Shown here piece after piece: positions 1 through 64,000 of a DNA stretch of 64,000 bases. Source of the DNA: Streptomyces sp. Je 1-332 (GTDB lineage: Bacteria; Actinomycetota; Actinomycetes; Streptomycetales; Streptomycetaceae); assembly GCF_040730185.1 (NCBI RefSeq), contig NZ_CP160402.1, positions 4,836,001 through 4,900,000 on the forward strand, in the 5' to 3' direction. Numbering within the stretch: position 1 is the stretch's first letter; each line of letters opens with the position of its first letter. Both the position numbers and the translations under genes were made by a program. The notes beneath the pieces were generated by a model. It was given only the letters and a program-made list of their open reading frames with translations, was not told where the DNA came from and searched no databases.

Positions 1-1
1 G

Positions 2-508
2 CCGCGCTCGGTCGAGATGTTGCGCGAGGGCGACTGCGACGTGGCGCTCGCTTTCCGCTACGAAGGCGCTGCCGCCGCCGAGGAGTGGGACGACCTGGTC
101 GTGCGGCCCCTGCTCGCCGACCGGCTCGTCGGTCTCGTGCCCGAGGGGCATCGGCTCGCCAAGGCGGACGCGGTCGCCATCGGGGAGCTGGCCGACGAGC
201 CGTGGATCGCGGGCTGTCCGCGCTGTCGCAGGCAGCTGGTCGAGGTCTGCGAGGGGGCGGGGTTCGCGCCCCGCATCGATTTCGCGACCGACGACTATCC
301 GGCGGTGATCGGCCTGGTCGGCGCGGGCCTGGGGGTCGCGGTGCTGCCCGAGCTCGCCATCGAGTCCGTACGCCCCAAGGGTGCACGCACAGTGACGGTG
401 GAGCCTGCCGTGCAGCGTGAGATCGTCGCGCTCACCCTGCCGGATCTGGCGCAGGTACCCGCCGTGGCGGCCACGCTGGACCACCTCGAGCGCGCCGCGG
501 AGCGCTGA
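2..508 (+). CDS. LysR-family transcriptional regulator, C-terminal part (5' truncated by window)
   Basis: The frame is open from base 2, so the gene begins before the window; 168 residues and the stop are visible. What remains looks like the effector-binding (periplasmic-binding-protein-like) domain of a LysR-type regulator: a segment ending VALAF near the start, a central stretch with C-P-R-C and I-D-F-A-T-D-D, then G-L-G-V-A-V-L-P-E-L, the usual last strand/helix of the fold. The DNA-binding helix-turn-helix would lie upstream and cannot be seen. The ligand is unknown. It converges on whiD with about 50 bases between them and has no evident functional link to the developmental genes. Family assignment is fairly safe; specificity is not inferable. 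Confidence 0.75.
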   Translation, partial: PRSVEMLREGDCDVALAFRYEGAAAAEEWDDLVVRPLLADRLVGLVPEGHRLAKADAVAIGELADEPWIAGCPRCRRQLVEVCEGAGFAPRIDFATDDYPAVIGLVGAGLGVAVLPELAIESVRPKGARTVTVEPAVQREIVALTLPDLAQVPAVAATLDHLERAAER

Positions 509-557
509 GCGCTGCTGGGCGCCACTGGGTGCTGGGCCCTATCGAAGAAACGTTCCT

Positions 558-920
558 TCAGGTGTGCGTGATCATGCCGCCGCTGGATGCCCTGTGCGTG
601 GCCGTAGCCGTCGCCGAGGGTGCGGACGTCGTGACGAGGCGGTTGCGCGCGCGGCCCATGAGCTCCTCGCGCTCGTCCTCGGTGAGCCCGCCCCAGACGC
701 CGTACGGCTCCCGTACCGCGAGGGCGTGAGCGGCGCACTCCGCGCGTACCGGGCACCTCATGCAGACCTCCTTGGCGGAGTTCTCACGCGCGCTGCGTGC
801 CGCGCCCCGCTCGCCCTCGGGGTGAAAGAAGAGCGAGCTGTCGACCCCTCGGCAGGCCGCGAGGAGCTGCCAGTCCCAGAGATCTGCGTTCGGTCCGGGA
901 AGGCGGGAGAAATCTGCCAT
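558..920 (-). CDS. whiD: WhiD, WhiB-like [4Fe-4S] sporulation regulator
   Basis: A 120-residue WhiB-like protein. The four cluster-ligating cysteines are at positions 23, 53, 56 and 62 (C-x29-C-x2-C-x5-C), followed by the diagnostic G-V-W-G-G turn and a basic tail. In Streptomyces WhiD binds an oxygen/NO-sensitive [4Fe-4S] cluster, interacts with the principal sigma factor and is needed late in sporulation. The start is supported by an AGGAGA ribosome site six bases upstream (complement of about 926-931). The C-terminal 20 residues after R-N-R-L-V-T are low in complexity. It is divergent from bldM, the arrangement known from S. coelicolor, which makes the name WhiD rather than another Wbl paralogue secure. 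Confidence 0.93.
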   Translation of the reverse strand: MADFSRLPGPNADLWDWQLLAACRGVDSSLFFHPEGERGAARSARENSAKEVCMRCPVRAECAAHALAVREPYGVWGGLTEDEREELMGRARNRLVTTSAPSATATATHRASSGGMITHT

Positions 921-1149
921 TGCTTGTCTCCTGGTAGCCGTTCTGCGCGGATACGGTGCCCACGACCGTACATCTACTGTCTAAGGAGATGAAAATATGA
1001 CTCATTGGAAAATCTAGCCACAGACACCAGCAAAAGGGAAGGAAGAGGGCTAAATGGGGCATTGGTTGTGATGAAACGTTGAGGGTCTCTTGCGCTACCT
1101 GCTCCGTGTCTGCGCCCTCACGTAGAGTGCCGAAGGAGGCCCACCGCCC

Positions 1150-1177
1150 CGTAACTCTTTCGGGTGACCGTCGTTGA
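1150..1177 (+). promoter_or_regulatory. Sigma-BldN-type promoter of bldM (bldMp1)
   Basis: CGTAAC at 1150-1155 and CGTTGA at 1172-1177 are separated by exactly 16 bases, the -35/-10 pair recalled for the sigma-BldN-dependent bldMp1 promoter of S. coelicolor. It lies about 130 bases upstream of the bldM start, leaving a long leader. The rest of the 390-base whiD-bldM intergenic region (921-1310) holds an unusually AT-rich stretch at about 985-1075 that probably contains the whiD promoters; I see no second exact consensus there. Confidence 0.85.
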
Positions 1178-1310
1178 GAGTGCGGAGGCGGTTGAAAGAA
1201 CAAGCGCTCGGGCAGATGTCCGAGAGCGTCAACCGCACAGGTGACGAATAAGTACCAGCCTGGAGGCTCAAGGTGACGCGCAGCAGCTGTGAGAGCCGCG
1301 GAGGACAGTC

Positions 1311-1922
1311 ATGACATCCGTCCTCGTCTGCGACGACTCCCCGCTCGCCCGAGAGGCGCTCCGCCGCGCGGTCGCGACCGTGCCCGGCGTCGAGCGCGTG
1401 ACGACAGCGGCCAACGGCGAGGAAGTCCTCCGCCGCTGGGGCGCCGACCGCTCGGACCTGATTTTGATGGACGTACGCATGCCCGGTCTGGGCGGCGTGG
1501 AGACGGTCAGGCGGCTGCTGTCCGCCGACCCCGGTGCGCGCATCATCATGCTCACCGTGGCCGAGGACCTGGACGGGGTCGCGCTCGCGGTCGCCGCCGG
1601 TGCCCGCGGCTATCTCCACAAGGACGCCTCGCGCGCCGAACTGCGCGCGACCGTCACGCAGGCGCTCGCCGACCCGACGTGGCGACTGGCTCCGCGCAGA
1701 CTGCGCTCGGCCGAGATGGGCGCGGCGCCCACCCTCACCGCGCGTGAGATCCAGGTGCTGGAGGGCATGAGTCACGGCCGGTCGAACGCCGAGATCGGAC
1801 GTGAGCTTTTTCTCTCCGAGGACACGGTCAAGACCCACGCCCGGCGGCTCTTCAAGAAGCTCGGCGCCTCGGACCGCGCGCACGCGGTGGCGCTCGGTTT
1901 CCGCTGGGGCCTGGTCCGATAG
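1311..1922 (+). CDS. bldM: BldM, atypical response regulator
   Basis: 203 residues: an N-terminal receiver domain (about 1-120, D8/D9 acidic pair, D54 in the phosphorylation position, K104) and a C-terminal LuxR/NarL helix-turn-helix (about 140-203, L-T-A-R-E, then E-D-T-V-K-T-H). BldM is an orphan regulator which, from published work on Streptomyces, acts without needing phosphorylation of D54, as a homodimer early and as a BldM-WhiI heterodimer late in sporulation. Start: ATG with GGAGG six bases upstream (1300-1304). Driven by the sigma-BldN-type promoter at 1150-1177 and followed by a hairpin terminator, so it is probably monocistronic. Confidence 0.95.
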   Translation: MTSVLVCDDSPLAREALRRAVATVPGVERVTTAANGEEVLRRWGADRSDLILMDVRMPGLGGVETVRRLLSADPGARIIMLTVAEDLDGVALAVAAGARGYLHKDASRAELRATVTQALADPTWRLAPRRLRSAEMGAAPTLTAREIQVLEGMSHGRSNAEIGRELFLSEDTVKTHARRLFKKLGASDRAHAVALGFRWGLVR

Positions 1923-1948
1923 GTGTGCCGCCGTGCGGGCACGGCGAT

Positions 1949-1974
1949 CCCCGCCCGCCGTGTGGTGGGCGGGG
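1949..1974 (+). terminator. Hairpin terminator after bldM
   Basis: CCCCGCCCGCC (1949-1959), loop GTGT, GGTGGGCGGGG (1964-1974): 11-base arms with one G-T wobble. No T-run follows, as is common in Streptomyces. Confidence 0.6.
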
Positions 1975-2098
1975 TGACGGACGCCCGTCGCTCCCTCTCG
2001 GGGGAGCGGTTGCCGTTGCTTCGCCGCCGATGCCGCATCCTTGAGATGTGGAGTTCCTCGGGGACAGGTCGGTCGAGCGGGAGGGGAGGGCGCACGAG

Positions 2099-2764
2099 AT
2101 GAGTTCCGGCGCACCTGCTCATAACGCTTCGGTGCACAACTACGGACGTGGTGCCACGGATCAATCGGCGCCAAGGCACCATGGACCGATGCGCGATGAC
2201 AGGACGACGGTGATCGGTGCCCTCGTCCTTCGCGCGGTCGAGGGTGACGAGCAGGCGACGCACGATCTGCTGGCTCATGTGCACCCCCTGGCGCTGCGGT
2301 ACTGCCGCACCAGACTCTCCCGACTGCCGGGCGACGCACGGCACTTCGTGGAGGACCTGGCACAGGAAGTGTGCGTCGCGGTGCTTCTCGCGCTGCCTCG
2401 CTACAAGGACACCGGGCGCCCCTTCGAGGCGTTCGTCTTCGCGATCGCCGCGCACAAGGTCGCCGATCTGCAGCGCGCGGCGATGCGCCATCCCGGGTCC
2501 ACGGCGGTGCCCTCGGACGAGATGCCGGAGCGGCCCGACGACTCCCTCGGGCCCGAGGAGCGCGCGCTGCTCAGCAGTGACGCCGAGTGGGCCAAGAAGC
2601 TCATGGCCAACCTCCCGGAGAACCAGCGCGAGCTGCTGCTCCTGAGGATCGCGGTCGGGCTCACGGCCGAGGAGACCGGGCAGATGCTCGGCATGTCCCC
2701 TGGCGCTGTGCGGGTCGCGCAGCATCGCGCGCTCAGTCGGCTGCGGGCACTGGCCGAGCAGTAA
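2099..2764 (+). CDS. shbA: ShbA, ECF-type RNA polymerase sigma factor
   Basis: An extracytoplasmic-function-type sigma factor of 221 residues. Region 2 is seen in the stretch with F-V-E-D-L-A-Q-E-V and [12 protein letters not shown]; region 4 in [12 protein letters not shown] and the G-M-S-P-G-A-V-R recognition helix. By position between bldM and guaB it matches ShbA, which in Streptomyces is described as the main sigma factor for transcribing hrdB, the principal sigma gene. I chose ATG 2099 because GGAGG lies nine bases upstream (2085-2089); an internal ATG at 2189 is an alternative start that would give a 191-residue protein. No anti-sigma gene adjoins it. Confidence 0.88.
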
Positions 2765-2871
2765 CGATCAGCGGTCGCTCGGCGAGCGCCGTCGGTGCCC
2801 GTTCATGACGTATGAACGTACGAACCTGATCGATGATCTTGATCGTGGAATGAGACACCCTCCGTTCCCGT

Positions 2872-4431
<1,560 letters not shown>

Positions 4432-4457
4432 CCCGTTTTCGCCGCGCACGCGCGCGT

Positions 4458-4488
4458 GGGGGCGGTCCCGATTCCCGGGGCCGCCCCC
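4458..4488 (+). terminator. Terminator after guaB
   Basis: GGGGGCGGTCCC (4458-4469), seven-base loop, GGGGCCGCCCCC (4477-4488), one G-T wobble, then TT. It separates guaB from guaB3, so the second gene probably has its own promoter; a GATACT hexamer at about 4505 and short direct repeats of GAAGTRCCGAAGAA type lie in between. Confidence 0.7.
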
Positions 4489-4579
4489 TTCGCGCGCGTC
4501 GGGGATACTGGAGCGGCAGACCGAGTGCCGAAGTGCCGAAGAAGTGCGAAGTACCGAAGAAAGCTGAAGGGCCACCCAC

Positions 4580-5704
4580 GTGACTGAGATCGAGATCGGG
4601 CGCGGCAAGCGCGGCCGCCGGGCGTACGCCTTCGACGACATCGCCGTCGTGCCGAGCCGTCGTACCCGCGACCCGAAGGAGGTCTCGATCGCCTGGCAGA
4701 TCGACGCCTACCGCTTCGAGCTGCCCTTCCTGGCGGCGCCGATGGACTCGGTCGTCTCGCCGCAGACCGCGATCCGCATCGGTGAGCTCGGTGGACTCGG
4801 CGTACTGAACCTCGAGGGCCTGTGGACGCGGTACGAGGACCCGCAGCCGCTGCTCGACGAGATCGCGGAGCTGGACACCGACAACGCCACCCGCCGCCTC
4901 CAGGAGATCTACGCCGCTCCGATCCAGGCCGACCTGATCGGGCAGCGCATCAAGGAGGTGCGCGACTCGGGCGTGGTCACCGCCGCCGCGCTCTCCCCGC
5001 AGCGCACCGCCGAGTTCTCCAAGGCCGTCGTGGACGCCGGTGTCGACATCTTCGTCATCCGCGGGACCACCGTCTCGGCCGAGCACGTCTCCGGCGCTGC
5101 CGAGCCGCTCAACCTCAAGCAGTTCATCTACGAGCTCGACGTGCCCGTGATCGTCGGCGGCTGCGCCACGTACACCGCCGCGCTGCACCTGATGCGTACC
5201 GGCGCCGCCGGTGTCCTCGTCGGCTTCGGCGGTGGCGCCGCGCACACCACGCGCAACGTCCTCGGCATTCAGGTGCCGATGGCCACCGCCGTGGCGGATG
5301 TCGCGGCGGCCCGTCGTGACTACATGGACGAGTCCGGCGGCCGGTACGTGCACGTCATCGCGGACGGCGGCGTCGGCTGGTCCGGCGACCTGCCCAAGGC
5401 CATCGCCTGCGGCGCCGACTCGGTGATGATCGGCTCCCCGCTCGCGCGCGCCACGGACGCGCCCGGCAAGGGCCACCACTGGGGCATGGAGGCCGTCCAC
5501 GAGGACGTGCCGCGCGGCAAGCGCGTCGACCTCGGCGTGGTCGGCACGACGGAGGAGATCCTCACCGGCCCCTCGCACATCCCGGACGGCTCGATGAACT
5601 TCTTCGGGGCGCTGCGCCGTGCGATGGCCACGACGGGCTACAGCGAGCTCAAGGAGTTCCAGCGCGTCGAGGTGACGGTCGCGGACTCGCAGCACAGCCG
5701 CTGA
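4580..5704 (+). CDS. guaB3: GuaB3-type IMP dehydrogenase-related protein
   Basis: 374 residues, an IMPDH/GMP-reductase-fold barrel without CBS domains. The phosphate-binding and flap regions are recognisable (F-L-A-A-P-M-D-S-V, G-G-C-A-T-Y, H-V-I-A-D-G-G), but at the position of the IMPDH nucleophile the loop is G-F-G-G-G-A-A-H-T-T-R: the Cys is His222. This is the IMP_DH_rel_2 family found beside guaB in actinobacteria; its reaction is not established to my knowledge. Start: GTG 4580 with GAAGGG about ten bases upstream. Terminator follows at 5729. It may be a GMP-reductase-like or regulatory paralogue, but nothing in the sequence decides this. Confidence 0.88.
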   Translation: MTEIEIGRGKRGRRAYAFDDIAVVPSRRTRDPKEVSIAWQIDAYRFELPFLAAPMDSVVSPQTAIRIGELGGLGVLNLEGLWTRYEDPQPLLDEIAELDTDNATRRLQEIYAAPIQADLIGQRIKEVRDSGVVTAAALSPQRTAEFSKAVVDAGVDIFVIRGTTVSAEHVSGAAEPLNLKQFIYELDVPVIVGGCATYTAALHLMRTGAAGVLVGFGGGAAHTTRNVLGIQVPMATAVADVAAARRDYMDESGGRYVHVIADGGVGWSGDLPKAIACGADSVMIGSPLARATDAPGKGHHWGMEAVHEDVPRGKRVDLGVVGTTEEILTGPSHIPDGSMNFFGALRRAMATTGYSELKEFQRVEVTVADSQHSR

Positions 5705-5728
5705 CGGTCTCCAACTCAGCTCTACGGA

Positions 5729-5763
5729 GGGCCCCGGTATGCGCCCGGGTACCGGGGCCCTTT
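5729..5763 (+). terminator. Bidirectional terminator between guaB3 and the convergent dehydrogenase gene
   Basis: GGGCCCCGGTA (5729-5739), ten-base loop, TACCGGGGCCC (5750-5760), perfect 11-base stem followed by TTT. Confidence 0.8.
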
Positions 5764-5797
5764 CGTGTGCCTGGATGGGTGCGCGTGCGCGTGCACG

Positions 5798-7051
5798 TCA
5801 GAGGCGGTGTGCCGCGCCCGCCGGTGTCGCGCCCCTGGTGTCGAGGAGCAGCTGGGCCTTCACCGCGAGACCTTGCAGGTCGTACGTGCGGTGGTGCTGG
5901 AGCAGGATCGTGAGGTCGGCGTCGGCCGCCGCCTCGTAGAGCGAGTCCGCGCGGGGGACGGGGTGGCCGAGGACGCTCCAGCTGGGCACATAGGGGTCGT
6001 GGTAGCTGACGGCGGCGCCCATCTCCATCAGGCGGGTCGCGACCTCCTGTGCGGGGGAGCCCTGCTGGTCGGCGAGGTCGGGCTTGTAGGTGACGCCGAG
6101 GAGCAGGACGCGGGCGCCGCGGGCCGACTTGCCGTGCTCGTTGAGCAGGGTCGCTGAGCGCTGGATCACGTACCGGGGCATGCGGTCGTTGACCTGCTGG
6201 GCCAGTTCGACCATGCGCAGGGGGCGGGCGCCGCGGCCGGGGCCCGGGATGTCCAGGGGGACGCCGTGGCCGCCTACGCCGGGCCCGGGGCGGAAGGCCT
6301 GGAAGCCGAAGGGCTTGGTCTCCGCGCAGCGGATGACGTCCCACAGGTCGATGCTCAGGTCGTGGCAGAGCACGGCCATCTCATTGACCAGGGCCATGTT
6401 CACGTGCCGGTAGTTGGTCTCCAGGAGATGCACGGTCTCGGCCTCACGCGGGCCACGCGCGCGTACGACCTTGTCGGTGAGGCGGCCGTAGAAGGCGGCG
6501 GCCGATTCGGTGCAGGCCGGGGTGAGGCCGCCGATGACCTTGGGGGTGCCGGCGTAGCCGTGGGTGCGGTTGCCCGGGTCGAGGCGGCCGGGCGAGTGCG
6601 CGAGGTGGAAGTCGCGGCCCGCGCGCAGGCCCGAGCCCTCTTCGAGGATGGGGCGCAGGAATTCCTCCGTGGTTCCCGGGTAGGCGGGTGATTCGAGGAT
6701 GACCGTGGTGTGCGGGCGCAGGCGCGCGGCCAGGGCGCGGGCGGCGTCGGCCACCTGGCTCAGGTCGAGGCTGCGGTCGGCCGCCGGAGGGGTGGGAGCG
6801 CAGATGACCGCGGTGCGCACCCGGCCGAGCTGGGCCGGGTCGGTCGTGGGCCGGAAACCCCCCGAGAGCATCCGGCGGACATCGGCGGCGGTGAGGGTTC
6901 CCTCGGCGCCGTCGCAGGGCAGGCGTCCGCTTGCCAGGTCGACGGCGCGGACCGGGTCGTAGCCGATGGTGGCGATGCCGCCGGAGACGGCGGCCTGGGC
7001 GAGGGGCAGGCCGAGGTGGCCGAGACCGATGACGGCGAGATCTGCGGGCAT
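5798..7051 (-). CDS. UDP-N-acetyl-sugar/UDP-glucose dehydrogenase family protein lacking the catalytic Cys
   Basis: 417 residues. The N-terminal Rossmann domain starts A-V-I-G-L-G-H-L-G-L-P; the middle has E-S-P-A-Y-P-G-T-T-E-E and a long helix ending A-L-V-N-E-M; the C-terminal UDP-binding domain has T-Y-K-P-D-L-A-D. Family members (WecC, TuaD, Ugd) oxidise C6 of a nucleotide sugar to the uronate through a Cys in G-P-G-x-G-G-H-C. Here the motif reads G-P-G-V-G-G-H-G-V-P (codon GGC at 6263-6265, residue 263), so the covalent intermediate cannot form. Start: ATG 7051 with GGGAGGA 12 bases upstream; a longer frame from 7093 lacks this support. Single gene, divergent from glpD. It may be a pseudoenzyme or carry a different activity. 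Confidence 0.82.
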   Translation of the reverse strand: MPADLAVIGLGHLGLPLAQAAVSGGIATIGYDPVRAVDLASGRLPCDGAEGTLTAADVRRMLSGGFRPTTDPAQLGRVRTAVICAPTPPAADRSLDLSQVADAARALAARLRPHTTVILESPAYPGTTEEFLRPILEEGSGLRAGRDFHLAHSPGRLDPGNRTHGYAGTPKVIGGLTPACTESAAAFYGRLTDKVVRARGPREAETVHLLETNYRHVNMALVNEMAVLCHDLSIDLWDVIRCAETKPFGFQAFRPGPGVGGHGVPLDIPGPGRGARPLRMVELAQQVNDRMPRYVIQRSATLLNEHGKSARGARVLLLGVTYKPDLADQQGSPAQEVATRLMEMGAAVSYHDPYVPSWSVLGHPVPRADSLYEAAADADLTILLQHHRTYDLQGLAVKAQLLLDTRGATPAGAAHRL

Positions 7052-7118
7052 GGCGGTGGGCCGTCCTCCCAATAGCCGGAGCGGAACGAGCACGCAAGTC
7101 CTGTGGACAAGGTGGACC

Positions 7119-7168
7119 AGCGCAATGTCAGACTAGGAGTAAATATGACCGTTATGCGGCATTGCGCT
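7119..7168. promoter_or_regulatory. Inverted repeat in the dehydrogenase-glpD intergenic region
   Basis: AGCGCAATG (7119-7127) and CATTGCGCT (7160-7168) are perfect 9-base arms flanking 32 AT-richer bases. It lies about 70-120 bases upstream of the dehydrogenase start and 145 upstream of glpD; it may be an operator pair around a minus-strand promoter (TAGTCT on that strand). Confidence 0.35.
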
Positions 7169-7312
7169 GCACCGGGCGTCGGAGTGTTGGCCGCGGATCG
7201 GCCGCGGGTCGGCCGCAGGTTGTCCACAGGCGGCGGTCGAACTCAGCGGACCTGACCAGAATCTGGGCATGATGTGAGCGCGACCACACCCGACAGCTAA
7301 CGGGAGGCAGCG

Positions 7313-9019
7313 GTGAGGACAGCGACCTTGGGACCGGCGGAGCGTGCCGAGTCACTTGCGGGAATGGCCGAGCGGGAGCTGGATGTCCTGGTCGTGGGCG
7401 CGGGAGTGGTCGGTGCGGGCACCGCACTCGACGCCGTGACCCGCGGCCTTTCCACCGGTCTGGTCGAGGCGCGGGACTGGGCCTCGGGCACGTCGAGCCG
7501 GTCGAGCAAGCTGATCCACGGCGGACTGCGCTATCTGGAGATGCTCGACTTCGCGCTGGTGCGGGAGGCGCTGAAGGAGCGCGGCCTGCTCCTGGAGCGG
7601 CTCGCCCCGCACCTCGTGAAGCCGGTGCCGTTCCTGTACCCCTTGCAGCACAAGGGCTGGGAGCGGATCTACGCCGGGTCGGGCGTCGCGTTGTACGACG
7701 CCATGTCGATGTCACGCGGACACGGCCGCGGCCTTCCCATGCACCGCCACCTGACCCGCCGTCACGCCCTGCGTGTCGCCCCGTGCCTGAAGAAGGACGC
7801 ACTGGTCGGGGCGATGCAGTACTACGACGCCCAGATGGACGACGCCCGCTATGTCGCGACCCTGGTGCGCACCGCGTCGGCGTACGGTGCCAAGGTCGCC
7901 AACCGCGCCCGTGTGACGGGCTTCCTGCGCGAGGGCGAACGCGTCGTCGGCGCCAAGGTGCAGGACGTGGAGGGCGGCGGGGAGTACGAGGTCAGGGCCA
8001 AACAGGTGGTGAACGCCACCGGCGTGTGGACGGACGACACCCAGGCGATGGTCGGGGATCGGGGACAGTTCCACGTCAGGGCGTCCAAGGGCATCCATCT
8101 GGTCGTGCCCAAGGACCGGATCAACTCGACGACCGGGCTGATCCTGCGGACGGAGAAGAGCGTCCTCTTCGTCATTCCGTGGGGACGGCACTGGATCGTG
8201 GGGACGACCGACACCGACTGGGACCTGGACAAGGCGCACCCGGCGGCCTCCAGCGCCGACATCGACTATCTCCTCGAGCACGTGAACTCGGTGCTCGGTG
8301 TGCCCCTCTCACGGGACGACGTCCAAGGGGTGTACGCGGGGCTGAGGCCGTTGCTCGCCGGTGAGTCGGACGCCACGAGCAAGCTGTCCCGCGAGCACAC
8401 GGTGGCGCATCCGGCGCCCGGCCTCGTGGTCATCGCCGGCGGCAAGTACACGACGTACCGAGTCATGGCGAAGGACGCCGTGGACGAGGCGGTGCACGGC
8501 CTCGACCAGCGGGTCGCCGACTGTGTCACCGAGGACATTCCGCTGGTCGGCGCCGAGGGGTACAAGGCGCTGTGGAACGCGCGCGCCGGAATCGCCGCCC
8601 GCACCGGACTTCATGTGGTGCGCGTGGAACATTTGTTGAACCGGTACGGCTCGCTGGCGGAAGAGGTCCTCGCACTCGTCACCGCCGACCCCACCCTGGG
8701 GGAGCCGCTGCCCGCCGCTGACGACTATCTGCGCGCCGAGATCGTCTATGCCGCGTCGCACGAAGGGGCACGGCACCTGGACGACGTGCTGACCCGGCGC
8801 ACACGGATCTCGATCGAGACGTTCGACCGGGGCACGCGCAGCGCCCGCCTTTGCGCGGAGCTGATGGCGCCGGTCCTCGGCTGGGACAAGGACCAGGTGG
8901 AGAGGGAGGTCCAGCATTACGAGAAGCGGGTGGAGGCGGAGCGGGAGTCGCAGCGGCAGCCCGACGACCTGACGGCGGACGCGGCGAGGCTGGGGGCGCC
9001 GGACATCGTGCCGCTCTGA
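7313..9019 (+). CDS. glpD: Glycerol-3-phosphate dehydrogenase (FAD, aerobic)
   Basis: 568 residues. GlpD oxidises sn-glycerol-3-phosphate to dihydroxyacetone phosphate at the membrane surface and passes electrons to quinone. The FAD-binding dinucleotide fold is near the N-terminus (V-L-V-V-G-A-G-V-V-G-A-G, about residues 23-34), followed by the conserved R-S-S-K-L-I-H-G-G-L-R-Y-L-E; a second FAD segment is G-G-K-Y-T-T-Y-R; the C-terminal DAO_C domain covers about 420-530. Start: GTG 7313 with GGGAGG six bases upstream. It is alone here (no glpF or glpK adjoining), and ends in a short tandem repeat shared with the convergent gene. Confidence 0.95.
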   Translation: MRTATLGPAERAESLAGMAERELDVLVVGAGVVGAGTALDAVTRGLSTGLVEARDWASGTSSRSSKLIHGGLRYLEMLDFALVREALKERGLLLERLAPHLVKPVPFLYPLQHKGWERIYAGSGVALYDAMSMSRGHGRGLPMHRHLTRRHALRVAPCLKKDALVGAMQYYDAQMDDARYVATLVRTASAYGAKVANRARVTGFLREGERVVGAKVQDVEGGGEYEVRAKQVVNATGVWTDDTQAMVGDRGQFHVRASKGIHLVVPKDRINSTTGLILRTEKSVLFVIPWGRHWIVGTTDTDWDLDKAHPAASSADIDYLLEHVNSVLGVPLSRDDVQGVYAGLRPLLAGESDATSKLSREHTVAHPAPGLVVIAGGKYTTYRVMAKDAVDEAVHGLDQRVADCVTEDIPLVGAEGYKALWNARAGIAARTGLHVVRVEHLLNRYGSLAEEVLALVTADPTLGEPLPAADDYLRAEIVYAASHEGARHLDDVLTRRTRISIETFDRGTRSARLCAELMAPVLGWDKDQVEREVQHYEKRVEAERESQRQPDDLTADAARLGAPDIVPL

Positions 9020-9060
9020 CGAGGGCGGATCTAGCGAGGGCAGCTCTAGCGAGGGCAGAA
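9016..9060. repeat. Three 15-base tandem repeats spanning two convergent stop codons
   Basis: Units beginning CTGACGAGGGCGG (9016), CTAGCGAGGGCAG (9031) and CTAGCGAGGGCAG (9046). The glpD stop is in the first unit and the stop of the opposing serine hydrolase is in the third, so the short spacer looks like a slippage duplication of gene ends. Confidence 0.75.
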
Positions 9061-10272
9061 CTGCGCCGTCAGGAGGGCCCGTTCGAGGGCCGGGTCCGCG
9101 AGTCCGTCCGTGTTGACCCGGAAAGTGAGGACGCGGCCGCCGTCGCGGGTGGCGGCCGTGCGGACGTAGCTTCCGGGGATGCGGCCGTTGTGGCCCCAGG
9201 CGGTGGTGCCGCAGGGCAGCTTCTGCGGGTAGAGCCCCATGCCGTAGTGGCCCTGCGCGGCGCGGGTGTTGAGCATCTGGCGTAGCTGGGACGCGGGAAG
9301 CAGTCGGCCTGCGAGGAGGGCGGCGTAGAAGCGGTCCAGGTCGGCCAGCGTGGAGATCAGTTCCCCGGCCGCGCCCGCGATGCCCGGGTTGAGGGCGGTG
9401 ACGTCCCGGCCCTCGCTCGTGTACGCGCGGCCGTGCGGGGGCGGGAGCGTGGTGCGGGTGCCGGGGAAGGAAGTGCCGGACAGGCGAAGGGGGGTGATGA
9501 TGCGGCGCGCGGTCTCGGCGGCGTACGAGCGGCCGGTGACCTGCTCGATCACCATGCCGAGGACGACGTAGTTGGTGTTGGAGTACGACCAGCGGCCGGG
9601 TGGGGTCGCGGGAAGGGCGAGGGCGGTGCGGACCGCCTCCACCGGAGTGAGGGGGACGAGGCCTTTGGCGCCTGTGGTGTAGTCGGCGAGACCGCTGGTG
9701 TGGGTGAGCAGGGCGCGCAGGGTGAGAGTCCGGCCGTCGAGACGCTTGCCGCGGATGAGACCGGGCAGGTGGCGTTCCACGGGGGCGGACAGGGACAGAC
9801 GGTGTTCGGCGGCGAGTTGGAGGACGACCGTCGCGATGAACGTCTTGGTGATGCTGCCTGCGCGGAAGTGGTCGGTGCGGCGGATGCGGGTGGCGGCGCT
9901 GTTCGCGCTGCTGCTGCCGCTCCCGTTGCCGGCGTCGGTGCTGCCGCCGGTGTCGTAACCGGCTTCGGGTGCTGGGTTCTTGTTCGTTCCCGGGGCGGGC
10001 GCGTCGGCTGAGGCCTTGTTGACGTGGGCGAAGTGCCAGTGTGGCTGTTGGGCCGGCTGCCGGTCCGGTTGAAGGTCCGGGGCTGCCGTCTCGGTCGTCG
10101 ACCATGGGGCTTCGCGGGTCAACAGAGCCGCGGCGGGGGCCTTGCCTCGGGTCACGAGCAACGGAAGAGTGGCGTCCGTGGCCGGTTCGGCGGCCGGCGG
10201 CGCACTGGCGGAAGTCAGCCCGATGAGGGCCACCACAAGGGGTAGGGCCAGCAGTGTCCGTGAAATGGGCAT
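9046..10272 (-). CDS. Secreted serine hydrolase of the beta-lactamase / DD-peptidase (class C-like) family
   Basis: 408 residues with a Sec-type signal peptide (about 1-26, ending A-S-A-P). The penicillin-recognising fold motifs are all present: S-I-T-K at 140-143 (nucleophile S140, base K143), Y-S-N around residue 220, and H-N-G as the third motif near residue 357. Family members are DD-carboxypeptidases, class C beta-lactamases or esterases; the sequence alone does not decide. Between the first strands and S140 is a low-complexity Ala/Gly/Ser/Asn insertion (about 88-130). Start: ATG with AAGGAGGG seven bases upstream, an excellent ribosome site. Convergent with glpD and divergent from the kinase cluster. 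Confidence 0.88.
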   Translation of the reverse strand: MPISRTLLALPLVVALIGLTSASAPPAAEPATDATLPLLVTRGKAPAAALLTREAPWSTTETAAPDLQPDRQPAQQPHWHFAHVNKASADAPAPGTNKNPAPEAGYDTGGSTDAGNGSGSSSANSAATRIRRTDHFRAGSITKTFIATVVLQLAAEHRLSLSAPVERHLPGLIRGKRLDGRTLTLRALLTHTSGLADYTTGAKGLVPLTPVEAVRTALALPATPPGRWSYSNTNYVVLGMVIEQVTGRSYAAETARRIITPLRLSGTSFPGTRTTLPPPHGRAYTSEGRDVTALNPGIAGAAGELISTLADLDRFYAALLAGRLLPASQLRQMLNTRAAQGHYGMGLYPQKLPCGTTAWGHNGRIPGSYVRTAATRDGGRVLTFRVNTDGLADPALERALLTAQFCPR

Positions 10273-10407
10273 GGCGGTCCCTCCTTATGCGGAGCCCATC
10301 ATGAGGGACGTTGGACCCTGGGCGTGGACCGGTCCCCGAGTGAGGGACAATGGAGGCTCTGTCAGGGCGGGTTGCGCAGGTAGCAGCGGTAGCAGCAGAG
10401 GGGACGC

Positions 10408-12630
10408 ATGTCGGACGCGGAGAAGACGGGTCAGTCCCGTCAGGACCAGAGCGAACGTCTCCTCTCCGGGCGCTACCGGCTGGGCGAAGTGCTCGGCCGC
10501 GGCGGAATGGGAACCGTCTGGCGCGCCAAGGACGAGACACTCGGCCGTACGGTCGCGGTGAAGGAACTGCGCTTTCCCTCGAGCATCGACGAGGAAGAGA
10601 AGCGGCGGCTCATCACGCGAACGCTGCGTGAGGCCAAGGCGATCGCGCGGATCCGCAACACCAGCGCGGTGACCGTGTACGACGTGGTCGACGAGGACGA
10701 CCGGCCGTGGATCGTGATGGAGCTGGTCGAGGGCAAGTCCCTCGCCGAGGCCATTCGCGAGGACGGGCTGCTCACGCCGAGGCGAGCGGCCGAGGTCGGG
10801 CTCGCGGTGCTCGACGTCCTGCGGTCCGCGCACCGCGAGGGAATCCTGCACCGTGACGTGAAGCCGTCGAACGTGCTGATCGCCGAGGACGGGCGGGTCG
10901 TTCTCACGGACTTCGGCATCGCGCAGGTCGAGGGCGACCCGTCGATCACGTCCACCGGCATGCTCGTCGGCGCTCCTTCGTACATTTCGCCCGAGCGGGC
11001 GCGCGGCCACAAGCCGGGCCCCGCGGCCGACCTGTGGTCGCTTGGCGGCCTGCTGTACGCGGCCGTGGAAGGCGTTCCTCCGTACGACAAGGGGTCGGCG
11101 ATCGCCACCCTGACCGCGGTGATGACCGAGGACGTCGAACAGCCGACGAACGCGGGACCGTTGGAGAAGGTCATCTACGGCCTGCTCGCCAAGGACCCCG
11201 AGCAGCGGCTCGACGACGCGGGGGCGCGGGCGCTCCTGCTCGACGTGATTCACGCGCCGGAGGTCAAGGAAGAGCCGGAGCCGGTGGACGCGACGAAGGT
11301 CGTGCCGTTGCCTCCGGTGCCGCCGACGTCCGGTGCGGGGAAGCGGTTCGGCAAGGGCACCGGCAAGGGCAAGGGAAGCTCCGGGCGGGCCGGTGCGACG
11401 GCTGGGGCTGCTGGTTCGGCGGATGGGGCTGAGGGCTCTGGAGCCTCCGGGGCTGTTGGGTCTGCTGGGGCCGCCGAGTCCTCCATGGATTCCGGCCGTA
11501 AGGGCGAGGAGGCTGGCGAGCGGCTCAAGGGTGCGCTGCGTTCGGTGCGGAAGGCCGCGGCTGCGGCCACCGCGCGGGGCGCGGCGACGGGGGCGGCTGC
11601 TTCCGGCTCTGCTGCGGCGTCCGAGGCCGGGGCTGGTTCTGAGACCGCTGCTGGCTCCGGCTCCGCTGCTCGCTCCGGTGCCGGCTCTGGTGCCGGCTCC
11701 GGATCAGGTTCTTCTGGTTCCGGGTCCAACTCTCGCGCGGCTGCTGCCTCTGCCGCCGTCCCCGCCTCCCGTTCTGGTCAGGCTTCCGGGGGGTCGAAGA
11801 CTCCTGCGGCTCCCGCGACGCCGCCGCGTGCGGCGCAGCCCAAGGCCTCGCTCACCGACGTGGTGCCGCGGCGCACGCTCGTGATCTTCTCGCTGGCCCT
11901 CGCCCTCGCGGTGCTCGGGACCGTGCTCGCGTTCGCGCTGAGCGGGAACGAGAGCGGCGCTGGGGACAGCAAGAACGGCGGCGACAAGGCCGCGTCCAGT
12001 GGCGCGACCGCGGGCAGTGGCGAAAAGGAGAACGAGAACGAGAAGGGCGCCGGGCAGGACGGCGGTGCCGACCAGGACGAGGGCAAGGGCAAGGACGAGA
12101 CCGACGCGAGCGCGGGAGCGAGCCCCGGTTCGGGCGAGGGCGAGCCGGGCGAGAGCGGCGACGGCGAGGGCGACGACTCCGGCAAGAAGCCGGGAGACGG
12201 CGCGGAGTCGACGTACAAGCACTCCCAGGGCTTCTCCGTGGGTCTGCCCAAGGGCTGGAAGTACCAGTCCACGAGCGCCGCGGGCGCGCGTTTCTCCGGG
12301 CCGGACGGGCAGAAACTGCTGATCGGCTGGACTCCCACCCCCAAGTCCGACCCGGTGGGCGACTGGAAGGGCCAGGAGAGGTACATGGTCCGGTCGCAGT
12401 ACAAGCGGATCCGGATAGAGAAGGTCGACTTCCGCGGCTGGAACACGGCCGACTGGGAGTTCACGTACGTCGACGGCGGCACCAAGTACCGGTCGATAGA
12501 CCGCGGGTTCGTCGTCAACGGCAACCTGGGCTACGGACTGATGTACACGGCCAAGGCGGACAAGTGGGACGGGGACGAGCGCAAGGACGCTTGGCGGACC
12601 TTCACGAAGACGTTCGAGCCGAAGAAGTAG
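10408..12630 (+). CDS. Membrane Ser/Thr protein kinase 1 of the cluster
   Basis: 740 residues. Cytoplasmic Hanks-type kinase domain at about 20-280: G-R-G-G-M-G loop (30-35), ATP-anchoring K52, H-R-D with D150, D-F-G 168-170, S-P-E 194-196. A long Ala/Gly/Ser-rich linker (about 305-485) leads to one transmembrane helix (489-512). Outside follows an acidic Glu/Gly/Lys-rich stalk and a globular C-terminal domain of about 140 residues starting near G-F-S-V-G-L-P-K-G-W. No PASTA repeats. All catalytic residues are intact. Start: ATG with GAGGGG five bases upstream. First of five tandem kinase-family genes, the syntenic cluster reported in S. coelicolor to influence spore-wall synthesis; the ligand is unknown. 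Confidence 0.93.
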   Translation: MSDAEKTGQSRQDQSERLLSGRYRLGEVLGRGGMGTVWRAKDETLGRTVAVKELRFPSSIDEEEKRRLITRTLREAKAIARIRNTSAVTVYDVVDEDDRPWIVMELVEGKSLAEAIREDGLLTPRRAAEVGLAVLDVLRSAHREGILHRDVKPSNVLIAEDGRVVLTDFGIAQVEGDPSITSTGMLVGAPSYISPERARGHKPGPAADLWSLGGLLYAAVEGVPPYDKGSAIATLTAVMTEDVEQPTNAGPLEKVIYGLLAKDPEQRLDDAGARALLLDVIHAPEVKEEPEPVDATKVVPLPPVPPTSGAGKRFGKGTGKGKGSSGRAGATAGAAGSADGAEGSGASGAVGSAGAAESSMDSGRKGEEAGERLKGALRSVRKAAAAATARGAATGAAASGSAAASEAGAGSETAAGSGSAARSGAGSGAGSGSGSSGSGSNSRAAAASAAVPASRSGQASGGSKTPAAPATPPRAAQPKASLTDVVPRRTLVIFSLALALAVLGTVLAFALSGNESGAGDSKNGGDKAASSGATAGSGEKENENEKGAGQDGGADQDEGKGKDETDASAGASPGSGEGEPGESGDGEGDDSGKKPGDGAESTYKHSQGFSVGLPKGWKYQSTSAAGARFSGPDGQKLLIGWTPTPKSDPVGDWKGQERYMVRSQYKRIRIEKVDFRGWNTADWEFTYVDGGTKYRSIDRGFVVNGNLGYGLMYTAKADKWDGDERKDAWRTFTKTFEPKK

Positions 12631-12782
12631 TGATCGGGTGCATCCGGTCTATCCGGTGAGATCTCGTATCCCCTCAATGTGGTTTGCCTCCGGCACGTAT
12701 CGTGAGTGCTTGCGGACCGTACGCAGCCGCAACAGGGCGTAAGACGAACGGAATTGACCACCGTGCGGACGGGGGAGGCGTC

Positions 12783-15695
12783 GTGGACGAATACGCGGGG
12801 CGGGTACTCGCCGACCGCTATCGCCTGCCGCTGCCTCCCGCGGATGAGTACGAACTCGCGGAGACGCGGGCCTTTGACACCTACAGCGGGCAGGAAGTCC
12901 TGGTCAGGCAGGTGCCGTTGCCCGAGGTCGTCGACGCGGAGGTGCTCGAACTCGATGAGCGCGACCTGCCGGAGGGGGAGCTTCCGGCAGGGTTCGTGAG
13001 CGCCGGGGCGGTGCGGCGTCCCTCGGCGCGTACCACCCGGCGGCCGTCGGATCCGGCGGTGCGCCGCGCGATAGAGGCGGCGCAGGCCGCCGCGCAGATT
13101 CCCGACCATCCGCGGCTCGACCAGGTTTTCGACGTGTTCGCCGAGGGCGGTTCGCTGTGGGTAGTGAGCGAGTTGGTGGCGGCGAGGCCGCTGGCCGCGC
13201 TGCTCGCCGACCGGCCGCTGAGTCCGTACCGCGCGGCGGAGGTCGCGTCCGACGTGGTGACGGCGCTGCGGGTGCTGCACGCGCACGGCTGGGTGCACCG
13301 GAACATCACCGCTCGTACGGTCCTGGTCTGCGACGACGGCCGGGTGGTCCTCACGGGCCTCGCGGCGGGCGCGGCGGAAGAGGCGCTGTGCGGGTACGAC
13401 CCTCGGCCCGAGGAGTTCCTCGGGGGGTTCGAGGGCGGGGGCGACTCCGGTGCGGATGCTGGTGGTGGGGCCGAGGCGGACGTTTCGCAGCCTGGCGGTT
13501 CAAGTGAGCCTGTCGCCATCGAGGCCGCCCCGGCTCCGACTCCGGAGCCCGGCGGTGACGTGCGGGCCGCGCATTCCAGCGCCATAGCCGCGTATCGCGC
13601 CGGGGCGCGTGCCGCGGCGCGTGTGAGCGAGGCCGAAGGGCGGCGGGGCGCGGAGTTGCCGGGGCCCAGGACCGGCGGGACGTACGGGGCGAGCCAGGGG
13701 TCGGGCGAGAGCGGTGACCCGGTGGGGGCCGGGGGAACAGAGACCAAGGGAAGCGGGGCAGAGGCCGAGGCCGCGGGGCGGATCCTCGACCCATACGGCG
13801 TCGCGGGCACGAAGCCGTGGCACGGGGCCGTGCCGAGGGGCGGAGGCGCGGGCCCTTCGAGTCCCGGTGAGGGCAGGGCTGTTGGGGGCGTCGGAGTCCC
13901 TTACGCGAGTTCTCCGGCTGGGCCTGCTGGACCTGCGGGTGGACCCGCTGGACCTGCGGGAGGGCCCGCGGAAGGGCCCGCGGGAGGGCCCGCGGGAGGG
14001 CCCGCTGAAGCCTCCGTCGACGAGGGCGCGGACGTCGCCCACGGCGAGCGAGGCCCTGCGGGCGGCCCTGGCGCTGGCCACGGCTCCGGCCCCGGCCCCG
14101 GCGCTCTCACCCCCGCCCCCCGTCACGCCCCCGCCCCCGCCCACGACGCCTCCGCGCCCCCCTCCGCCTCATCCGGGCACAGCTACTGGGACGCCCTCGT
14201 CGCCGAGCGGAGTGGGGCTCGGCGTGGGCCCGCGACCGCTCTTGCCGCGGAGCGGGCCCGCCACGCACGGATGACCGTGGTCGGCGGCGTGACCGAGCGG
14301 TGGGCGCCCGAGCAGGCCGGGCCCGTGCACGAGAACTGGCAGCTCGCCCCGCCCATCGGGCCCGCCACCGATCTCTGGGCGCTCGGCGCCTTGCTGTTCC
14401 GGGCCGTGCAGGGCCACGCGCCCTACCCGGAGGAGAGCACCTTCGAGCTCGTCCAGCTGGTCTGTGCCGAGCCGCCCGCCTACGCGGAGGAGTGCGGGCC
14501 GCTGCGGCCCGTCGTCGAGTCCTTGCTGCGTCAGGACCCTACCGAGCGGCTCGACATCGAGGAACTGAGCGGCTGGCTGCGGTCGTTGGTCCGTTCCGCG
14601 CCCGAGCCGGAGGCCGGTGCGAACGTCGTGCCGGCGCCGCCGTTCGATGCCCGCCGCCTGCCCGTCGTACGCCGCCGCGGTGATCTCGTACGGCGTAAGA
14701 AGAGGCGCGCGGCCGCACCCGCCGCCCCGGTGGCGAACTCCCGGCAGAACGGGCGCCACAAGCACAAACACAAGCGAGGCCGGGAGGGACGGGAGGGCCG
14801 GGCGGGCCGGGAAGCCAGGCAGCCGACCGCCGCGGCCCCCGCGCGCCCCGCGCGCCCCGCGCCCAAGCGGACAGCCGCCGCCCCCGCACCCGAGCGCCCC
14901 GCGCCCAACCGCCCCGCGCCCAAGCGGAGCGGTACGGGCCGGCCGCGTTCCCTGGGGCGGCTCCTGCTGCTGCTCATCCTGGTCGGGCTCGCCGCGGCAG
15001 TCGCGTACGCCCTGGTTTTCATGCCCAAGGCGGGGGAGAACGACGGCGGTGAGCGCGCCGGCTCCGCGGGCGACCCCGGCACCAGCCAGGCCCCCGACAC
15101 CGGCAGCAGCTCCAGCGCCCGCCCCAGCGAGGATGACGGCAAGGACGGCAAGGACGGCAAGGACGGCAAGTCCGGCGAGCCCAGTGACAAGCCCGAGAAA
15201 AGCCCGAGCTCGCAGAAGCCGCAGACCAGCGGGCCCGAGGTCCCCCAGGGTTTCACCCTCCGCAAGGACGCCGAGGGCTTCCGGATCGCCGTCGCGAGCG
15301 GCTGGGACCGGCAGCCCAAGAACGGCCGGGGTCAAGTCGTGTACACGCGGGGCGACTTCGAGCTCATCGTCGTTCCGGGGCGGGACGGCACGGACGAGTA
15401 CGGCAGCGACCCCATGAAGTACCAGCGCGAGCACGAGCGCGAACTGCAGCCGTTCCGCGACTCGACCTGGGCGGAGTCCTCGGGCATGCGCAGGATCGAC
15501 GTGGGCGGACGGGTCATGGGCGAGGGGCAGTTCACCTGGCAGGGTCCGGGCGGCGGCGAGATCTTCGTACGCAATCTGGCGATGATCGTCGGCGGGAAGT
15601 ATCACGTCGTGCAGATCCGTGGGCCCGAGGGCGAGCGTGACGAGGTGGACCGGCTCTACGAGCAGGCCTCGTCGACCTACGAGGTCACCGATTGA
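12783..15695 (+). CDS. Membrane pseudokinase with giant activation-segment insertion (cluster gene 2)
   Basis: 970 residues from GTG 12783 (GGGGGAGG just upstream); an upstream in-frame ATG has no ribosome site. A kinase fold is recognisable but catalytically dead: no glycine-rich loop, the VAIK Lys is Arg (residue 42), H-R-D is H-R-N (172-174), and D-F-G is replaced by G-L-A after V-V-L-T. The A-P-E motif (508-510) and the following D-L-W-A-L-G helix are kept. Between them, where active kinases have about 25 residues, lie about 300 Gly/Ala/Pro-rich residues (roughly 200-497) with P-A-G-G repeats. Then come a Lys/Arg/Ala/Pro-rich juxtamembrane region, one membrane helix, a G-K-D repeat stalk and an external domain starting at G-F-R-I-A-V-A-S-G-W. 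Probably a regulatory partner or scaffold for the neighbouring kinases. Confidence 0.85.
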   Translation: MDEYAGRVLADRYRLPLPPADEYELAETRAFDTYSGQEVLVRQVPLPEVVDAEVLELDERDLPEGELPAGFVSAGAVRRPSARTTRRPSDPAVRRAIEAAQAAAQIPDHPRLDQVFDVFAEGGSLWVVSELVAARPLAALLADRPLSPYRAAEVASDVVTALRVLHAHGWVHRNITARTVLVCDDGRVVLTGLAAGAAEEALCGYDPRPEEFLGGFEGGGDSGADAGGGAEADVSQPGGSSEPVAIEAAPAPTPEPGGDVRAAHSSAIAAYRAGARAAARVSEAEGRRGAELPGPRTGGTYGASQGSGESGDPVGAGGTETKGSGAEAEAAGRILDPYGVAGTKPWHGAVPRGGGAGPSSPGEGRAVGGVGVPYASSPAGPAGPAGGPAGPAGGPAEGPAGGPAGGPAEASVDEGADVAHGERGPAGGPGAGHGSGPGPGALTPAPRHAPAPAHDASAPPSASSGHSYWDALVAERSGARRGPATALAAERARHARMTVVGGVTERWAPEQAGPVHENWQLAPPIGPATDLWALGALLFRAVQGHAPYPEESTFELVQLVCAEPPAYAEECGPLRPVVESLLRQDPTERLDIEELSGWLRSLVRSAPEPEAGANVVPAPPFDARRLPVVRRRGDLVRRKKRRAAAPAAPVANSRQNGRHKHKHKRGREGREGRAGREARQPTAAAPARPARPAPKRTAAAPAPERPAPNRPAPKRSGTGRPRSLGRLLLLLILVGLAAAVAYALVFMPKAGENDGGERAGSAGDPGTSQAPDTGSSSSARPSEDDGKDGKDGKDGKSGEPSDKPEKSPSSQKPQTSGPEVPQGFTLRKDAEGFRIAVASGWDRQPKNGRGQVVYTRGDFELIVVPGRDGTDEYGSDPMKYQREHERELQPFRDSTWAESSGMRRIDVGGRVMGEGQFTWQGPGGGEIFVRNLAMIVGGKYHVVQIRGPEGERDEVDRLYEQASSTYEVTD

Positions 15696-15784
15696 GCGTC
15701 AGATCACGCCCGTCGCCGTTGCGTCGCGCGTCACAGTGAGGTCTCCGAGCACCCCCGGAGGTTCCCCGTTCGCCGACCGCTCCC

Positions 15785-15796
15785 TAATCTGGGCCA
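15785..15796 (+). promoter_or_regulatory. Candidate -10 element for a leaderless transcript of kinase 3
   Basis: TAATCT at 15785-15790 ends five bases before ATG 15796, so transcription would begin at or next to the A of the start codon. There is no Shine-Dalgarno sequence before this ATG. Confidence 0.45.
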
Positions 15797-17550
15797 TGTC
15801 AGAACCAATGCGGGGGAACGTGAATCAGATGCAGGGCCTGCTCCTCGCGGGCCGCTACCGGCTCGGAGAGTCCATCGGCCGCGGTGGCATGGGCCGGGTG
15901 TGGCGCGCACAGGACGAGGTGCTGCACCGGACCGTCGCCGTCAAGGAACTGACGGCCGCGCAGTTCGTGGCGGAGGCCGACCGCGCGATCCTCTTCGCCC
16001 GTACGCACGCCGAGGCGCGGGCCGCCGCCCGGATCAACCACCCCGCCGTCGTCACCGTCCACGACGTCCTGGAGTACGACGACCGTCCCTGGATCGTGAT
16101 GGAGCTGGTCGAGGGCCGCTCGCTCGCCGACGCCGTCAAGGAGCGGGGCCGCATCGACCCCGTCGAGGCCGCCCGCATTGGCCTCTGGACGCTGAAGGCA
16201 CTGCGCGCCGCGCACGCCGCCGGGGTCCTGCACCGCGACGTCAAGCCCGGCAACGTACTCCTGGCCGATGACCGGCGCATCCTGCTCACCGACTTCGGGA
16301 TCGCCGCGATCGAGGGGGACTCGACGATCACGCGGACCGGCGAGGTCGTCGGCTCCGTCGACTATCTGGCGCCCGAGCGGGTCAGCGGCGCCAACCCCGG
16401 CCCCGCGTCCGACCTGTGGGCGCTCGGCGCCACGCTGTACACGGCGGTCGAGGGGAACTCCCCGTTCCGGCGCACGTCGCCGCTGGGCACCATGCAGGCC
16501 GTGGTCACGGAGGAGCCCGCGCCGGCCGAGTACGCGGGGGTGCTCGCCCCTGTCATCAGCGCGCTCCTGCGCAAGGACCCGGAGACCCGGCCGACCGCGG
16601 AGGTCGCCGAGCTGATGCTCGCCGAGGCGGCCGAGGGGCGCAGGCCGAACTCGGCGCAGGCTTACGTGCCGACGCAGATCCACGCCACGTCCCATCAGCC
16701 CCAGCCGCAGCCCCAGCCCCATCAGCAGTCACAGCCGCAGCCGTACGGGCAGCCACGCACCCAGCAGCAGGCCCACACTCCGCCGTTCGGCCACCATTCC
16801 TCGGAGCCCGGCACCGTGGTCACCGGGAACGGGAGCGGGAACACCGCCGGTTCCTCCGTCTCCTCCGGCACCGTCGTCCAGGGCACCCACCAGCCCCCGT
16901 CCCACGCTCACACCCACCCCCACGCCGGCCCCGCCCTCAACCCCCCGAAGCGCCGCAAGCGGTCCGCGATCGTCGCGGCCGTGGCGGCGGTCCTGCTGCT
17001 CGGCGGCGGAACCGCGGGCTACCTGCACTACGCGGACGGCGACGACGGCGGTGCGCGGCAGTCCAGCGACGAGGAGCAGGGCGAGACCGTCGGCGGCATC
17101 CCCAAGGACTGGCACCGGGTGAAGGACGCCGAGGGCTTCAGCATGATGCTGCCCAAGGGCTGGGAGCGCGAGGCCGACGGCAGCCAGATCGACTACACGC
17201 CCGACCACGGACGTCACTTCGTACGTATCGCGATCGACCGCGACTCCACGTGGGAGAGCCCCTACACGCACCAGCTCGACCTGGAGAAGAACCTCAGCGT
17301 CAAGCTGCCCCGCTACAAGCGGCTGCAGCTCGACCAGAACACCTTCCGCGACCGGCCGGGCGCGCTGTGGGAGTTCAGCTGGACGGCCGGCGCGAACGAC
17401 ACGACCGCGGGCCCACGGCGCGCGATCGAGCAGTCGTATCTCAGCCTTGACGGCGTCGAGTACGTGATCTACATGTCGTCCCCCGCGGAGGACTGGAACA
17501 CGGCGCGCCAGCAGTTCGACGCGATGCTCCGGGGCTGGCGGGAGCGCTGA
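15796..17550 (+). CDS. Membrane Ser/Thr protein kinase 3 of the cluster
   Basis: 584 residues from ATG 15796. Kinase domain about 15-280: G-R-G-G-M-G, K50, H-R-D with D148, D-F-G 166-168, A-P-E 192-194; all catalytic residues intact. A Gln/Pro/His-rich juxtamembrane segment (about 290-385, with Q-P repeats and H-T-H-P-H) precedes one membrane helix (390-411). The external domain of about 150 residues contains G-F-S-M-M-L-P-K-G-W, as in kinase 1. Alternative starts are GTG 15820 and ATG 15829, the latter with GGGGGAA ten bases upstream; I prefer 15796 because a TAATCT -10 element five bases before it suggests a leaderless mRNA. It begins about 100 bases after the pseudokinase stop. Confidence 0.92.
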   Translation: MSEPMRGNVNQMQGLLLAGRYRLGESIGRGGMGRVWRAQDEVLHRTVAVKELTAAQFVAEADRAILFARTHAEARAAARINHPAVVTVHDVLEYDDRPWIVMELVEGRSLADAVKERGRIDPVEAARIGLWTLKALRAAHAAGVLHRDVKPGNVLLADDRRILLTDFGIAAIEGDSTITRTGEVVGSVDYLAPERVSGANPGPASDLWALGATLYTAVEGNSPFRRTSPLGTMQAVVTEEPAPAEYAGVLAPVISALLRKDPETRPTAEVAELMLAEAAEGRRPNSAQAYVPTQIHATSHQPQPQPQPHQQSQPQPYGQPRTQQQAHTPPFGHHSSEPGTVVTGNGSGNTAGSSVSSGTVVQGTHQPPSHAHTHPHAGPALNPPKRRKRSAIVAAVAAVLLLGGGTAGYLHYADGDDGGARQSSDEEQGETVGGIPKDWHRVKDAEGFSMMLPKGWEREADGSQIDYTPDHGRHFVRIAIDRDSTWESPYTHQLDLEKNLSVKLPRYKRLQLDQNTFRDRPGALWEFSWTAGANDTTAGPRRAIEQSYLSLDGVEYVIYMSSPAEDWNTARQQFDAMLRGWRER

Positions 17551-17601
17551 ACGTGCTCGCCCGCGGCCGGGACGGTCGGGACAAGCGGCCGGAACCGGTC
17601 C

Positions 17602-17642
17602 GCCCCACAGGCCGACAGGGTCCGTCCGCACACCTGTGGGGC
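17602..17642. promoter_or_regulatory. Inverted repeat between kinases 3 and 4
   Basis: GCCCCACAG (17602-17610) and CTGTGGGGC (17634-17642), perfect 9-base arms 23 bases apart, ending 11 bases before the kinase 4 start. Operator or weak terminator. Confidence 0.35.
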
Positions 17643-17653
17643 ATGATGGCCGC

Positions 17654-19282
17654 ATGGGGAGCGTGGGGGACAACGCCCGGGTCATAGCTGGCCGTTACCG
17701 CCTGGACGCGCGGCTCGGCAGGGGTGGCATGGGCGTGGTCTGGCAGGCCACGGATCAGTTCCTCGGCCGCCGGGTAGCCGTCAAGGAACTCGCCCTCGAC
17801 GACACGCTCTCCGAATCCGACGCGGCGCAGCAGCGCGAACGGACCCTGCGCGAGGCGCGGGCGGCGGCGCAGCTCAGACATCCGCACATCATCGTCGTCC
17901 ACGACGTCGTCGTGCAGAGCGACCACCCGTACATCGTCATGGAGTTGATCGAGGGCGGTTCGCTGGCCGGGCGGATCGCGCGGACGGGTCCGATGAGCGC
18001 GCGGGAGGTCGCCCGCATGGGCATCGCCCTGCTGGGCGCGTTGCGCGTCGCGCATGGAGCCGGGGTCCTGCACCGGGACATCAAACCCGCGAACGTCCTC
18101 ATGGAGGAGGCGACCGGCAGGGTCGTCCTCACCGACTTCGGGATCGCGCAGGTCAGCGGGGCGACGACGCTCACGGAGATCGGGTCGTTCGTGGGCTCGC
18201 CCGAATACACCGCGCCCGAGCGGATGTCGGGTGAGCGTACGGGGCCCGAGTCCGATCTCTGGTCGCTCGGCGCGCTGCTCGTCACGGCGATGACCGGTGA
18301 GTCGCCCTTCCGCCGGGACTCGATCAGCGGTGTGCTGCATGCCGTCGTCTTCGACGAGATCCGCCCGCCGCCCGCTGCCGCCCCGCTGCTGCCCGTCATC
18401 CTCGGGCTCCTCGAACGCGACCCGGACCGACGGCTCGGCGCGCAGGACGCCGAGCGGCTGCTGCGGACGTACGTCGAGACGGGGCGGATGCCGTCGACGC
18501 CCGCGGGCCGGGCCGGCGGCCAGCCCTCCGCGCTGCCGGGCGGGCGGCTCGGCGGCTACACGCCCACCTACCGTGACCTGCCCACGCGCCCGCCCGCGCA
18601 GCCCGCGGGTCCTTCCCGTCGCCGCCGCCGGGCCATGCTGCTCGCCGCCGCGCTGGTGGCCGCGGTGGCCGGGGCCGGGGTGTCCGCCGCGCTCCTGACG
18701 AGCAGGGACGGTGGCGGTGACGGCGGTGAACCGACGGCCACGGCCACGCAGTCCGCGGCGACGAACACGGTGAGCCCCTCGCCGACCCCGACGGTGACGG
18801 TCACCCGTGGCTCCCGCACCCCCAAGCCCTCCACTCCCGAAGCCCCGGATGGCTACCGCGTGACGAAGGACCCCCGCGGCTTCACGCTCGCCGTGCCCGA
18901 GGGCTTCACGCGCGAGGTGGAAGGGCCCCGCACCTTCTACAAGTCGGCGGGCGGTACGTTCCGCATCGGCATCAAGGAGTCGGCCCCGGAGCCGGGCGGC
19001 CCGCTCGCCGTGCAGCGCCGCTCCGACGCCAAGGGGCCGGAGAACAACCCGGGTTACCGGGACGGCGAGGTCACGGAGACCTCGCACAACGGGAGGCCCG
19101 CGGCCCTGTGGCAGTTCAGCTGGGACGGCTTCACGGCCGCGGAGGGCGACCGGCACACGTACGACCTGTGCTGGGAGGAGGGCGGCCGGATGTTCGACGT
19201 GTGGGTCTCGGCGCCGGTCGGCAGGGCGGAGGAGGGCCGGCGGTACTTCGACACGGCGGTCGACTCGTTCGTACGCCGGTGA
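17654..19282 (+). CDS. Membrane Ser/Thr protein kinase 4 of the cluster
   Basis: 542 residues from ATG 17654. Kinase domain about 8-275: G-R-G-G-M-G, K44, H-R-D with D142, D-F-G 161-163, A-P-E 187-189, all intact. The linker to the membrane helix (327-349) is short, giving one of the smallest proteins of the cluster. Outside are a Thr/Ser/Pro stalk (T-V-T-V-T-R) and a globular domain beginning near G-F-T-L-A-V-P-E-G-F that matches kinases 1-3. There is no ribosome site; CATGAT lies six bases before the start, again consistent with a leaderless transcript. An in-frame ATG at 17636 would overlap this element and is less likely. Confidence 0.92.
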   Translation: MGSVGDNARVIAGRYRLDARLGRGGMGVVWQATDQFLGRRVAVKELALDDTLSESDAAQQRERTLREARAAAQLRHPHIIVVHDVVVQSDHPYIVMELIEGGSLAGRIARTGPMSAREVARMGIALLGALRVAHGAGVLHRDIKPANVLMEEATGRVVLTDFGIAQVSGATTLTEIGSFVGSPEYTAPERMSGERTGPESDLWSLGALLVTAMTGESPFRRDSISGVLHAVVFDEIRPPPAAAPLLPVILGLLERDPDRRLGAQDAERLLRTYVETGRMPSTPAGRAGGQPSALPGGRLGGYTPTYRDLPTRPPAQPAGPSRRRRRAMLLAAALVAAVAGAGVSAALLTSRDGGGDGGEPTATATQSAATNTVSPSPTPTVTVTRGSRTPKPSTPEAPDGYRVTKDPRGFTLAVPEGFTREVEGPRTFYKSAGGTFRIGIKESAPEPGGPLAVQRRSDAKGPENNPGYRDGEVTETSHNGRPAALWQFSWDGFTAAEGDRHTYDLCWEEGGRMFDVWVSAPVGRAEEGRRYFDTAVDSFVRR

Positions 19283-19306
19283 AGTTCCCCTCGGCGCATC
19301 ACCCCG

Positions 19307-19322
19307 GTCACAAGTCAGTGAC
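19307..19322. promoter_or_regulatory. GTCAC-N6-GTGAC box upstream of kinase 5
   Basis: GTCAC (19307-19311), six bases, GTGAC (19318-19322), extended to GGTCAC/GTGACC. It matches the GTnAC-N6-GTnAC pattern recalled for AfsQ1 (and overlapping GlnR/MtrA-type) boxes in Streptomyces. It lies 42 bases before the kinase 5 start. Confidence 0.45.
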
Positions 19323-19363
19323 CCTGGTGGAACGGGGGCCGTCGGCAAGGTACTGATGTGTGC

Positions 19364-21097
19364 ATGAGTAATGACGGGGGAGCCTCCTACGGTCCGTACG
19401 AACCGACCAGTTACGGACTGCAGCCGCCACAGCCACAGCCGTACCAGCCGACCGCGCAGCACCCGGCCGGCCCGCAGCAGCCCGGCGCTCCCGGCCCGCA
19501 GCAGCCGAACGCCTCCGGCCCGCAGCAGCCCGGCGCGCCGACGCCGCCCCCGTCGCCCTACGCCCAGCCCACCCAGGTGGTGCCGAATCAGCCGTCCGAG
19601 CCGGACCCGGGTGCGGGGCGCCTGATCGCGGGCCGCTACCGCCTGCTGTCCAAGCTCGGCCACGGCGGCATGGGCACGGTCTGGCGCGCGAAGGACGAGA
19701 CGGTGGACCGCGAGGTCGCCGTCAAGGAACCCCGCATCCCCGACCACCTGCCCGAGCGTGAGCGCGCCAACGTCTTCGAACGGATGCGCCGAGAGGCGCG
19801 CGCCGCGGCCCGCCTCGACCACCCCGCCGTGGTCAACGTCCACGACGTGGCGGTGGAGGACGGCCAGCCGTGGATCGTCATGGAGCTGGTCCAGGGCCGC
19901 TCGCTCGGCGCCGCGCTCCAGGAGGGCACCCTGGGCGCCCGTGACGCCGCCCGCATCGGTCTCGAGGTGCTCGGCGCCCTGGACGCGGCCCACCAGGCGG
20001 GCATCCTGCACCGTGACGTCAAGCCGGACAACGTGATGCTGGGGCAGCACGACCGCGTCGTCCTCACCGACTTCGGCATCGCCCAGATCGAGGGCGAGAC
20101 GAACCTGACGGACACGGGCGGCTTCGTCGGCTCGCCCGAATTCATCGCCCCGGAGAGGGTGTTGGGCCAGCGCCCCGGCCCGGCTTCGGACCTCTGGTCG
20201 CTCGGCGTGGTCCTCTACGCCGCCACGGAGGGCGTGTCGCCGTTCCGGCGCAACAACACTCCCGCGACGCTGCAGTCCGTCCTGAACGCGACGCCCGCGG
20301 CGCCCGCATCGGCCTCGGGTCCGCTCGCGCAGGCGATCAACGGCCTCCTGGCCAAGGACCCGGCCCGGCGCCCGCGTGCCGCGCAGGTCCGCGCCCTCCT
20401 GGAGGAAGCGGCGAAGCCGCCGGAGCCCGCGCCGACGCGGGTCGTCACGGTCGCCGGTGACGCAGGCGGCGGCAAGGGCGTCTTCGTCAGCCGCAAGGCG
20501 CTGGCCGTCATCGCGGGGGTGGTCGTCGCGGCCGTGGCGGCGGGCGTCCTGATCGCCGTGAACCCCTTCGCGGGGTCGGAGGCGGAGGGCTGGAAGGACC
20601 ACGAGGCGAAGGTGGTCGCCGCCACCGTCTCCGCGCCGCAGCACTACGTGGAGAGCAAGCCGGAGGACGTCGACTCGGACAAGACCTGGATCAGATACAC
20701 CGATCCCAGCGGGGCCGTCTTCATCACGCTCGATCTCACGGAGAAGCAGGACACCACCAAGGAGATCCTCGGGTCGGCCGCCTCCCAGGCGTACGCGGAC
20801 ATGGAGGACTTCAAGGCGAGCGGCGAGTCCAAGTTCAGCAGCATGGCCGGCGATCCCGTCCCCGACGGAACGACGAAGGACAGCACGTACAAGGAGCGGG
20901 ACGCGGCCGAGAACACGGTCAAGTACACCGACTCGGAGTCCGAGCAGCCGCACGAGGCCAAGATCTTCTACTACCGGACCGAGTCCGGGAACATGTACCG
21001 GCTGTGGATCGACTATCCCGGCAAGGGTGACTTCACCGAGCGGGGCCGTGAGGTCGCAAGGACCGCCATCGCGAATCTGGAGATCGACAAGCTCTGA
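19364..21097 (+). CDS. Membrane Ser/Thr protein kinase 5 of the cluster
   Basis: 577 residues from ATG 19364 (an ATG two codons upstream is possible; no ribosome site at either). It differs from its neighbours in carrying an 85-residue Pro/Gln/Tyr-rich N-terminal extension with G-P-Q-Q-P repeats before the kinase domain (about 90-350): G-H-G-G-M-G, K121, H-R-D with D218, D-F-G 236-238, A-P-E. Catalytic residues are intact. A short linker leads to one membrane helix (A-V-I-A-G-V-V-V-A-A-V-A-A-G-V-L-I-A-V) and an external domain of about 170 residues that diverges from the other four. Preceded by a GTCAC-N6-GTGAC box and followed by a terminator that closes the cluster. Confidence 0.92.
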   Translation: MSNDGGASYGPYEPTSYGLQPPQPQPYQPTAQHPAGPQQPGAPGPQQPNASGPQQPGAPTPPPSPYAQPTQVVPNQPSEPDPGAGRLIAGRYRLLSKLGHGGMGTVWRAKDETVDREVAVKEPRIPDHLPERERANVFERMRREARAAARLDHPAVVNVHDVAVEDGQPWIVMELVQGRSLGAALQEGTLGARDAARIGLEVLGALDAAHQAGILHRDVKPDNVMLGQHDRVVLTDFGIAQIEGETNLTDTGGFVGSPEFIAPERVLGQRPGPASDLWSLGVVLYAATEGVSPFRRNNTPATLQSVLNATPAAPASASGPLAQAINGLLAKDPARRPRAAQVRALLEEAAKPPEPAPTRVVTVAGDAGGGKGVFVSRKALAVIAGVVVAAVAAGVLIAVNPFAGSEAEGWKDHEAKVVAATVSAPQHYVESKPEDVDSDKTWIRYTDPSGAVFITLDLTEKQDTTKEILGSAASQAYADMEDFKASGESKFSSMAGDPVPDGTTKDSTYKERDAAENTVKYTDSESEQPHEAKIFYYRTESGNMYRLWIDYPGKGDFTERGREVARTAIANLEIDKL

Positions 21098-21115
21098 CCC
21101 ACGGCGGTCGGCGAC

Positions 21116-21141
21116 GGGGACGCGTGAATTTTCGCGTCCCC
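21116..21141 (+). terminator. Terminator closing the kinase cluster
   Basis: GGGGACGCG (21116-21124), loop TGAATTTT, CGCGTCCCC (21133-21141), followed by TCTTGATC. Confidence 0.75.
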
Positions 21142-21273
21142 TCTTGATCAACTCCCACTAACCCCCTGATCAGGCCCTTTACCGCCAGTGAACGCTGGCA
21201 CCATGTGTCCGCCCGGTGAAAGTGGATTACCGACGGGTACCCAAAACCCTGACCTGGGCCTACGCTCACCACC

Positions 21274-22890
21274 ATGACGGACTCGCAGGCCATCGCAGTG
21301 CCCCTCGGAACGAACCCGATAGCCACCGCTCCCGAAGGCGCGCGCACCGCCGCCGACGTGGTGACTCCCGAGCTCATCGCGCAGCTCACCCGAGATGTGA
21401 TCGGTTCGGGCCGGACCGCCAACCACATGCCGTTCACCGGCGAGAAGCTGGCCGACCTGCCCGAGTCCACCCCCGACGACGTGGCCACCGCCTTCGAGCG
21501 CGCCCGGGTCGCCCAGATCGCCTGGGAGCGCACCCCCGTCCGCCACCGCGCCGCGGTCCTGCTCCGCTTCCACGACCTCGTCCTGCAGCGCCAGGCCGAG
21601 GTCCTCGACCTCATCCAGCTGGAGACCGGCAAGGCCCGGCTGCACGCGCACGAGGAGCTGCAGGCCGTCGCCGTCGCCGCCCGGCACTACGGCCGCAAGG
21701 CCCCCGCGTACCTGAACCCCAAGCGGCACACCGGCGTCGTACCGACCCTCACGAAGGTCACCGAGAACCGCCAGCCGCGCGGTGTGGTCGGCCAGATCGC
21801 GCCCTGGAACTACCCCTTCGAGCTGTCCATCGGCGACGCCCTTCCCGCACTCGTCGCGGGCAACGCGCTGGTGATGAAGCCCGACACGGAGACCTGCCTG
21901 ACCGCCCTGTGGGCGCGTGACCTGATCATCGAGGCCGGGCTGCCCGCCGAGGTCTTCCAGGTCGTCATCGGTGACGGACCCGTCGTCGGCCCCGAGATCG
22001 TCAAGCACGCCGACTACGTCTCCTTCACCGGCTCCACCCGCACCGGCCGCGAGGTCGCGCAGGGCGCTGCGGGCCGCCTCGTCGGCGTCTCGCTCGAACT
22101 GGGCGGCAAGAACGCCATGCTGGTGCTCCACGACGCCGACATCGACAAGGCCGCCGCGGGCGCCGTGCGCGCCTGCTTCTCCTCCGCGGGCCAGCTGTGC
22201 ATCTCCATCGAGCGGCTGTACGTGCATGAGTCGATCGCCGACGAGTTCGTGGAGCGCTTCGCCACGCGCACGAAGGCGATGCGGCTCGGCCACTCCCTCG
22301 CGTACGGCGCGGAGATGGGCTCGCTGGTCGGCGAGCGGCAGCTGGAGACCACCAAGCGGCACGTCGACGAGGCGGTCGCCAAGGGCGCCACGCTGATCGC
22401 GGGCGGCGTGGCACGGCCCGACATCGGCCCCTTCTTCTACGAGCCGACGATTCTGGACGGCGTCGAGTCCCCGATGGCCGTGTGCGGCGAGGAGACCTTC
22501 GGCCCGGTCGTCTCCATCTACCGCTTCACCGACGAGAACGAAGCCGTCGACCTCGCCAACTCCACGTCGTACGGACTGAATTCCTCGGTCTGGACGAAGG
22601 ACGGCAGCCGCGGACGCAAGATCGCCGCCCGGCTGCGCACCGGCACGGTCAACGTGAACGAGGGCTTCGCGCCGGCCTACGGCAGCGTGCAGTCACCGAT
22701 GGGCGGCATGAAGGACTCGGGCCTCGGCCGCAGGCACGGCTCCGAGGGCATCCTGAAGTTCACCGAGGCGCAGACCGTCGCCCACCAGCGGCTGATGCCG
22801 CTCGCGCCGTCCTTCGGCATGGACGACGAGAAGTACGCGGCGTTCATGAGCCTGAGCCTGAAGGTCATGAAGTCCCTGCGGCTTCGCTAG
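21274..22890 (+). CDS. Succinate-semialdehyde dehydrogenase (NAD(P)+), GabD2-like
   Basis: 538 residues, aldehyde dehydrogenase superfamily. Catalytic residues are visible: N179 in P-W-N-Y, E275 in L-E-L-G-G-K-N and the nucleophile C309 in F-S-S-A-G-Q-L-C-I. Overall it resembles the actinobacterial GabD2 type that oxidises succinic semialdehyde to succinate, giving a role in GABA or putrescine breakdown; the N-terminal 45 residues precede the conserved domain. No Shine-Dalgarno sequence; TACGCT (21261-21266) lies seven bases before the ATG, so the mRNA may be leaderless. The GMC flavoprotein starts 27 bases after the stop, suggesting an operon. Substrate assignment rests on family resemblance only. 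Confidence 0.86.
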   Translation: MTDSQAIAVPLGTNPIATAPEGARTAADVVTPELIAQLTRDVIGSGRTANHMPFTGEKLADLPESTPDDVATAFERARVAQIAWERTPVRHRAAVLLRFHDLVLQRQAEVLDLIQLETGKARLHAHEELQAVAVAARHYGRKAPAYLNPKRHTGVVPTLTKVTENRQPRGVVGQIAPWNYPFELSIGDALPALVAGNALVMKPDTETCLTALWARDLIIEAGLPAEVFQVVIGDGPVVGPEIVKHADYVSFTGSTRTGREVAQGAAGRLVGVSLELGGKNAMLVLHDADIDKAAAGAVRACFSSAGQLCISIERLYVHESIADEFVERFATRTKAMRLGHSLAYGAEMGSLVGERQLETTKRHVDEAVAKGATLIAGGVARPDIGPFFYEPTILDGVESPMAVCGEETFGPVVSIYRFTDENEAVDLANSTSYGLNSSVWTKDGSRGRKIAARLRTGTVNVNEGFAPAYGSVQSPMGGMKDSGLGRRHGSEGILKFTEAQTVAHQRLMPLAPSFGMDDEKYAAFMSLSLKVMKSLRLR

Positions 22891-22917
22891 TGCGTTAGTT
22901 CTCAACGAGGAGAGTCA

Positions 22918-24789
22918 ATGTCACAGGAGAGCTCTGTCCAGGAACAGGCGGACGGTGAGGCGGGTAGGCACGGCGGGGTCGGCGGGGTCGGAGGGGACGG
23001 CGGGGGCGGCGACGCGTCGTACGACTACGACGTCCTCGTCGTCGGATCGGGCTTCGGCGGTTCCGTCTCCGCCCTGCGTCTGACGGAGAAGGGCTACCGC
23101 GTCGGCGTGCTCGAAGCGGGGCGCCGCTTCACCCGTGAGTCGCTCCCGAAGAACTCCTGGGACCTCAAGAACTACCTCTGGGCACCGGCGCTCGGCCTCT
23201 ACGGCATCCAGCGCATCCACCTGCTCGGCAACGTGATGGTGCTGGCGGGGGCGGGCGTCGGCGGAGGTTCGCTGAACTACGCGAACACGCTCTACGTACC
23301 CCCCGCGCCGTTCTTCAACGACCCGCAGTGGAAGGACATCACGGACTGGCAGAACGAGCTCGCCCCCTACTACGAGCAGGCCAAGCGCATGCTCGGGGTG
23401 AGGCTCAACCCGACCACGACTCCGTCCGACATCCACCTGAAGGCGACCGCCCAGGCCATGGGAGTGGGCGACAGCTTCCACATGGCGCCGGTCGGCGTCT
23501 TCTTCGGAGACGAGCACGACGCCTCGGGTACTACAACGGCCAAGCCGGGCGAGGAAGTTCCCGACCCCTACTTCGGGGGAGCGGGCCCCTCCCGCAGGGC
23601 CTGCAGCGAATGCGGCGAGTGCATGACGGGCTGTCGGCACGGCGCGAAGAACACCCTCAACGAGAACTACCTCTACCTGGCGGAGAAGGCCGGCGCCGTC
23701 ATCCACCCGATGACGTCGGTCGTCACCGTCACCGAGGACTCGCGGGGCGGGTACGCCGTCGCCACCCTGCCGACCGACGCCAAGCGCAAGGGCAACGGGC
23801 GCACGTTCACGGCCCGGCACGTCGTCGTCGCGGCGGGCACCTACGGCACGCAGACGCTTCTGCACCGCATGAAGGACACCGGTCTGCTGCCGCGCATCTC
23901 GGGGCGGCTCGGCGCGCTGACCCGCACCAACTCCGAGGCGCTGGTGGGCTCCCAGACCACCGACCGCCGCTACCGCAAGCAGCACGGCGCCGAGAAGGTG
24001 GACTTCACCAAGGGCGTCGCGATCACCTCGTCGATCCACCCGAACGCCACCACGCACATCGAGCCGGTCCGCTACGGCAAGAAGTCCAACGCCATGGGCG
24101 GCCTTACGGTCCTGCAAGTTCCGTACAGCATCAAGGGCGGCAAGGCGCGGGTCGCCGGATGGCTCGGCAATGTCGCCAAGCACCCCTGGCTGACGGTCCG
24201 TTCGCTCTCCAACCGGCGCTGGTCGGAGCGGACCATCATCGGCCTGGTCATGCAGACGCTCGACAACTCCCTGACCACGTACCGCAAGGAGAAGGGCATC
24301 GGCAAGGGCCTGCTGACCGCCCGGCAGGGTCACGGTGCGCCCAACCCGACGCAGATCCCCGAGGCCACCGAGGCCGCGACGCTGCTCGCCAAGGAGATCA
24401 ACGGCTTCGCGGGTTCGAACGTGGGCGAGCTGATGGGCACACCGCTGACCGCGCACTTCCTGGGCGGCTGCCCGATCGGCGACAGCGCGGACACCGGGGT
24501 CATCGACCCCTACCACCGCCTCTACGGCCACCCCGGCATCTCGGTCGTCGACGGCGCCGCGATCACGGCGAACCTGGGCGTGAACCCGTCCCTGACGATC
24601 ACCGCACAGGCCGAGCGCGCGATGTCGTTCTGGCCCAACAAGGGCGCCGAGGACACGCGTCCCGCACAAGGTTCCGCGTACGTGCGTCTCGCCGCCGTCG
24701 AACCGAAGTCCCCGGCGGTACCGGCGGACGCGTTCGGCGCGCTGAGGCTCCCGTTCCTGGGGATGCCCGCGATGCCGGCGAAGAAGTAG
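22918..24789 (+). CDS. GMC-type FAD oxidoreductase, cholesterol-oxidase-like
   Basis: 623 residues. After a 35-residue Gly-rich leader comes the FAD-binding motif V-L-V-V-G-S-G-F-G-G-S (about 40-50). Further GMC features are G-A-G-V-G-G-G-S-L-N-Y, the Cys-rich segment C-S-E-C-G-E-C-M-T-G-C (about 228-238), shared with mycobacterial ChoD-like proteins, and the C-terminal H-F-L-G-G-C-P with N-P-S-L-T-I-T. The Cys-rich loop might bind a metal cluster. The physiological substrate is unknown; sterol or another secondary alcohol is plausible for the family. Start: ATG with GAGGAGA five bases upstream. Probably co-transcribed with the aldehyde dehydrogenase; a very strong terminator follows. Confidence 0.86.
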   Translation: MSQESSVQEQADGEAGRHGGVGGVGGDGGGGDASYDYDVLVVGSGFGGSVSALRLTEKGYRVGVLEAGRRFTRESLPKNSWDLKNYLWAPALGLYGIQRIHLLGNVMVLAGAGVGGGSLNYANTLYVPPAPFFNDPQWKDITDWQNELAPYYEQAKRMLGVRLNPTTTPSDIHLKATAQAMGVGDSFHMAPVGVFFGDEHDASGTTTAKPGEEVPDPYFGGAGPSRRACSECGECMTGCRHGAKNTLNENYLYLAEKAGAVIHPMTSVVTVTEDSRGGYAVATLPTDAKRKGNGRTFTARHVVVAAGTYGTQTLLHRMKDTGLLPRISGRLGALTRTNSEALVGSQTTDRRYRKQHGAEKVDFTKGVAITSSIHPNATTHIEPVRYGKKSNAMGGLTVLQVPYSIKGGKARVAGWLGNVAKHPWLTVRSLSNRRWSERTIIGLVMQTLDNSLTTYRKEKGIGKGLLTARQGHGAPNPTQIPEATEAATLLAKEINGFAGSNVGELMGTPLTAHFLGGCPIGDSADTGVIDPYHRLYGHPGISVVDGAAITANLGVNPSLTITAQAERAMSFWPNKGAEDTRPAQGSAYVRLAAVEPKSPAVPADAFGALRLPFLGMPAMPAKK

Positions 24790-24814
24790 CCGGGGCGGCC
24801 ATAGCGGCCGGATA

Positions 24815-24858
24815 CGCGAAAGGACCTGCGCCCCCCTCCGAGCGCAGGTCCTTTCGCG
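24815..24858. terminator. Strong bidirectional terminator
   Basis: Perfect 17-base arms CGCGAAAGGACCTGCGC (24815-24831) and its complement (24842-24858), ten-base loop, TTT within the 3' arm. It separates the GMC gene from the convergent surface-protein gene. Confidence 0.88.
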
Positions 24859-24908
24859 TGCTTGAGGTGCCGTTTCCGGCGTAGCGGCCCAGCTGCCTAC
24901 CGGCGTGG

Positions 24909-25919
24909 TTACGCGGTGGCGTCGGTCTTCTTGCGACGGACGACGAAGACCGCGCCCGCACCGGCGATGACGGCGGCACCGCCGACGAGGCCGATGGTCG
25001 GCAGCATGGAGCTGGAGCCGGTCTCGGCGAGGTTGCCGGTGACCGCGATCTCCTTGGCGCCGCCGATGGGCGTCTTGCCACCGTTGGGCGTCTTGCCGCC
25101 CGTGTTCTCGTCGGCCTCGCCCGGGTTCTCGTTCTCGCTGCCGGCCTTCAGGACCGTGAACTCGTAGAACGCGAACGCGTTGTGCACGCAGTTCTGCTCG
25201 GAGTCGAGGTAGCCGCCGAGGCCGAGCGCGTAGCCGTCGCCGGCCGGGGCCTTGGCGCTGACGTTGAGACGCAGCTTGATGTCGACCTTCTCCTTGGCAC
25301 CCAGCTCGGTGGTGCCGAAGTAGAGGCCGCCCGAGACCTCGTCCGCGATGGATTCCCAGGCCTTGGTGTCGGGGTTGAAGTACTGGATCTGCGCGTAGTT
25401 GGCGAGCCAGTCCTTCTCGTCCTCGCTCTCCGTGAAGTTGTCCACGGCGGCGAGCCACTGGACCTCGCCGAGGTCCTCGTCGGTCGGGTTCGAAGCGGTC
25501 AGCTTGAACTGGTGCCAGCCGCTGCCCGCGACGATCTTGCCGGGCAGACCCGAGAGCCCCATCTTCAGCTTCGAGTCGGCGTCCTCGCCGTCCTCGTCGA
25601 CCGGGCAGTCCGTGGGCTCCACGGTGGGCTCGTCGGTCGGCTCTTCGGACTCGGAGGGGTCTTCGGGCTTGCCCGTCTCGGTGGCCGACGCGGTCGGCGA
25701 TGCGGTGGTCGACTCGGTGGCCGACGGGGTCGGCGTCGCCGACTGGGACGGCGTGTCGGTCGGGGTGGCCGTCGCACTGGGCGTGGCCGACTCGGTGGCC
25801 GTCGCGCTCGGGGCCGGCGTGGTGTCCTCGGTCGCGAAGGCGGCGGGAGCCGAAAGCAGCGCGATCGGGGCTATGGCAGCGGTCGCGGCCGCGGCGGCCA
25901 TGACACGGCGAAGCTTCAT
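24909..25919 (-). CDS. LAETG-anchored cell-surface protein
   Basis: 336 residues. N-terminal signal peptide (about 1-29, ending A-A-F-A), a Thr/Ser/Pro/Ala-rich region with repeated S-A-T-x-T and T-P-S-A units (about 30-105), a folded domain of about 160 residues with one Cys pair (C in D-C-P-V-D and E-Q-N-C-V-H), a Gly/Lys/Asn linker, and a C-terminal sorting signal: L-A-E-T-G at 297-301, hydrophobic helix, R-R-K-K tail. LAxTG is the motif used by Streptomyces class E sortases, so the protein should be covalently linked to peptidoglycan. The folded domain is not one I recognise. Start: ATG with GAGG five bases upstream. No sortase gene lies in this window. Confidence 0.85.
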   Translation of the reverse strand: MKLRRVMAAAAATAAIAPIALLSAPAAFATEDTTPAPSATATESATPSATATPTDTPSQSATPTPSATESTTASPTASATETGKPEDPSESEEPTDEPTVEPTDCPVDEDGEDADSKLKMGLSGLPGKIVAGSGWHQFKLTASNPTDEDLGEVQWLAAVDNFTESEDEKDWLANYAQIQYFNPDTKAWESIADEVSGGLYFGTTELGAKEKVDIKLRLNVSAKAPAGDGYALGLGGYLDSEQNCVHNAFAFYEFTVLKAGSENENPGEADENTGGKTPNGGKTPIGGAKEIAVTGNLAETGSSSMLPTIGLVGGAAVIAGAGAVFVVRRKKTDATA

Positions 25920-26169
25920 GAAGACCTCAGGGAGTCCGGCGTATCACCTGGTGGGTGACACGGAGGTGGAGGCCTCCGCGGTGGGGTCGCGGGTGTGGCC
26001 GTTGTTACGCATGCATGACCTGCGTCCCCTGTGAATGGTTGTCCTCGAACTCACAGAATTCTTATGTGGTTTGGATCACACGGCTTGTGCGTGCGTTGCC
26101 GGGTGCCGTAGAAATTCCTCCGCTCGACGGCGATCCGCCGGGGAGCGAGGGGCATCAGGAGGGGGCGGC

Positions 26170-26583
26170 GTGGCGGAGCCGGATGAGATACGGGACGAGA
26201 TGCCGGGGGAGATACCGGACGACGTGTGGGAACGGTTCGAGCGCGACAGTCTGCGCGACATCCGTACGTCGGCGCCGAAGGAACCGTCCGCACGGGCGCG
26301 CATGGTGGCCGAACGGCTGCGGCGCCTCGACGAGGAGGCGGCGCGCCAACAGGCCGCTGACTCCCGTGCGCTGGGCCGCCGGCGCAGGAAGCGCAGGGCG
26401 GCGCGGGGGGAGGGAACCGCCGGGGCGTGGCGGCCCGACGAGTGGCGCGCGGCGCCGACCGGGCCGGGGCGCGACGCGCGGTCGGAGCGCAGGCGCCGGG
26501 TGTGGAGCGTGGTGATCGTGGTGGGCGGCATGGCGCTGGCGATCGTTTTCCTGAGCCCGTTCCGCTTCTGGATCTGGCAGTAG
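26170..26583 (+). CDS. Small single-pass membrane protein, function unknown
   Basis: 137 residues from GTG 26170, chosen because AGGAGG (26157-26162) lies seven bases upstream; longer readings have no ribosome site. The N-terminal 110 residues are highly charged (Asp/Glu-rich start, then Arg-rich, likely helical) and cytoplasmic; one membrane helix (V-V-I-V-V-G-G-M-A-L-A-I-V-F-L) ends the protein a few residues before the C-terminus W-I-W-Q, a tail-anchored layout. I do not recognise a family. It is divergent from the LAETG protein gene and 150 bases upstream of the lipoprotein gene. Confidence 0.7.
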   Translation: MAEPDEIRDEMPGEIPDDVWERFERDSLRDIRTSAPKEPSARARMVAERLRRLDEEAARQQAADSRALGRRRRKRRAARGEGTAGAWRPDEWRAAPTGPGRDARSERRRRVWSVVIVVGGMALAIVFLSPFRFWIWQ

Positions 26584-26732
26584 CGGGAACTTGGGCGGGC
26601 CGGGTCGGGGGCCTTGTTGGGCGGGGCGTGGGTGCGGGAACCGCTCGTAACGATCTTCCGTCGTAGAAGGGGTGCGGGTGACTCCGCACGATGCGTACGA
26701 AACGGTGCGTACGAAATTGGGGGAGCGGAAAC

Positions 26733-27551
26733 GTGAAGTCAGCTGTGTCGCGTGGCGTGGTGGCTGTCTCGACCGTGGCGGTGCTCGGCCTCACGGCGGC
26801 GTGCAGCGGTAGCGGCGGCGACGGTGACGGCAAGGACGAGAAGCCCGCGCGAGCGGAGGCGACCTCTGCCGTGGCGAAGCTGGAGAAGGCGGCGCTCGCC
26901 TCGGGTGACGTGAAGAAGTACAAGATCGAGGCCGGTCCCGGAGAGGCCACAGGACAGGCCTCGGGACAGGCCTCAGGACAGGCCAAGGACAAGGCGCGGC
27001 CGTCGATGGGACGCGTGAACCCGACCGAGTGCCGCCCACTGGCCGAGATGCTCACGGCTGCCGCCCCGGCGAAGTCGAAGGCGCACGTCAGCCGCACGCT
27101 GAGCAGCACCGACGTCGCGGACACCACGACGACCGAGGTCGTGCTGCTTGCTTACGGCAAGGCCGACGCCGAGAACACCATGGACACCCTGCGTGGGGCG
27201 ACGAAGTCGAAGAAGTGCGCCACGTTCGGGGACGGCGGCCGTCGGTACATCGGTGTCAGGCCGCAGCCCGGGCCGGTCGACGGCGACGAGGCGGTTTCAT
27301 ACAAGCTCGCGAGCCGGACCGGGAAGTTCCTGCACCGGGATCGCGTCACGGTCGTACGCAGCGGCTCGACGCTGGTCGCTTTCCGCGCCTCGAACGTCTT
27401 CGACCCGGAGTCGGCCCGCGCCGACGAGGAGGGCGGGGCCTCCGGACTGCCGGAGAAGCTGCGTGACGCGAAGACGGGTGACCCGAAGGTGGCCGACGCG
27501 ATCGTCGAGGCCCAGCTCGCGAAGCTGGCAGGGCAGGCCGGAGAGAAGTAG
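26733..27551 (+). CDS. Putative lipoprotein, function unknown
   Basis: 272 residues from GTG 26733 (GGGGGAG seven bases upstream). The signal peptide ends in a lipobox L-T-A-A-C with the lipidated Cys at residue 24, so the mature protein is attached to the outer face of the membrane. A Gly/Asp/Lys linker and a Gly-Gln-Ala-Ser-rich segment (G-Q-A-S repeats near residue 80) precede a domain of about 170 residues with two Cys (E-C-R-P, K-K-C-A-T-F) in the pattern of extracellular sensor domains such as that of mycobacterial PknH; this resemblance is only suggestive. A strong terminator follows. Confidence 0.75.
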   Translation: MKSAVSRGVVAVSTVAVLGLTAACSGSGGDGDGKDEKPARAEATSAVAKLEKAALASGDVKKYKIEAGPGEATGQASGQASGQAKDKARPSMGRVNPTECRPLAEMLTAAAPAKSKAHVSRTLSSTDVADTTTTEVVLLAYGKADAENTMDTLRGATKSKKCATFGDGGRRYIGVRPQPGPVDGDEAVSYKLASRTGKFLHRDRVTVVRSGSTLVAFRASNVFDPESARADEEGGASGLPEKLRDAKTGDPKVADAIVEAQLAKLAGQAGEK

Positions 27552-27609
27552 CAACGCAACGCCCGGAGCAGCCCGGAGCAGCCCGGAGCGGGGTGGCGGC
27601 GGCAGAGCG

Positions 27610-27642
27610 AAGGGCCCCGCGGGACGGATCCGCGGGGCCCTT
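27610..27642 (+). terminator. Terminator after the lipoprotein gene
   Basis: AAGGGCCCCGCGG (27610-27622), loop GACGGAT, CCGCGGGGCCCTT (27630-27642): perfect 13-base stem. Confidence 0.85.
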
Positions 27643-27941
27643 GGCCGTCAGCACCGACGTCAGGGCAGCGTCGGTGCCACGGAGCGGCGCCGGGGGGAGT
27701 GCGCCGCGGGCTTGAGGGGCGCCGGTGGCCTACCCGGCGCACGAGGGGCGCACGGGTGGTCTCGACCAATGGCAATGGAGTTGTGCGGCGCTGTGCGCGC
27801 GCCTGTCCTGTCACGCATCGTGCTGGATGCGCCGTGACCCGCGCAACCAGTTCGGCATGATCCAGACGGATGGGGACAGCCGGGTCTTTCGTGCGGGGAC
27901 GGAGGAGCCGAAAAGCTGAGGGACCTGGGGACCGGGGGACG

Positions 27942-28169
27942 GTTGGGAGAGGCGACCGTTGGGAGAGGTGACCGGCTGGGGAGGCCGGTCGAGGCCGGTC
28001 GGCTTCGGGCGTCCCCGAAGCCGACCGTTCCCTGGGTGACCGGGCTGCTGTCCCCTGCCGTCCGGTCACGTCTCTGGAGCGAGGTCCCACGGCGCACACG
28101 AGGTGTGCGCCTCATCGCTCCAGCGGAGCCACGCGTGGTTTTTCCGTGCCCGCCCCTGGCTGGCACGGA
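27942..28169. other. Gene-free stretch with consecutive hairpins (candidate structured RNA)
   Basis: The 660 bases from 27643 to 28303 contain no convincing gene. They hold a tandem 16-base repeat (GTTGGGAGAGGYGACC at 27942 and 27958) and then hairpins in series: 27997-28026 (12-base arms, GGTCGGCTTCGG), 28036-28069 (GTGACCGG/CCGGTCAC), 28074-28123 (outer 9-base arms CTGGAGCGA/TCGCTCCAG, inner 8-base arms GCGCACAC/GTGTGCGC), a TTTTT at 28139-28143, and 28145-28169 (CCGTGCC/GGCACGG). Strand and function are unknown. Confidence 0.3.
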
Positions 28170-28303
28170 CATCGGGACCAACGAAGTCCCTCCGGGCCCG
28201 GTCACGCGCCGTACGGGTGAGAGCGGACCCGAACTCAGATCCGGTGGTGTCCGCCTGGCCGTGGTGGCCGCGGTGCGCCGGGAGGTGCCGTGCCGGGAGG
28301 CGC

Positions 28304-28618
28304 TCAGACCCGGCCCCTGCACAGTTCGAGGAGCGTCATCGCGAGCGACGTACCCGGCTTGCCGAGCGCGTCCCTGTAGTGGGCGAGGACCTCCATCTCG
28401 CGCGAGAGGTTGACCCGACGACCGCCCGAACCGATGCGGGCGTCCTGGATGACGGCCGACACGGCCATCCGTTCCTGTACGAGACCGATGATGCGGTCGT
28501 CGAGTGCGTCGATGCGGTCACGTGCGCCTTCGATCACATCAGCGGCCTCGGGGGTGCGGGCGCCGGTCTTGTCGGTCTTACCGGCCGTGGCGGTGGTGGC
28601 GGTCGTGGCGATGGTCAT
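28304..28618 (-). CDS. Chorismate mutase, AroQ class
   Basis: 104 residues. After a 20-residue Thr/Ala-rich leader the three-helix AroQ pattern is visible: R-x2-I-D-A-L-D-D-R-I-I-G-L-V-Q-E-R (helix 1 with the substrate-binding Arg), A-V-I-Q-D-A-R, R-E-M-E-V-L-A-H-Y. It converts chorismate to prephenate, the branch-point reaction towards Phe and Tyr. Start: ATG 28618 with GAGGAG close upstream. About 180 bases upstream on the same strand lies a short open frame rich in Phe/Tyr codons followed by a terminator hairpin (see attenuator), indicating control by aromatic amino-acid supply. Convergent with nothing close; divergent from guaA. Confidence 0.9.
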   Translation of the reverse strand: MTIATTATTATAGKTDKTGARTPEAADVIEGARDRIDALDDRIIGLVQERMAVSAVIQDARIGSGGRRVNLSREMEVLAHYRDALGKPGTSLAMTLLELCRGRV

Positions 28619-28674
28619 GTGGGGCTCCTCGTCGGTGGAGTGCCCCGGAGCGACAAGGTCCGGAAATGACAGAA

Positions 28675-28701
28675 CGCCCCGGGCCTTGTCGGCCCGGGGC
28701 G
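28675..28701 (-). terminator. Attenuator terminator upstream of chorismate mutase
   Basis: On the minus strand CGCCCCGGGCC, loop GACAA, GGCCCGGGGCG, then TTCTGTCATTTCC. The 11-base perfect stem sits between the leader peptide stop (28726) and the structural gene start (28618), the position of an attenuator. Confidence 0.75.
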
Positions 28702-28725
28702 CCTGGGAAGTCGCTTGTCAGTGGA

Positions 28726-28797
28726 TCAAGCAGCTCGACCATGGCAGCCGGCGGGCCGGTTGCCATAGGTAAAGAGGAAGCTGAGGTGCTTGGTCAC
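28726..28797 (-). CDS. Candidate Phe/Tyr leader peptide of the chorismate mutase attenuator
   Basis: A 23-codon frame starting GTG at 28797 and stopping TGA at 28726-28728: V/M-T-K-H-L-S-F-L-F-T-Y-G-N-R-P-A-G-C-H-G-R-A-A. Codons 7, 9 and 11 are Phe (TTC), Phe (TTT) and Tyr (TAT); TTT and TAT are rare in this genome. An inverted repeat (28741-28766, ATGGCA...TGCCAT with CCGG/CCGG inside) begins exactly at the Tyr codon, so a ribosome stalled at the Phe/Tyr cluster would melt it. A promoter lies directly upstream and would give a leaderless leader mRNA. Too short for ordinary gene finding. Confidence 0.65.
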   Translation of the reverse strand: MTKHLSFLFTYGNRPAGCHGRAA

Positions 28798-28803
28798 GAG
28801 GCC

Positions 28804-28834
28804 AGTATGCCCCCACGCGCGCGTGCCCGGTCAA
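28804..28834 (-). promoter_or_regulatory. Promoter of the chorismate mutase leader
   Basis: On the minus strand TTGACC (28829-28834), 19 bases, CATACT (28804-28809), ending six bases before the GTG of the leader peptide. The -35 is nearly perfect; transcription would begin at or beside the GTG. Confidence 0.6.
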
Positions 28835-29067
28835 CACGGGTTCCGTGACGGCTCGGATACTGAGACGTCGAGCACCGCCACGTGCGCGGGAACGACCCCA
28901 GGGGGTCCTCAGCGAGCGGTCCCAGGGGCGGGACGGCCGCGGCTCCGTCGGATGCGACGAATGGGGTGCCCGTGAGCCCGTTAGAATCGACAAATACAGA
29001 CCCCCTGCTCACGCACGAGCCCCAGCTCATCGCTCAAGCTCACGCTCAACGCCGGAAGGCCGCCGCC

Positions 29068-30651
29068 GTGCCATCAGCGACCCCCGCTGCCGCCCCCGAC
29101 ACCGTTCTGGTCGTCGACTTCGGAGCGCAGTACGCCCAGCTCATCGCCCGCCGCGTCCGGGAGGCCCGCATCTACAGCGAGATCGTGCCGAGCAGCATGC
29201 CGGTCTCCGAGATGCTCGCCAAGAAGCCCGCCGCGATCGTCCTCTCCGGTGGCCCCTCGTCGGTGTACGCGGACGAGGCCCCGCGCCTGGACCGCGCGAT
29301 CTTCGAGGCCGGCGTCCCCGTCTTCGGCATGTGCTACGGCTTCCAGCTGATGGCGACCACCCTCGGCGGCACCGTCGACAACACGGGCGCGCGGGAGTAC
29401 GGCCGTACGCCGCTGGCCGTCTCCAAGCCCGGCTCGACGCTCTTCGAGGGCACCCCGTCCGAGCAGCCCGTGTGGATGTCGCACGGCGACGCGTGCAGCG
29501 CGGCGCCCGAGGGCTTCACCGTCACCGCGTCCACGGACGTCGTGCCGGTCGCGGCCTTCGAGAACGACGAGAAGAAGCTGTACGGCGTGCAGTACCACCC
29601 CGAGGTGATGCACTCCACGCACGGCCAGCAGGTGCTCGAGCACTTCCTCTACCGGGGCGCGGGCCTGAAGCCCGACTGGACCACCGGCAACATCGTCGAG
29701 GAGCAGCTCACCGCGATCCGTGAGCAGGTCGGCAACAAGCGCGCGATCTGCGGCCTGTCCGGCGGCGTCGACTCCGCCGTGGCCGCCGCCCTGGTGCAGA
29801 AGGCCATCGGTTCGCAGCTGACCTGCGTGTACGTCGACCACGGTCTGATGCGCAAGGGCGAGACCGAGCAGGTCGAGAAGGACTTCGTCGCGGCCACGGG
29901 CGTGCAGCTCAAGGTCGTCGACGCGCAGGAGCGCTTCCTCAGCGCCCTCGCCGGGGTCTCCGACCCCGAGGAGAAGCGGAAGATCATCGGTCGCGAGTTC
30001 ATCCGCGTCTTCGAGCAGGCCCAGGCGGAGATCGTCGCCGAGGCCCCGAACGACCAGCCCGTCGAGTTCCTCGTCCAGGGCACCCTCTACCCCGACGTCG
30101 TCGAGTCCGGCGGCGGCACCGGCACCGCGAACATCAAGTCCCACCACAACGTGGGCGGCCTCCCCGAGGACCTCGAGTTCCAGCTGATCGAGCCGCTGCG
30201 CCAGCTCTTCAAGGACGAGGTGCGCATGGTCGGCCAGGAGCTCGGCCTGCCGGACGAGATCGTCCAGCGCCAGCCCTTCCCCGGCCCCGGTCTCGGTATC
30301 CGCATCGTTGGTGACGTCACCAAGGAGCGCCTCGACCTGCTCCGTGAGGCCGACGCGATCGCCCGCGAGGAGCTGACGGCGGCCGGTCTCGACCGTGAGA
30401 TCTGGCAGTGCCCGGTCGTGCTGCTCGCGGACGTGCGCAGCGTGGGCGTGCAGGGCGACGGCCGGACGTACGGCCACCCGATCGTGCTGCGGCCCGTCTC
30501 CTCCGAGGACGCCATGACGGCCGACTGGACCCGCATGCCGTACGAGGTCCTCGCGAAGATCTCGACGCGCATCACGAACGAGGTCGCCGACGTCAACCGC
30601 GTCGTCCTCGACGTGACGAGCAAGCCGCCGGGCACCATCGAGTGGGAGTAG
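29068..30651 (+). CDS. guaA: GMP synthase (glutamine-hydrolysing)
   Basis: 527 residues, the normal GuaA length. N-terminal class I glutamine amidotransferase (about 10-205) with nucleophile C89 in F-G-M-C-Y-G-F-Q and Q-Y-H-P-E-V for the His/Glu pair; ATP-pyrophosphatase domain with [10 protein letters not shown] (P-loop); C-terminal dimerisation domain ending in I-E-W-E. It aminates XMP to GMP, the step after GuaB. Start: GTG 29068 with GGAAGG eight bases upstream; the longer open frame from 28882 has no ribosome site. It is divergent from the chorismate mutase leader and followed by a strong terminator. Confidence 0.97.
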
Positions 30652-30684
30652 CACTCCCGGCGCGAGCCATCGCGCAGCGCTGAC

Positions 30685-30716
30685 ACGGCGCCGTCCACCG
30701 AGGTGGGCGGCGCCGT
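30685..30716. terminator. Bidirectional terminator after guaA
   Basis: ACGGCGCCGTCCAC (30685-30698), loop CGAG, GTGGGCGGCGCCGT (30703-30716), one G-T wobble; lies between convergent genes. Confidence 0.75.
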
Positions 30717-30725
30717 CCGCGTACG

Positions 30726-31253
30726 TCAGGTCCGCCTGGTCGTCCGCGTCGGGGCGCCCGGCTTCCACACCCGCACCACCATGTACTTCTCGTCCTCGAT
30801 CGACGTCCTGACCACCTCCGTCAGCTCCGTACGGAAGAGGTGGAACGCGTCCGGGTCCGGCGGGTCCACCTCGCCCGTGTACCGCGCGATGACCTCGGGG
30901 TCCTTCACCTCGATCGCCCGCCCCGAGATCCGGATGTCGCCGCCGGCCATCTCCGTGCCCGGCCCCGGGTTGGCCTGGATCGAGAAGCGCGGATCGCGGC
31001 GCAGGTCGAGGGCCTTCATCGAGCCCGGCATCATGCCGAGCCACAACTCCCCGTGCAGGAAACGCACTTCGAGTCCGGTCGTCCGTGGTGATCCGTCCTT
31101 GCGGAGTGTGGCGAGGACGTGATGCGTGAACAGGCCGAACCGCTCCTCGGCCGTCCGCGCGAAGGCGGGTTCCGCCGCGCTGAAGGATGCCCAGTCCGTT
31201 GTGGCGTGCTTCCTCGTGTTCGGCGCCGTGTCCGACGCTGCGTTCGTCGTCAT
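30726..31253 (-). CDS. Pyridoxamine-5'-phosphate-oxidase-fold protein
   Basis: 175 residues with the split-barrel PPOX pattern: L-A-T-L-R-K-D-G-S-P-R-T (first strands), G-E-L-W-L-G-M-M-P-G-S-M-K-A-L-D-L-R-R-D-P-R segment binding FMN or F420 phosphate, then G-D-I-R-I-S-G-R-A. Such actinobacterial proteins bind FMN, F420 or heme; the cofactor cannot be decided from sequence. The N-terminal 20 residues are a variable tail. No clear ribosome site precedes the ATG; GACACT six bases upstream would allow a leaderless mRNA. Divergent from the aldolase gene and convergent with guaA. Confidence 0.8.
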   Translation of the reverse strand: MTTNAASDTAPNTRKHATTDWASFSAAEPAFARTAEERFGLFTHHVLATLRKDGSPRTTGLEVRFLHGELWLGMMPGSMKALDLRRDPRFSIQANPGPGTEMAGGDIRISGRAIEVKDPEVIARYTGEVDPPDPDAFHLFRTELTEVVRTSIEDEKYMVVRVWKPGAPTRTTRRT

Positions 31254-31416
31254 ACGGTGAGTGTCGCGTCGATACCCGACACCTCCTGTCCGGCTTGTCG
31301 CGCCGATCCGGCCCCGGCCCCGCGCCCCGATTGCGCACTCTCTTCACAGGGACCCCCTGTCTTCCTGCGCTGACCGGCGGTAACTTCCGCTCCGTACAGC
31401 CAGGAATGGAGGACAC

Positions 31417-32202
31417 ATGCAGGCGCCCACACCGATACCCGTCGAGCGGTTGCAGTTCGCGATGCCGCCGGTGCACGACTCGTTGGCGGACGAACGGCGC
31501 TACCGCAAGGAACGGCTCGCGGGGGCGCTGCGCATCTTCGGACGGCTCGGATACGAGGACGGGGTCTCCGGGCACATCACGGCGCGGGACCCGGAGCACG
31601 AGGACTGTTTCTGGGTGAACCCCTTCGGGATGCCCTTCAAGCACGTCACCGTGGGCGATCTGGTCCTCGCCAACGCGCAGGGGCAGGTCGTCGAGGGCCG
31701 CCACCACGTCAACCAGGCCGCGTTCACCGTCCACGCGCAGGCGCACCTGGCACGGCCGGACGTCGTCGCCGTCGCACACTGTCACTCCCTGCACGGCCGC
31801 GCCCTGTCCACACTCGGGGAACTCCTCGACCCGATCACCCAGGAGTCCTGCGCCTTCTACGAGAGCCACGCGCTGTACGACGGCTACACAGGCGTCGTCG
31901 TGGACTCGGACGAGGGCCGGCGGATCGCCACCGCGCTCGGCGACCACAAGGCCGTCATCCTGCGCAACCACGGGCTGCTCACCGTCGGCGATTCCGTCGA
32001 CGCCGCCGCCTGGTGGTTCCTCACGATGGAGCGCTCCTGCCAGGTACAGCTGAGCGCTCGGGCCGCGGGCCGCCCGATCCTCATCGGCCACAAGCAGGCG
32101 GTGGCGACGCGCGAGCAGCTCGGCAGCGATCTCGTCGCGTGGATCAACTACCAGTCCCTGTGGCAGGACATCAGCCGCAGCGAACCGGATCTGCTGGCCT
32201 GA
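31417..32202 (+). CDS. Class II aldolase/adducin family protein
   Basis: 261 residues. The fuculose-phosphate-aldolase-like fold is indicated by G-V-S-G-H-I-T-A-R-D-P (phosphate-binding), the metal ligands H-C-H in A-V-A-H-C-H-S-L-H-G and the later H in L-R-N-H-G-L-L-T-V-G. A short F-x-S-H-x-L region replaces part of the usual sugar-binding loop. Members cleave sugar phosphates or act as hydroxy-acid dehydratases; substrate unknown. Start: ATG with GGAGG about six bases upstream. It is transcribed divergently from the PPOX gene, with no pathway partner beside it. Confidence 0.85.
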   Translation: MQAPTPIPVERLQFAMPPVHDSLADERRYRKERLAGALRIFGRLGYEDGVSGHITARDPEHEDCFWVNPFGMPFKHVTVGDLVLANAQGQVVEGRHHVNQAAFTVHAQAHLARPDVVAVAHCHSLHGRALSTLGELLDPITQESCAFYESHALYDGYTGVVVDSDEGRRIATALGDHKAVILRNHGLLTVGDSVDAAAWWFLTMERSCQVQLSARAAGRPILIGHKQAVATREQLGSDLVAWINYQSLWQDISRSEPDLLA

Positions 32203-32371
32203 GCCCGCCCCGGAGCCGACAGCCCCCGCCGTCAACGCGCGTACGGGGAAATCACCCTCGCTGACCTGACCCGGGGAACCCGATCGTGTTCCAGTACGGC
32301 ACAATCCCCTTTCATCGCAAGGAAGTTCACGTTTCGGTGCTCGAACGAGGGCGGGGAAGGCGGCGTACGCG

Positions 32372-33637
32372 GTGGCGGTGCAGGAGGCGCGGCAGGGCGC
32401 ACACGGGGGCGGCTGCACATGCGGCGACTGCCCGCACGGCGCACGCGAGGGGCATCGGCGTGCCGTGGCGGCGTTCCTCGCCAAGCGTGACGAGCTGGCG
32501 GCGGGGCAGGGGCTTCCCGCGGCGGTCGCCCACTCGGCGGGCGCTTCCCGGCAGTGGGTGTCGGACGAGCTGACCCAGTCCGCGCGCGCCGTCGCCGAAC
32601 GGGGCAGGGCCGAGGGCGAGGCCTGGCTCGGCCTGCTCTGGCGCCGCTCGGCCACCGTGATCTGGGTGGCCGTGGGGGCGCTTCTCCTGGTCCAGGCGCT
32701 CACCGCGATCGGCACAGGGTGGAGCATCGCCCGGACCGCCGGGCTGCTCGCGGCCGTGGTCGTCGGTGGTCTGCTGACCGGCGCCGGATACGTGCACCGG
32801 GCGCGCGGCGGCATCCTCGCGCCGTTGGTCGGGGAGGACAACCGCCTCTCCACCTCCCGCGCGGTGGCCGCCTGTTGGGTCCTCCTCGTCGTCTTCGCCG
32901 TGCTCGTCCTCGTCGGGGAGCTCGCGGGGGCATCGGGACCCCGTGAGCGCGACGAGCTGATCGCCGGGCTCGACCTCGGCCGCGCCGCCGGCGCCCTGAC
33001 CGTCCTCGCCGTGGCCTGCGGGATCGCCGTGCTCGTACGCCGTGTGGTGGGTCTGCGCGTCCTCGGCCAGCGGCTGCAGAAGGTGCCCGCCGACCGGCCC
33101 CGGGCCGCCGACCTGCTCACCGACGACGCGGGCCGCGGCAGCTTCGCGGACGCGCAGTACGTCCTGGTCAGCGCGGCCGCCATGATCTTCACAGCCGTAC
33201 GCCTCGCGCGCCGCCCCGAGCAGCTGCCCGACCTGCCGTGGGGGCTCGCCCTCCTAGTCCTGGTGTCGGCGGCGACGTACCTCGCGGGCAAGTACGCCGA
33301 GGGTGGCCGGCCCGTGATCCTCTCCGTGGTGCGCGCCCGGGAGGCGGGCGATCTCGACGCACCCATCCGCACGGGAGACGACATCGAGGTCCGCGGCGCC
33401 GGATTCGTGCCTCCCGGCGCACAGACCGCCGATCGTCTCGCCCGGATGGTCGTTCGCATCGGAACCGTGCACGTCCATGTGCCGCTCGTCCCCGTCCCCG
33501 GCGGGTTCACCAACCCGACCGACACGGCCCTGACCGTCCCCGTCCCGGTCGACGTGGAGCCGGGGCGCGTCGACGTCCAGGTGATCACCGCCGCGGGTGT
33601 GGAGACGAACCGCTGCACGATCGACGTGACGGACTGA
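32372..33637 (+). CDS. Polytopic membrane protein with Cys-rich N-terminus and Ig-like C-terminus
   Basis: 421 residues from GTG 32372 (GGGGAAGG about 12 bases upstream; GTG 32378 also possible). The N-terminus has a C-T-C-G-D-C-P-H cluster and a cytoplasmic helical region to about 85; then five to six hydrophobic helices (about 90-315: V-G-A-L-L-L-V-Q, A-A-V-V-V-G-G-L-L, V-L-L-V-V-F-A-V-L-V-L-V, L-T-V-L-A-V-A-C-G-I-A-V-L-V, A-L-L-V-L-V-S-A-A-T-Y). The last 95 residues contain G-D-D-I-E-V-R-G-A-G-F-V-P-P-G and regular Val-rich strands, like an IPT/TIG domain. No named family recognised. DoxX follows after a hairpin. Confidence 0.72.
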   Translation: MAVQEARQGAHGGGCTCGDCPHGAREGHRRAVAAFLAKRDELAAGQGLPAAVAHSAGASRQWVSDELTQSARAVAERGRAEGEAWLGLLWRRSATVIWVAVGALLLVQALTAIGTGWSIARTAGLLAAVVVGGLLTGAGYVHRARGGILAPLVGEDNRLSTSRAVAACWVLLVVFAVLVLVGELAGASGPRERDELIAGLDLGRAAGALTVLAVACGIAVLVRRVVGLRVLGQRLQKVPADRPRAADLLTDDAGRGSFADAQYVLVSAAAMIFTAVRLARRPEQLPDLPWGLALLVLVSAATYLAGKYAEGGRPVILSVVRAREAGDLDAPIRTGDDIEVRGAGFVPPGAQTADRLARMVVRIGTVHVHVPLVPVPGGFTNPTDTALTVPVPVDVEPGRVDVQVITAAGVETNRCTIDVTD

Positions 33638-33642
33638 GCGCC

Positions 33643-33662
33643 CCGGCCCATCGCCGGGCCGG
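33643..33662 (+). terminator. Short hairpin after the membrane-protein gene
   Basis: CCGGCCC (33643-33649), loop ATCGCC, GGGCCGG (33656-33662). Modest stem, no T-run. Confidence 0.45.
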
Positions 33663-33769
33663 TCCTCGCGAATTCGGTGCAAGCCACTGAGCAGGCCCCC
33701 CTGTTCGTACGTATCGTCAGAAGACGGGTTCATGGGCGAAGCGGGTCAACGGGAGAGGCGGCGAGAGCG

Positions 33770-34294
33770 ATGGCTCATGGCATGCGCACCGACAGCCACA
33801 CCAGCTACGTCAGAAGCACCGGCTGGAGGGAGAGCGCCTCCCGATACGCCCTACTCCCGCTCCGGATCTTCCTCGGCGTCACCTTCATCTACGCGGGCCT
33901 GGACAAGCTCACCGACAGCGCCTTCCTGTCGGCCGACGGAGATGGTTCCATCGGCCGGCAGATGCAGGACATCCGCGGTCTCTCCGCCATCCCGGAACTC
34001 GTCGACCTCGCCCTCAAGAGCCCCGTCGGCTTCGGCTACGCCATCGCCCTCGGTGAACTCGCCGTCGGCATCGGCACCCTCATCGGCCTGTTCGCCCGGA
34101 TCGCCGCGCTCGGCGGCGCGCTGATCTCGCTCAGCCTCTGGCTGACCATGAGCTGGTCCATCGAGCCGTACTACTACGGCAACGACCTGGCCTACCTGAT
34201 GGCGTGGCTCCCCCTGATCCTCGCCGGGGCGGCCATCTTCTCGGTCGACGCGATGATCGCGACCCGTCGCAGATACCGCTCGAGACTCGGCTGA
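33770..34294 (+). CDS. DoxX family membrane protein
   Basis: 174 residues from ATG 33770 (GGGAGAGG 11 bases upstream; ATG 33782 is also possible). Four membrane helices of the DoxX/DoxD fold: L-L-P-L-R-I-F-L-G-V-T-F-I-Y-A-G-L-D-K-L, the G-Y-A-I-A-L-G-E-L-A-V-G-I-G-T-L-I-G-L helix, A-L-G-G-A-L-I-S-L-S-L-W-L-T, and A-Y-L-M-A-W-L-P-L-I-L-A. The G-x-x-K-L and E-L motifs typical of DoxX are present. Family members take part in thiosulfate:quinone oxidation or membrane redox homeostasis; the role here is not known. Confidence 0.82.
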   Translation: MAHGMRTDSHTSYVRSTGWRESASRYALLPLRIFLGVTFIYAGLDKLTDSAFLSADGDGSIGRQMQDIRGLSAIPELVDLALKSPVGFGYAIALGELAVGIGTLIGLFARIAALGGALISLSLWLTMSWSIEPYYYGNDLAYLMAWLPLILAGAAIFSVDAMIATRRRYRSRLG

Positions 34295-34297
34295 GCG

Positions 34298-34531
34298 TCA
34301 GGCCTCCGTGGAGTCCGTCCGGCCCTTCGCGCGGGCGGTGGGCCGCCCGCGTATGCCGTAGGACACCGCTGCCGCCGCGCCCGCGAGCAGCAGCCCCGCC
34401 AGCAGGAGCGGGAACGCCACGAACCAGGGCGTGTCCCAGATGCCGCCCGCGTCGCCCGCGTAGGCGATGGCCGCTATCAGCAGGAACAGACCGAGGACCA
34501 GCTTGCCGGGATGGAACTCATGACGTAGCAC
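34298..34531 (-). CDS. Small membrane protein in the PspC operon
   Basis: 77 residues with two hydrophobic helices (L-V-L-G-L-F-L-L-I-A-A-I-A-Y-A and F-P-L-L-L-A-G-L-L-L-A-G-A-A-A-A-V) and a basic C-terminus. GTG start at 34531 preceded by GGAGG six bases upstream; it overlaps the end of the PspC-protein gene by 14 bases, so the two are translationally coupled. Function unknown; its context suggests membrane-stress functions with the PspC protein. Confidence 0.75.
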   Translation of the reverse strand: MLRHEFHPGKLVLGLFLLIAAIAYAGDAGGIWDTPWFVAFPLLLAGLLLAGAAAAVSYGIRGRPTARAKGRTDSTEA

Positions 34532-35855
34532 GGCTCACCTCCGCCTGTCCGACGCCGACCTCGACGTGCAGCTCTAGCCTGCCGCCGTCCTTGCTGCCCG
34601 CGGGCGGGTCCAACGTCACCGACTTCTCCTTGCCCGGAGCGATGTCCACGTCCCCCTTGCGGTCGTCCGGCAACTGGATGTCGCCGACGCCCACTTCGAT
34701 GTTCAGCTCCACCGTGCTGTTCCGCGGCAGGATCACCTTCAGCTGACCTGCTCCCACCTCGGCGCTGGTGCTCAGGGTCTGTCCCTTGCCGGGGCCGGCG
34801 CGGGTCAGGTCGAGCGTGCCGACGCCTGTCCCCAGTTCGTACTGGGGCCGGACCTGCTCCACCGCGGTCGGCTTCCATTCCGTCTCCGCCCAGGTGGTGG
34901 TGATGTCCTTGGGCAGCGCGGCCGAGCCCGCCAGCAGCCCGGCCGTGATCACCGCGAGCACGATCGAGCCCACGCCGGTGCGCCCGAGGAAGGCGCTGAT
35001 CGCGATGCCGATGCCGAACACGGCGAGCGCGAGCGCGAGGCCGGTCTGCAGGCTGGTGCCGAGGGGCTGCTCCGCCCACGTGAGGCCGGTGCCGAGACCG
35101 CCGGCCAGCAGCGCTCCCAGGAAGATGAGGCCGCCGATCCAGCGCGGGCCCCGCGGCTTGGGCGGCCGCGGCGCTTCGGGCTGCCACTGCCGTATCGGCC
35201 CGTGCGGGGGGTCGGGCTGATACCCGACGGTCACTCCCTCGGGCCCCCAGAAATAGCCCGAGATCCCGTCGTGCGTGCCGTCCTTGATGATCGGGTCCCG
35301 CCACCAGGAGGGGGCGCCGGCAACCGGTGGTGCCTTCGCCTCGGGCGGGGCGTCCGCCGCGGCCTGGGCCGCCACCGGGTCGGGGTCGGTCGTGCCGCGC
35401 TGCTGCGACCAGTACCCCGCACCCGCGAGGAGCAGCGCGAGGCCGGTCGCGAAGGTGAGCGCACCGCCGTTGTTCAGGAGGGAGAGGAAGACCCCGCAGC
35501 CGACGAGCGCGAAGAGCACGGCCGTCAGGGCCTGGCCGTCCACCCGGCCGGAGAGGAGCCTGCGCGCCTCGTTCTCCTCCTCGTCGTCGAAGGGGACGAA
35601 CAGCCACGCGAAGCCGTAGAAGACAAGGCCAAGTCCGCTGGTGACGGAGAGGAGCGCGAGCCCGATCCGGAAGATCACCGGATCCATGTCGCAGTGCTGA
35701 CCGAGCCCCGCGCACACACCGCCCAGCTTTTTGTGCCGGCGGTCGCGGCGGAAGCCCCGCACGACCATCGGCCCGCCCGGCTCCCGCGCCGTGGCGGTGA
35801 GGGGATCGCGCGGCGCGGCCTGCGGGCCCGTCCCGGCGGGCTGCTCGTCTGTCAT
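34518..35855 (-). CDS. PspC-domain protein with LiaF-like C-terminal domain
   Basis: 445 residues from ATG 35855. After a 30-residue leader the PspC domain is clear (about 33-95: K-K-L-G-G-V-C-A-G-L-G, then a helix ending W-L-F-V-P-F). Four or more further helices with loops follow, one loop resembling a W-W-R-D-P-I motif, and the C-terminal 120 residues form a beta-rich domain with V-I-L-P-R-N-S-T-V-E-L-N-I-E-V-G-V-G and a second V-E-V-G-V-G, as in LiaF. In Firmicutes LiaF inhibits LiaRS; here the protein is divergent from a PspC-sensor kinase and a response regulator, which suggests an analogous three-part envelope-stress module. No ribosome site is obvious. Confidence 0.85.
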   Translation of the reverse strand: MTDEQPAGTGPQAAPRDPLTATAREPGGPMVVRGFRRDRRHKKLGGVCAGLGQHCDMDPVIFRIGLALLSVTSGLGLVFYGFAWLFVPFDDEEENEARRLLSGRVDGQALTAVLFALVGCGVFLSLLNNGGALTFATGLALLLAGAGYWSQQRGTTDPDPVAAQAAADAPPEAKAPPVAGAPSWWRDPIIKDGTHDGISGYFWGPEGVTVGYQPDPPHGPIRQWQPEAPRPPKPRGPRWIGGLIFLGALLAGGLGTGLTWAEQPLGTSLQTGLALALAVFGIGIAISAFLGRTGVGSIVLAVITAGLLAGSAALPKDITTTWAETEWKPTAVEQVRPQYELGTGVGTLDLTRAGPGKGQTLSTSAEVGAGQLKVILPRNSTVELNIEVGVGDIQLPDDRKGDVDIAPGKEKSVTLDPPAGSKDGGRLELHVEVGVGQAEVSRATS

Positions 35856-35905
35856 GTGTCCATGGTGACGGGCCGAAGGCCGCCGCGGCAGTCGGGACAA
35901 CCCTG

Positions 35906-35999
35906 GCCGAACCCTGAGATCGTCCCTGACACACCCCTGCCCCGACCTCCGGGCCCCTGCCGTCCGGGTCGTAGATCAGGGACGTCTCGGGGGTCGACC
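35906..35999. promoter_or_regulatory. Pair of near-identical inverted sites between the divergent PspC genes
   Basis: Complement of 35906-35930 reads TCAGGGACGATCTCAGGG followed by TTCGGCC; 35976-35999 reads TCAGGGACGTCTCGGGGG followed by TCGACC. The two ~25-base sites are in opposite orientation, about 51 bases upstream of the pspC start and 25 bases upstream of the kinase start, as expected for activator sites at two divergent promoters. Confidence 0.55.
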
Positions 36000-36011
36000 C
36001 TGATGCCCGCG

Positions 36012-36025
36012 CACGCGTACGCGTG
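36012..36025. promoter_or_regulatory. 14-base palindrome at the start of the sensor-kinase gene
   Basis: CACGCGTACGCGTG is perfectly palindromic; its last G is the first base of the GTG start codon. Possible operator or mRNA hairpin affecting initiation. Confidence 0.4.
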
Positions 36026-37329
36026 TGAATATCGGAGACATGCCGGAAGCCGCAGCAGTACCCATCGAAGACGAGCGGCCGCTGCGAAAGCTCTATCGCA
36101 GCGGTGACGGCCGTTGGCTCGGCGGTGTCGCGCGCGGCCTCGCCGGCCATCTCGGCCTTCCCGTCGTCTGGGTGCGGCTGATCTTCGTCGGACTGTTCAT
36201 GGCGGACGGGCTCGGCGCGCTGTTGTACGCGGCGTTCTGGTTCTTCGTGCCGCTGGGAGTCGGCGGCGTCGACGCCCAGCGGCCACCCTCACCCGTCACC
36301 GCGGAGATATCGCCCGACGGGCGACGCAGACTCGTGGCCCGCAAACCGGACAAGGGCCAGCTCGTCGCGTTGCTCGCGATGGTGATCGTCGCCATGGTCT
36401 TCGTCGGCAACGTGGACCTGGGCAGTTCGACCAAGGCCTATCTCTGGCCGACCCTGCTCGTCGCCGCCGGTGTCGCCCTGGTCTGGCGGCAGGCCGACAA
36501 CGCCCGCCGGGCCCGCTGGATGGCCGTCGGCCGTCGCAGGCGCACCCTGACCATCGCCCGCGCCGGGGCGGGAGTGCTGCTGGTCGGCGCCGGCGTCTCC
36601 GGCATAGTCGTGCTGCAGGGCTCCACCTCGCACCTCAGCTCCGTGCTGCAGGCCGCGCTCGCCGTTCTCGTCGGCGTCGCGCTGCTCGCCGGCCCCTATC
36701 TCGTGCGCATGATGCAGGACCTCTCCGAGGAGCGGCTGATGCGCATCCGTGCCCAGGAGCGGGCAGAGGTCGCCGCTCATGTGCACGACTCGGTCCTGCA
36801 CACCCTGACCCTGATCCAGCGCAACGCGGAGAACGCCGGAGAGGTGCGCCGCCTGGCCCGCGCCCAGGAGCGCGACCTGCGTCAGTGGCTCTACAAACCG
36901 GAGGGGACGGGCAAGGACGAGGCGGACGAGCCCGACACCCTCGCCGAAGCGGTGCGGCGCAACGCGGCGGAGGTCGAGGACAAGCACGGCGTCCCCATCG
37001 AGGTCGTCGTCGTCGGCGACTGCCCGCTGGACGACCCGCTCACGGCGCAGATGCAGGCCGCGCGCGAAGCAATGGTGAACGCCGCCAAGTACGGTGGCGA
37101 GGGCGGCGCGGTGCAGGTCTTCGCCGAAGTCGACGGGCAGACGGTGTTCGTGTCCGTCCGCGACCGTGGCCCCGGCTTCGATCTGGATTCCGTGCCGGAC
37201 GACCGCATGGGCGTACGAGAATCGATCATCGGCCGTATGCAGCGCAACGGCGGCACGGCGCGGCTGCGCGCGGTGCCGGGGGGCGGCACGGAAGTCGAGC
37301 TGGAGATGGAGAGGACGGCGACGACATGA
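36025..37329 (+). CDS. PspC-domain sensor histidine kinase
   Basis: 434 residues. N-terminal PspC domain (about 22-80: R-W-L-G-G-V-A-R-G-L-A-G-H-L-G-L, helix, F-F-V-P-L-G), three further membrane helices up to about 225, then a DesK/NarX-type kinase core: phospho-acceptor H254 in A-A-H-V-H-D-S-V-L-H-T-L, N-box A-M-V-N-A-A-K-Y, and R-D-R-G-P-G-F as G1. The Gly-rich end of the ATPase domain is compact. It presumably senses membrane or lipid-II stress and phosphorylates the next protein. Start GTG 36025; ATG 36040 is an alternative but its GGAG is only two bases away. The stop overlaps the regulator start (ATGA). Confidence 0.9.
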   Translation: MNIGDMPEAAAVPIEDERPLRKLYRSGDGRWLGGVARGLAGHLGLPVVWVRLIFVGLFMADGLGALLYAAFWFFVPLGVGGVDAQRPPSPVTAEISPDGRRRLVARKPDKGQLVALLAMVIVAMVFVGNVDLGSSTKAYLWPTLLVAAGVALVWRQADNARRARWMAVGRRRRTLTIARAGAGVLLVGAGVSGIVVLQGSTSHLSSVLQAALAVLVGVALLAGPYLVRMMQDLSEERLMRIRAQERAEVAAHVHDSVLHTLTLIQRNAENAGEVRRLARAQERDLRQWLYKPEGTGKDEADEPDTLAEAVRRNAAEVEDKHGVPIEVVVVGDCPLDDPLTAQMQAAREAMVNAAKYGGEGGAVQVFAEVDGQTVFVSVRDRGPGFDLDSVPDDRMGVRESIIGRMQRNGGTARLRAVPGGGTEVELEMERTATT

Positions 37330-38117
37330 GCGACGCGAGTGAGCCCGAGGGGCCCAGGGGCGGAACAGAGGGTGCGGCCGAGTCGGCACAGCCCGCCGAA
37401 GCGACGGCCGACGCGGCTGAAGCGACGGGTGCCGCCGCGGGCGGTGCCCCGGAGGGCCGCCGTGCGCGCGTCGTCCTCGTCGACGACCACCGGATGTTCC
37501 GTACGGGCGTCCAGGCGGAGATCGGCAGGACAGCGATCACCGGCGTCGAGGTCGTCGGCGAGGCCGCGGACGTCGACCAGGCGGTCACGGTCATCACGAC
37601 GACGCGCCCCGAGGTCGTTCTCCTCGACGTGCATCTTCCGGGCGGCGGCGGTGTCGAAGTGCTGCGCCGCTGTGCGCCGTTGATGTCCGATGCCGAGCGG
37701 CCTGTGCGGTTCCTCGCGCTCTCCGTGTCGGACGCCGCGGAGGACGTCATCGGAGTCATCCGTGGCGGGGCCCGCGGCTATGTCACCAAGACGATCACCG
37801 GCACCGACCTGGTCGACTCCATCTTCCGCGTGCAGGACGGGGACGCGGTGTTCTCGCCGCGGCTCGCCGGGTTCGTCCTCGACGCCTTCGCGTCGACCGA
37901 CGCGCCCCCGGTCGACGAGGACCTGGACCGCCTCACGCAACGCGAGCGCGAGGTGCTGCGGCTCATCGCGCGCGGGTATGCGTACAAGGAGATCGCCAAG
38001 CAGCTGTTCATCTCCGTTAAGACGGTCGAGTCGCATGTGTCGGCGGTCCTGCGCAAGCTCCAGCTGTCCAACCGGCACGAGCTGACGCGGTGGGCGACGG
38101 CGCGGCGGCTGGTCTGA
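37326..38117 (+). CDS. LuxR/NarL-family response regulator (partner of the PspC kinase)
   Basis: 263 residues. A 45-residue Ala/Glu-rich N-terminal tail precedes the receiver domain (about 47-170; D53/D54 acidic pair, phospho-acceptor D101 in V-V-L-L-D-V-H-L-P, T/S and K in Y-V-T-K-T), followed by a NarL-type helix-turn-helix (about 200-263; L-T-Q-R-E-R-E-V-L and S-V-K-T-V-E-S-H). The ATG at 37326 overlaps the kinase stop by four bases, so the pair is coupled. Likely targets are the paired inverted sites at 35906-35999. This is the last conserved gene before the accessory region. Confidence 0.93.
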   Translation: MSDASEPEGPRGGTEGAAESAQPAEATADAAEATGAAAGGAPEGRRARVVLVDDHRMFRTGVQAEIGRTAITGVEVVGEAADVDQAVTVITTTRPEVVLLDVHLPGGGGVEVLRRCAPLMSDAERPVRFLALSVSDAAEDVIGVIRGGARGYVTKTITGTDLVDSIFRVQDGDAVFSPRLAGFVLDAFASTDAPPVDEDLDRLTQREREVLRLIARGYAYKEIAKQLFISVKTVESHVSAVLRKLQLSNRHELTRWATARRLV

Positions 38118-38183
38118 CCTGACCGTCCGGTAGGCGCGTATGCGATCACGCGGTTACCCTGTGCGCGACGAGAGGAGGACGGA

Positions 38184-39443
38184 GTGCTGCTGAGGTTCCG
38201 CACGGCAAACGTACGGTCGCTGCGCGAGGAGCAGGAGCTGTCCTTTGTCGTCCCGTCGGGTGAGGAGTCGGACGCGGCGCGAGCTCTTCCGCTGTCTGAC
38301 GGGAAGTCCCTCCAGGTCTATCCGGTACTCGGCATCTTCGGCGCGAACGCTTCGGGCAAGTCCAATGTCATCAAAGCGTTGAAGAAGATGCGGGAAGCCG
38401 TCCTCAGTTCCTATGGGCCGTGGACCTCATACACGGGAGTACCTGACCGCGAGCCCTTCGGACTCGATGCGAAGGCGACAGCCGAGAGCACCTTCTACGA
38501 GGTCGACTTCGTGCTGGATGACGGCGTGCGGTGGACGTACGGCTTCGAACTCGGTGACAAGCGAGTCGAGTCGGAGTGGCTCCATGCCTACCCCAAGGGG
38601 CGGCGGCAGGTGTGGATGGACCGCGACGCCTCCCGCCAAAACGCATACGACTTCCCGGGCGAACGGGTACAGGACCGCGCCCGGCTCGCGCGCACGACAC
38701 GCCCCAATGCCCTGCTGCTCAGCCGGGCGGCCAGTGACAACCACCCTCAACTCTCGCGAATCTACGACTGGTTCAGGTCGAACCTGTGGGACATCTCCCC
38801 TGAGGTGGAGCTGAAGCAGCGCGAGGCCTACACGGCTGAAAGGCTGCTCGACGAAGAGACGCGAGACCGCGTACAAGAGCTGCTCCGTGTTGCCGACCTG
38901 GGCATTCGAGGTGCCGAGGTCGAGCGGCAACCGGGAGGTCGGGCGCCAGCGGTCAAGCTGTTGCACGAGGGCAGTGGGGATGAGCCCGTAGCCTTCGACT
39001 GGTCGCACGAGTCGTTCGGAACCCGCTCCTGGTTCGCGTTGATCGGGCCACTTCTGCTGGCGCTGGACAGCGGAGCCGTTCTGCTGATCGACGAGCTGGA
39101 CGCCAGCCTGCACCCGCGGTTCGCGGCAGAGGTGGTTCGCCTCTTCCAGGCGCCCTGGTCCAACACCAAGCAGGCGCAGCTGCTGTTCACGTCTCATGAC
39201 GCGTCGCTGTTGAAGACACCCCGAGGTGGCAGGTCGTTGGACCCAGGCCAGATCTGGCTCACTGAGAAGGACAAGGGCGGGGCCACGGAGCTCTATCCGC
39301 TGAGCGATGTCGATCCGGGGCCCGAAGAGGATCTCTCGGATTCCTATCTCGCGGGGGCTTTCGGAGGGGTGCCGAAGGTGAACCAAGGGCAGATCGGACG
39401 AAGAGTGCTGACCGCACTGACAGGGGAGGCCGAGCGTTCCTGA
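38184..39443 (+). CDS. AAA/ABC-type ATPase, RloA/AbiLi-like defence protein
   Basis: 419 residues from GTG 38184 (GAGGAGG about five bases upstream). Walker A G-A-N-A-S-G-K-S at 53-60, an SbcC/OLD-like long middle domain, signature-like F-G-T-R-S-W-F (278-284), Walker B L-L-I-D-E-L-D (300-306) with D-loop A-S-L-H-P, and switch His338 in F-T-S-H-D. It belongs to the AAA_15/AAA_21 type ATPases paired with RloB in abortive infection (AbiL) and hsd loci. The stop overlaps the next start by one base (TGATG), indicating a tight two-gene unit. It presumably senses infection or DNA and controls the RloB effector; no experimental basis in this window. Confidence 0.85.
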   Translation: MLLRFRTANVRSLREEQELSFVVPSGEESDAARALPLSDGKSLQVYPVLGIFGANASGKSNVIKALKKMREAVLSSYGPWTSYTGVPDREPFGLDAKATAESTFYEVDFVLDDGVRWTYGFELGDKRVESEWLHAYPKGRRQVWMDRDASRQNAYDFPGERVQDRARLARTTRPNALLLSRAASDNHPQLSRIYDWFRSNLWDISPEVELKQREAYTAERLLDEETRDRVQELLRVADLGIRGAEVERQPGGRAPAVKLLHEGSGDEPVAFDWSHESFGTRSWFALIGPLLLALDSGAVLLIDELDASLHPRFAAEVVRLFQAPWSNTKQAQLLFTSHDASLLKTPRGGRSLDPGQIWLTEKDKGGATELYPLSDVDPGPEEDLSDSYLAGAFGGVPKVNQGQIGRRVLTALTGEAERS

Positions 39444-40150
39444 TGGCGAGGGATAGGGGACGGGACAACCCGGGGCGGAGCAGGAAGCCGAAAGTGCTGC
39501 GGCGCGAGGTGTACGTCTTCACCGAGGGCGAGGTCACCGAGCCGGAGTTCGTCACGTTCGTGACGGACAAAGGCACACGAGCGGAGCCGGACCGCGAGAT
39601 CGTCTGCACCGTCGAGAATCTGAGCGCGCCGTCCAAGCGCCGTAAGCCCTTGCCGCTCGTGGACGAGGCGATCGACAAGTGGATCGACGTCGAGCGAGCC
39701 GCGAAGAAGGCGAAGTTGAAGCCGGACGACTGGAACTGGCCTCAGGTGTGGTGCCTCTTCGACCGGGATCAGCATGAGGACATCCCCACCGCGTTCGCAC
39801 GGGCGAGGCGGGCGAAGCTGCACGTGGCCTACTCCCACCCCTGCTTCGAGCTGTGGCGTCTGCTCCACTACAAGGACTCCACGAGTTCCTTCGGCGGGGT
39901 CTGCGACACCGCCGCGGACCGGCTCAGGCAGCAGCCCGGTTTCCCCCAGACCTACGGGCCCACCATTCAGTCGGTATCCAAGGAGCAGGCCAAGCGGGTC
40001 ATGCCGAAGCAGCTCAGCGGGAAGTATGCGAAGGCACGGCAGTACGCCAGGGCGCTCCCCGCACACACCGGACCAGATCAGAGTCGGTGGGATCCCTACA
40101 CCGACGTGTGGCGCTTCGTCGAGGACGGCTTGGACGTCGTGGATTACTGA
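39443..40150 (+). CDS. RloB family protein (AbiLii-like effector)
   Basis: 235 residues. RloB signatures: V-F-T-E-G-E-V-T-E (27-33) and C-L-F-D-R-D-Q-H-E-D (104-113), arranged as in a TOPRIM-like nuclease centre (Glu followed by D-x-D), and the diagnostic S-H-P-C-F-E-L-W-R-L-L-H-Y (131-143). Probably a nuclease or similar toxic effector controlled by the upstream ATPase, by analogy with OLD-type nucleases; the activity of RloB itself is not established as far as I recall. Translationally coupled to the ATPase gene and 100 bases upstream of hsdM, an association also known from Campylobacter hsd loci, where rlo genes were named. Confidence 0.85.
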   Translation: MARDRGRDNPGRSRKPKVLRREVYVFTEGEVTEPEFVTFVTDKGTRAEPDREIVCTVENLSAPSKRRKPLPLVDEAIDKWIDVERAAKKAKLKPDDWNWPQVWCLFDRDQHEDIPTAFARARRAKLHVAYSHPCFELWRLLHYKDSTSSFGGVCDTAADRLRQQPGFPQTYGPTIQSVSKEQAKRVMPKQLSGKYAKARQYARALPAHTGPDQSRWDPYTDVWRFVEDGLDVVDY

Positions 40151-40249
40151 AGGTGACTTCCCGTACGCGGTGAAATCCGGGTTGGCTGAAGCCGTAGGCT
40201 TCCCGGTGCAACCGGACGGAAAAGCCAGTCATCTCAGGGAGTGCCGTAC

Positions 40250-43093
40250 GTGGCCAAGCTCACGCTCGCGCAGCTGGAACGCCATCTCTTCGCGGCGGCA
40301 GACATTCTGCGCGGCACGATGGACGCCGCTGAGTACCGCGACTTCATCTTCGTGCTGCTCTTCCTCAAGCGCGTCAATGATGAGTTCGAGGCCGCGCGCG
40401 AAGTGGTCATCAACGAACGATTGGCGGAGGGCGACAGCCAGGAAGAAGCCGAGGACGAGGCTGAGTCGTACGAGTGGTACGGCCCGCTCGGCGCGATCTT
40501 CGTCCCGGAGGACGCCCGCTGGGACAAGCTGGCGGGGGCGGTCGACAATGTGGCGACGGAGTACCTCCAGCCCGCCCTGACCGCTCTTGAGACGCAGAAG
40601 GGCAACAGCGAGCTGCGCGGCCTCTTCGCGCACGTCAACTTCAACCGCATCGGCGGTGGCGGCAGCGGCAAGGGCTCGGCAGCGGCGCTGGCCGACAAAC
40701 GCCTCGCGGCACTCATCGAGCACTTCGGCAGTATCCGGCTGCGTGGCGAGGACTTCGAGTTCCCCGACATGATCGGCGCCGCGTACGAGTACCTGATCAA
40801 GGACTTCGCGGACTCCGCCGGCAGCAAGGGTGGTGAGTTCTACACCCCGCGTGCGGTCGTCCGGATGATGGTGGAGCTGGCCCGCCCGCACGGCGGCATG
40901 CGGGTGTACGACCCGTGTGTGGGATCCGGCGGAATGCTCATCCACGCGATGGAGTATGTCGACGAGCACGGCGGCGACTCCCGCAATCTCGGTCTCGCCG
41001 GGCAGGACGCCAACAGCGGCTCCTGGGTCATGGCCACCATGAACATGCTCTTCCACGGCGCCAAGAAGTTCTCGCTGCGGACCGGGGACACCCTCACCAA
41101 CCCGCTGCATCCGGAGAGCGATTTCGACCTGGTCCTCAGCAATCCGCCCTTCTCCATGGACTACAAGGCGGAGGAAGTGCCGCGCCTGACCGAGCGCATG
41201 CCGCACGGCCAGACTTCCGAGCGCGGCAAGGCCGACCTGATGTTCCTCCAGCACATGCTGGACATGGTGAAGAAGAAGGCCGGTGCGGTCTTCACGGTCA
41301 TGCCGCACGGTGTGCTGTTCCGCGGCGGCCAGGAGCAGAAGATCCGGGCGAAGCTGCTGATGGAGCACGACCTCATCGAGGCCGTGATCGGGCTCGCCCC
41401 GAACCTCTTCTACGGGACCGGCATCCCGGCGTGCGTGATCGTGCTGCGCCCGCCGGGCCAGCGGCGCCCGGACCGTCGTAACAAGGTCCTCTTCATCAAC
41501 GCGGACCGAGAGTTCCACGCGGAGCGCGCCCAGAACGTACTCCTCCCAGAACACATCGAGAAGATCGTCTCGACCTTCCACGCCTTCGAGGACGACGAGG
41601 TGTTCGAGGACGTCGACGGCTTCGCGAAGGTGGTCGACCGCGAGGAGCTGGAGCGCAACGACTTCAACTTCAACATCCGCCGGTACGTCGACAACACCCC
41701 GCCGCCCGAACCGCAGGACGTACGGGCGCACTTGGTGGGCGGCGTGCCGCTCGCCGAGATCGAGGCGAAGAAGCCGCTGCTCGACGCGTACGGGATCGGG
41801 GTGCGGGACCTGTTCGCGGCGCGGGCGGATGACCCTGCGTACGTCGACTTCCTGGCCGAGGGTGAGCGACCGGACGCGGCGCGGATCGGGGAGCTGGCGG
41901 CTGGTCGCGAGGCCGAGCTGTGGGCTGCTTTCGAGGAGTGGTGGACGTCCGAGACGGACCAGATCGCGACGCTGGAGCCGGTGGAGGGCGACGACCGCAC
42001 GGAGGAGGAGCGCAAGGCTCAACTAGCCCGGCTGCGGGGCGACTTGATCGGGTCATTCCGGGAGCGTCTGCTGGCTGTAGGGCTGCTTGACCAGTACGCG
42101 CTCGCGGGCGCGGTCGCCGGGTGGTGGCACGATGCGAAGAACGAGCTGAAGGCCCTGTCGGTCAACGGTTTCGCGGGCGTCGTGGACGGCTGGGTCGAGA
42201 CGGTCGAGACGCTGCTCGCGGCCGAGCCGGACCCGCGTACGGGTGGAGCGCGGGACCGTTCGGCGGCGGAGCGGCGTCAGGCGTACGACCACAAGGTGGT
42301 GGCGGCCATCGCTCCTGGGTTCCTGGAGGACCTGGCGTCGGCGGAGCGTACGCATGCGGCGCTGGACGCGAAGGTGAAGGCTGCGCTTGAGGCGGAGGCG
42401 GCGGTTGCTGCGGCGCGGGCTCTTGCCGAGGGCGGCTCCGAGGATTCTGAGGGCTCGGGATCGGGCTCGGGCTCCGGGGAGGTTGATCCGGAGCTGGTCA
42501 AGGCGGTGCTCGACAAGGCCGAGATGCGGGAGCTGACGAAGAAGCGGGCCGAGGCGAAGAAGGCCATCGAGGTCCTTGAGGACGACTTCTGGCCGGTGCC
42601 TGCGGTGCAGCGTAAGCGGGATGAGCAGCGGGAGAAGGTGGCTAAGAAGGCTGCGGGGGGCGTGGCTTCTGGCTCGGCATCGGCGTCGGCTTCGGCGAAG
42701 GGGCGGGCTCGGGCTGCGGAGCAAGTTGCTGCGGGGCAGGGGGCGTTGATGGAGCTTCCGGAGGCGGGCTCGGGTGTGGAGGCTGTAGAGGGGGCGTCCG
42801 CTGCTGCTGGTTCTGGCTCTGGGGCTGGTGCAGTGAAGAAGGCGGGGCTCACGCGGGCTAGGGAGGAGTTGGCCGAGGCCGGCGGTGAGCGGGACGTGGT
42901 GCTCGGCATCCTGCGGGATGACCTGTCCGGGAAGCTGGGCGGGCATGTGGTGCGGCGTCAGCGGGAGTTGGCTGAGGCGTATCGGGTGTGGGAGGGGAAG
43001 TACGGGGTTTCTTTGCGGGAGATTGAGGGGCGGCGGGAGAGGGCTGCGGGGGCGTTGGAGGGGTTCTTGGAGGAGCTGGGTTATGTCGGCTAG
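40250..43093 (+). CDS. hsdM: Type I restriction-modification DNA methyltransferase subunit, long form
   Basis: 947 residues from GTG 40250 (AGGGAG eight bases upstream; GTG 40241 is possible but sits on that site). HsdM N-terminal helical domain (about 5-130), Gly-rich connector, then the N6-adenine methyltransferase: G-G-E-F-Y-T-P-R, motif I D-P-C-V-G-S-G-G (221-228), motif IV N-P-P-F (298-301). A normal HsdM ends near 520-550; here about 400 more residues follow, helical and Glu/Lys/Ala-rich with two low-complexity Gly/Ser/Ala stretches (about 730-745, 805-865). The end overlaps hsdS by 11 bases. It forms the M2S methylase and, with HsdR, the restriction complex. Confidence 0.95.
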
Positions 43094-44318
43094 CGGGGCT
43101 TTTCCTTACGAGACTCTGTCTGACCTGGCTGATGTATCCGGTGGAGTGACCCTGGGGCGCGCTGTTCCAGAGGGCGCGAGCGTTGAACTTCCGTATCTAC
43201 GTGTTGCCAATGTGCAGGACGGATACATCGACACTGCCGACATGAAAACGGTCCGGGTTCTTCAGTCGGAGGTGTCGCGGTTTGCTGTCCGGCGAGGTGA
43301 CGTTCTCCTAACGGAGGGCGGGGACTTCGACAAGCTTGGGCGTGGGGCCGTCTGGGATGGGCGGCTGGAGCCGTGCCTGCACCAGAACCACGTATTCCGA
43401 GTGCGGTGCAGAGAGTCGGTGCTGCTGCCTGAGTACCTCGCCTTGTATTTGGCCTCTGACGAGGGGCGTCGCTACTTTTTGAGCATCGCCAAGCAGACGA
43501 CGAACCTGGCGACTATCAACTCATCGCAGTTGAAGGCGATGCCTATCTTGTCTCCTCCGCTGGCTGAGCAGCGGCGCATTGTCGAAGTGCTCGCGGCGTT
43601 GGCTCTCGAAGAGCGGGCTATCGAGGCGGCTATCGCCAAGCTGAACACGGTGCGGCATGGCGTGCTGATCTCGGCGATCCCAGTTGCGTCAGACGTCGTC
43701 AGTGATGGTGACGGCGCTTGGCCGACGGTGCGTGAGGTCGGCGAGGTGCGTATGGGTAAGCAGCTGTCGCCGAGCAGCAAGGCTTTCGGCACGCAGCTTC
43801 CGTACCTCCGGGTAGCCAATGTCTTCGAGGGGGAGATCTCGTATGGCGACGTCAAGGAGATGGGGTTCTCGCCGTCGGAGCGCCAGACGTACAAGTTGGA
43901 GCCGGGTGACATTCTCCTAAATGAGGGTCAAGAAAACCTGCACATGGTGGGGCGCAGTGCTATTTACGAGGGAGCCCCTGGCGCGTACTGTTTTCAAAAC
44001 ACTCTCATTCGCTTCCGCCCGGGTGTAGATGTGTTGTCCGACTACGCTCAGGCGGTTTTCGTTGCTTGGCGTTGGCGGGGCGTGTTTGCGCGGGTGGCCG
44101 AGAAGACGAGTATCTCCCATCTGGGGGGCACGCGCTTCGCTTCGCTAGCCTTTCCCAAGGTTTCGCTCGAATCGCAGCGGAGTATTGTGGGGAAGCTCGC
44201 GGCATGGGATGAGCGGATTGCTAGTGAGCAAGGTGCACTAGCCAAACTGCGTAGCGTGAAGAGTGGCGTGATTGATGACTTGCTGTCGGCGAGGGTGCGC
44301 TTGCGTGATGTCGCGTAG
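43083..44318 (+). CDS. hsdS: Type I restriction-modification specificity subunit
   Basis: 411 residues from ATG 43083, overlapping hsdM. Two target-recognition domains separated by conserved helices: the first has G-V-T-L-G-R-A-V-P and [12 protein letters not shown], repeated in the second as R-M-G-K-Q-L-S-P-S and [12 protein letters not shown]; each is closed by a helix with [10 protein letters not shown] or S-L-E-S-Q-R-S-I-V. The half-repeat structure is what gives bipartite recognition sites. Base composition is clearly lower in G+C than the flanks (32 of 60 bases G+C at 43981-44040) and codons such as TTG and TTT are frequent, a sign of recent acquisition. The target sequence cannot be read from the protein. 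Confidence 0.93.
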
Positions 44319-44320
44319 GT

Positions 44321-44773
44321 CTACGGCTGAGACGTAACGCGGAGTTCGAACCACACCGTCTTGCCGACGCCGCACTCCCGTAGCTCCGCATCCCACTCAT
44401 CCGCCAGCATCGCCACCAGGGTCAGCCCCCGCCCCGACTGGTCCTCCGATGAAGCCCTTCGCGGCACCGGGAGCGTGTTGTTCGCGTCCGTCACTGAGAC
44501 GCGGAGGCGGTCCTCCGTCAGTACGCAGCGGGCCCAGAGCTCGCGGCCGGGGGCGGCCTTGGCGTGGCGGTAGGCGTTTGTCATCAGCTCGCTCAGCAGG
44601 AGTACCGCCGTGTCCGTCACATCGGGCGGGAGCTTCCATGAACTGGCCTGCTCCGTGAGGAGAGTTCGGGCTCTGCTCACGCTTCGCGCGTGGCGGGGGA
44701 GGCGCCACTCGACGTCCTGAGGGAGCGAGGGCGTAGCGGGGTGCGACGTGGAGTGTGTACTGGGCGTCGGCAT
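44321..44773 (-). CDS. HATPase_c anti-sigma-like ATP-binding protein
   Basis: 150 residues, the RsbW-like histidine-kinase ATPase fold without kinase domain: N-box E-L-M-T-N-A-Y-R-H-A, G1 V-T-D-A-N-N and G2 G-R-G-L-T-L-V. Streptomyces encodes many such proteins, typically beside XRE/DUF397 pairs; some act as anti-sigma factors. Start: ATG 44773 with AAGGAC six bases upstream. It is transcribed towards hsdS and away from the XRE gene, splitting the restriction operon. Confidence 0.85.
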   Translation of the reverse strand: MPTPSTHSTSHPATPSLPQDVEWRLPRHARSVSRARTLLTEQASSWKLPPDVTDTAVLLLSELMTNAYRHAKAAPGRELWARCVLTEDRLRVSVTDANNTLPVPRRASSEDQSGRGLTLVAMLADEWDAELRECGVGKTVWFELRVTSQP

Positions 44774-44903
44774 GCGCAGGTCCTTGCGTGTGAGCTTTCG
44801 TCGTTCGGCGAGTTCACAGTCGTGGCTCGCGCGTAGCCTCTGGAGTAGCGGCGCGGGTACAGAGGGTGGTTGTACCCGCCGTGGACCCGGGGAGGTGAGC
44901 GCG

Positions 44904-45713
44904 GTGGCCGAGGCGAACTCACAGCCGCCGATCGCTTGGCGCTACTGCGGTAGTCAGATCAAGCTCTGGCGTACGGAGGCCGGCGTCAGCCGGGAGGCGC
45001 TGGCGAAGGAGGTCGGCTACGACTACGAGTACGTCAAGTCCATGGAGAACGGCCGCCGTCGGCCGACGATCCTGTTGCTTCAGGTCGCTGATCAGTTGTG
45101 TAGGGCTGGCGGAAAGCTTGTTGCCGCTCAGGAGTACCTGAAGCCGGAGCCGTTCCCGACTTTCTCGCAGGACTTCATCCGCTACGAGTCCGAGGCCATC
45201 GTCCTGAGCTCATACGAACCTCTGCTCATCCCCGGACTGCTGCAGACTGAAGGAACGGCCCTTGCTCTCCTCAAGGCGCACTGGCCACCCTTGGATGACG
45301 AGACAGTCGAGGAGCGGGTGTCGGCTCGGATCAAGCGTCAGGATGTACTGGTCAGACAGACCAGGTCGTTCAACTTCGTGATCGGGGAGATGGCACTCCG
45401 CAATCGAGTCGGTGGCCGCGATGTCCATCAGCGACAACTATGGCACTTGCTGAAGTCTGGACAACGGCGAAATGTGACGCTTCAGGTCCTGCCGATGGCT
45501 GGCGCCCACCCTGGACTCAACGGACCGATCGTTCTTGTCGAGACCGCAGAGCATGAGCACCTTGGCTACGAAGAGGGACAAACCACAGGCGTGCTCTACT
45601 CGGATCCCGAGAGGGTCAGCATTGTTTCCCAGCGCCATGCAATGATCCTTCGGCAGGCCCTGATTCCGTCCGAGTCGGCGCGATTCATCAGCGAGTTGGC
45701 GGAGGAGCGATGA
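44904..45713 (+). CDS. XRE-family regulator with DUF5753-type sensor domain
   Basis: 269 residues from GTG 44904, for which GGGGAGG (44889-44895) is eight bases away; a GTG at 44895 lies inside that ribosome site. N-terminal helix-turn-helix (about 12-70: L-W-R-T-E-A-G-V-S-R-E-A-L-A and Y-V-K-S-M-E-N-G-R-R-R-P) and the C-terminal domain usual for Streptomyces XRE/DUF397 partners (I-P-G-L-L-Q-T, R-I-K-R-Q, F-V-I-G-E-M-A-L-R, V-L-P). Stop and next start overlap (ATGA). These pairs, like BldB/AbaA-type systems, modulate development or metabolism; here the pair sits inside a defence locus. Confidence 0.88.
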   Translation: MAEANSQPPIAWRYCGSQIKLWRTEAGVSREALAKEVGYDYEYVKSMENGRRRPTILLLQVADQLCRAGGKLVAAQEYLKPEPFPTFSQDFIRYESEAIVLSSYEPLLIPGLLQTEGTALALLKAHWPPLDDETVEERVSARIKRQDVLVRQTRSFNFVIGEMALRNRVGGRDVHQRQLWHLLKSGQRRNVTLQVLPMAGAHPGLNGPIVLVETAEHEHLGYEEGQTTGVLYSDPERVSIVSQRHAMILRQALIPSESARFISELAEER

Positions 45714-45958
45714 GCACCGGACTTACGTGGTTCAAGTCCAGCTACAGCGGCACCGAAGGCGGTAACTGCCTCGAAGTCGCCTTCGACTGGCGCAAGTCCA
45801 CCCACAGCGACGCCAGCGACAACAACTGCGTAGAAGTCGCCGCCTGTCCCCACACCATCCACATCCGAGACTCGAAGCTCGGCTCCCGAAGCCCCCGCTT
45901 CGCCGTCCCGGCCGCCGCCTGGGACGCCTTCGTCTCGCACGCCCGAGGCCAGGGCTAG
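45710..45958 (+). CDS. DUF397 protein with a duplicated motif
   Basis: 82 residues, coupled to the XRE gene by a four-base overlap. The DUF397 motif (W-x-K-S-x-x-S-x-x-x-x-x-x-C-V-E-V-A) occurs twice: W-F-K-S-S-Y-S...N-C-L-E-V-A at 7-24 and W-R-K-S-T-H-S...N-C-V-E-V-A at 27-45, followed by the common tail I-R-D-S-K and F-A-V-P-A-A-A-W-D-A-F. It is thought to bind and antagonise the XRE partner. Confidence 0.9.
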   Translation: MSTGLTWFKSSYSGTEGGNCLEVAFDWRKSTHSDASDNNCVEVAACPHTIHIRDSKLGSRSPRFAVPAAAWDAFVSHARGQG

Positions 45959-46261
45959 CGAAGTCCGCGCCGTCGCGATGGCGGCCGCGCCGACTGCAGC
46001 AAAGTCCCACCCACGCCGCGGATTTCGTGGGCCTGCCGCGAGAATTTCCTGCACCCCGCGCCGCCCCCGCGCATCCGCCACCACGCATCGGGCGCTGAGC
46101 TCCGAGCTTCGGACCCCAACATCCGAGCCCCGTTTGTTAGGAATGGGTAGTTGGATTCCAACCGCCCGCCCCGCCAACTCCCGTTCGTATCAGCACAGAT
46201 GACTTTTCGTGATCGGCTTGCCACGCCGCGTCGCGACCCTCTAGCGTTCGCAGCAACAAAC

Positions 46262-46295
46262 AACCCCGACAGGTGCTATCAACACCCGCCGGGGT
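46262..46295 (+). promoter_or_regulatory. Stem-loop upstream of the winged-helix gene
   Basis: ACCCCG...GGTG, loop CTATCAA, CACC...CGGGGT: two stacked perfect helices separated by an internal loop, about 30 bases before the GTG. The remaining 45959-46261 stretch holds no gene I can support. The ordered structure suggests an operator or mRNA element. Confidence 0.45.
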
Positions 46296-46323
46296 CTCAC
46301 CCCAAGATCGAAAGAGCGATCTC

Positions 46324-47316
46324 GTGGCTTACGAAGACTCTAACGCCGCCCTGCCCGCGCCCGCACACCCCATGGCCAACCCCGGCTACGGCAAACGCTC
46401 CGCCCCGGACTCCGACGACGAGCCCCGCCGCCTGGCCGACTTCAGCCGCCTCCCCGTCCGTGAGGGCTATCTGGCCGCCCTTCTCGACAGGCTCCCCGAC
46501 GGCGCCGCCATGGACGCGAAGACCCTCGCCAAAGCGCAGCCGCTCTACGGACAGCAAGCCGTACGCACCGCCCTCAACGAGCTCTCCCGCGCAGGGCATC
46601 TGCGCCGCGTCCGGCAGCTCGCCGCCAGCGACGGCACCGGTATCCGATGGGTATTCCGCAGCTACTGGTCCCGTACCGCACGTGACAGCGAATGGTGGGC
46701 CCGCTTCCTCGGCGGTGACGTCACACCCCAGGGCGCCCACATCGACGTACTGCCGAAGACGCAATCAGCAGCCGCACGCCCGACAGGCAGGCCTCAACCG
46801 CACCCCCGCCAGACACCCGCCCCCACCTCCTCCACCGCCTACCAAACCCTCGCCCAACTAGGCCTCACCGACCCCCGCTTGTCCCTCTCCACAACCGACT
46901 GCGACGCCCTCGAAAGCCTCGCCGCCGAGTGGTTCGCCCGAGGAGCCACCAGCACCCAGCTGACCAGCGCCCTCACCTCGGGCCTCCCAGAAGCCGTCCA
47001 CGCGCCCCGCGCCTTCCTGGCCCACAGGCTCCGCGACAAGCTGCCGCCGGAGCCGATCCAGGCCGCGTCCCGCACGCCCCGCCTCATCCTGGAGTGCACC
47101 GAGTGCGGTGTGCCCGGCCGCCCCGAAGCTCTGCCAGAGGGCCTGTGCCGGGCATGCCGAACAGTCGTGATCGGCGCGGGCAGTGAGCGAACGATTCACG
47201 CTCCGGAAGCCGACGTACACCGCCACGCAGCCGGGATGCGGGCCATCCTCATCGCCCGCCGCGACGTGCCCCAGCCATCTCGGCCACTCCTCTTGGCCGG
47301 AACTCGCCCGCGCTGA
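46324..47316 (+). CDS. Winged-helix protein with C-terminal zinc ribbon, function unknown
   Basis: 330 residues from GTG 46324 (AAAGAG eight bases upstream; ATG 46372 is an alternative). Residues about 40-110 look like a winged helix-turn-helix (V-R-E-G-Y-L-A-A-L-L-D-R-L-P-D-G-A, A-V-R-T-A-L-N-E-L-S-R-A-G-H-L-R-R-V). A Pro/Thr-rich linker follows, a helical domain, and near the C-terminus a four-Cys zinc ribbon, C-T-E-C ... C-R-A-C, about 275-300. Similar proteins are common in Streptomyces accessory regions next to XRE/DUF397 pairs, but I know of no assigned role. It precedes hsdR by 135 bases and may regulate it. Confidence 0.75.
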   Translation: MAYEDSNAALPAPAHPMANPGYGKRSAPDSDDEPRRLADFSRLPVREGYLAALLDRLPDGAAMDAKTLAKAQPLYGQQAVRTALNELSRAGHLRRVRQLAASDGTGIRWVFRSYWSRTARDSEWWARFLGGDVTPQGAHIDVLPKTQSAAARPTGRPQPHPRQTPAPTSSTAYQTLAQLGLTDPRLSLSTTDCDALESLAAEWFARGATSTQLTSALTSGLPEAVHAPRAFLAHRLRDKLPPEPIQAASRTPRLILECTECGVPGRPEALPEGLCRACRTVVIGAGSERTIHAPEADVHRHAAGMRAILIARRDVPQPSRPLLLAGTRPR

Positions 47317-47451
47317 ACTGACCTTCTCCGCCCCGCATTCACCCCATCGCGCGCAGAATAGAACAGCCGTCGAAGCGGCTGCCTTCGCAGTGCGTCGACG
47401 TACACACATGCACACGTACGCGCGAGAGACACCGGGGAAAGGCGCCAGTAC

Positions 47452-50400
47452 ATGCAACGCGGCACGGCCGAGCGTGACGAGGTGGAGCAGCCGATCATCG
47501 ATCAGCTGAAGTCGATGGGCTGGCAGCACGTCCACGGGCCGGATCTCAGCCGCAGTCAGGGCGACCACGACCACGAAGGCGACGGGCGCGCTTACGGTGA
47601 TCTGCTGCTCGCCAAGCGGCTGCGCTCCGCCGTCCGGCGTCTCAACCGCGTCCCCGGCACGGGGCAGGCATGGATGGACCCGTCGGACGCCGACGCCGCC
47701 ATCGACGCCCTCGCGCGCGCCGCGCGGAACGTCGCCACCGCGCCGCTCAAGGACGTCAACAGTGATGTCACGAGCCTGCTCCTGAGCGGTACGCCCGCCA
47801 CCGGGCACGAGGTGCATCACCAGGGCAAGACCGTGCATGTGCAGTACGTCGACTGGGAGTTGGAGGGCGTCGGCGACGAGGAGATTCTTCGTAGGAACGA
47901 GTTTCTCGTCGTCGATCAGCTGCGGGTGATCACGCCCGACGGGCGCGACGCAGTCCTCGACCTGGTCTTGTTCGTGAACGGCATCCCCGTCGCCGTCGTC
48001 GAGTGCAAGAGTCCGGACATCAAGGACCCGATCGGCTCCGCGATCCGTGATCTGCGCGCCTACGCCGGGGTCCCGCTCGACGACGACACCCGCGAGCCCG
48101 GTGAAGGGCCCGGCGGGGTGCCCGAGTTCTTCGCGCCCGTGCAGCTTCTCGTCGCCGCCAGCGGGGACGAAGCGGCGCTCGGGACCATCACGTCGACCGA
48201 GGAGCACTTCGCCGCCTGGCGCAGCGTGACTCCGGACTACGAGGACGACAAGGCGCTCGCCCGTGTACTCCAGGGTGTGAGGGGGGAGACGGGCCGGCGA
48301 CTCATCGAGCCGGGGCAGGACGAAACGACCGATCAGCACAAGCTCGTCGCGATTGTCCTCAAGCCGCGCAATTTGCTGAACATCATCCGGCACTATGTCT
48401 TCGAGCTGCCGGTGAAGACGAAGGAGGGTGAGCCTCCGGTCACCGTGAAGGCGATCTGCCGGCATCAGCAGTACCGGGCCGTCGAGAAGATCGTGCTGAA
48501 GCTGCGGACCGGGCGGACCGTGGACGACCCGGCTGCCGAGGTCGACGAGCGCGGTGGTGTCATCTGGCATACACAGGGCTCCGGCAAGAGCCTGACCATG
48601 GCCTTTCTCGCCCGCAGGCTCCAGACCAGCCGTGACCCGGAGCTGAACCGCTTCACCGTCCTCGTCATCACCGACCGCAAGCAGCTGGAGCAGCAGTTGT
48701 CGGCGGCCGTGCGGGTCAGCGGGTGTGTCGTGCGGACCGCAAAGTCTCAGTCGGACGTGGAGGGCATGCTGCGGCGTGCGGGGAAGCCGGGTGGGCGTGC
48801 CGTCATCTTCGCCATGATCCAGAAGTACTTGGGGCGGATTCCCGGAGTGGTCGGGGAGACCGCGAGCAGTGACGATCGCGACCCCAGCGCCGAGTTCGCG
48901 GACGCGCAAGCCCGCATCGCGGAGGGGGTGGACGCCGAGGACGCCGCCGATCCCACGCCGGATGACGCGGCCATCGAGGCGGTCCGGCGTCGGTTCACCG
49001 AGTGCAGTACGTCGTCGCACGTCCTGGTGCTTGTGGACGAGGCGCACCGGTCGCACACCTCTGTCCTGCACGCGTGCCTGCGGGACGCGGTACCGAACGC
49101 CGCCCGGATCGGCTTCACCGGTACGCCGATCATGAAGGGCAAGCTCACCGACACGGGGCGGATCTTCGGGCTTGAGCCCGACGACAAGTTCCTCGACTCG
49201 TACCTGATGGACGAGGCCGAGCGGGACAAGGTCGTCGTGCCCGTCCGCTACGAAGGGCGTACCGGGTCGGCCGAGGTGCACGAGAAGGATGGGCTCAACC
49301 GCAAGTTCGAGGATCTGATCGCGCGGCTGAGGGAAGAGCAGAAGGATCGCGTCCGCAGCAAGCTGAAGCCCACGAGCCGTGCTGTCGCCGAGTCCGTACC
49401 GATGATCCGGGCCAAGGCCGTCGACATGCTGGAGCACTACGTCACCGGGCCTCTGACCGGCGGGTTCAAGGCGCAGGTTGCGGCTGTCAGCCGACGTGCG
49501 GTCGTGCTCTATCGGCACATGCTGAACGACGCTCGCGCCGAGCTCCTCGCCCGTGTCAGGGAATTCGACCCCGCGACACTTCGGCACAAGGATCTGAAGG
49601 ACTACACGTGGGACGACCTGGTGCTGCTGCGTGCGTGGCAGTACCAGGAGGTGCTGCGGCGCATCGACTTCGTGCCGGTGATCTCCGCCGGTAGCGAGCA
49701 GAAGCAGGGGCTGTGGCGTGAATGGACTGATCCGCTGCGCCAGCAGGAGCACGTCGACCGCTTCCTGGAGCCGTTCCCGGAACTTCCGCCGGACAACCCC
49801 TGGGTGATCACGCATGAGCCGGAGCCCGACCCTGTGCCGGGCGGGTCGATCGCCTTGAACCCGTGGAGCACCGCGGTCGCGCCCGTCGTCGAGGAGAAGC
49901 GACCGATTGCCTTCCTGATCGTCAAGTCCATGCTTCTCACGGGGTTCGACGCCCCCATCGAGCAGGCCCTGTATCTGGACCGGCCCATTCAGGACGCCGA
50001 GTTGCTCCAGGCCATCGCCCGGGTGAACCGGCCCCGGCAGGGCAAGCACGAGGGTCGGGTCGTGGACTACTACGGCGTGTTGAGCGATCTCGCCGTCACG
50101 CTGCCCGCGTACAAGGGCGACGGTCCCACCCTGCGTACGGTGCGCAGCCTCGCCAGTGAGGTCCCGGACCTGAAGGCGGCCGCTGTGCAGATGGAGCTGT
50201 TCCTCGCCGGGATGGGAATCACCGGCCTCGACACGGTCGGCGGTATCTCGCGGGGCACGAAGGCGCTGGGCGACGAGTCCGCGCGATCCGACTTCGACGC
50301 GAACCTCGCGACGTTCCTGGGTGCTCTTGAGCGCGTACTGCCGCACGAGGGAGCGCTGGAACACGTTCCGAACGCCCGGCAGTGGGCGCTCCTGCAGAAG

Positions 50401-51120
50401 CGTGTGCGTACGCACTACCGAGACGCCGAGCGTGGCGACTTCTCCATGCGGGCGTACGGACGCAAGGTGCGGGCCATGGTCGCCGACCATCTCGTACTGC
50501 CTGAGATCACACAGATCATCGCGCCCGTGTCCATCCTGGCGCCGGACTTCGACGAGGTCGTGGACCGTATCCCCGACATGGAACTGGCGGCTGCTGAGCA
50601 GGTGCAGGCACTGCGCTATCACCTGGAGGAGCGGCGGGAGCGGGACGACCGGCCTGTCTACCGGGCTCTCGCGGAAGACCTGGAGTCGATTCTGGAGGAA
50701 CTCGACGGGCGCTGGGACGAGATCAAGGTCCGGATGGGTCCCCTCCTCGACCGGGCGCGGAAGGCGGAGGAGGCCGACCCGGCCGTCGCCGATCTCACAC
50801 CCGTCGAGCAGCAGCTGTACATGAAGCTTGCGGATCTGTTGACGGAGGCCCCGGCCTTCGACGTGTTGGACGTCGACCCCCTGCGGGTGTTGACGGTCGA
50901 GCTCGGCTCACTCATCGCAGGGCATGTCAGTAGCGCTTCGTGGTCGGGGAACGAATCCAGCGCGGATGAGCTGCAGGTCGCCATCTGGCATCTCCTGCGT
51001 CGGGCGGGCCTGAAGCCCAAGGAGCGCGACAGGCGGGCGCTCCGCGCCCTGTCCGCGTCGCTCACGGGGCATGCGCAGAGTCATGCCGCCGCCTTCCGCG
51101 CCAAGGGGAGGCGACAATAG
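47452..51120 (+). CDS. hsdR: Type I restriction enzyme endonuclease/translocase subunit
   Basis: 1222 residues. N-terminal PD-(D/E)xK nuclease: D170 in A-V-L-D-L-V-L-F and E184-x-K186 in V-V-E-C-K-S. Superfamily 2 translocase with Walker A H-T-Q-G-S-G-K-S (373-380), D-E-A-H 529-532, F-T-G-T-P motif III, and the motif VI region Q-A-I-A-R-V-N-R-P-R-Q-G-K. An acidic insertion (about 470-510) separates motifs Ia/II. The C-terminal 250 residues are the helical HsdR_C domain binding the methylase core. Start: ATG 47452 with GGGGAAAGG about ten bases upstream. It is 3.1 kb from hsdS, separated by the regulatory cassette. Confidence 0.95.
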   Translation: MQRGTAERDEVEQPIIDQLKSMGWQHVHGPDLSRSQGDHDHEGDGRAYGDLLLAKRLRSAVRRLNRVPGTGQAWMDPSDADAAIDALARAARNVATAPLKDVNSDVTSLLLSGTPATGHEVHHQGKTVHVQYVDWELEGVGDEEILRRNEFLVVDQLRVITPDGRDAVLDLVLFVNGIPVAVVECKSPDIKDPIGSAIRDLRAYAGVPLDDDTREPGEGPGGVPEFFAPVQLLVAASGDEAALGTITSTEEHFAAWRSVTPDYEDDKALARVLQGVRGETGRRLIEPGQDETTDQHKLVAIVLKPRNLLNIIRHYVFELPVKTKEGEPPVTVKAICRHQQYRAVEKIVLKLRTGRTVDDPAAEVDERGGVIWHTQGSGKSLTMAFLARRLQTSRDPELNRFTVLVITDRKQLEQQLSAAVRVSGCVVRTAKSQSDVEGMLRRAGKPGGRAVIFAMIQKYLGRIPGVVGETASSDDRDPSAEFADAQARIAEGVDAEDAADPTPDDAAIEAVRRRFTECSTSSHVLVLVDEAHRSHTSVLHACLRDAVPNAARIGFTGTPIMKGKLTDTGRIFGLEPDDKFLDSYLMDEAERDKVVVPVRYEGRTGSAEVHEKDGLNRKFEDLIARLREEQKDRVRSKLKPTSRAVAESVPMIRAKAVDMLEHYVTGPLTGGFKAQVAAVSRRAVVLYRHMLNDARAELLARVREFDPATLRHKDLKDYTWDDLVLLRAWQYQEVLRRIDFVPVISAGSEQKQGLWREWTDPLRQQEHVDRFLEPFPELPPDNPWVITHEPEPDPVPGGSIALNPWSTAVAPVVEEKRPIAFLIVKSMLLTGFDAPIEQALYLDRPIQDAELLQAIARVNRPRQGKHEGRVVDYYGVLSDLAVTLPAYKGDGPTLRTVRSLASEVPDLKAAAVQMELFLAGMGITGLDTVGGISRGTKALGDESARSDFDANLATFLGALERVLPHEGALEHVPNARQWALLQKRVRTHYRDAERGDFSMRAYGRKVRAMVADHLVLPEITQIIAPVSILAPDFDEVVDRIPDMELAAAEQVQALRYHLEERRERDDRPVYRALAEDLESILEELDGRWDEIKVRMGPLLDRARKAEEADPAVADLTPVEQQLYMKLADLLTEAPAFDVLDVDPLRVLTVELGSLIAGHVSSASWSGNESSADELQVAIWHLLRRAGLKPKERDRRALRALSASLTGHAQSHAAAFRAKGRRQ

Positions 51121-51124
51121 AGGC

Positions 51125-51931
51125 GTGTCATCCGCTTCCCCACTCTCCGACCAGCTGCATCCGAGCCCATCCGCGTTGGCGGACGGGCAGACAGTCGTGA
51201 TCGACGGCAGGAGGCTGGTGGTCGCGGTGAGCGGGCGGCGCAAGAGGCTCGGCCTGACCGTCGAGCGAGACGGTTCGGTCACTCTCCGTGTACCGCCTGA
51301 GTGTGAGGTCGACCGGGCGGAGAACTTCGTCAGACAGAGCGAAGGCTGGATCGGCGCCAAGCTCCGGCTGCGCGAGGAGCACCGTCCGGCTCACCCGGTG
51401 CGGGCCTTCAGAGACGGAGAGAGCTTCTTCTACCTGGGGCGCGAGTACCGGCTGCTCGTGGTGGAGAGGCAGGGGGGCGATGGGGGCGCGCCGGTGCGGC
51501 TTCTGAGGGGGCGGCTGGTCCTGGATGCCGCGGGGGCCGTGGATCGACGCCGGGCGCGACGCGATGTCATTGCCTGGTATCGGAAAGCTGGGCTCCGCTG
51601 GTCGCGGAGTCGCCTGCAGCCGTGGGGCGCTCGTATGGAGGTCCCGGAACCGGATGTGGTGGTCCGGGACGTGGGAAATCGCTGGGGAACGTACCGGCGA
51701 GGCGAGGGAGAGAAGGGGCAGGTGGCACTGCACTGGGCCGTCTTTCAGCTCCCCTCACATCTTGTCGACTACGTGATCGCTCATGAGCTGGCGCATGCCA
51801 GGGTCTCCGGCCATGGACCGGACTATTGGGCCCTGCTCAGGCGGGCGCTTCCTGATTGTGAGGAGCGGAAGCTTGAGTTGGATGACCTGGGGCGAAGGCT
51901 TTGGCTTGGGGAGACGTCGGGGCTTGGTTGA
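51125..51931 (+). CDS. YgjP-like (DUF45/M48-type) metallopeptidase domain protein
   Basis: 268 residues from GTG 51125, four bases after the hsdR stop, so probably co-translated. The SprT/YgjP-type zinc motif H-E-L-A-H (220-224) is followed by H230 in G-H-G-P-D-Y-W; upstream are the conserved R-R-D-V-I-A-W-Y, G-N-R-W-G-T and L-P-x-H-L-V-D-Y-V segments. YgjP homologues often adjoin hsd genes; their substrate is unknown, and control of HsdR or another restriction component by proteolysis is a reasonable guess (inference only). The C-terminal sequence ends shortly after the peptidase core, as in bacterial YgjP. Confidence 0.88.
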   Translation: MSSASPLSDQLHPSPSALADGQTVVIDGRRLVVAVSGRRKRLGLTVERDGSVTLRVPPECEVDRAENFVRQSEGWIGAKLRLREEHRPAHPVRAFRDGESFFYLGREYRLLVVERQGGDGGAPVRLLRGRLVLDAAGAVDRRRARRDVIAWYRKAGLRWSRSRLQPWGARMEVPEPDVVVRDVGNRWGTYRRGEGEKGQVALHWAVFQLPSHLVDYVIAHELAHARVSGHGPDYWALLRRALPDCEERKLELDDLGRRLWLGETSGLG

Positions 51932-51946
51932 CGCCCACGCCATACG

Positions 51947-52585
51947 TCACTGGTGCGGCGCGTCAGCGGCCGGGGACGACCTCAACTTCCGTATCGCCCA
52001 GCGGTAGTGGCCCGTCGCCTTGGTGATGCCGATGAGGCCCGTCAGCCACAGGATGAGGCCTGCGCCCATGCCGAGCGCGACGTCGCTGTAGGAGTCCCGG
52101 CCGGGCTCGGCGTAGGCCGGTGACGCGAAGGACGCCCACAGGCCGAGCGCGCTCACGAGGAGGGACGAGAGGAGCCAGCAGAGGCTGAGGCCGGGGGAGC
52201 GCAGCGCGGAGTCCGATGGCGGGTCGCTGTCGAGCGCCAGCCAACTGTCGGTGAGTTCGCGGGTCTTCCGGTCGTTGCGGATGCCGACGACGACGCCGAT
52301 CACCGACGGTACGAGAGCGCCGAGGCCAAGGACCGCGCAGATCGGGCCCAGGACGAAGGCCATCACATCGTGGTCCTCGATCATTCCGAGGGGCACCGTC
52401 AGAAGCGCCCAGCCGATGACGCAGCCGAGCGCGAACAGCCACAGCAGCAGGAGGCGGTGCAGGCCCAGGCTCCGTGTGCGCAGGGCCTCCAGGGCCATGC
52501 CACGGTCGTACAGCAGCGCGTTCCGGTCCGGCCAGGTGCGCAGATGGACGGGCGGCGGAGGCGGCGGCAGCGTGCGGCGGGGCAT
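51947..52585 (-). CDS. Four-helix membrane protein, function unknown
   Basis: 212 residues. After a Pro-rich N-terminus (seven consecutive Pro) there are four hydrophobic helices in two pairs (L-L-L-L-W-L-F-A-L-G-C-V-I-G-W-A, V-L-G-L-G-A-L-V-P-S-V-I-G-V-V-V-G-I, L-S-L-C-W-L-L-S-S-L-L-V-S-A-L-G-L-W-A, M-G-A-G-L-I-L-W-L-T-G-L-I-G-I), giving a DUF4190-like impression. No ribosome site; TACTGT on the minus strand (52593-52598) ends seven bases before the ATG, consistent with a leaderless mRNA. Convergent with the metallopeptidase gene; it marks the right edge of the accessory segment. Confidence 0.7.
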   Translation of the reverse strand: MPRRTLPPPPPPVHLRTWPDRNALLYDRGMALEALRTRSLGLHRLLLLWLFALGCVIGWALLTVPLGMIEDHDVMAFVLGPICAVLGLGALVPSVIGVVVGIRNDRKTRELTDSWLALDSDPPSDSALRSPGLSLCWLLSSLLVSALGLWASFASPAYAEPGRDSYSDVALGMGAGLILWLTGLIGITKATGHYRWAIRKLRSSPAADAPHQ

Positions 52586-52650
52586 GGCCCTGACAGTACC
52601 CGCAGGCCCGCAGCCCCCTCATGCCACCCGAGTTGCCCCCGCGACCCCCC

Positions 52651-53703
52651 TCATGCCACCCGCGTCGCCCCCGCGAACGGCATCTGGCTGATCGGTGCGA
52701 GGCGCACCGGCGCGCTCGGGTTCGGGGCGTGGATCATCTGGCCGTTGCCCACGTACAGACCCACATGGCTGATGCCCTGGTAGAAGAAGACCAGGTCGCC
52801 CGGCTGGAGTTGGGAGCGCGGGACGCGTTCGCCCGCGGCGATCTGTGCGTAGGTCGTGCGCGGCAGACCTACCCCCGCCGAGCGGTAGGCGGCCTGGGTG
52901 AGCCCCGAGCAGTCGAAGGCGTTGGGTCCGGTGGCTCCCCACACGTAGGGGCTGCCGAGGGCCTTGTAGGCGTACGATACGGCCGCTGAGGCACGGGAGT
53001 TGGGGGCCTTGGCCGGGGCGCCCGGAGTGCCCGCAGTGCCGTCACGGTCCGCGGTGCGCGATGCCCGGTCCCCGCCCGCGAACTCCGCCCGCTGGTCGTC
53101 GGTGAGCTGCGCCAGGAGCCGTTTGGCCTTGTCGAACTTTCCGTTGACCGTCTTCTTGTGCTTGCTCAGCTCCGCCTGGCGGGACTTGAGACGCGCGAGG
53201 GTGCCGTCGGCCTCGGTGCGCAGCTGGTCGATCTCCTGGAGCTGCTTCTGTACGTCGGCGACGGTCGCGGCCTGGCGGCTGTCGGCCCGGTCGGCGAGCG
53301 CGCTGCGTTCGAGGTACTGGTCGGGGTCGGAGGAGAGCGCGAGCTGGACGGCCGGGTCGATGCCGCCGCTGCGGTACTGCGCGGTGGCGATCGAACCGAT
53401 CCCCTTCCGCGCCGAGTTGAGCTTCTCCGTCTTGCGGGCCGCCTCGTCACGCAGCTCGCCCAGGGACTTCTCGGCGTTCTCGGCCTTCTCCTTGGCGCCG
53501 TTGTACTTCTCGGTGGCGATCTCGGCCTCGCGGTAGAGCGCGTCGACCTTGGCTTTCACCTCGGCCGGGCCGAGCCGCGGGTCCGCGTGTCCCGTGCCGT
53601 CGAAGGCGGTGGCCGTGGCGGCCCCGGCGAGGGCGATGGTGGCGGCGGTGCGGGCCGTATGGCCACTGAGCGAGCGCTGTCTCGGCTTGCGGTGCGCTGC
53701 CAC
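52651..53703 (-). CDS. NlpC/P60 cell-wall hydrolase 1
   Basis: 350 residues from GTG 53703 (AAGGAG nine bases upstream). Signal peptide (about 1-35, R-K-P-R-Q-R start), a long coiled-coil region (about 45-210, many E-K and R-x-L heptads) and a C-terminal NlpC/P60 domain (about 235-350): catalytic Cys in F-D-C-S-G-L-T, His in I-S-H-V-G-L-Y, third residue H in M-I-H-A-P. It should be a secreted D-gamma-Glu/diaminopimelate endopeptidase with RipA-like domain order. Its 5' region has a 15-base hairpin and a GTCAC box rather than the riboswitch seen in its paralogue. Confidence 0.93.
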   Translation of the reverse strand: MAAHRKPRQRSLSGHTARTAATIALAGAATATAFDGTGHADPRLGPAEVKAKVDALYREAEIATEKYNGAKEKAENAEKSLGELRDEAARKTEKLNSARKGIGSIATAQYRSGGIDPAVQLALSSDPDQYLERSALADRADSRQAATVADVQKQLQEIDQLRTEADGTLARLKSRQAELSKHKKTVNGKFDKAKRLLAQLTDDQRAEFAGGDRASRTADRDGTAGTPGAPAKAPNSRASAAVSYAYKALGSPYVWGATGPNAFDCSGLTQAAYRSAGVGLPRTTYAQIAAGERVPRSQLQPGDLVFFYQGISHVGLYVGNGQMIHAPNPSAPVRLAPISQMPFAGATRVA

Positions 53704-53724
53704 GAAAGAGGGCTCCTTACGGTT

Positions 53725-53762
53725 CCGGCGGCGGCCCGCACAGGAGAGCGGGCCGCCGCCGG
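53725..53762 (-). promoter_or_regulatory. Strong hairpin in the NlpC/P60-1 leader
   Basis: CCGGCGGCGGCCCGC (53725-53739), eight-base loop, complementary arm (53748-53762): perfect 15-base stem ending six bases from the AAGGAG site. It could act as a leader terminator or block ribosome access. Confidence 0.55.
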
Positions 53763-53848
53763 ATTCTCGGCGGTGGTGGCCGACTGCCGCCCCTGGTCCG
53801 GACGGCGGTGGGGAGCCGGTCACCTGACGAAGGACGCTAAACCTGACC

Positions 53849-53864
53849 GTCACGGGTTGGTGAC
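53849..53864. promoter_or_regulatory. GTCAC-N6-GTGAC box upstream of NlpC/P60-1
   Basis: Within CCGTCAC (53847-53853), GGGTTG, GTGACGG (53860-53866). Same half-sites and spacing as the box before kinase 5, matching the recalled AfsQ1/MtrA-type consensus GTnAC-N6-GTnAC; 146 bases upstream of the gene start. Confidence 0.45.
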
Positions 53865-54022
53865 GGATTGTGCGCAACTGACGGAAGTGCTCTGCCCAGT
53901 GGCCATGCGTGACCGCGCGGACCACCGGGCCGGCACCCTTCGCGTCGGCGTGTGACCGATGCGGTGCTCGGGACCCACCTGGCTACGAGGCGGTGGTAAG
54001 GCCCCGGCTAGGCTCCGCAACC

Positions 54023-54376
54023 ATGGACGTTCTCACCCATCTCTTCGTCGGCCTGCACATCATCGGCATCGCCTCCCTCCTGGGCGGCTTCCTCACCCAG
54101 ATGAAGCAGATGGGCCAAGGCACGGCCCGCTTCAGCCCCGCGATGCTGCACGGCGCGCTCACGATGCTCGTCACGGGCGTGATCCTGGTGGGCCTGAACC
54201 AGGCGGACGGCAACCCCGTCAACAACGTCAAGATCGGCATCAAGATGGCCGTCCTGATCGTGATCCTCGCGCTGGTCTACGTGAAGCGCGACGAGGAGAA
54301 GGTGGACAAGGGGATGTTCGGCGCCGTCGGGCTGCTGACCGTCGTGAACATCTTCATCGCGGTCCTGTGGACCTGA
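54023..54376 (+). CDS. Small integral membrane protein
   Basis: 117 residues from ATG 54023. Four hydrophobic helices fill almost the whole protein (H-L-F-V-G-L-H-I-I-G-I-A-S-L-L-G-G-F, M-L-H-G-A-L-T-M-L-V-T-G-V-I-L-V-G-L, I-K-M-A-V-L-I-V-I-L-A-L-V-Y-V, A-V-G-L-L-T-V-V-N-I-F-I-A-V-L). No family recognised beyond an actinobacterial conserved membrane protein. No ribosome site; TAGGCT (54009-54014) lies eight bases before the ATG. It is divergent from NlpC/P60-1 and convergent with NlpC/P60-2. Confidence 0.75.
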   Translation: MDVLTHLFVGLHIIGIASLLGGFLTQMKQMGQGTARFSPAMLHGALTMLVTGVILVGLNQADGNPVNNVKIGIKMAVLIVILALVYVKRDEEKVDKGMFGAVGLLTVVNIFIAVLWT

Positions 54377-54379
54377 CGC

Positions 54380-54437
54380 CACCCTCACGAGAAACGGCCC
54401 TCCACGCGCGCGTGGAGGGCCGTTTCTCGTGAGGGTG
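54380..54437. terminator. 58-base perfect palindrome, bidirectional terminator
   Basis: Arms of 29 bases (54380-54408 and 54409-54437) are fully complementary, including ACGGCCCTCCACGCG and TTTCTCGTGAGGG. One of the longest perfect stems in the window, placed between convergent genes. Confidence 0.9.
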
Positions 54438-54479
54438 TGACGGTTACGCGGGGAGCGAGGGTGTGAGGGTTACGCGGGG
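54431..54479. repeat. 23-base direct repeat duplicating the end of NlpC/P60-2
   Basis: Copies at 54431-54453 and 54457-54479, differing at one base, share GAGGGTGTGA and GGTTACGCGGGG. The second copy contains the gene's stop codon (TTA at 54470-54472); the first begins inside the terminator arm. Confidence 0.8.
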
Positions 54480-55684
54480 CGGACCACGCTGTGGATCGGC
54501 ATGTAGTAGATCGACTCGACGCGGACGTTCGCGCCCGGCTTCGGGGCGTGGATCATCTTGCCGTCGCCGATGTAGATCCCTACGTGGCTGATGTCGTCGT
54601 AGAAGAAGACCAGGTCGCCCGGCTTGGCGTCGGCGGTCTTCACGGTCGTGCCGACCTTCACCTGGTCCCACGTCGTACGCGGCAGGGAGATCCCCGCGGC
54701 CTTCCACGCGTCCTGGGTGAGCCCGGAGCAGTCGTAGGAGTCGGGGCCTGTGGCGCCCCACACGTACGGCTTGCCGATCTGGGCCTCGGCGAAGTTGATC
54801 ACCTTCGCGGCCTTCGTCGCGTAACCGCTGTCCGTGTCGCCGGAGCCGGCACCGGCGCCGGAGCCCGATCCGGCGCCCGAGCCCGTGTCCGAACCGGAGC
54901 CCGAGTCGGGGGTCTCCTTGTTCTTCTCGCGCTCCTTGGCCGCGGCCTCTTCCGCCGCCTTGCGCTTGGCCTCCGCCTCGGCCTCCTGCTTGCGCGCGAG
55001 CTCGGCGGCCTTGCGCTTGGCCTCTTCTTCCTTCTTCTTCTCGATCGCCGCGAGCCGCGCCTTCTCCTCGGCCGTCAGCTCCGAGAGCAGCGTGCGCGCC
55101 TGGCCCAGCTTCTTCTGGACGGTCTTCTTGCTCGTCCTGAGCTCGTCCCGCGAGTCGCTCAGCGTTTCCAGGCTCTTGGTGGCCTTCGTGCGCTGCTTCG
55201 TCGCCGAGGCCTGCTGCGTCTGGTAGTCGTCGACCGCCTTCTTCTGGCGCGCGGTCAGCCGGTCCGACAGGTGGTTCTGGGCGAAGTAGTCCTGCGGGTC
55301 GTCGGCGAGCATCATCGTGGCGGTCTCGGAGACCCCGCCGGTGCGGTACTGGGCCGCGGCGAACGTGCCCAGCTCCTGGCGGGCCTCGTTCAGCTTGTCG
55401 GTGCGCTGGGCCACATCGTCGAGAAGGGTGTCGACCTTCTTGCGCTGCTTGTCGGTGCGCTCCTTGACCGAGTTGTACTTCTGGGTGGCCACGCCCGCCT
55501 GCTGGTAGAGGTCGTCGACCTTCTTCTGGACCTCTTCGAGACTGGGCTTCCCGGGCGCGGACGGTGCCGCCTGCGCGCTCTGCGACAGGAGGGCCACGGA
55601 GGTGAGGGCCGCCGTCGTTATGCCGAGGGCGGGGGCGGTGCGTAGGCCGGCAATGCGGGTCCGCGGCTTGCGGTGCGACGCCAA
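54470..55684 (-). CDS. NlpC/P60 cell-wall hydrolase 2 (riboswitch-controlled, TTG start)
   Basis: 404 residues from TTG 55684: GGAAGGAG lies nine bases upstream and the first residues (A-S-H-R-K-P-R) match the paralogue's A-A-H-R-K-P-R, while no ATG/GTG fits. Signal peptide to about residue 45 (Q-S-A-Q-A-A), coiled coil (about 50-245) ending in a Lys/Glu/Ala-rich helix, a Gly/Ser/Asp linker with G-S-G repeats, and an NlpC/P60 domain with Cys in Y-D-C-S-G-L-T, His in I-S-H-V-G-I-Y and H-A-P. A secreted peptidoglycan endopeptidase. Expression should respond to c-di-AMP through the ydaO element directly upstream. Confidence 0.94.
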   Translation of the reverse strand: MASHRKPRTRIAGLRTAPALGITTAALTSVALLSQSAQAAPSAPGKPSLEEVQKKVDDLYQQAGVATQKYNSVKERTDKQRKKVDTLLDDVAQRTDKLNEARQELGTFAAAQYRTGGVSETATMMLADDPQDYFAQNHLSDRLTARQKKAVDDYQTQQASATKQRTKATKSLETLSDSRDELRTSKKTVQKKLGQARTLLSELTAEEKARLAAIEKKKEEEAKRKAAELARKQEAEAEAKRKAAEEAAAKEREKNKETPDSGSGSDTGSGAGSGSGAGAGSGDTDSGYATKAAKVINFAEAQIGKPYVWGATGPDSYDCSGLTQDAWKAAGISLPRTTWDQVKVGTTVKTADAKPGDLVFFYDDISHVGIYIGDGKMIHAPKPGANVRVESIYYMPIHSVVRPA

Positions 55685-55699
55685 GGGAGGCGACTCCTT

Positions 55700-55850
55700 C
55701 CGTAGACCGCCTACCGGGTTAGCTGTCGGGTTCGGGCGGGTGGTTCCGGAAGGTTGCCCTACAGTCCCGTACTTCGTACGGGACCGATTCACCCCAAGTT
55801 CATCGTGGGTCCCCGGCTCCGAGGAGATCGAACTCGGCGGAGGCCGCCCG
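55700..55850 (-). promoter_or_regulatory. ydaO-yuaA (c-di-AMP) riboswitch
   Basis: The minus strand contains the hallmark segments GGGGTGAATCGG, a hairpin TCCCGTACGAAGTACGGGA, TGTAGGGCAACC, and CCGAACCCGACAGCTAACCC followed by GGTAGGC, ending just before the ribosome site of the NlpC/P60-2 gene. This is the conserved core of the c-di-AMP riboswitch, which in Streptomyces typically precedes cell-wall hydrolase genes and turns them off at high ligand. Limits are approximate. Confidence 0.88.
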
Positions 55851-56092
55851 TTCCCGGCGGGGTTCGCCGGTGGGAGTACGAGCAGCCCGCGGAGCACGCT
55901 AGCCAACTCGTGTGGCCCGTGTGAAGGTTGATGTTCGATATGCCCGATACGTTTTCGTTACTTTACGAAGCTCTTGACGCGGGCACGTCGCGCCGAAGCG
56001 GAGAGTTACCGTCCGCGAGCGGGGCGTAAGCGGAGCGACGTGACCGGAACCCGGGGCGGGTTGTCAGTGGGGCCGCCTAGACTCGGGAGGCG

Positions 56093-58603
56093 ATGAGCAG
56101 CCTCTTTGATGACAGCTTCCTGGCGGACCTCCAGCCCTCGCGGGCCTCGGAGGGGGAGCCCCCGCCGCCGCCCGAGGACAGTGCGCCGGAATCCGTTCCG
56201 CATGATCTGTTCGACGGGAAGTTCGACGCGCCCGTGCCCCGGGACGCGCACTACCGCGGCGGCGCCCCCCGCCCCGTGATCGACCCGGCTGCCCTGCTCG
56301 ACGGGCTGAACGAGAACCAGCGCGCGGCCGTCGTGCACGCGGACTCCCCGCTGCTCATCGTCGCGGGCGCCGGCTCCGGCAAGACCCGGGTCCTGACGCA
56401 CCGCATCGCGTATCTCCTGGCCGAGCGGCACGTGCACCCGGGGCAGATCCTGGCGATCACGTTCACGAACAAGGCCGCGGGCGAGATGAAGGAGCGCGTC
56501 GAGCAGCTCGTCGGGCCGCGGGCCAACGCGATGTGGGTGTCGACGTTCCACAGCGCGTGCGTCCGCATCCTGCGCCGCGAGTCGAAGAAGCTCGGCTTCA
56601 CCTCGTCCTTCTCGATCTACGACGCCGCGGACTCCAAGCGGCTGATGGCGCTGGTCTGCCGCGACCTGGACATCGACCCGAAGAAGTTCCCGCCGAAGTC
56701 CTTCAGCGCCAAGATCTCGAACCTGAAGAACGAGCTGATCGACGAGGAGTCCTTCGCCGGCCAGGCCACCGACGGCTTCGAGAAGACGCTCGCCCAGGCG
56801 TACGCGATGTACCAGTCGCGGCTGCGCGAGGCCAACGCCCTCGACTTCGACGACCTGATCATGACGACGGTCCACATGTTCCGCGCGTTCCCGGACGTCG
56901 CCGAGCACTACCGCCGCCGCTTCCGCCACGTGATGGTCGACGAGTACCAGGACACCAACCACGCCCAGTACGCCCTGGTGCGCGAGCTGGTCGGCCCCTC
57001 CGGAGGCGAGGGAGACGACCCCGCCGAGCTGTGTGTCGTGGGTGACGCGGACCAGTCGATCTACGCCTTCCGCGGCGCGACGATCCGCAACATCCTCCAG
57101 TTCGAGGAGGACTACCCGAACGCGACGACGATCCTCCTGGAGCAGAACTACCGCTCCACACAGACGATCCTGACCGCGGCCAACGCCGTCATCGAGCGCA
57201 ACGAAAGCCGCCGCCCCAAGAACCTGTGGACCAACGCGGGCGCGGGCGCGGGCATCACGGGCTACGTCGCCGACACCGAGCACGACGAGGCGCAGTTCGT
57301 CGCCGACGAGATCGACCGGCTCACCGACGCGGGCGACGCGAAGGCGGGCGACGTCGCGATCTTCTACCGGACGAACGCGCAGTCCCGTGTCTTCGAAGAG
57401 ATCTTCATCCGCGTCGGCCTGCCCTACAAGGTCGTCGGCGGCGTGCGCTTCTACGAGCGCAAGGAGGTCCGGGACGTCCTCGCGTATCTGCGGGTGCTCG
57501 CCAACCCGGAGGACTCCGTCCCGCTGCGCCGCATTCTGAACGTGCCCAAGAGGGGCATCGGCGACCGCGCGGAGGCGATGATCGACGCGCTCTCGCAGCG
57601 CGAGAAGATCTCCTTCCCGCAGGCGCTGAAGCGCGTCGACGAGGCGTACGGGATGGCGGCCCGCTCGGCCAACGCCGTCAAGCGGTTCAACGTGCTGATG
57701 GAGGAGCTGCGGACCATCGTCGAGTCCGGCGCGGGCCCCGCCGTGGTCTTGGAGGCCGTGCTCGAACGCACCGGGTATCTCGCCGAGTTGCAGGCCTCGA
57801 CCGACCCGCAGGACGAGACGCGCATCGAGAACCTCCAGGAACTGGCCGCCGTGGCGCTGGAGTTCGAGCAGGACAGCGGCGAAGCAACTGCAGGAGGCGA
57901 AGGCGAAGGGGAGGCCGAGGGCGAAGAGGCCGCGGCCACAGGCGTGTCGGGCACGCTCTCCGAGTTCCTGGAGCGGGTCGCGCTCGTCGCCGACTCGGAC
58001 CAGATCCCGGACGAGGAGGACGACGGCTCCGGAGTCATCACGCTGATGACGCTGCACACCGCCAAGGGCCTCGAGTTCCCGGTGGTCTTCCTGACCGGCA
58101 TGGAGGACGGCGTCTTCCCGCACATGCGTGCCCTCGGCCAGGTCAAGGAGCTGGAGGAGGAGCGCCGCCTCGCGTATGTGGGCATCACGCGCGCGCGTGA
58201 GCGGCTCTATCTGACGCGGTCCTCGATGCGCAGCGCCTGGGGACAGCCCTCGTACAACCCGCCCTCGCGCTTCCTGGAGGAGATCCCGGAGGTGCACCTG
58301 GACTGGAAGCGGAAGGGTTCCGTCGGCGCACCGGCGTCCTCCGGGCCCGCGGCCTCGATTGCCTCCTCCTTGTCGTCGTCGCGCTCGCGCACCGGGGGCG
58401 CGCAGGGCTTCGCCACGCGCCGTACCTCGGAGAAGCCGGTGGTCGCGCTGGCGGTGGGGGACCGGGTCACGCACGACCAGTTCGGCCTCGGGACCGTGGT
58501 CGGGGTGAAGGGGACGGGCGCCAACGCCGAGGCGACGGTGGACTTCGGAGATCCGAAGCCGAAGCGTCTGCTGCTGCGGTACGCACCGGTGGAGAAGCTG
58601 TGA
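56093..58603 (+). CDS. pcrA: UvrD/PcrA-type ATP-dependent DNA helicase
   Basis: 836 residues, superfamily 1A 3'-5' helicase. A 65-residue acidic N-terminal extension precedes L-N-E-N-Q-R-A-A-V; Walker A G-A-G-S-G-K-T (about 92-98), motif Ia T-F-T-N-K-A-A, motif II D-E-Y-Q-D, motif III G-D-A-D-Q-S-I-Y-F-R-G-A, motif V T-L-H-T-A-K-G-L-E-F, motif VI V-G-I-T-R-A-R. A Gly/Glu-rich insertion (about 600-620) sits in domain 2B. The C-terminus is the PcrA Tudor-like domain (G-D-R-V-T-H-D-Q-F-G-L-G-T-V) that binds RNA polymerase. Functions in repair and removal of stalled polymerases. GGGAGG lies only two bases from the ATG, so the start is slightly uncertain. Confidence 0.95.
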   Translation: MSSLFDDSFLADLQPSRASEGEPPPPPEDSAPESVPHDLFDGKFDAPVPRDAHYRGGAPRPVIDPAALLDGLNENQRAAVVHADSPLLIVAGAGSGKTRVLTHRIAYLLAERHVHPGQILAITFTNKAAGEMKERVEQLVGPRANAMWVSTFHSACVRILRRESKKLGFTSSFSIYDAADSKRLMALVCRDLDIDPKKFPPKSFSAKISNLKNELIDEESFAGQATDGFEKTLAQAYAMYQSRLREANALDFDDLIMTTVHMFRAFPDVAEHYRRRFRHVMVDEYQDTNHAQYALVRELVGPSGGEGDDPAELCVVGDADQSIYAFRGATIRNILQFEEDYPNATTILLEQNYRSTQTILTAANAVIERNESRRPKNLWTNAGAGAGITGYVADTEHDEAQFVADEIDRLTDAGDAKAGDVAIFYRTNAQSRVFEEIFIRVGLPYKVVGGVRFYERKEVRDVLAYLRVLANPEDSVPLRRILNVPKRGIGDRAEAMIDALSQREKISFPQALKRVDEAYGMAARSANAVKRFNVLMEELRTIVESGAGPAVVLEAVLERTGYLAELQASTDPQDETRIENLQELAAVALEFEQDSGEATAGGEGEGEAEGEEAAATGVSGTLSEFLERVALVADSDQIPDEEDDGSGVITLMTLHTAKGLEFPVVFLTGMEDGVFPHMRALGQVKELEEERRLAYVGITRARERLYLTRSSMRSAWGQPSYNPPSRFLEEIPEVHLDWKRKGSVGAPASSGPAASIASSLSSSRSRTGGAQGFATRRTSEKPVVALAVGDRVTHDQFGLGTVVGVKGTGANAEATVDFGDPKPKRLLLRYAPVEKL

Positions 58604-58648
58604 CGCCTGACGCGCTGTAACGCCCAACCTCGCGGGCGGCGGCCGGAG

Positions 58649-60256
58649 TTACGTCGGGTCGAGGCCGTGGCTGCGGAGCCACGGCAGCGGGTCGATCGCC
58701 GAGCCGCCGCCGGGGCGCACCTCGAAGTGCAGGTGCGGTCCCGTGGAGTTGCCGGAGTTGCCGGAGAAGGCGATGGGGTCGCCCGCCTTGACGGGGCCGC
58801 TGGAGACCTTGTGCGTGGAGAGGTGGCAGTACCACGTCTCCGTGCCGTCCTTGGCGGTCACGATCGCCATGTTGCCGTAGGCGCTGTTCCACTTCGTGGA
58901 GACCGTGCCGTCGGTGGCGGCGAGCACCTCGGTGCCGTACGACACCGGGAAGTCGATGCCGGAGTGCGCGGACATCCAGTTGATGCCCGCCTGGCCGTAG
59001 TACGCGCTCAGGCCGTGCTGCTTCACCGGCAGCGAGAACTTGGGACGCAGGCGCTCCTTGCGCGCGGCTTCCTCGGCGGCCTTCTTCTCGGCGGCCGCCT
59101 TCTCCGCCTTGAGGTCGATGCGCTCCTGCGTGCGGCTCGCGCGGTCGGCGAAGTCACCGGCGTCCGCGGAGAGGTTCGCCAGCTGCGTGTCGAGCTTGTT
59201 GTTGGCGGCCGAGGGCTGAACCGACGCGGGGTCGGGGGCCGATGCCGCCTGCGCCTCCTTCTCGTCACCGCCGCCGAAGTCGCCCACGGAAGCGGCGGCG
59301 ATACCCGCGACGCCCATCACGCAGGCGGAGGGCACGGCGACGGTGAAGAGCGCGGAGCGCTTGGCGGGGGAGCGGCGGCGGGCCCGCGAGCGGGAGCCGT
59401 GCGGACGGTCCATGACCGGCGGCTCGCCGTCACCTGCGGCGCCCCGGCGGATCGGCTCGACCGGGCCGAGCGAATCGGCGGGCGCCTCGTCGGGGGTGAA
59501 CTCGTGTTCGGCGGCGGCCGGTTGGGCGTAGGCCTCGGGGGAGTGAGACTCGGAGAGGTACGGATCGACCGCATAAGCCCCGGTGTCGTAGGGCGAAAGT
59601 TCGTACGGGTCGGCCTCGTACGGGTCGGCTGCTCCGGGCGTGTCCTGATCTTCGTACGTCCCGAGGGGATCGTTCGTCACGAGCGTCTCGTGCGTCCCTG
59701 TGGACCCGTACGTCATGTCCTGGCCGCTGGAGTTCCACGCGGTCGCGTCGTACGCGCCGGTGTCGAAGGCCTGGGTCTCCCACTGGCCGGTCTGCTGCGG
59801 CTGGTTCCAGGCGGTGGCGTCCCACTGGCTCGTGGCTTCGGGGCCGCCGGGCTGTGCGGGGATGTCGGCGGAGACGTGCTGATAACCGCCGGTCGTCCAC
59901 ATGGCACCGGTGTCGTAGCTGCCGGTCTCGTAACCACTGGTTTCGTACGCGGCTTGGTGCTGCGCGGCGTACGGGTCGTAGTTCAGCGTTTGCTGCGTCC
60001 CTGTGGTGGACCACTGGCCGGTGTCATACGAACTGCCGGGCATGTCACCGAAGAGGGGGTCGGACGCGAAGCTTCCGGTGTCCGGACCGGCCGTCGCGTA
60101 GCTGCCTGTGGAGTCCAGGCTTCCTGTGGCGTAGCCGTCGTACCCGGCGTAGGCGCCGTGCTCGGTGCTCTGCAGGTCATACGCCGCGTAGGGCGCATAG
60201 TCGGCAGGTGCCGAGGCCGGGGGTGTCGAGCTCCCCGACGGGTGACGGTCGTTCAC
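58649..60256 (-). CDS. M23 peptidoglycan endopeptidase with repetitive N-terminal tail
   Basis: 535 residues from GTG 60256 (AAAGAGAAG upstream). Residues 1-210 form a low-complexity Tyr/Gly/Thr/Ser/Asp-rich cytoplasmic tail with about 15 copies of a T-G-[SAQT]-[YWFM] unit (S-T-G-S-Y, D-T-G-Q-W, E-T-G-S-Y, D-T-G-A-Y). A basic stretch and a membrane helix (about 290-315) follow, then a coiled coil, then the lysostaphin-type M23 domain (about 405-535): zinc ligands H and D in H-S-G-I-D-F, and H-L-H-F-E-V. This is a membrane-anchored endopeptidase acting on peptidoglycan. The tail is unusual for the family. Confidence 0.9.
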   Translation of the reverse strand: MNDRHPSGSSTPPASAPADYAPYAAYDLQSTEHGAYAGYDGYATGSLDSTGSYATAGPDTGSFASDPLFGDMPGSSYDTGQWSTTGTQQTLNYDPYAAQHQAAYETSGYETGSYDTGAMWTTGGYQHVSADIPAQPGGPEATSQWDATAWNQPQQTGQWETQAFDTGAYDATAWNSSGQDMTYGSTGTHETLVTNDPLGTYEDQDTPGAADPYEADPYELSPYDTGAYAVDPYLSESHSPEAYAQPAAAEHEFTPDEAPADSLGPVEPIRRGAAGDGEPPVMDRPHGSRSRARRRSPAKRSALFTVAVPSACVMGVAGIAAASVGDFGGGDEKEAQAASAPDPASVQPSAANNKLDTQLANLSADAGDFADRASRTQERIDLKAEKAAAEKKAAEEAARKERLRPKFSLPVKQHGLSAYYGQAGINWMSAHSGIDFPVSYGTEVLAATDGTVSTKWNSAYGNMAIVTAKDGTETWYCHLSTHKVSSGPVKAGDPIAFSGNSGNSTGPHLHFEVRPGGGSAIDPLPWLRSHGLDPT

Positions 60257-60463
60257 CAACTTCTCTTTCGCCTCGGCAGCAGGGGCGGAGCAGTGCGGCG
60301 ACTGTACCCGGCGGTATGCGGGCGCGACAATCTTCGGCAGGTTTCGCGCTCTCAGGAAAGGGGCATTCGGCCGTCTTTCGGCGGACTGCGGGCACAGCTT
60401 TGGCCCTGCGTTCGAGCTCCGTTCGACGAATTGGCTTCGCTGCGGGGTGCGAAAACCTGCTCC

Positions 60464-61318
60464 TCAGGCCACGGTCAGTCCGCTTTCAGCGCCCGTCGCG
60501 AGAGTCCCCGGAGCGGGCGGATCGAGGGCTTGGCGGATGCCGGAGGCGACCGCGGGGTGCACGGGCAGGGCGAGATGACCGATACCGGAGACACGTACGT
60601 TCTGTGCGTTCAGGTCGGGGTGGTTGACGCAGGCTGTCTCGAGTGGGGCCATCAGCTGGTCCAGATCGCTCCAGAAGCTCACGAAACGGGTCCGGCAGTC
60701 CGGAGCGGGTTCGCGCAGTTCCTCGATCAGGTCCGAGCCGGGGCGCATCTGGCGCACGATCGGATGCGCGTCGGCCAGCGGCACCACCCGCGTGCCCCCG
60801 TGCGGAGTGCCGAGCGTGACTAGCGTGCGGACGCGCTCGTCGCCGCCGAGGCGCTGCGCGTAGTAACGGGCTATCAGGCCGCCGAGGCTGTGCCCGACGA
60901 TGTCCACCCGGTCGTGGCCCGTGCGCTCGCAGATCTCCTCTATGTGGCGGCCGAGCAGCTCGGCGGCGGTGCGGATGTCGCAGGTGAGAGGGGAGTAGTT
61001 GAGGGACTCCACGTGCTGGCCGCCGTGCTGCGCCAGGGAGCGGCGCAGGAGGACGAAGACCGAACGGTTGTCGATGAAGCCGTGCAGGAGTACGACCGGT
61101 GGCCTGCTCTCCGCGGGGAGGCGAGGGGCGTCGGGAGACGCCGGTTCGGCGATGAGCCGGCGTTCCTGGGCGATGCCCGAGGGGTAGAGGAGGAGGTGTC
61201 CGGCAAGGATCGCCACCTCGAGTGCGGTCGCCTTCAGCAGAGCCATGGAGAGCCCCGCCAGTCTGGCGGGCAGCTGGAGGCGGGGCGGGCGAAAGGGCAG
61301 GACCCTCGTGATGGTCAT
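60464..61318 (-). CDS. Alpha/beta-hydrolase lipase, membrane-associated
   Basis: 284 residues from ATG 61318 (GGGAGG six bases upstream; longer frames lack support). A hydrophobic N-terminal segment (about 25-45) may be a signal anchor. The hydrolase core has the oxyanion strand V-V-L-L-H-G-F, the nucleophile elbow G-H-S-L-G-G, T-L-G-T-P-H-G-G-T, and the catalytic His in G-I-G-H-L-A-L. Resembles the triacylglycerol lipase/PGAP1-like actinobacterial group. Substrate unknown. It is divergent from the mutase gene. Confidence 0.87.
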   Translation of the reverse strand: MTITRVLPFRPPRLQLPARLAGLSMALLKATALEVAILAGHLLLYPSGIAQERRLIAEPASPDAPRLPAESRPPVVLLHGFIDNRSVFVLLRRSLAQHGGQHVESLNYSPLTCDIRTAAELLGRHIEEICERTGHDRVDIVGHSLGGLIARYYAQRLGGDERVRTLVTLGTPHGGTRVVPLADAHPIVRQMRPGSDLIEELREPAPDCRTRFVSFWSDLDQLMAPLETACVNHPDLNAQNVRVSGIGHLALPVHPAVASGIRQALDPPAPGTLATGAESGLTVA

Positions 61319-61720
61319 GGTCGACCTCCCGGTCGGCACGCGGGAGGACGGCTCTGTCCCCCGTGTGCCCGTAGCGGGGAGGCGTGCCGGAGGTCGTACG
61401 ACGGTGCTCCGTCGGCGCCGGTGGCGTCCCGCATGCCGGCGCGATCGCCGATGCGCCGCGTCACCACGGCGTGCGGCTGACGGCGTGGCGGCACGGCGAC
61501 CTCGTTGCGGCTCCCCTTGCGCCCTCCCGGAGCGGTCCAAATGCCGCCGAATACGGGAGCGGCGCGCAGCGAACGTGTCCCATCGTGTGATTTCCCCCTC
61601 GCTCTCCACCGTGAAACTGCCCGGTGCGAGATGCTGGAGATAACGTTCGTTCACTTCCTCGGCCGGTGCGGCACGGGGTGCCAGTGCTCGGACGATGGAT
61701 ATCGGTACATGGAGGCAGTG

Positions 61721-62137
61721 ATGGGTGTGGCAGCCGGTCCGATCCGCGTGGTGGTGGCCAAGCCGGGTCTCGACGGTCATGATCGCGGAGCCAAGGTGAT
61801 CGCGCGGGCACTGCGTGACGCGGGTATGGAGGTCATCTACACCGGCCTGCATCAGACGCCCGAGCAGGTGGTCGACACCGCGATCCAGGAGGACGCCGAC
61901 GCGATCGGTCTGTCCATCCTCTCCGGCGCGCACAACACGCTCTTCGCGCGCGTGATCGAGCTCCTCAAGGAGCGTGACGCGGAGGACATCAAGGTCTTTG
62001 GCGGCGGCATCATCCCCGAGGCGGACATCGCGCCGCTCAAGGAGAAGGGTGTCGCGGAGATCTTCACCCCCGGTGCGACGACGGCCTCGATCGTGGACTG
62101 GGTCCGGGCAAACGTCCGCCAGCCGGCGGGCGCCTGA
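61721..62137 (+). CDS. icmB: Small B12-binding subunit of isobutyryl-CoA mutase (IcmB-like)
   Basis: 138 residues from ATG 61721 (GGAGG five bases upstream; upstream in-frame starts have no ribosome site). A stand-alone cobalamin-binding domain: D-G-H-D-R-G carries the cobalt-ligating His (D-x-H-x-x-G), followed by L-S-I-L-S-G (S-x-L) and F-G-G-G-I-I-P (G-G-G), the three parts of the B12-binding signature. It should pair with a large IcmA-type subunit, absent from this window, to interconvert isobutyryl- and n-butyryl-CoA, supplying precursors for polyketides and fatty acids. The 400-base region upstream (61319-61720) holds only a possible -10 element TAACGT at 61641. Confidence 0.9.
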
Positions 62138-62149
62138 CGGCTACCGGGC

Positions 62150-62300
62150 GGTGGTTAATGTCTGCCGGGCTGTGGGTGGCGTCCGCCGGGGCGTGGTTGC
62201 CGCACGCCGGGGTGTGGCTGACGCCGGCAGGGGTGTCGTTGCCGCGGGGCGTGGCTGGCGTCCGCCGGGTTGTTTGACGCCCTCGGTGCTGTGGTTGTCG
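62150..62300. repeat. Imperfect tandem repeats after icmB
   Basis: The stretch repeats units of 20-27 bases approximating GCCGGGGYGTGGYTGNCG (62165-62275), degenerate. 62138-62438 contains no gene I can support; the open frames through it are low-complexity artefacts. Confidence 0.5.
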
Positions 62301-62438
62301 TTCGGTGGGCCGTGGCTGGCGCGGGCTGTGCTGCGGCCGGTTCGTCCGGCTTTCCTCGCTTGAGGGTGGGGGCGGGTTGTCGGCTTTGCGTTGTGGTGGG
62401 GGTGGTGGCCGGCTGCCTTCGCGTCTTTCTCGGGGGCT

Positions 62439-64000
62439 CTAGGATGGCGGCGCCTCGGACTCTGGGAGCGCGCCAAGTTCCGCTCGCATTGCCGCGCGTA
62501 GACGCAACGTACTGACCAGGCGCTGGAAAGCCTCCGACCAGTAGCCGCCGGCTCCGGGGGACGCGTCCTCCGGCTCGTCCGGTATCGCCGTCAGTGCGTC
62601 CAGACGGACCGCTTCCGCCGGGTCCAGGCAGCGCTCCGCGAGGCCCATCACTCCGCTGAAGCTCCAGGGGTAACTCCCGGCGTCCCGTGCGATGTTCAAC
62701 GCGTCCACCACCGCCCGGCCCAGCGGCTCCGACCAGGGCAGCTCGCACACGCCGAGCAGTTGGAACGCCTCCGAGAGGCCGTGCGTCGCGATGAACCCCG
62801 CGACCCAGTCGGCCCGCTCCCCGCCAGGCAGCGCTGCGAGGAGCTTCGCGCGCTCGGCGAGCGATGCCGCGCCGGGCCCCGCAGCGTCGGGGGACGAGGG
62901 GACGCCGAGCAGCGCCTGGGACCAGACCGCGTCGCGCTGCCGCACGGCCGCGCGGCACCACGCGGCGTGCAGCTCGCTCCGCCAGTCGTCGGCCACGGGA
63001 AGCGCCACGATCTCGGCGGGGTTACGGCCGCCGAGCCGCTCCGACCAGGTGCCGAGCGGAGCGGCCTCCACCAACTGGCCCAACCACCAGGAGCGTTCGC
63101 CTCGCCCCGTCGGCGGCTTCGGGGTGACGCCGTCGCGCTCCATGCCCGCGTCGCACTCGTGCGGCGCCTCGACGGTGAGCGTCGGCATGCTCTTCGTGCC
63201 CTGCGCGTGATCGATGGCCACGCAGGACGCTGCACGGTCCGCCATCCGCGCGGCCAGGGCGGACGAGGGGAGCGCGGAAAGGAGCTCGGCCGCCGTGGCG
63301 CGGACGTTACGGCTGCGGTCGGCGAGGGCCTGCTCCAGGAACGGCTCGTCGGCGTCACGCAGGTGGGTGCGCAGGGAGTCGAGGAACATCAGGCGGTCCT
63401 CCGCTCGCTCCGTACTCCAGGTGGAAGCGAGCAACTCCCGGGCTGCGTCCGGGTCATGGGACCGCACCGCGCCGAGCAGGGCGACGCGCTCGGCGAAGAG
63501 ACCCTCCTCCCAGAGCTGCTGGACCTGTGCGGTCTCTTCCGGGGCCGGCAAAGCCGCCCCGCCGCCCGGAGCGGAGCGGAGAGCGAACTTCCAGTCCGGG
63601 TTGAGCCGGGCCAGCCACAGTGCCCGCGGGCCTGCGAAGGTGAGGGCCTGCGGCCTGAGATCCGTGCGCCCGCGGGCCGCGTTCAGGAGAGCGGGGAGCA
63701 GCTCCGGTGGCGCCGCGAAGCCGCGGTCGTTGGCCAACGCCAGCCACTGGGGCAGCAGTTCCATAAGGTCGGGCACCGCGCCCCGGCGGCCACCGCTGCC
63801 CGCTCCGGGGTGATCGGTGAGCAGCGTGGCGAGCCTGCGCCGTGCCGCAGGCGGCACCACGGGCCTGGGATCGTCCGCCGCTGGCTCAGGAGGTGCGGCC
63901 GCTTGCGCGGGGGACAGCCCGGCTCTGCGCCGCACGGTCTGCACCGCGGCCGCGTCCAGGAGGGCGGTCGGTGCGTTCTTGCCTTGGGTGCGTACGGGGG
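62439..64000 (-). CDS. DUF5691-like protein (N-terminus beyond window)
   Basis: Open from the window edge (first complete codon at 63998) to the stop at 62439, about 519 residues; the start lies outside. The part seen begins A-P-T-A-L-L-D-A-A-A-V-Q and is made of helical, HEAT-like segments rich in Leu/Ala/Arg with W-x-W-x-A pairs (Q-W-L-A-L-A, D-W-K-F-A-L, S-W-W-L-G-Q-L-V-E-A). The pattern matches the DUF5691 family that in Streptomyces accompanies SWIM-zinc-finger and AAA/VWA proteins; no enzymatic motif is visible. Function unknown. Confidence 0.7.
   Translation of the reverse strand, partial: PVRTQGKNAPTALLDAAAVQTVRRRAGLSPAQAAAPPEPAADDPRPVVPPAARRRLATLLTDHPGAGSGGRRGAVPDLMELLPQWLALANDRGFAAPPELLPALLNAARGRTDLRPQALTFAGPRALWLARLNPDWKFALRSAPGGGAALPAPEETAQVQQLWEEGLFAERVALLGAVRSHDPDAARELLASTWSTERAEDRLMFLDSLRTHLRDADEPFLEQALADRSRNVRATAAELLSALPSSALAARMADRAASCVAIDHAQGTKSMPTLTVEAPHECDAGMERDGVTPKPPTGRGERSWWLGQLVEAAPLGTWSERLGGRNPAEIVALPVADDWRSELHAAWCRAAVRQRDAVWSQALLGVPSSPDAAGPGAASLAERAKLLAALPGGERADWVAGFIATHGLSEAFQLLGVCELPWSEPLGRAVVDALNIARDAGSYPWSFSGVMGLAERCLDPAEAVRLDALTAIPDEPEDASPGAGGYWSEAFQRLVSTLRLRAAMRAELGALPESEAPPS

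Follow-up and report, generated by a model that had tools for sequence, protein, structure and literature searches.

A conserved Phe/Tyr leader precedes the chorismate mutase (CM) gene of Streptomyces sp. Je 1-332, and we consider it very probable (roughly 0.87), judging from comparison of sequences, that this element is a ribosome-mediated Phe/Tyr transcription attenuator of that gene. The switch would very likely let the CM gene be read only under Phe/Tyr shortage. The window, that is, the whole stretch of DNA analysed, is 64,000 nt long. The features of the region are collected in Table 1; the open reading frame, its codons, the hairpins and the conservation of all of these were established by sequence comparison.

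Table 1. Features of the candidate attenuator and of the gene behind it, in positions of the window
Feature	Position	Strand	Evidence
Promoter: -35-like TTGACC (28834-28829), 19-nt spacer, -10 CATACT (28809-28804)	28804..28834	minus	sequence
Leader ORF, 23 codons plus stop, apparently leaderless, peptide (V/M)TKHLSFLFTYGNRPAGCHGRAA	28726..28797	minus	sequence, conservation
Further leader Phe codon, TTC	28779-28777	minus	sequence
Control codons TTT-ACC-TAT (Phe-Thr-Tyr)	28765..28773	minus	codon conservation, codon rarity
Hairpin 1:2, ACC(U)AUGGCA.CCGG/CCGG.UGCCAUGGU	28738..28770	minus	folding, 116 loci
Antiterminator 2:3, CCCG..GGC.GCC.UGG with CCAGGCGCC.CGGG, inner GCUUG/CAAGC	28693..28755	minus	folding, covariation
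Terminator hairpin 3:4, 13 pairs, GGCGCCCCGGGCC-gacaa-GGCCCGGGGCGTT, T-rich tail to about 28662	28673..28703	minus	scan, covariation
Chorismate mutase, AroQ type, monofunctional, 104 residues	28304..28618	minus	PF01817, NCBIfam NF005894

The initial annotation of the window had proposed a promoter of the form TTGACC-N19-CATACT followed by a 23-codon leader with Phe-Leu-Phe-Thr-Tyr at codons 7-11. The promoter was located on the minus strand at 28834-28804, and the leader was present as claimed: its start codon is the GTG at 28797, 6 nt downstream of the -10 box, its stop lies at 28728-28726, and its peptide begins TKHLSFLFTYG after the start (F7-L8-F9-T10-Y11). A -10-like box of the form NATANT ended 6 or 7 nt upstream of the start codon of the leader at 115 of 116 Streptomyces loci, and a -35 match of at least 4/6 was found in 83/115 relatives versus 104/575 background positions, with a best -35/-10 spacer of 16-19 in the relatives. 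A strict promoter scan reported no promoter, because it allowed only spacers of 16-18 and the spacer here is 19. A -10-like box so close to the start codon suggests a leaderless transcript, which would begin at or adjacent to the leader start codon.

The gene had been named as a chorismate mutase, and the domain matches agree: PF01817 was above its cut-off, and NCBIfam NF005894 scored 126 bits (cut-off 73). Across the intergenic region from the CM gene lies guaA, which is divergent, on the plus strand. In the window the hairpin therefore does not end an upstream gene, and its reading as the terminator of such a gene was rejected there.

To sample the genus, 121 genomes were searched with the CM of the window, which was found in 119, one locus each; three loci (L013, L115 and L119) had too little upstream DNA and were dropped, leaving 116. 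The leader was present at all 116. One genome of the genus sample (G103) had neither leader nor CM, and in another (G114) the leader was retained at a contig end. Leaders were first spotted as short frames with clustered Phe/Tyr and then placed by an F-(T/S/I)-Y-G DNA pattern, which occurred at 116/116 loci versus 1/116 reverse complements and 0/116 shuffles. That F, Y and G do not vary at these places is partly owed to this pattern; codon choice was no part of it. A comparison across Streptomyces had been suggested as a check on the leader, and it showed a conserved frame whose rare codons are kept at the codon level, with TTT at the position of codon 9 in 115/116 loci and TAT at that of codon 11 in 115/116. 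The residue between them was Thr in 114 loci, Ser in 1 and Ile in 1. The earlier Phe was found in 104/116 loci, always as TTC, and was replaced by Tyr in 3 and by another residue in 9. The rarity of the two control codons also held: among 22 long frames with a G+C bias in the window, not all of which need be genes, TTT made up 3/237 Phe codons and TAT 27/248 Tyr codons. At seven loci (L006, L060, L073, L080, L081, L085 and L088) the rear of the leader was read in another frame while the RNA was kept (for example, RLPWSCC replaces GCHGRAA), and therefore selection appears to act on the control codons, not on the rear residues. By this comparison, the front of the leader is conserved as codons and its rear as RNA.

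Between the promoter and the CM gene, the RNA can form three mutually exclusive hairpins, 1:2, 2:3 and 3:4, and the folding of 28810-28640 beat all 200 shuffles (z -4.4). Covariation was counted on 49 representatives with 500 shuffles. The terminator hairpin was the sole terminator-like site reported by a scan of 28500-29200. It had a z below -1 in 116/116 loci, 99.2% of its cells were paired, and 10 double-side changes over 5 pairs were counted, a value reached in 0/500 shuffles. The initial annotation had described a GC-rich terminator with a T-rich tail; the hairpin stood, and the tail (CTGTCATTTC) proved weak, moderately T-rich at most. Directly after the terminator, at 28663-28645 on the minus strand, lies a small CCGG..CCGG hairpin, and a CCGG..CCGG pair within 60 nt past the terminator was observed in 81/116 relatives versus 8% of mononucleotide shuffles.

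An antiterminator formed by CGGCCCG and CGGGCCG had also been proposed. This is partly contained in the pairing that we found, which is longer and consists of CCCG/CGGG plus GGC-U-GCC-A-UGG with CCAGGCGCC. At least 10 antiterminator pairs were present in the best fold of segments 2 and 3 in 116/116 loci. Its z was below -1 in just 58% of the 116 loci (median -1.1), a weak advantage over shuffles; in the 49 representatives 88.0% of its cells were paired and 7 pairs had double-side changes, with 0/500 shuffles as high. Two of its pairs failed in about half of the 49 sequences, and controls in which the antiterminator was slid gave 2-5 pairs, one of them with 8 double-side cells versus 7. Hairpin 1:2 starts with the codon following the second Phe and includes the inverted repeat at 28766-28741, which was present as claimed. 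Its z was below -1 in 96% of the 116 loci (dinucleotide shuffles); in the 49 representatives it gave no covariation signal, with 89.5% of cells paired and two pairs unpaired in about half. The stems expected to covary thus did so clearly for the terminator, moderately for the antiterminator and not for stem 1:2. With frame and codons conserved, the terminator covarying, the antiterminator covarying moderately and the gene being a CM gene, the attenuator reading of the initial annotation is supported.

From these features we infer termination, ribosome stalling and the sensing of both Phe and Tyr. Transcription would begin at or next to the leader start codon, and the ribosome would trail RNA polymerase. 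When charged Phe- and Tyr-tRNA are ample, the ribosome would reach the stop codon and mask segment 2, so that no antiterminator would form, segment 3 would pair with segment 4, and transcription would end. When Phe or Tyr is scarce, the ribosome would stall at TTC, TTT or TAT and mask segment 1, leaving segment 2 free to seize the 5' arm of the terminator, and the CM gene would be transcribed.

This mechanism was modelled by setting the ribosomal A site on a given codon, leaving only the RNA beyond the ribosome free, and folding it at equilibrium. A reach of 16 nt was used for the ribosome. Capture was counted as at least 5 antiterminator pairs; a count of all pairs made by the terminator arm was not informative, since local pairing of that arm adds to it. 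When the A site stood anywhere from codon -2 to codon +3 relative to TTT, the antiterminator formed in 116/116 loci; the count fell to 108/116 at +5 and to 10 at +6, and no locus formed it from +9 onward. Counted more strictly, with segment 2 alone, it formed in 116/116 at the three Phe/Tyr codons; the stop codon and positions +6 and +9 all gave 0. Positions -6 to -3 likewise permitted the antiterminator, in 112-113 of 116 loci, and therefore the control codons are bounded by the model downstream but not upstream; the idea that only Phe0 and Tyr are permissive stall positions was rejected by this A-site scan. On the downstream side, the modelled arrangement is that of a classical attenuator. 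Without a ribosome, the antiterminator beat stem 1:2 at equilibrium in the window and in 54/116 loci, so that termination without translation would need 1:2 to win kinetically.

We then searched for the leader in the family Streptomycetaceae with a covariance model (R1). The genome of the window contained one full-length copy; the other 11 matches were partial or covered that locus on the other strand, and were rejected as further copies. Full-length matches with E < 1e-6 were obtained in at least 77/101 family genomes and at least 16/17 genera, Streptomyces included. In 20 leader loci from 13 other genera, CM was located 142-324 nt downstream in 20/20, and the Phe/Tyr motif was complete in 19/20, with Gln for Tyr in the remaining one (L202). 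CM also followed in 12/12 further loci from other genera (L145-L156). Among the matches listed, 25 family genomes were without a full-length leader; 21 of these had no match to the CM of the window at E 0.001, and the other 4 had weak matches to it (27, 28, 41 and 46% identity). The leader and this CM were both missing from genomes of the family genus g14, from G103 and from G478. Five leader-negative genomes carried another CM_2 gene, and for the best such gene in each no aromatic short frame lay within 500 nt upstream of the domain match. One family genome had a second, weak full-length match (L188), which precedes neither CM nor DAHP synthase.

Beyond the family, R1 matched 51 of 296 genomes of the class among the matches listed, 24 of them outside Streptomycetaceae. 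Four of the 24 precede CM (families f31, f35 and f37), with the leader motifs AFFFYG, RFFYG, YFYYG and RFFYYG, and 16 precede DAHP synthase (f17 and f28), with leaders such as MQRNFWRFYGYRP; two of these enzymes were confirmed by PF00793 and the rest were identified by likeness. The remaining four were L187, with neither gene, and L167 and two terminator-only matches, which were not included in the gene assignments. A pattern derived from the DAHP-synthase leaders found 57 stretches in named genomes, 54 of them before DAHP synthase, in Nocardiopsis, Streptomonospora, Thermobifida and relatives; L232, with no DAHP synthase in the DNA examined, was left out of the 54. All 54 leaders contain Trp. 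Two Mycobacterium matches to the pattern (L240 and L251) were rejected as chance, being in other frames. The DAHP-synthase loci L169-L185, L210-L266 and L283-L307 showed a GC-rich terminator and an aromatic leader, in which codons for Phe, Trp and Tyr usually occur. With the modelled ribosome set directly on the Tyr codon, the antiterminator was permitted in 11/16 of the DAHP-synthase versions.

A second model, R2, was built from the 16 DAHP-synthase leaders and run on 394 genomes of the class. Of the 31 loci read, 25 stood before DAHP synthase, 3 before CM, 2 had a Thr-rich short frame, and 1 (L308) had neither gene. The two Thr-rich loci (L312 and L313) contain the short frames MQRAQMTTTPEVSRRAD and MQRAFVTTTPESPPAR, with three consecutive Thr, and the long frame downstream resembles threonyl-tRNA synthetase by eye; a leader thrL is reported from S. 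lividans (PMC8079986). R2 also matched Streptomyces leaders, which were outside its build, with E values of 8.9e-14 (G095) and 2.8e-7 (the genome of the window), a result that favours common descent of the CM and DAHP-synthase leaders. Trp was found in the DAHP-synthase leaders of 36/39 distinct genomes (both models) and was absent from L180, L303 and L305. Between the start and the Tyr codon, Trp occurred in 3/116 CM leaders of the genus (L113, L114 and L116) and in 0/24 CM leaders from elsewhere; some CM leaders have Trp after the Tyr, within the genus where the rear is frame-shifted and, in several other genera, in the loop. By sequence, the leader amino acids thus appear to match the end products served by the enzyme, with Phe/Tyr before CM and mostly Trp in addition before DAHP synthase. 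This contrast also follows taxa and is therefore not an independent test. It may be, at about even odds, that an ancestral actinobacterial aromatic RNA switch was passed between pathway steps and that the amino acids sensed were rewritten with the enzyme, with CM (Phe, Tyr) in Streptomycetaceae and some other families and DAHP synthase (Phe, Trp, Tyr) in Nocardiopsis and relatives.

Other explanations of the conserved leader were considered. An F-x-F-T-Y-G nascent chain might arrest the ribosome upon a small molecule and use the same hairpins. Within the genus the peptide F-T-Y-G indeed hardly varies, but across families the motif differs in its aromatic residues and their spacing (FFFYG, YFYYG, NFSYG, FWRFYG), Trp mostly joins the motif when the enzyme serves Trp as well, and rare codons are kept beyond mere residues; we therefore hold peptide arrest to be very unlikely. 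The conserved leader might instead work on translation or via Rho, without intrinsic termination, which would be in keeping with the weak T tail and with S. lividans leaders noted as being without typical terminators (PMC8079986). Against it stand the strong covarying terminator hairpin in 116/116 loci and the T-richer tails of many DAHP-synthase leaders, and in the window 54 nt separate the hairpin from the start of the CM gene, whose Shine-Dalgarno-like GAGGAG lies outside the hairpin. This reading is slightly more improbable again.

The most disfavoured reading, to which we give hardly any weight, is that an ordinary 5' UTR hairpin is accompanied by a chance ORF, or that the frame encodes a small protein with a separate function. 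Short ORFs that have three F/Y within 7 residues were found in 109/117 CM upstream regions of at least 250 nt, compared with 0/117 reverse complements and 1/117 shuffles, which argues against this reading, as does the change of frame in the rear half at seven loci. A riboswitch or T-box was rejected, as no Rfam family matched in the region: a search of the whole window with Rfam 15 returned nothing above the gathering threshold there, and the 9 sub-threshold matches in the region were all to unrelated RNA types. The sole Rfam 15 match above threshold in the window was a c-di-AMP riboswitch (RF00379, 78 bits) at 55849-55693 on the minus strand.

Attenuation by Phe/Tyr codons, as proposed here for the CM gene, would be a mechanism of a known kind. 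CM as the gene, the conservation throughout the family and the DAHP-synthase relatives were not found in the literature searched. No report of a Streptomyces CM leader was found in this literature, part of it available as excerpts, and a prediction in Lopatovskaya 2010 is possible. The results supply a family-wide leader ahead of the branch-point gene for Phe and Tyr. Many natural products draw on this branch point. The contrast between CM and DAHP-synthase leaders, in turn, offers a test case for control codons that track the place of the enzyme in the pathway.

Leaders with amino-acid ORFs, mostly leaderless, and hairpins have been described for trpE, trpS, leuS, thrS and other Streptomyces genes (PMC8079986, PMC1262725). 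As far as these descriptions go, they share the plan of leader ORF and hairpin with the CM leader and differ in amino acids and genes. Table 4 of the S. lividans study gives 8 leaders, and none in that table is for Phe/Tyr or chorismate mutase (PMC8079986). A comparative study from 2005, in its account of Actinobacteria, has Phe/Tyr operons without conserved upstream RNA structure (PMC1262725). The same source states that S. coelicolor ilvB was unaffected when codons of its leader were changed (PMC1262725), so that a textbook layout need not function as such.

In Corynebacterium glutamicum, the aroR leader (Phe-Tyr-Phe) precedes aroF, and Phe limitation is said to raise transcription (PMC11802643, PMC4046766). 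Compared by description only, aroR is likewise an actinobacterial aromatic leader peptide, with Phe-Tyr-Phe, but it controls the DAHP synthase gene aroF, not CM. In Escherichia coli, the Phe leader peptide pheL is described as controlling pheA, which encodes CM-PDT (PMC11802643), and the two systems are alike, on that description, in that a leader peptide with Phe governs a gene for chorismate mutase activity. The Streptomyces version differs in that the enzyme is a monofunctional AroQ, that the leader is apparently leaderless and matches no Rfam family at gathering score, and that its Tyr codon is as constant as its Phe codon.
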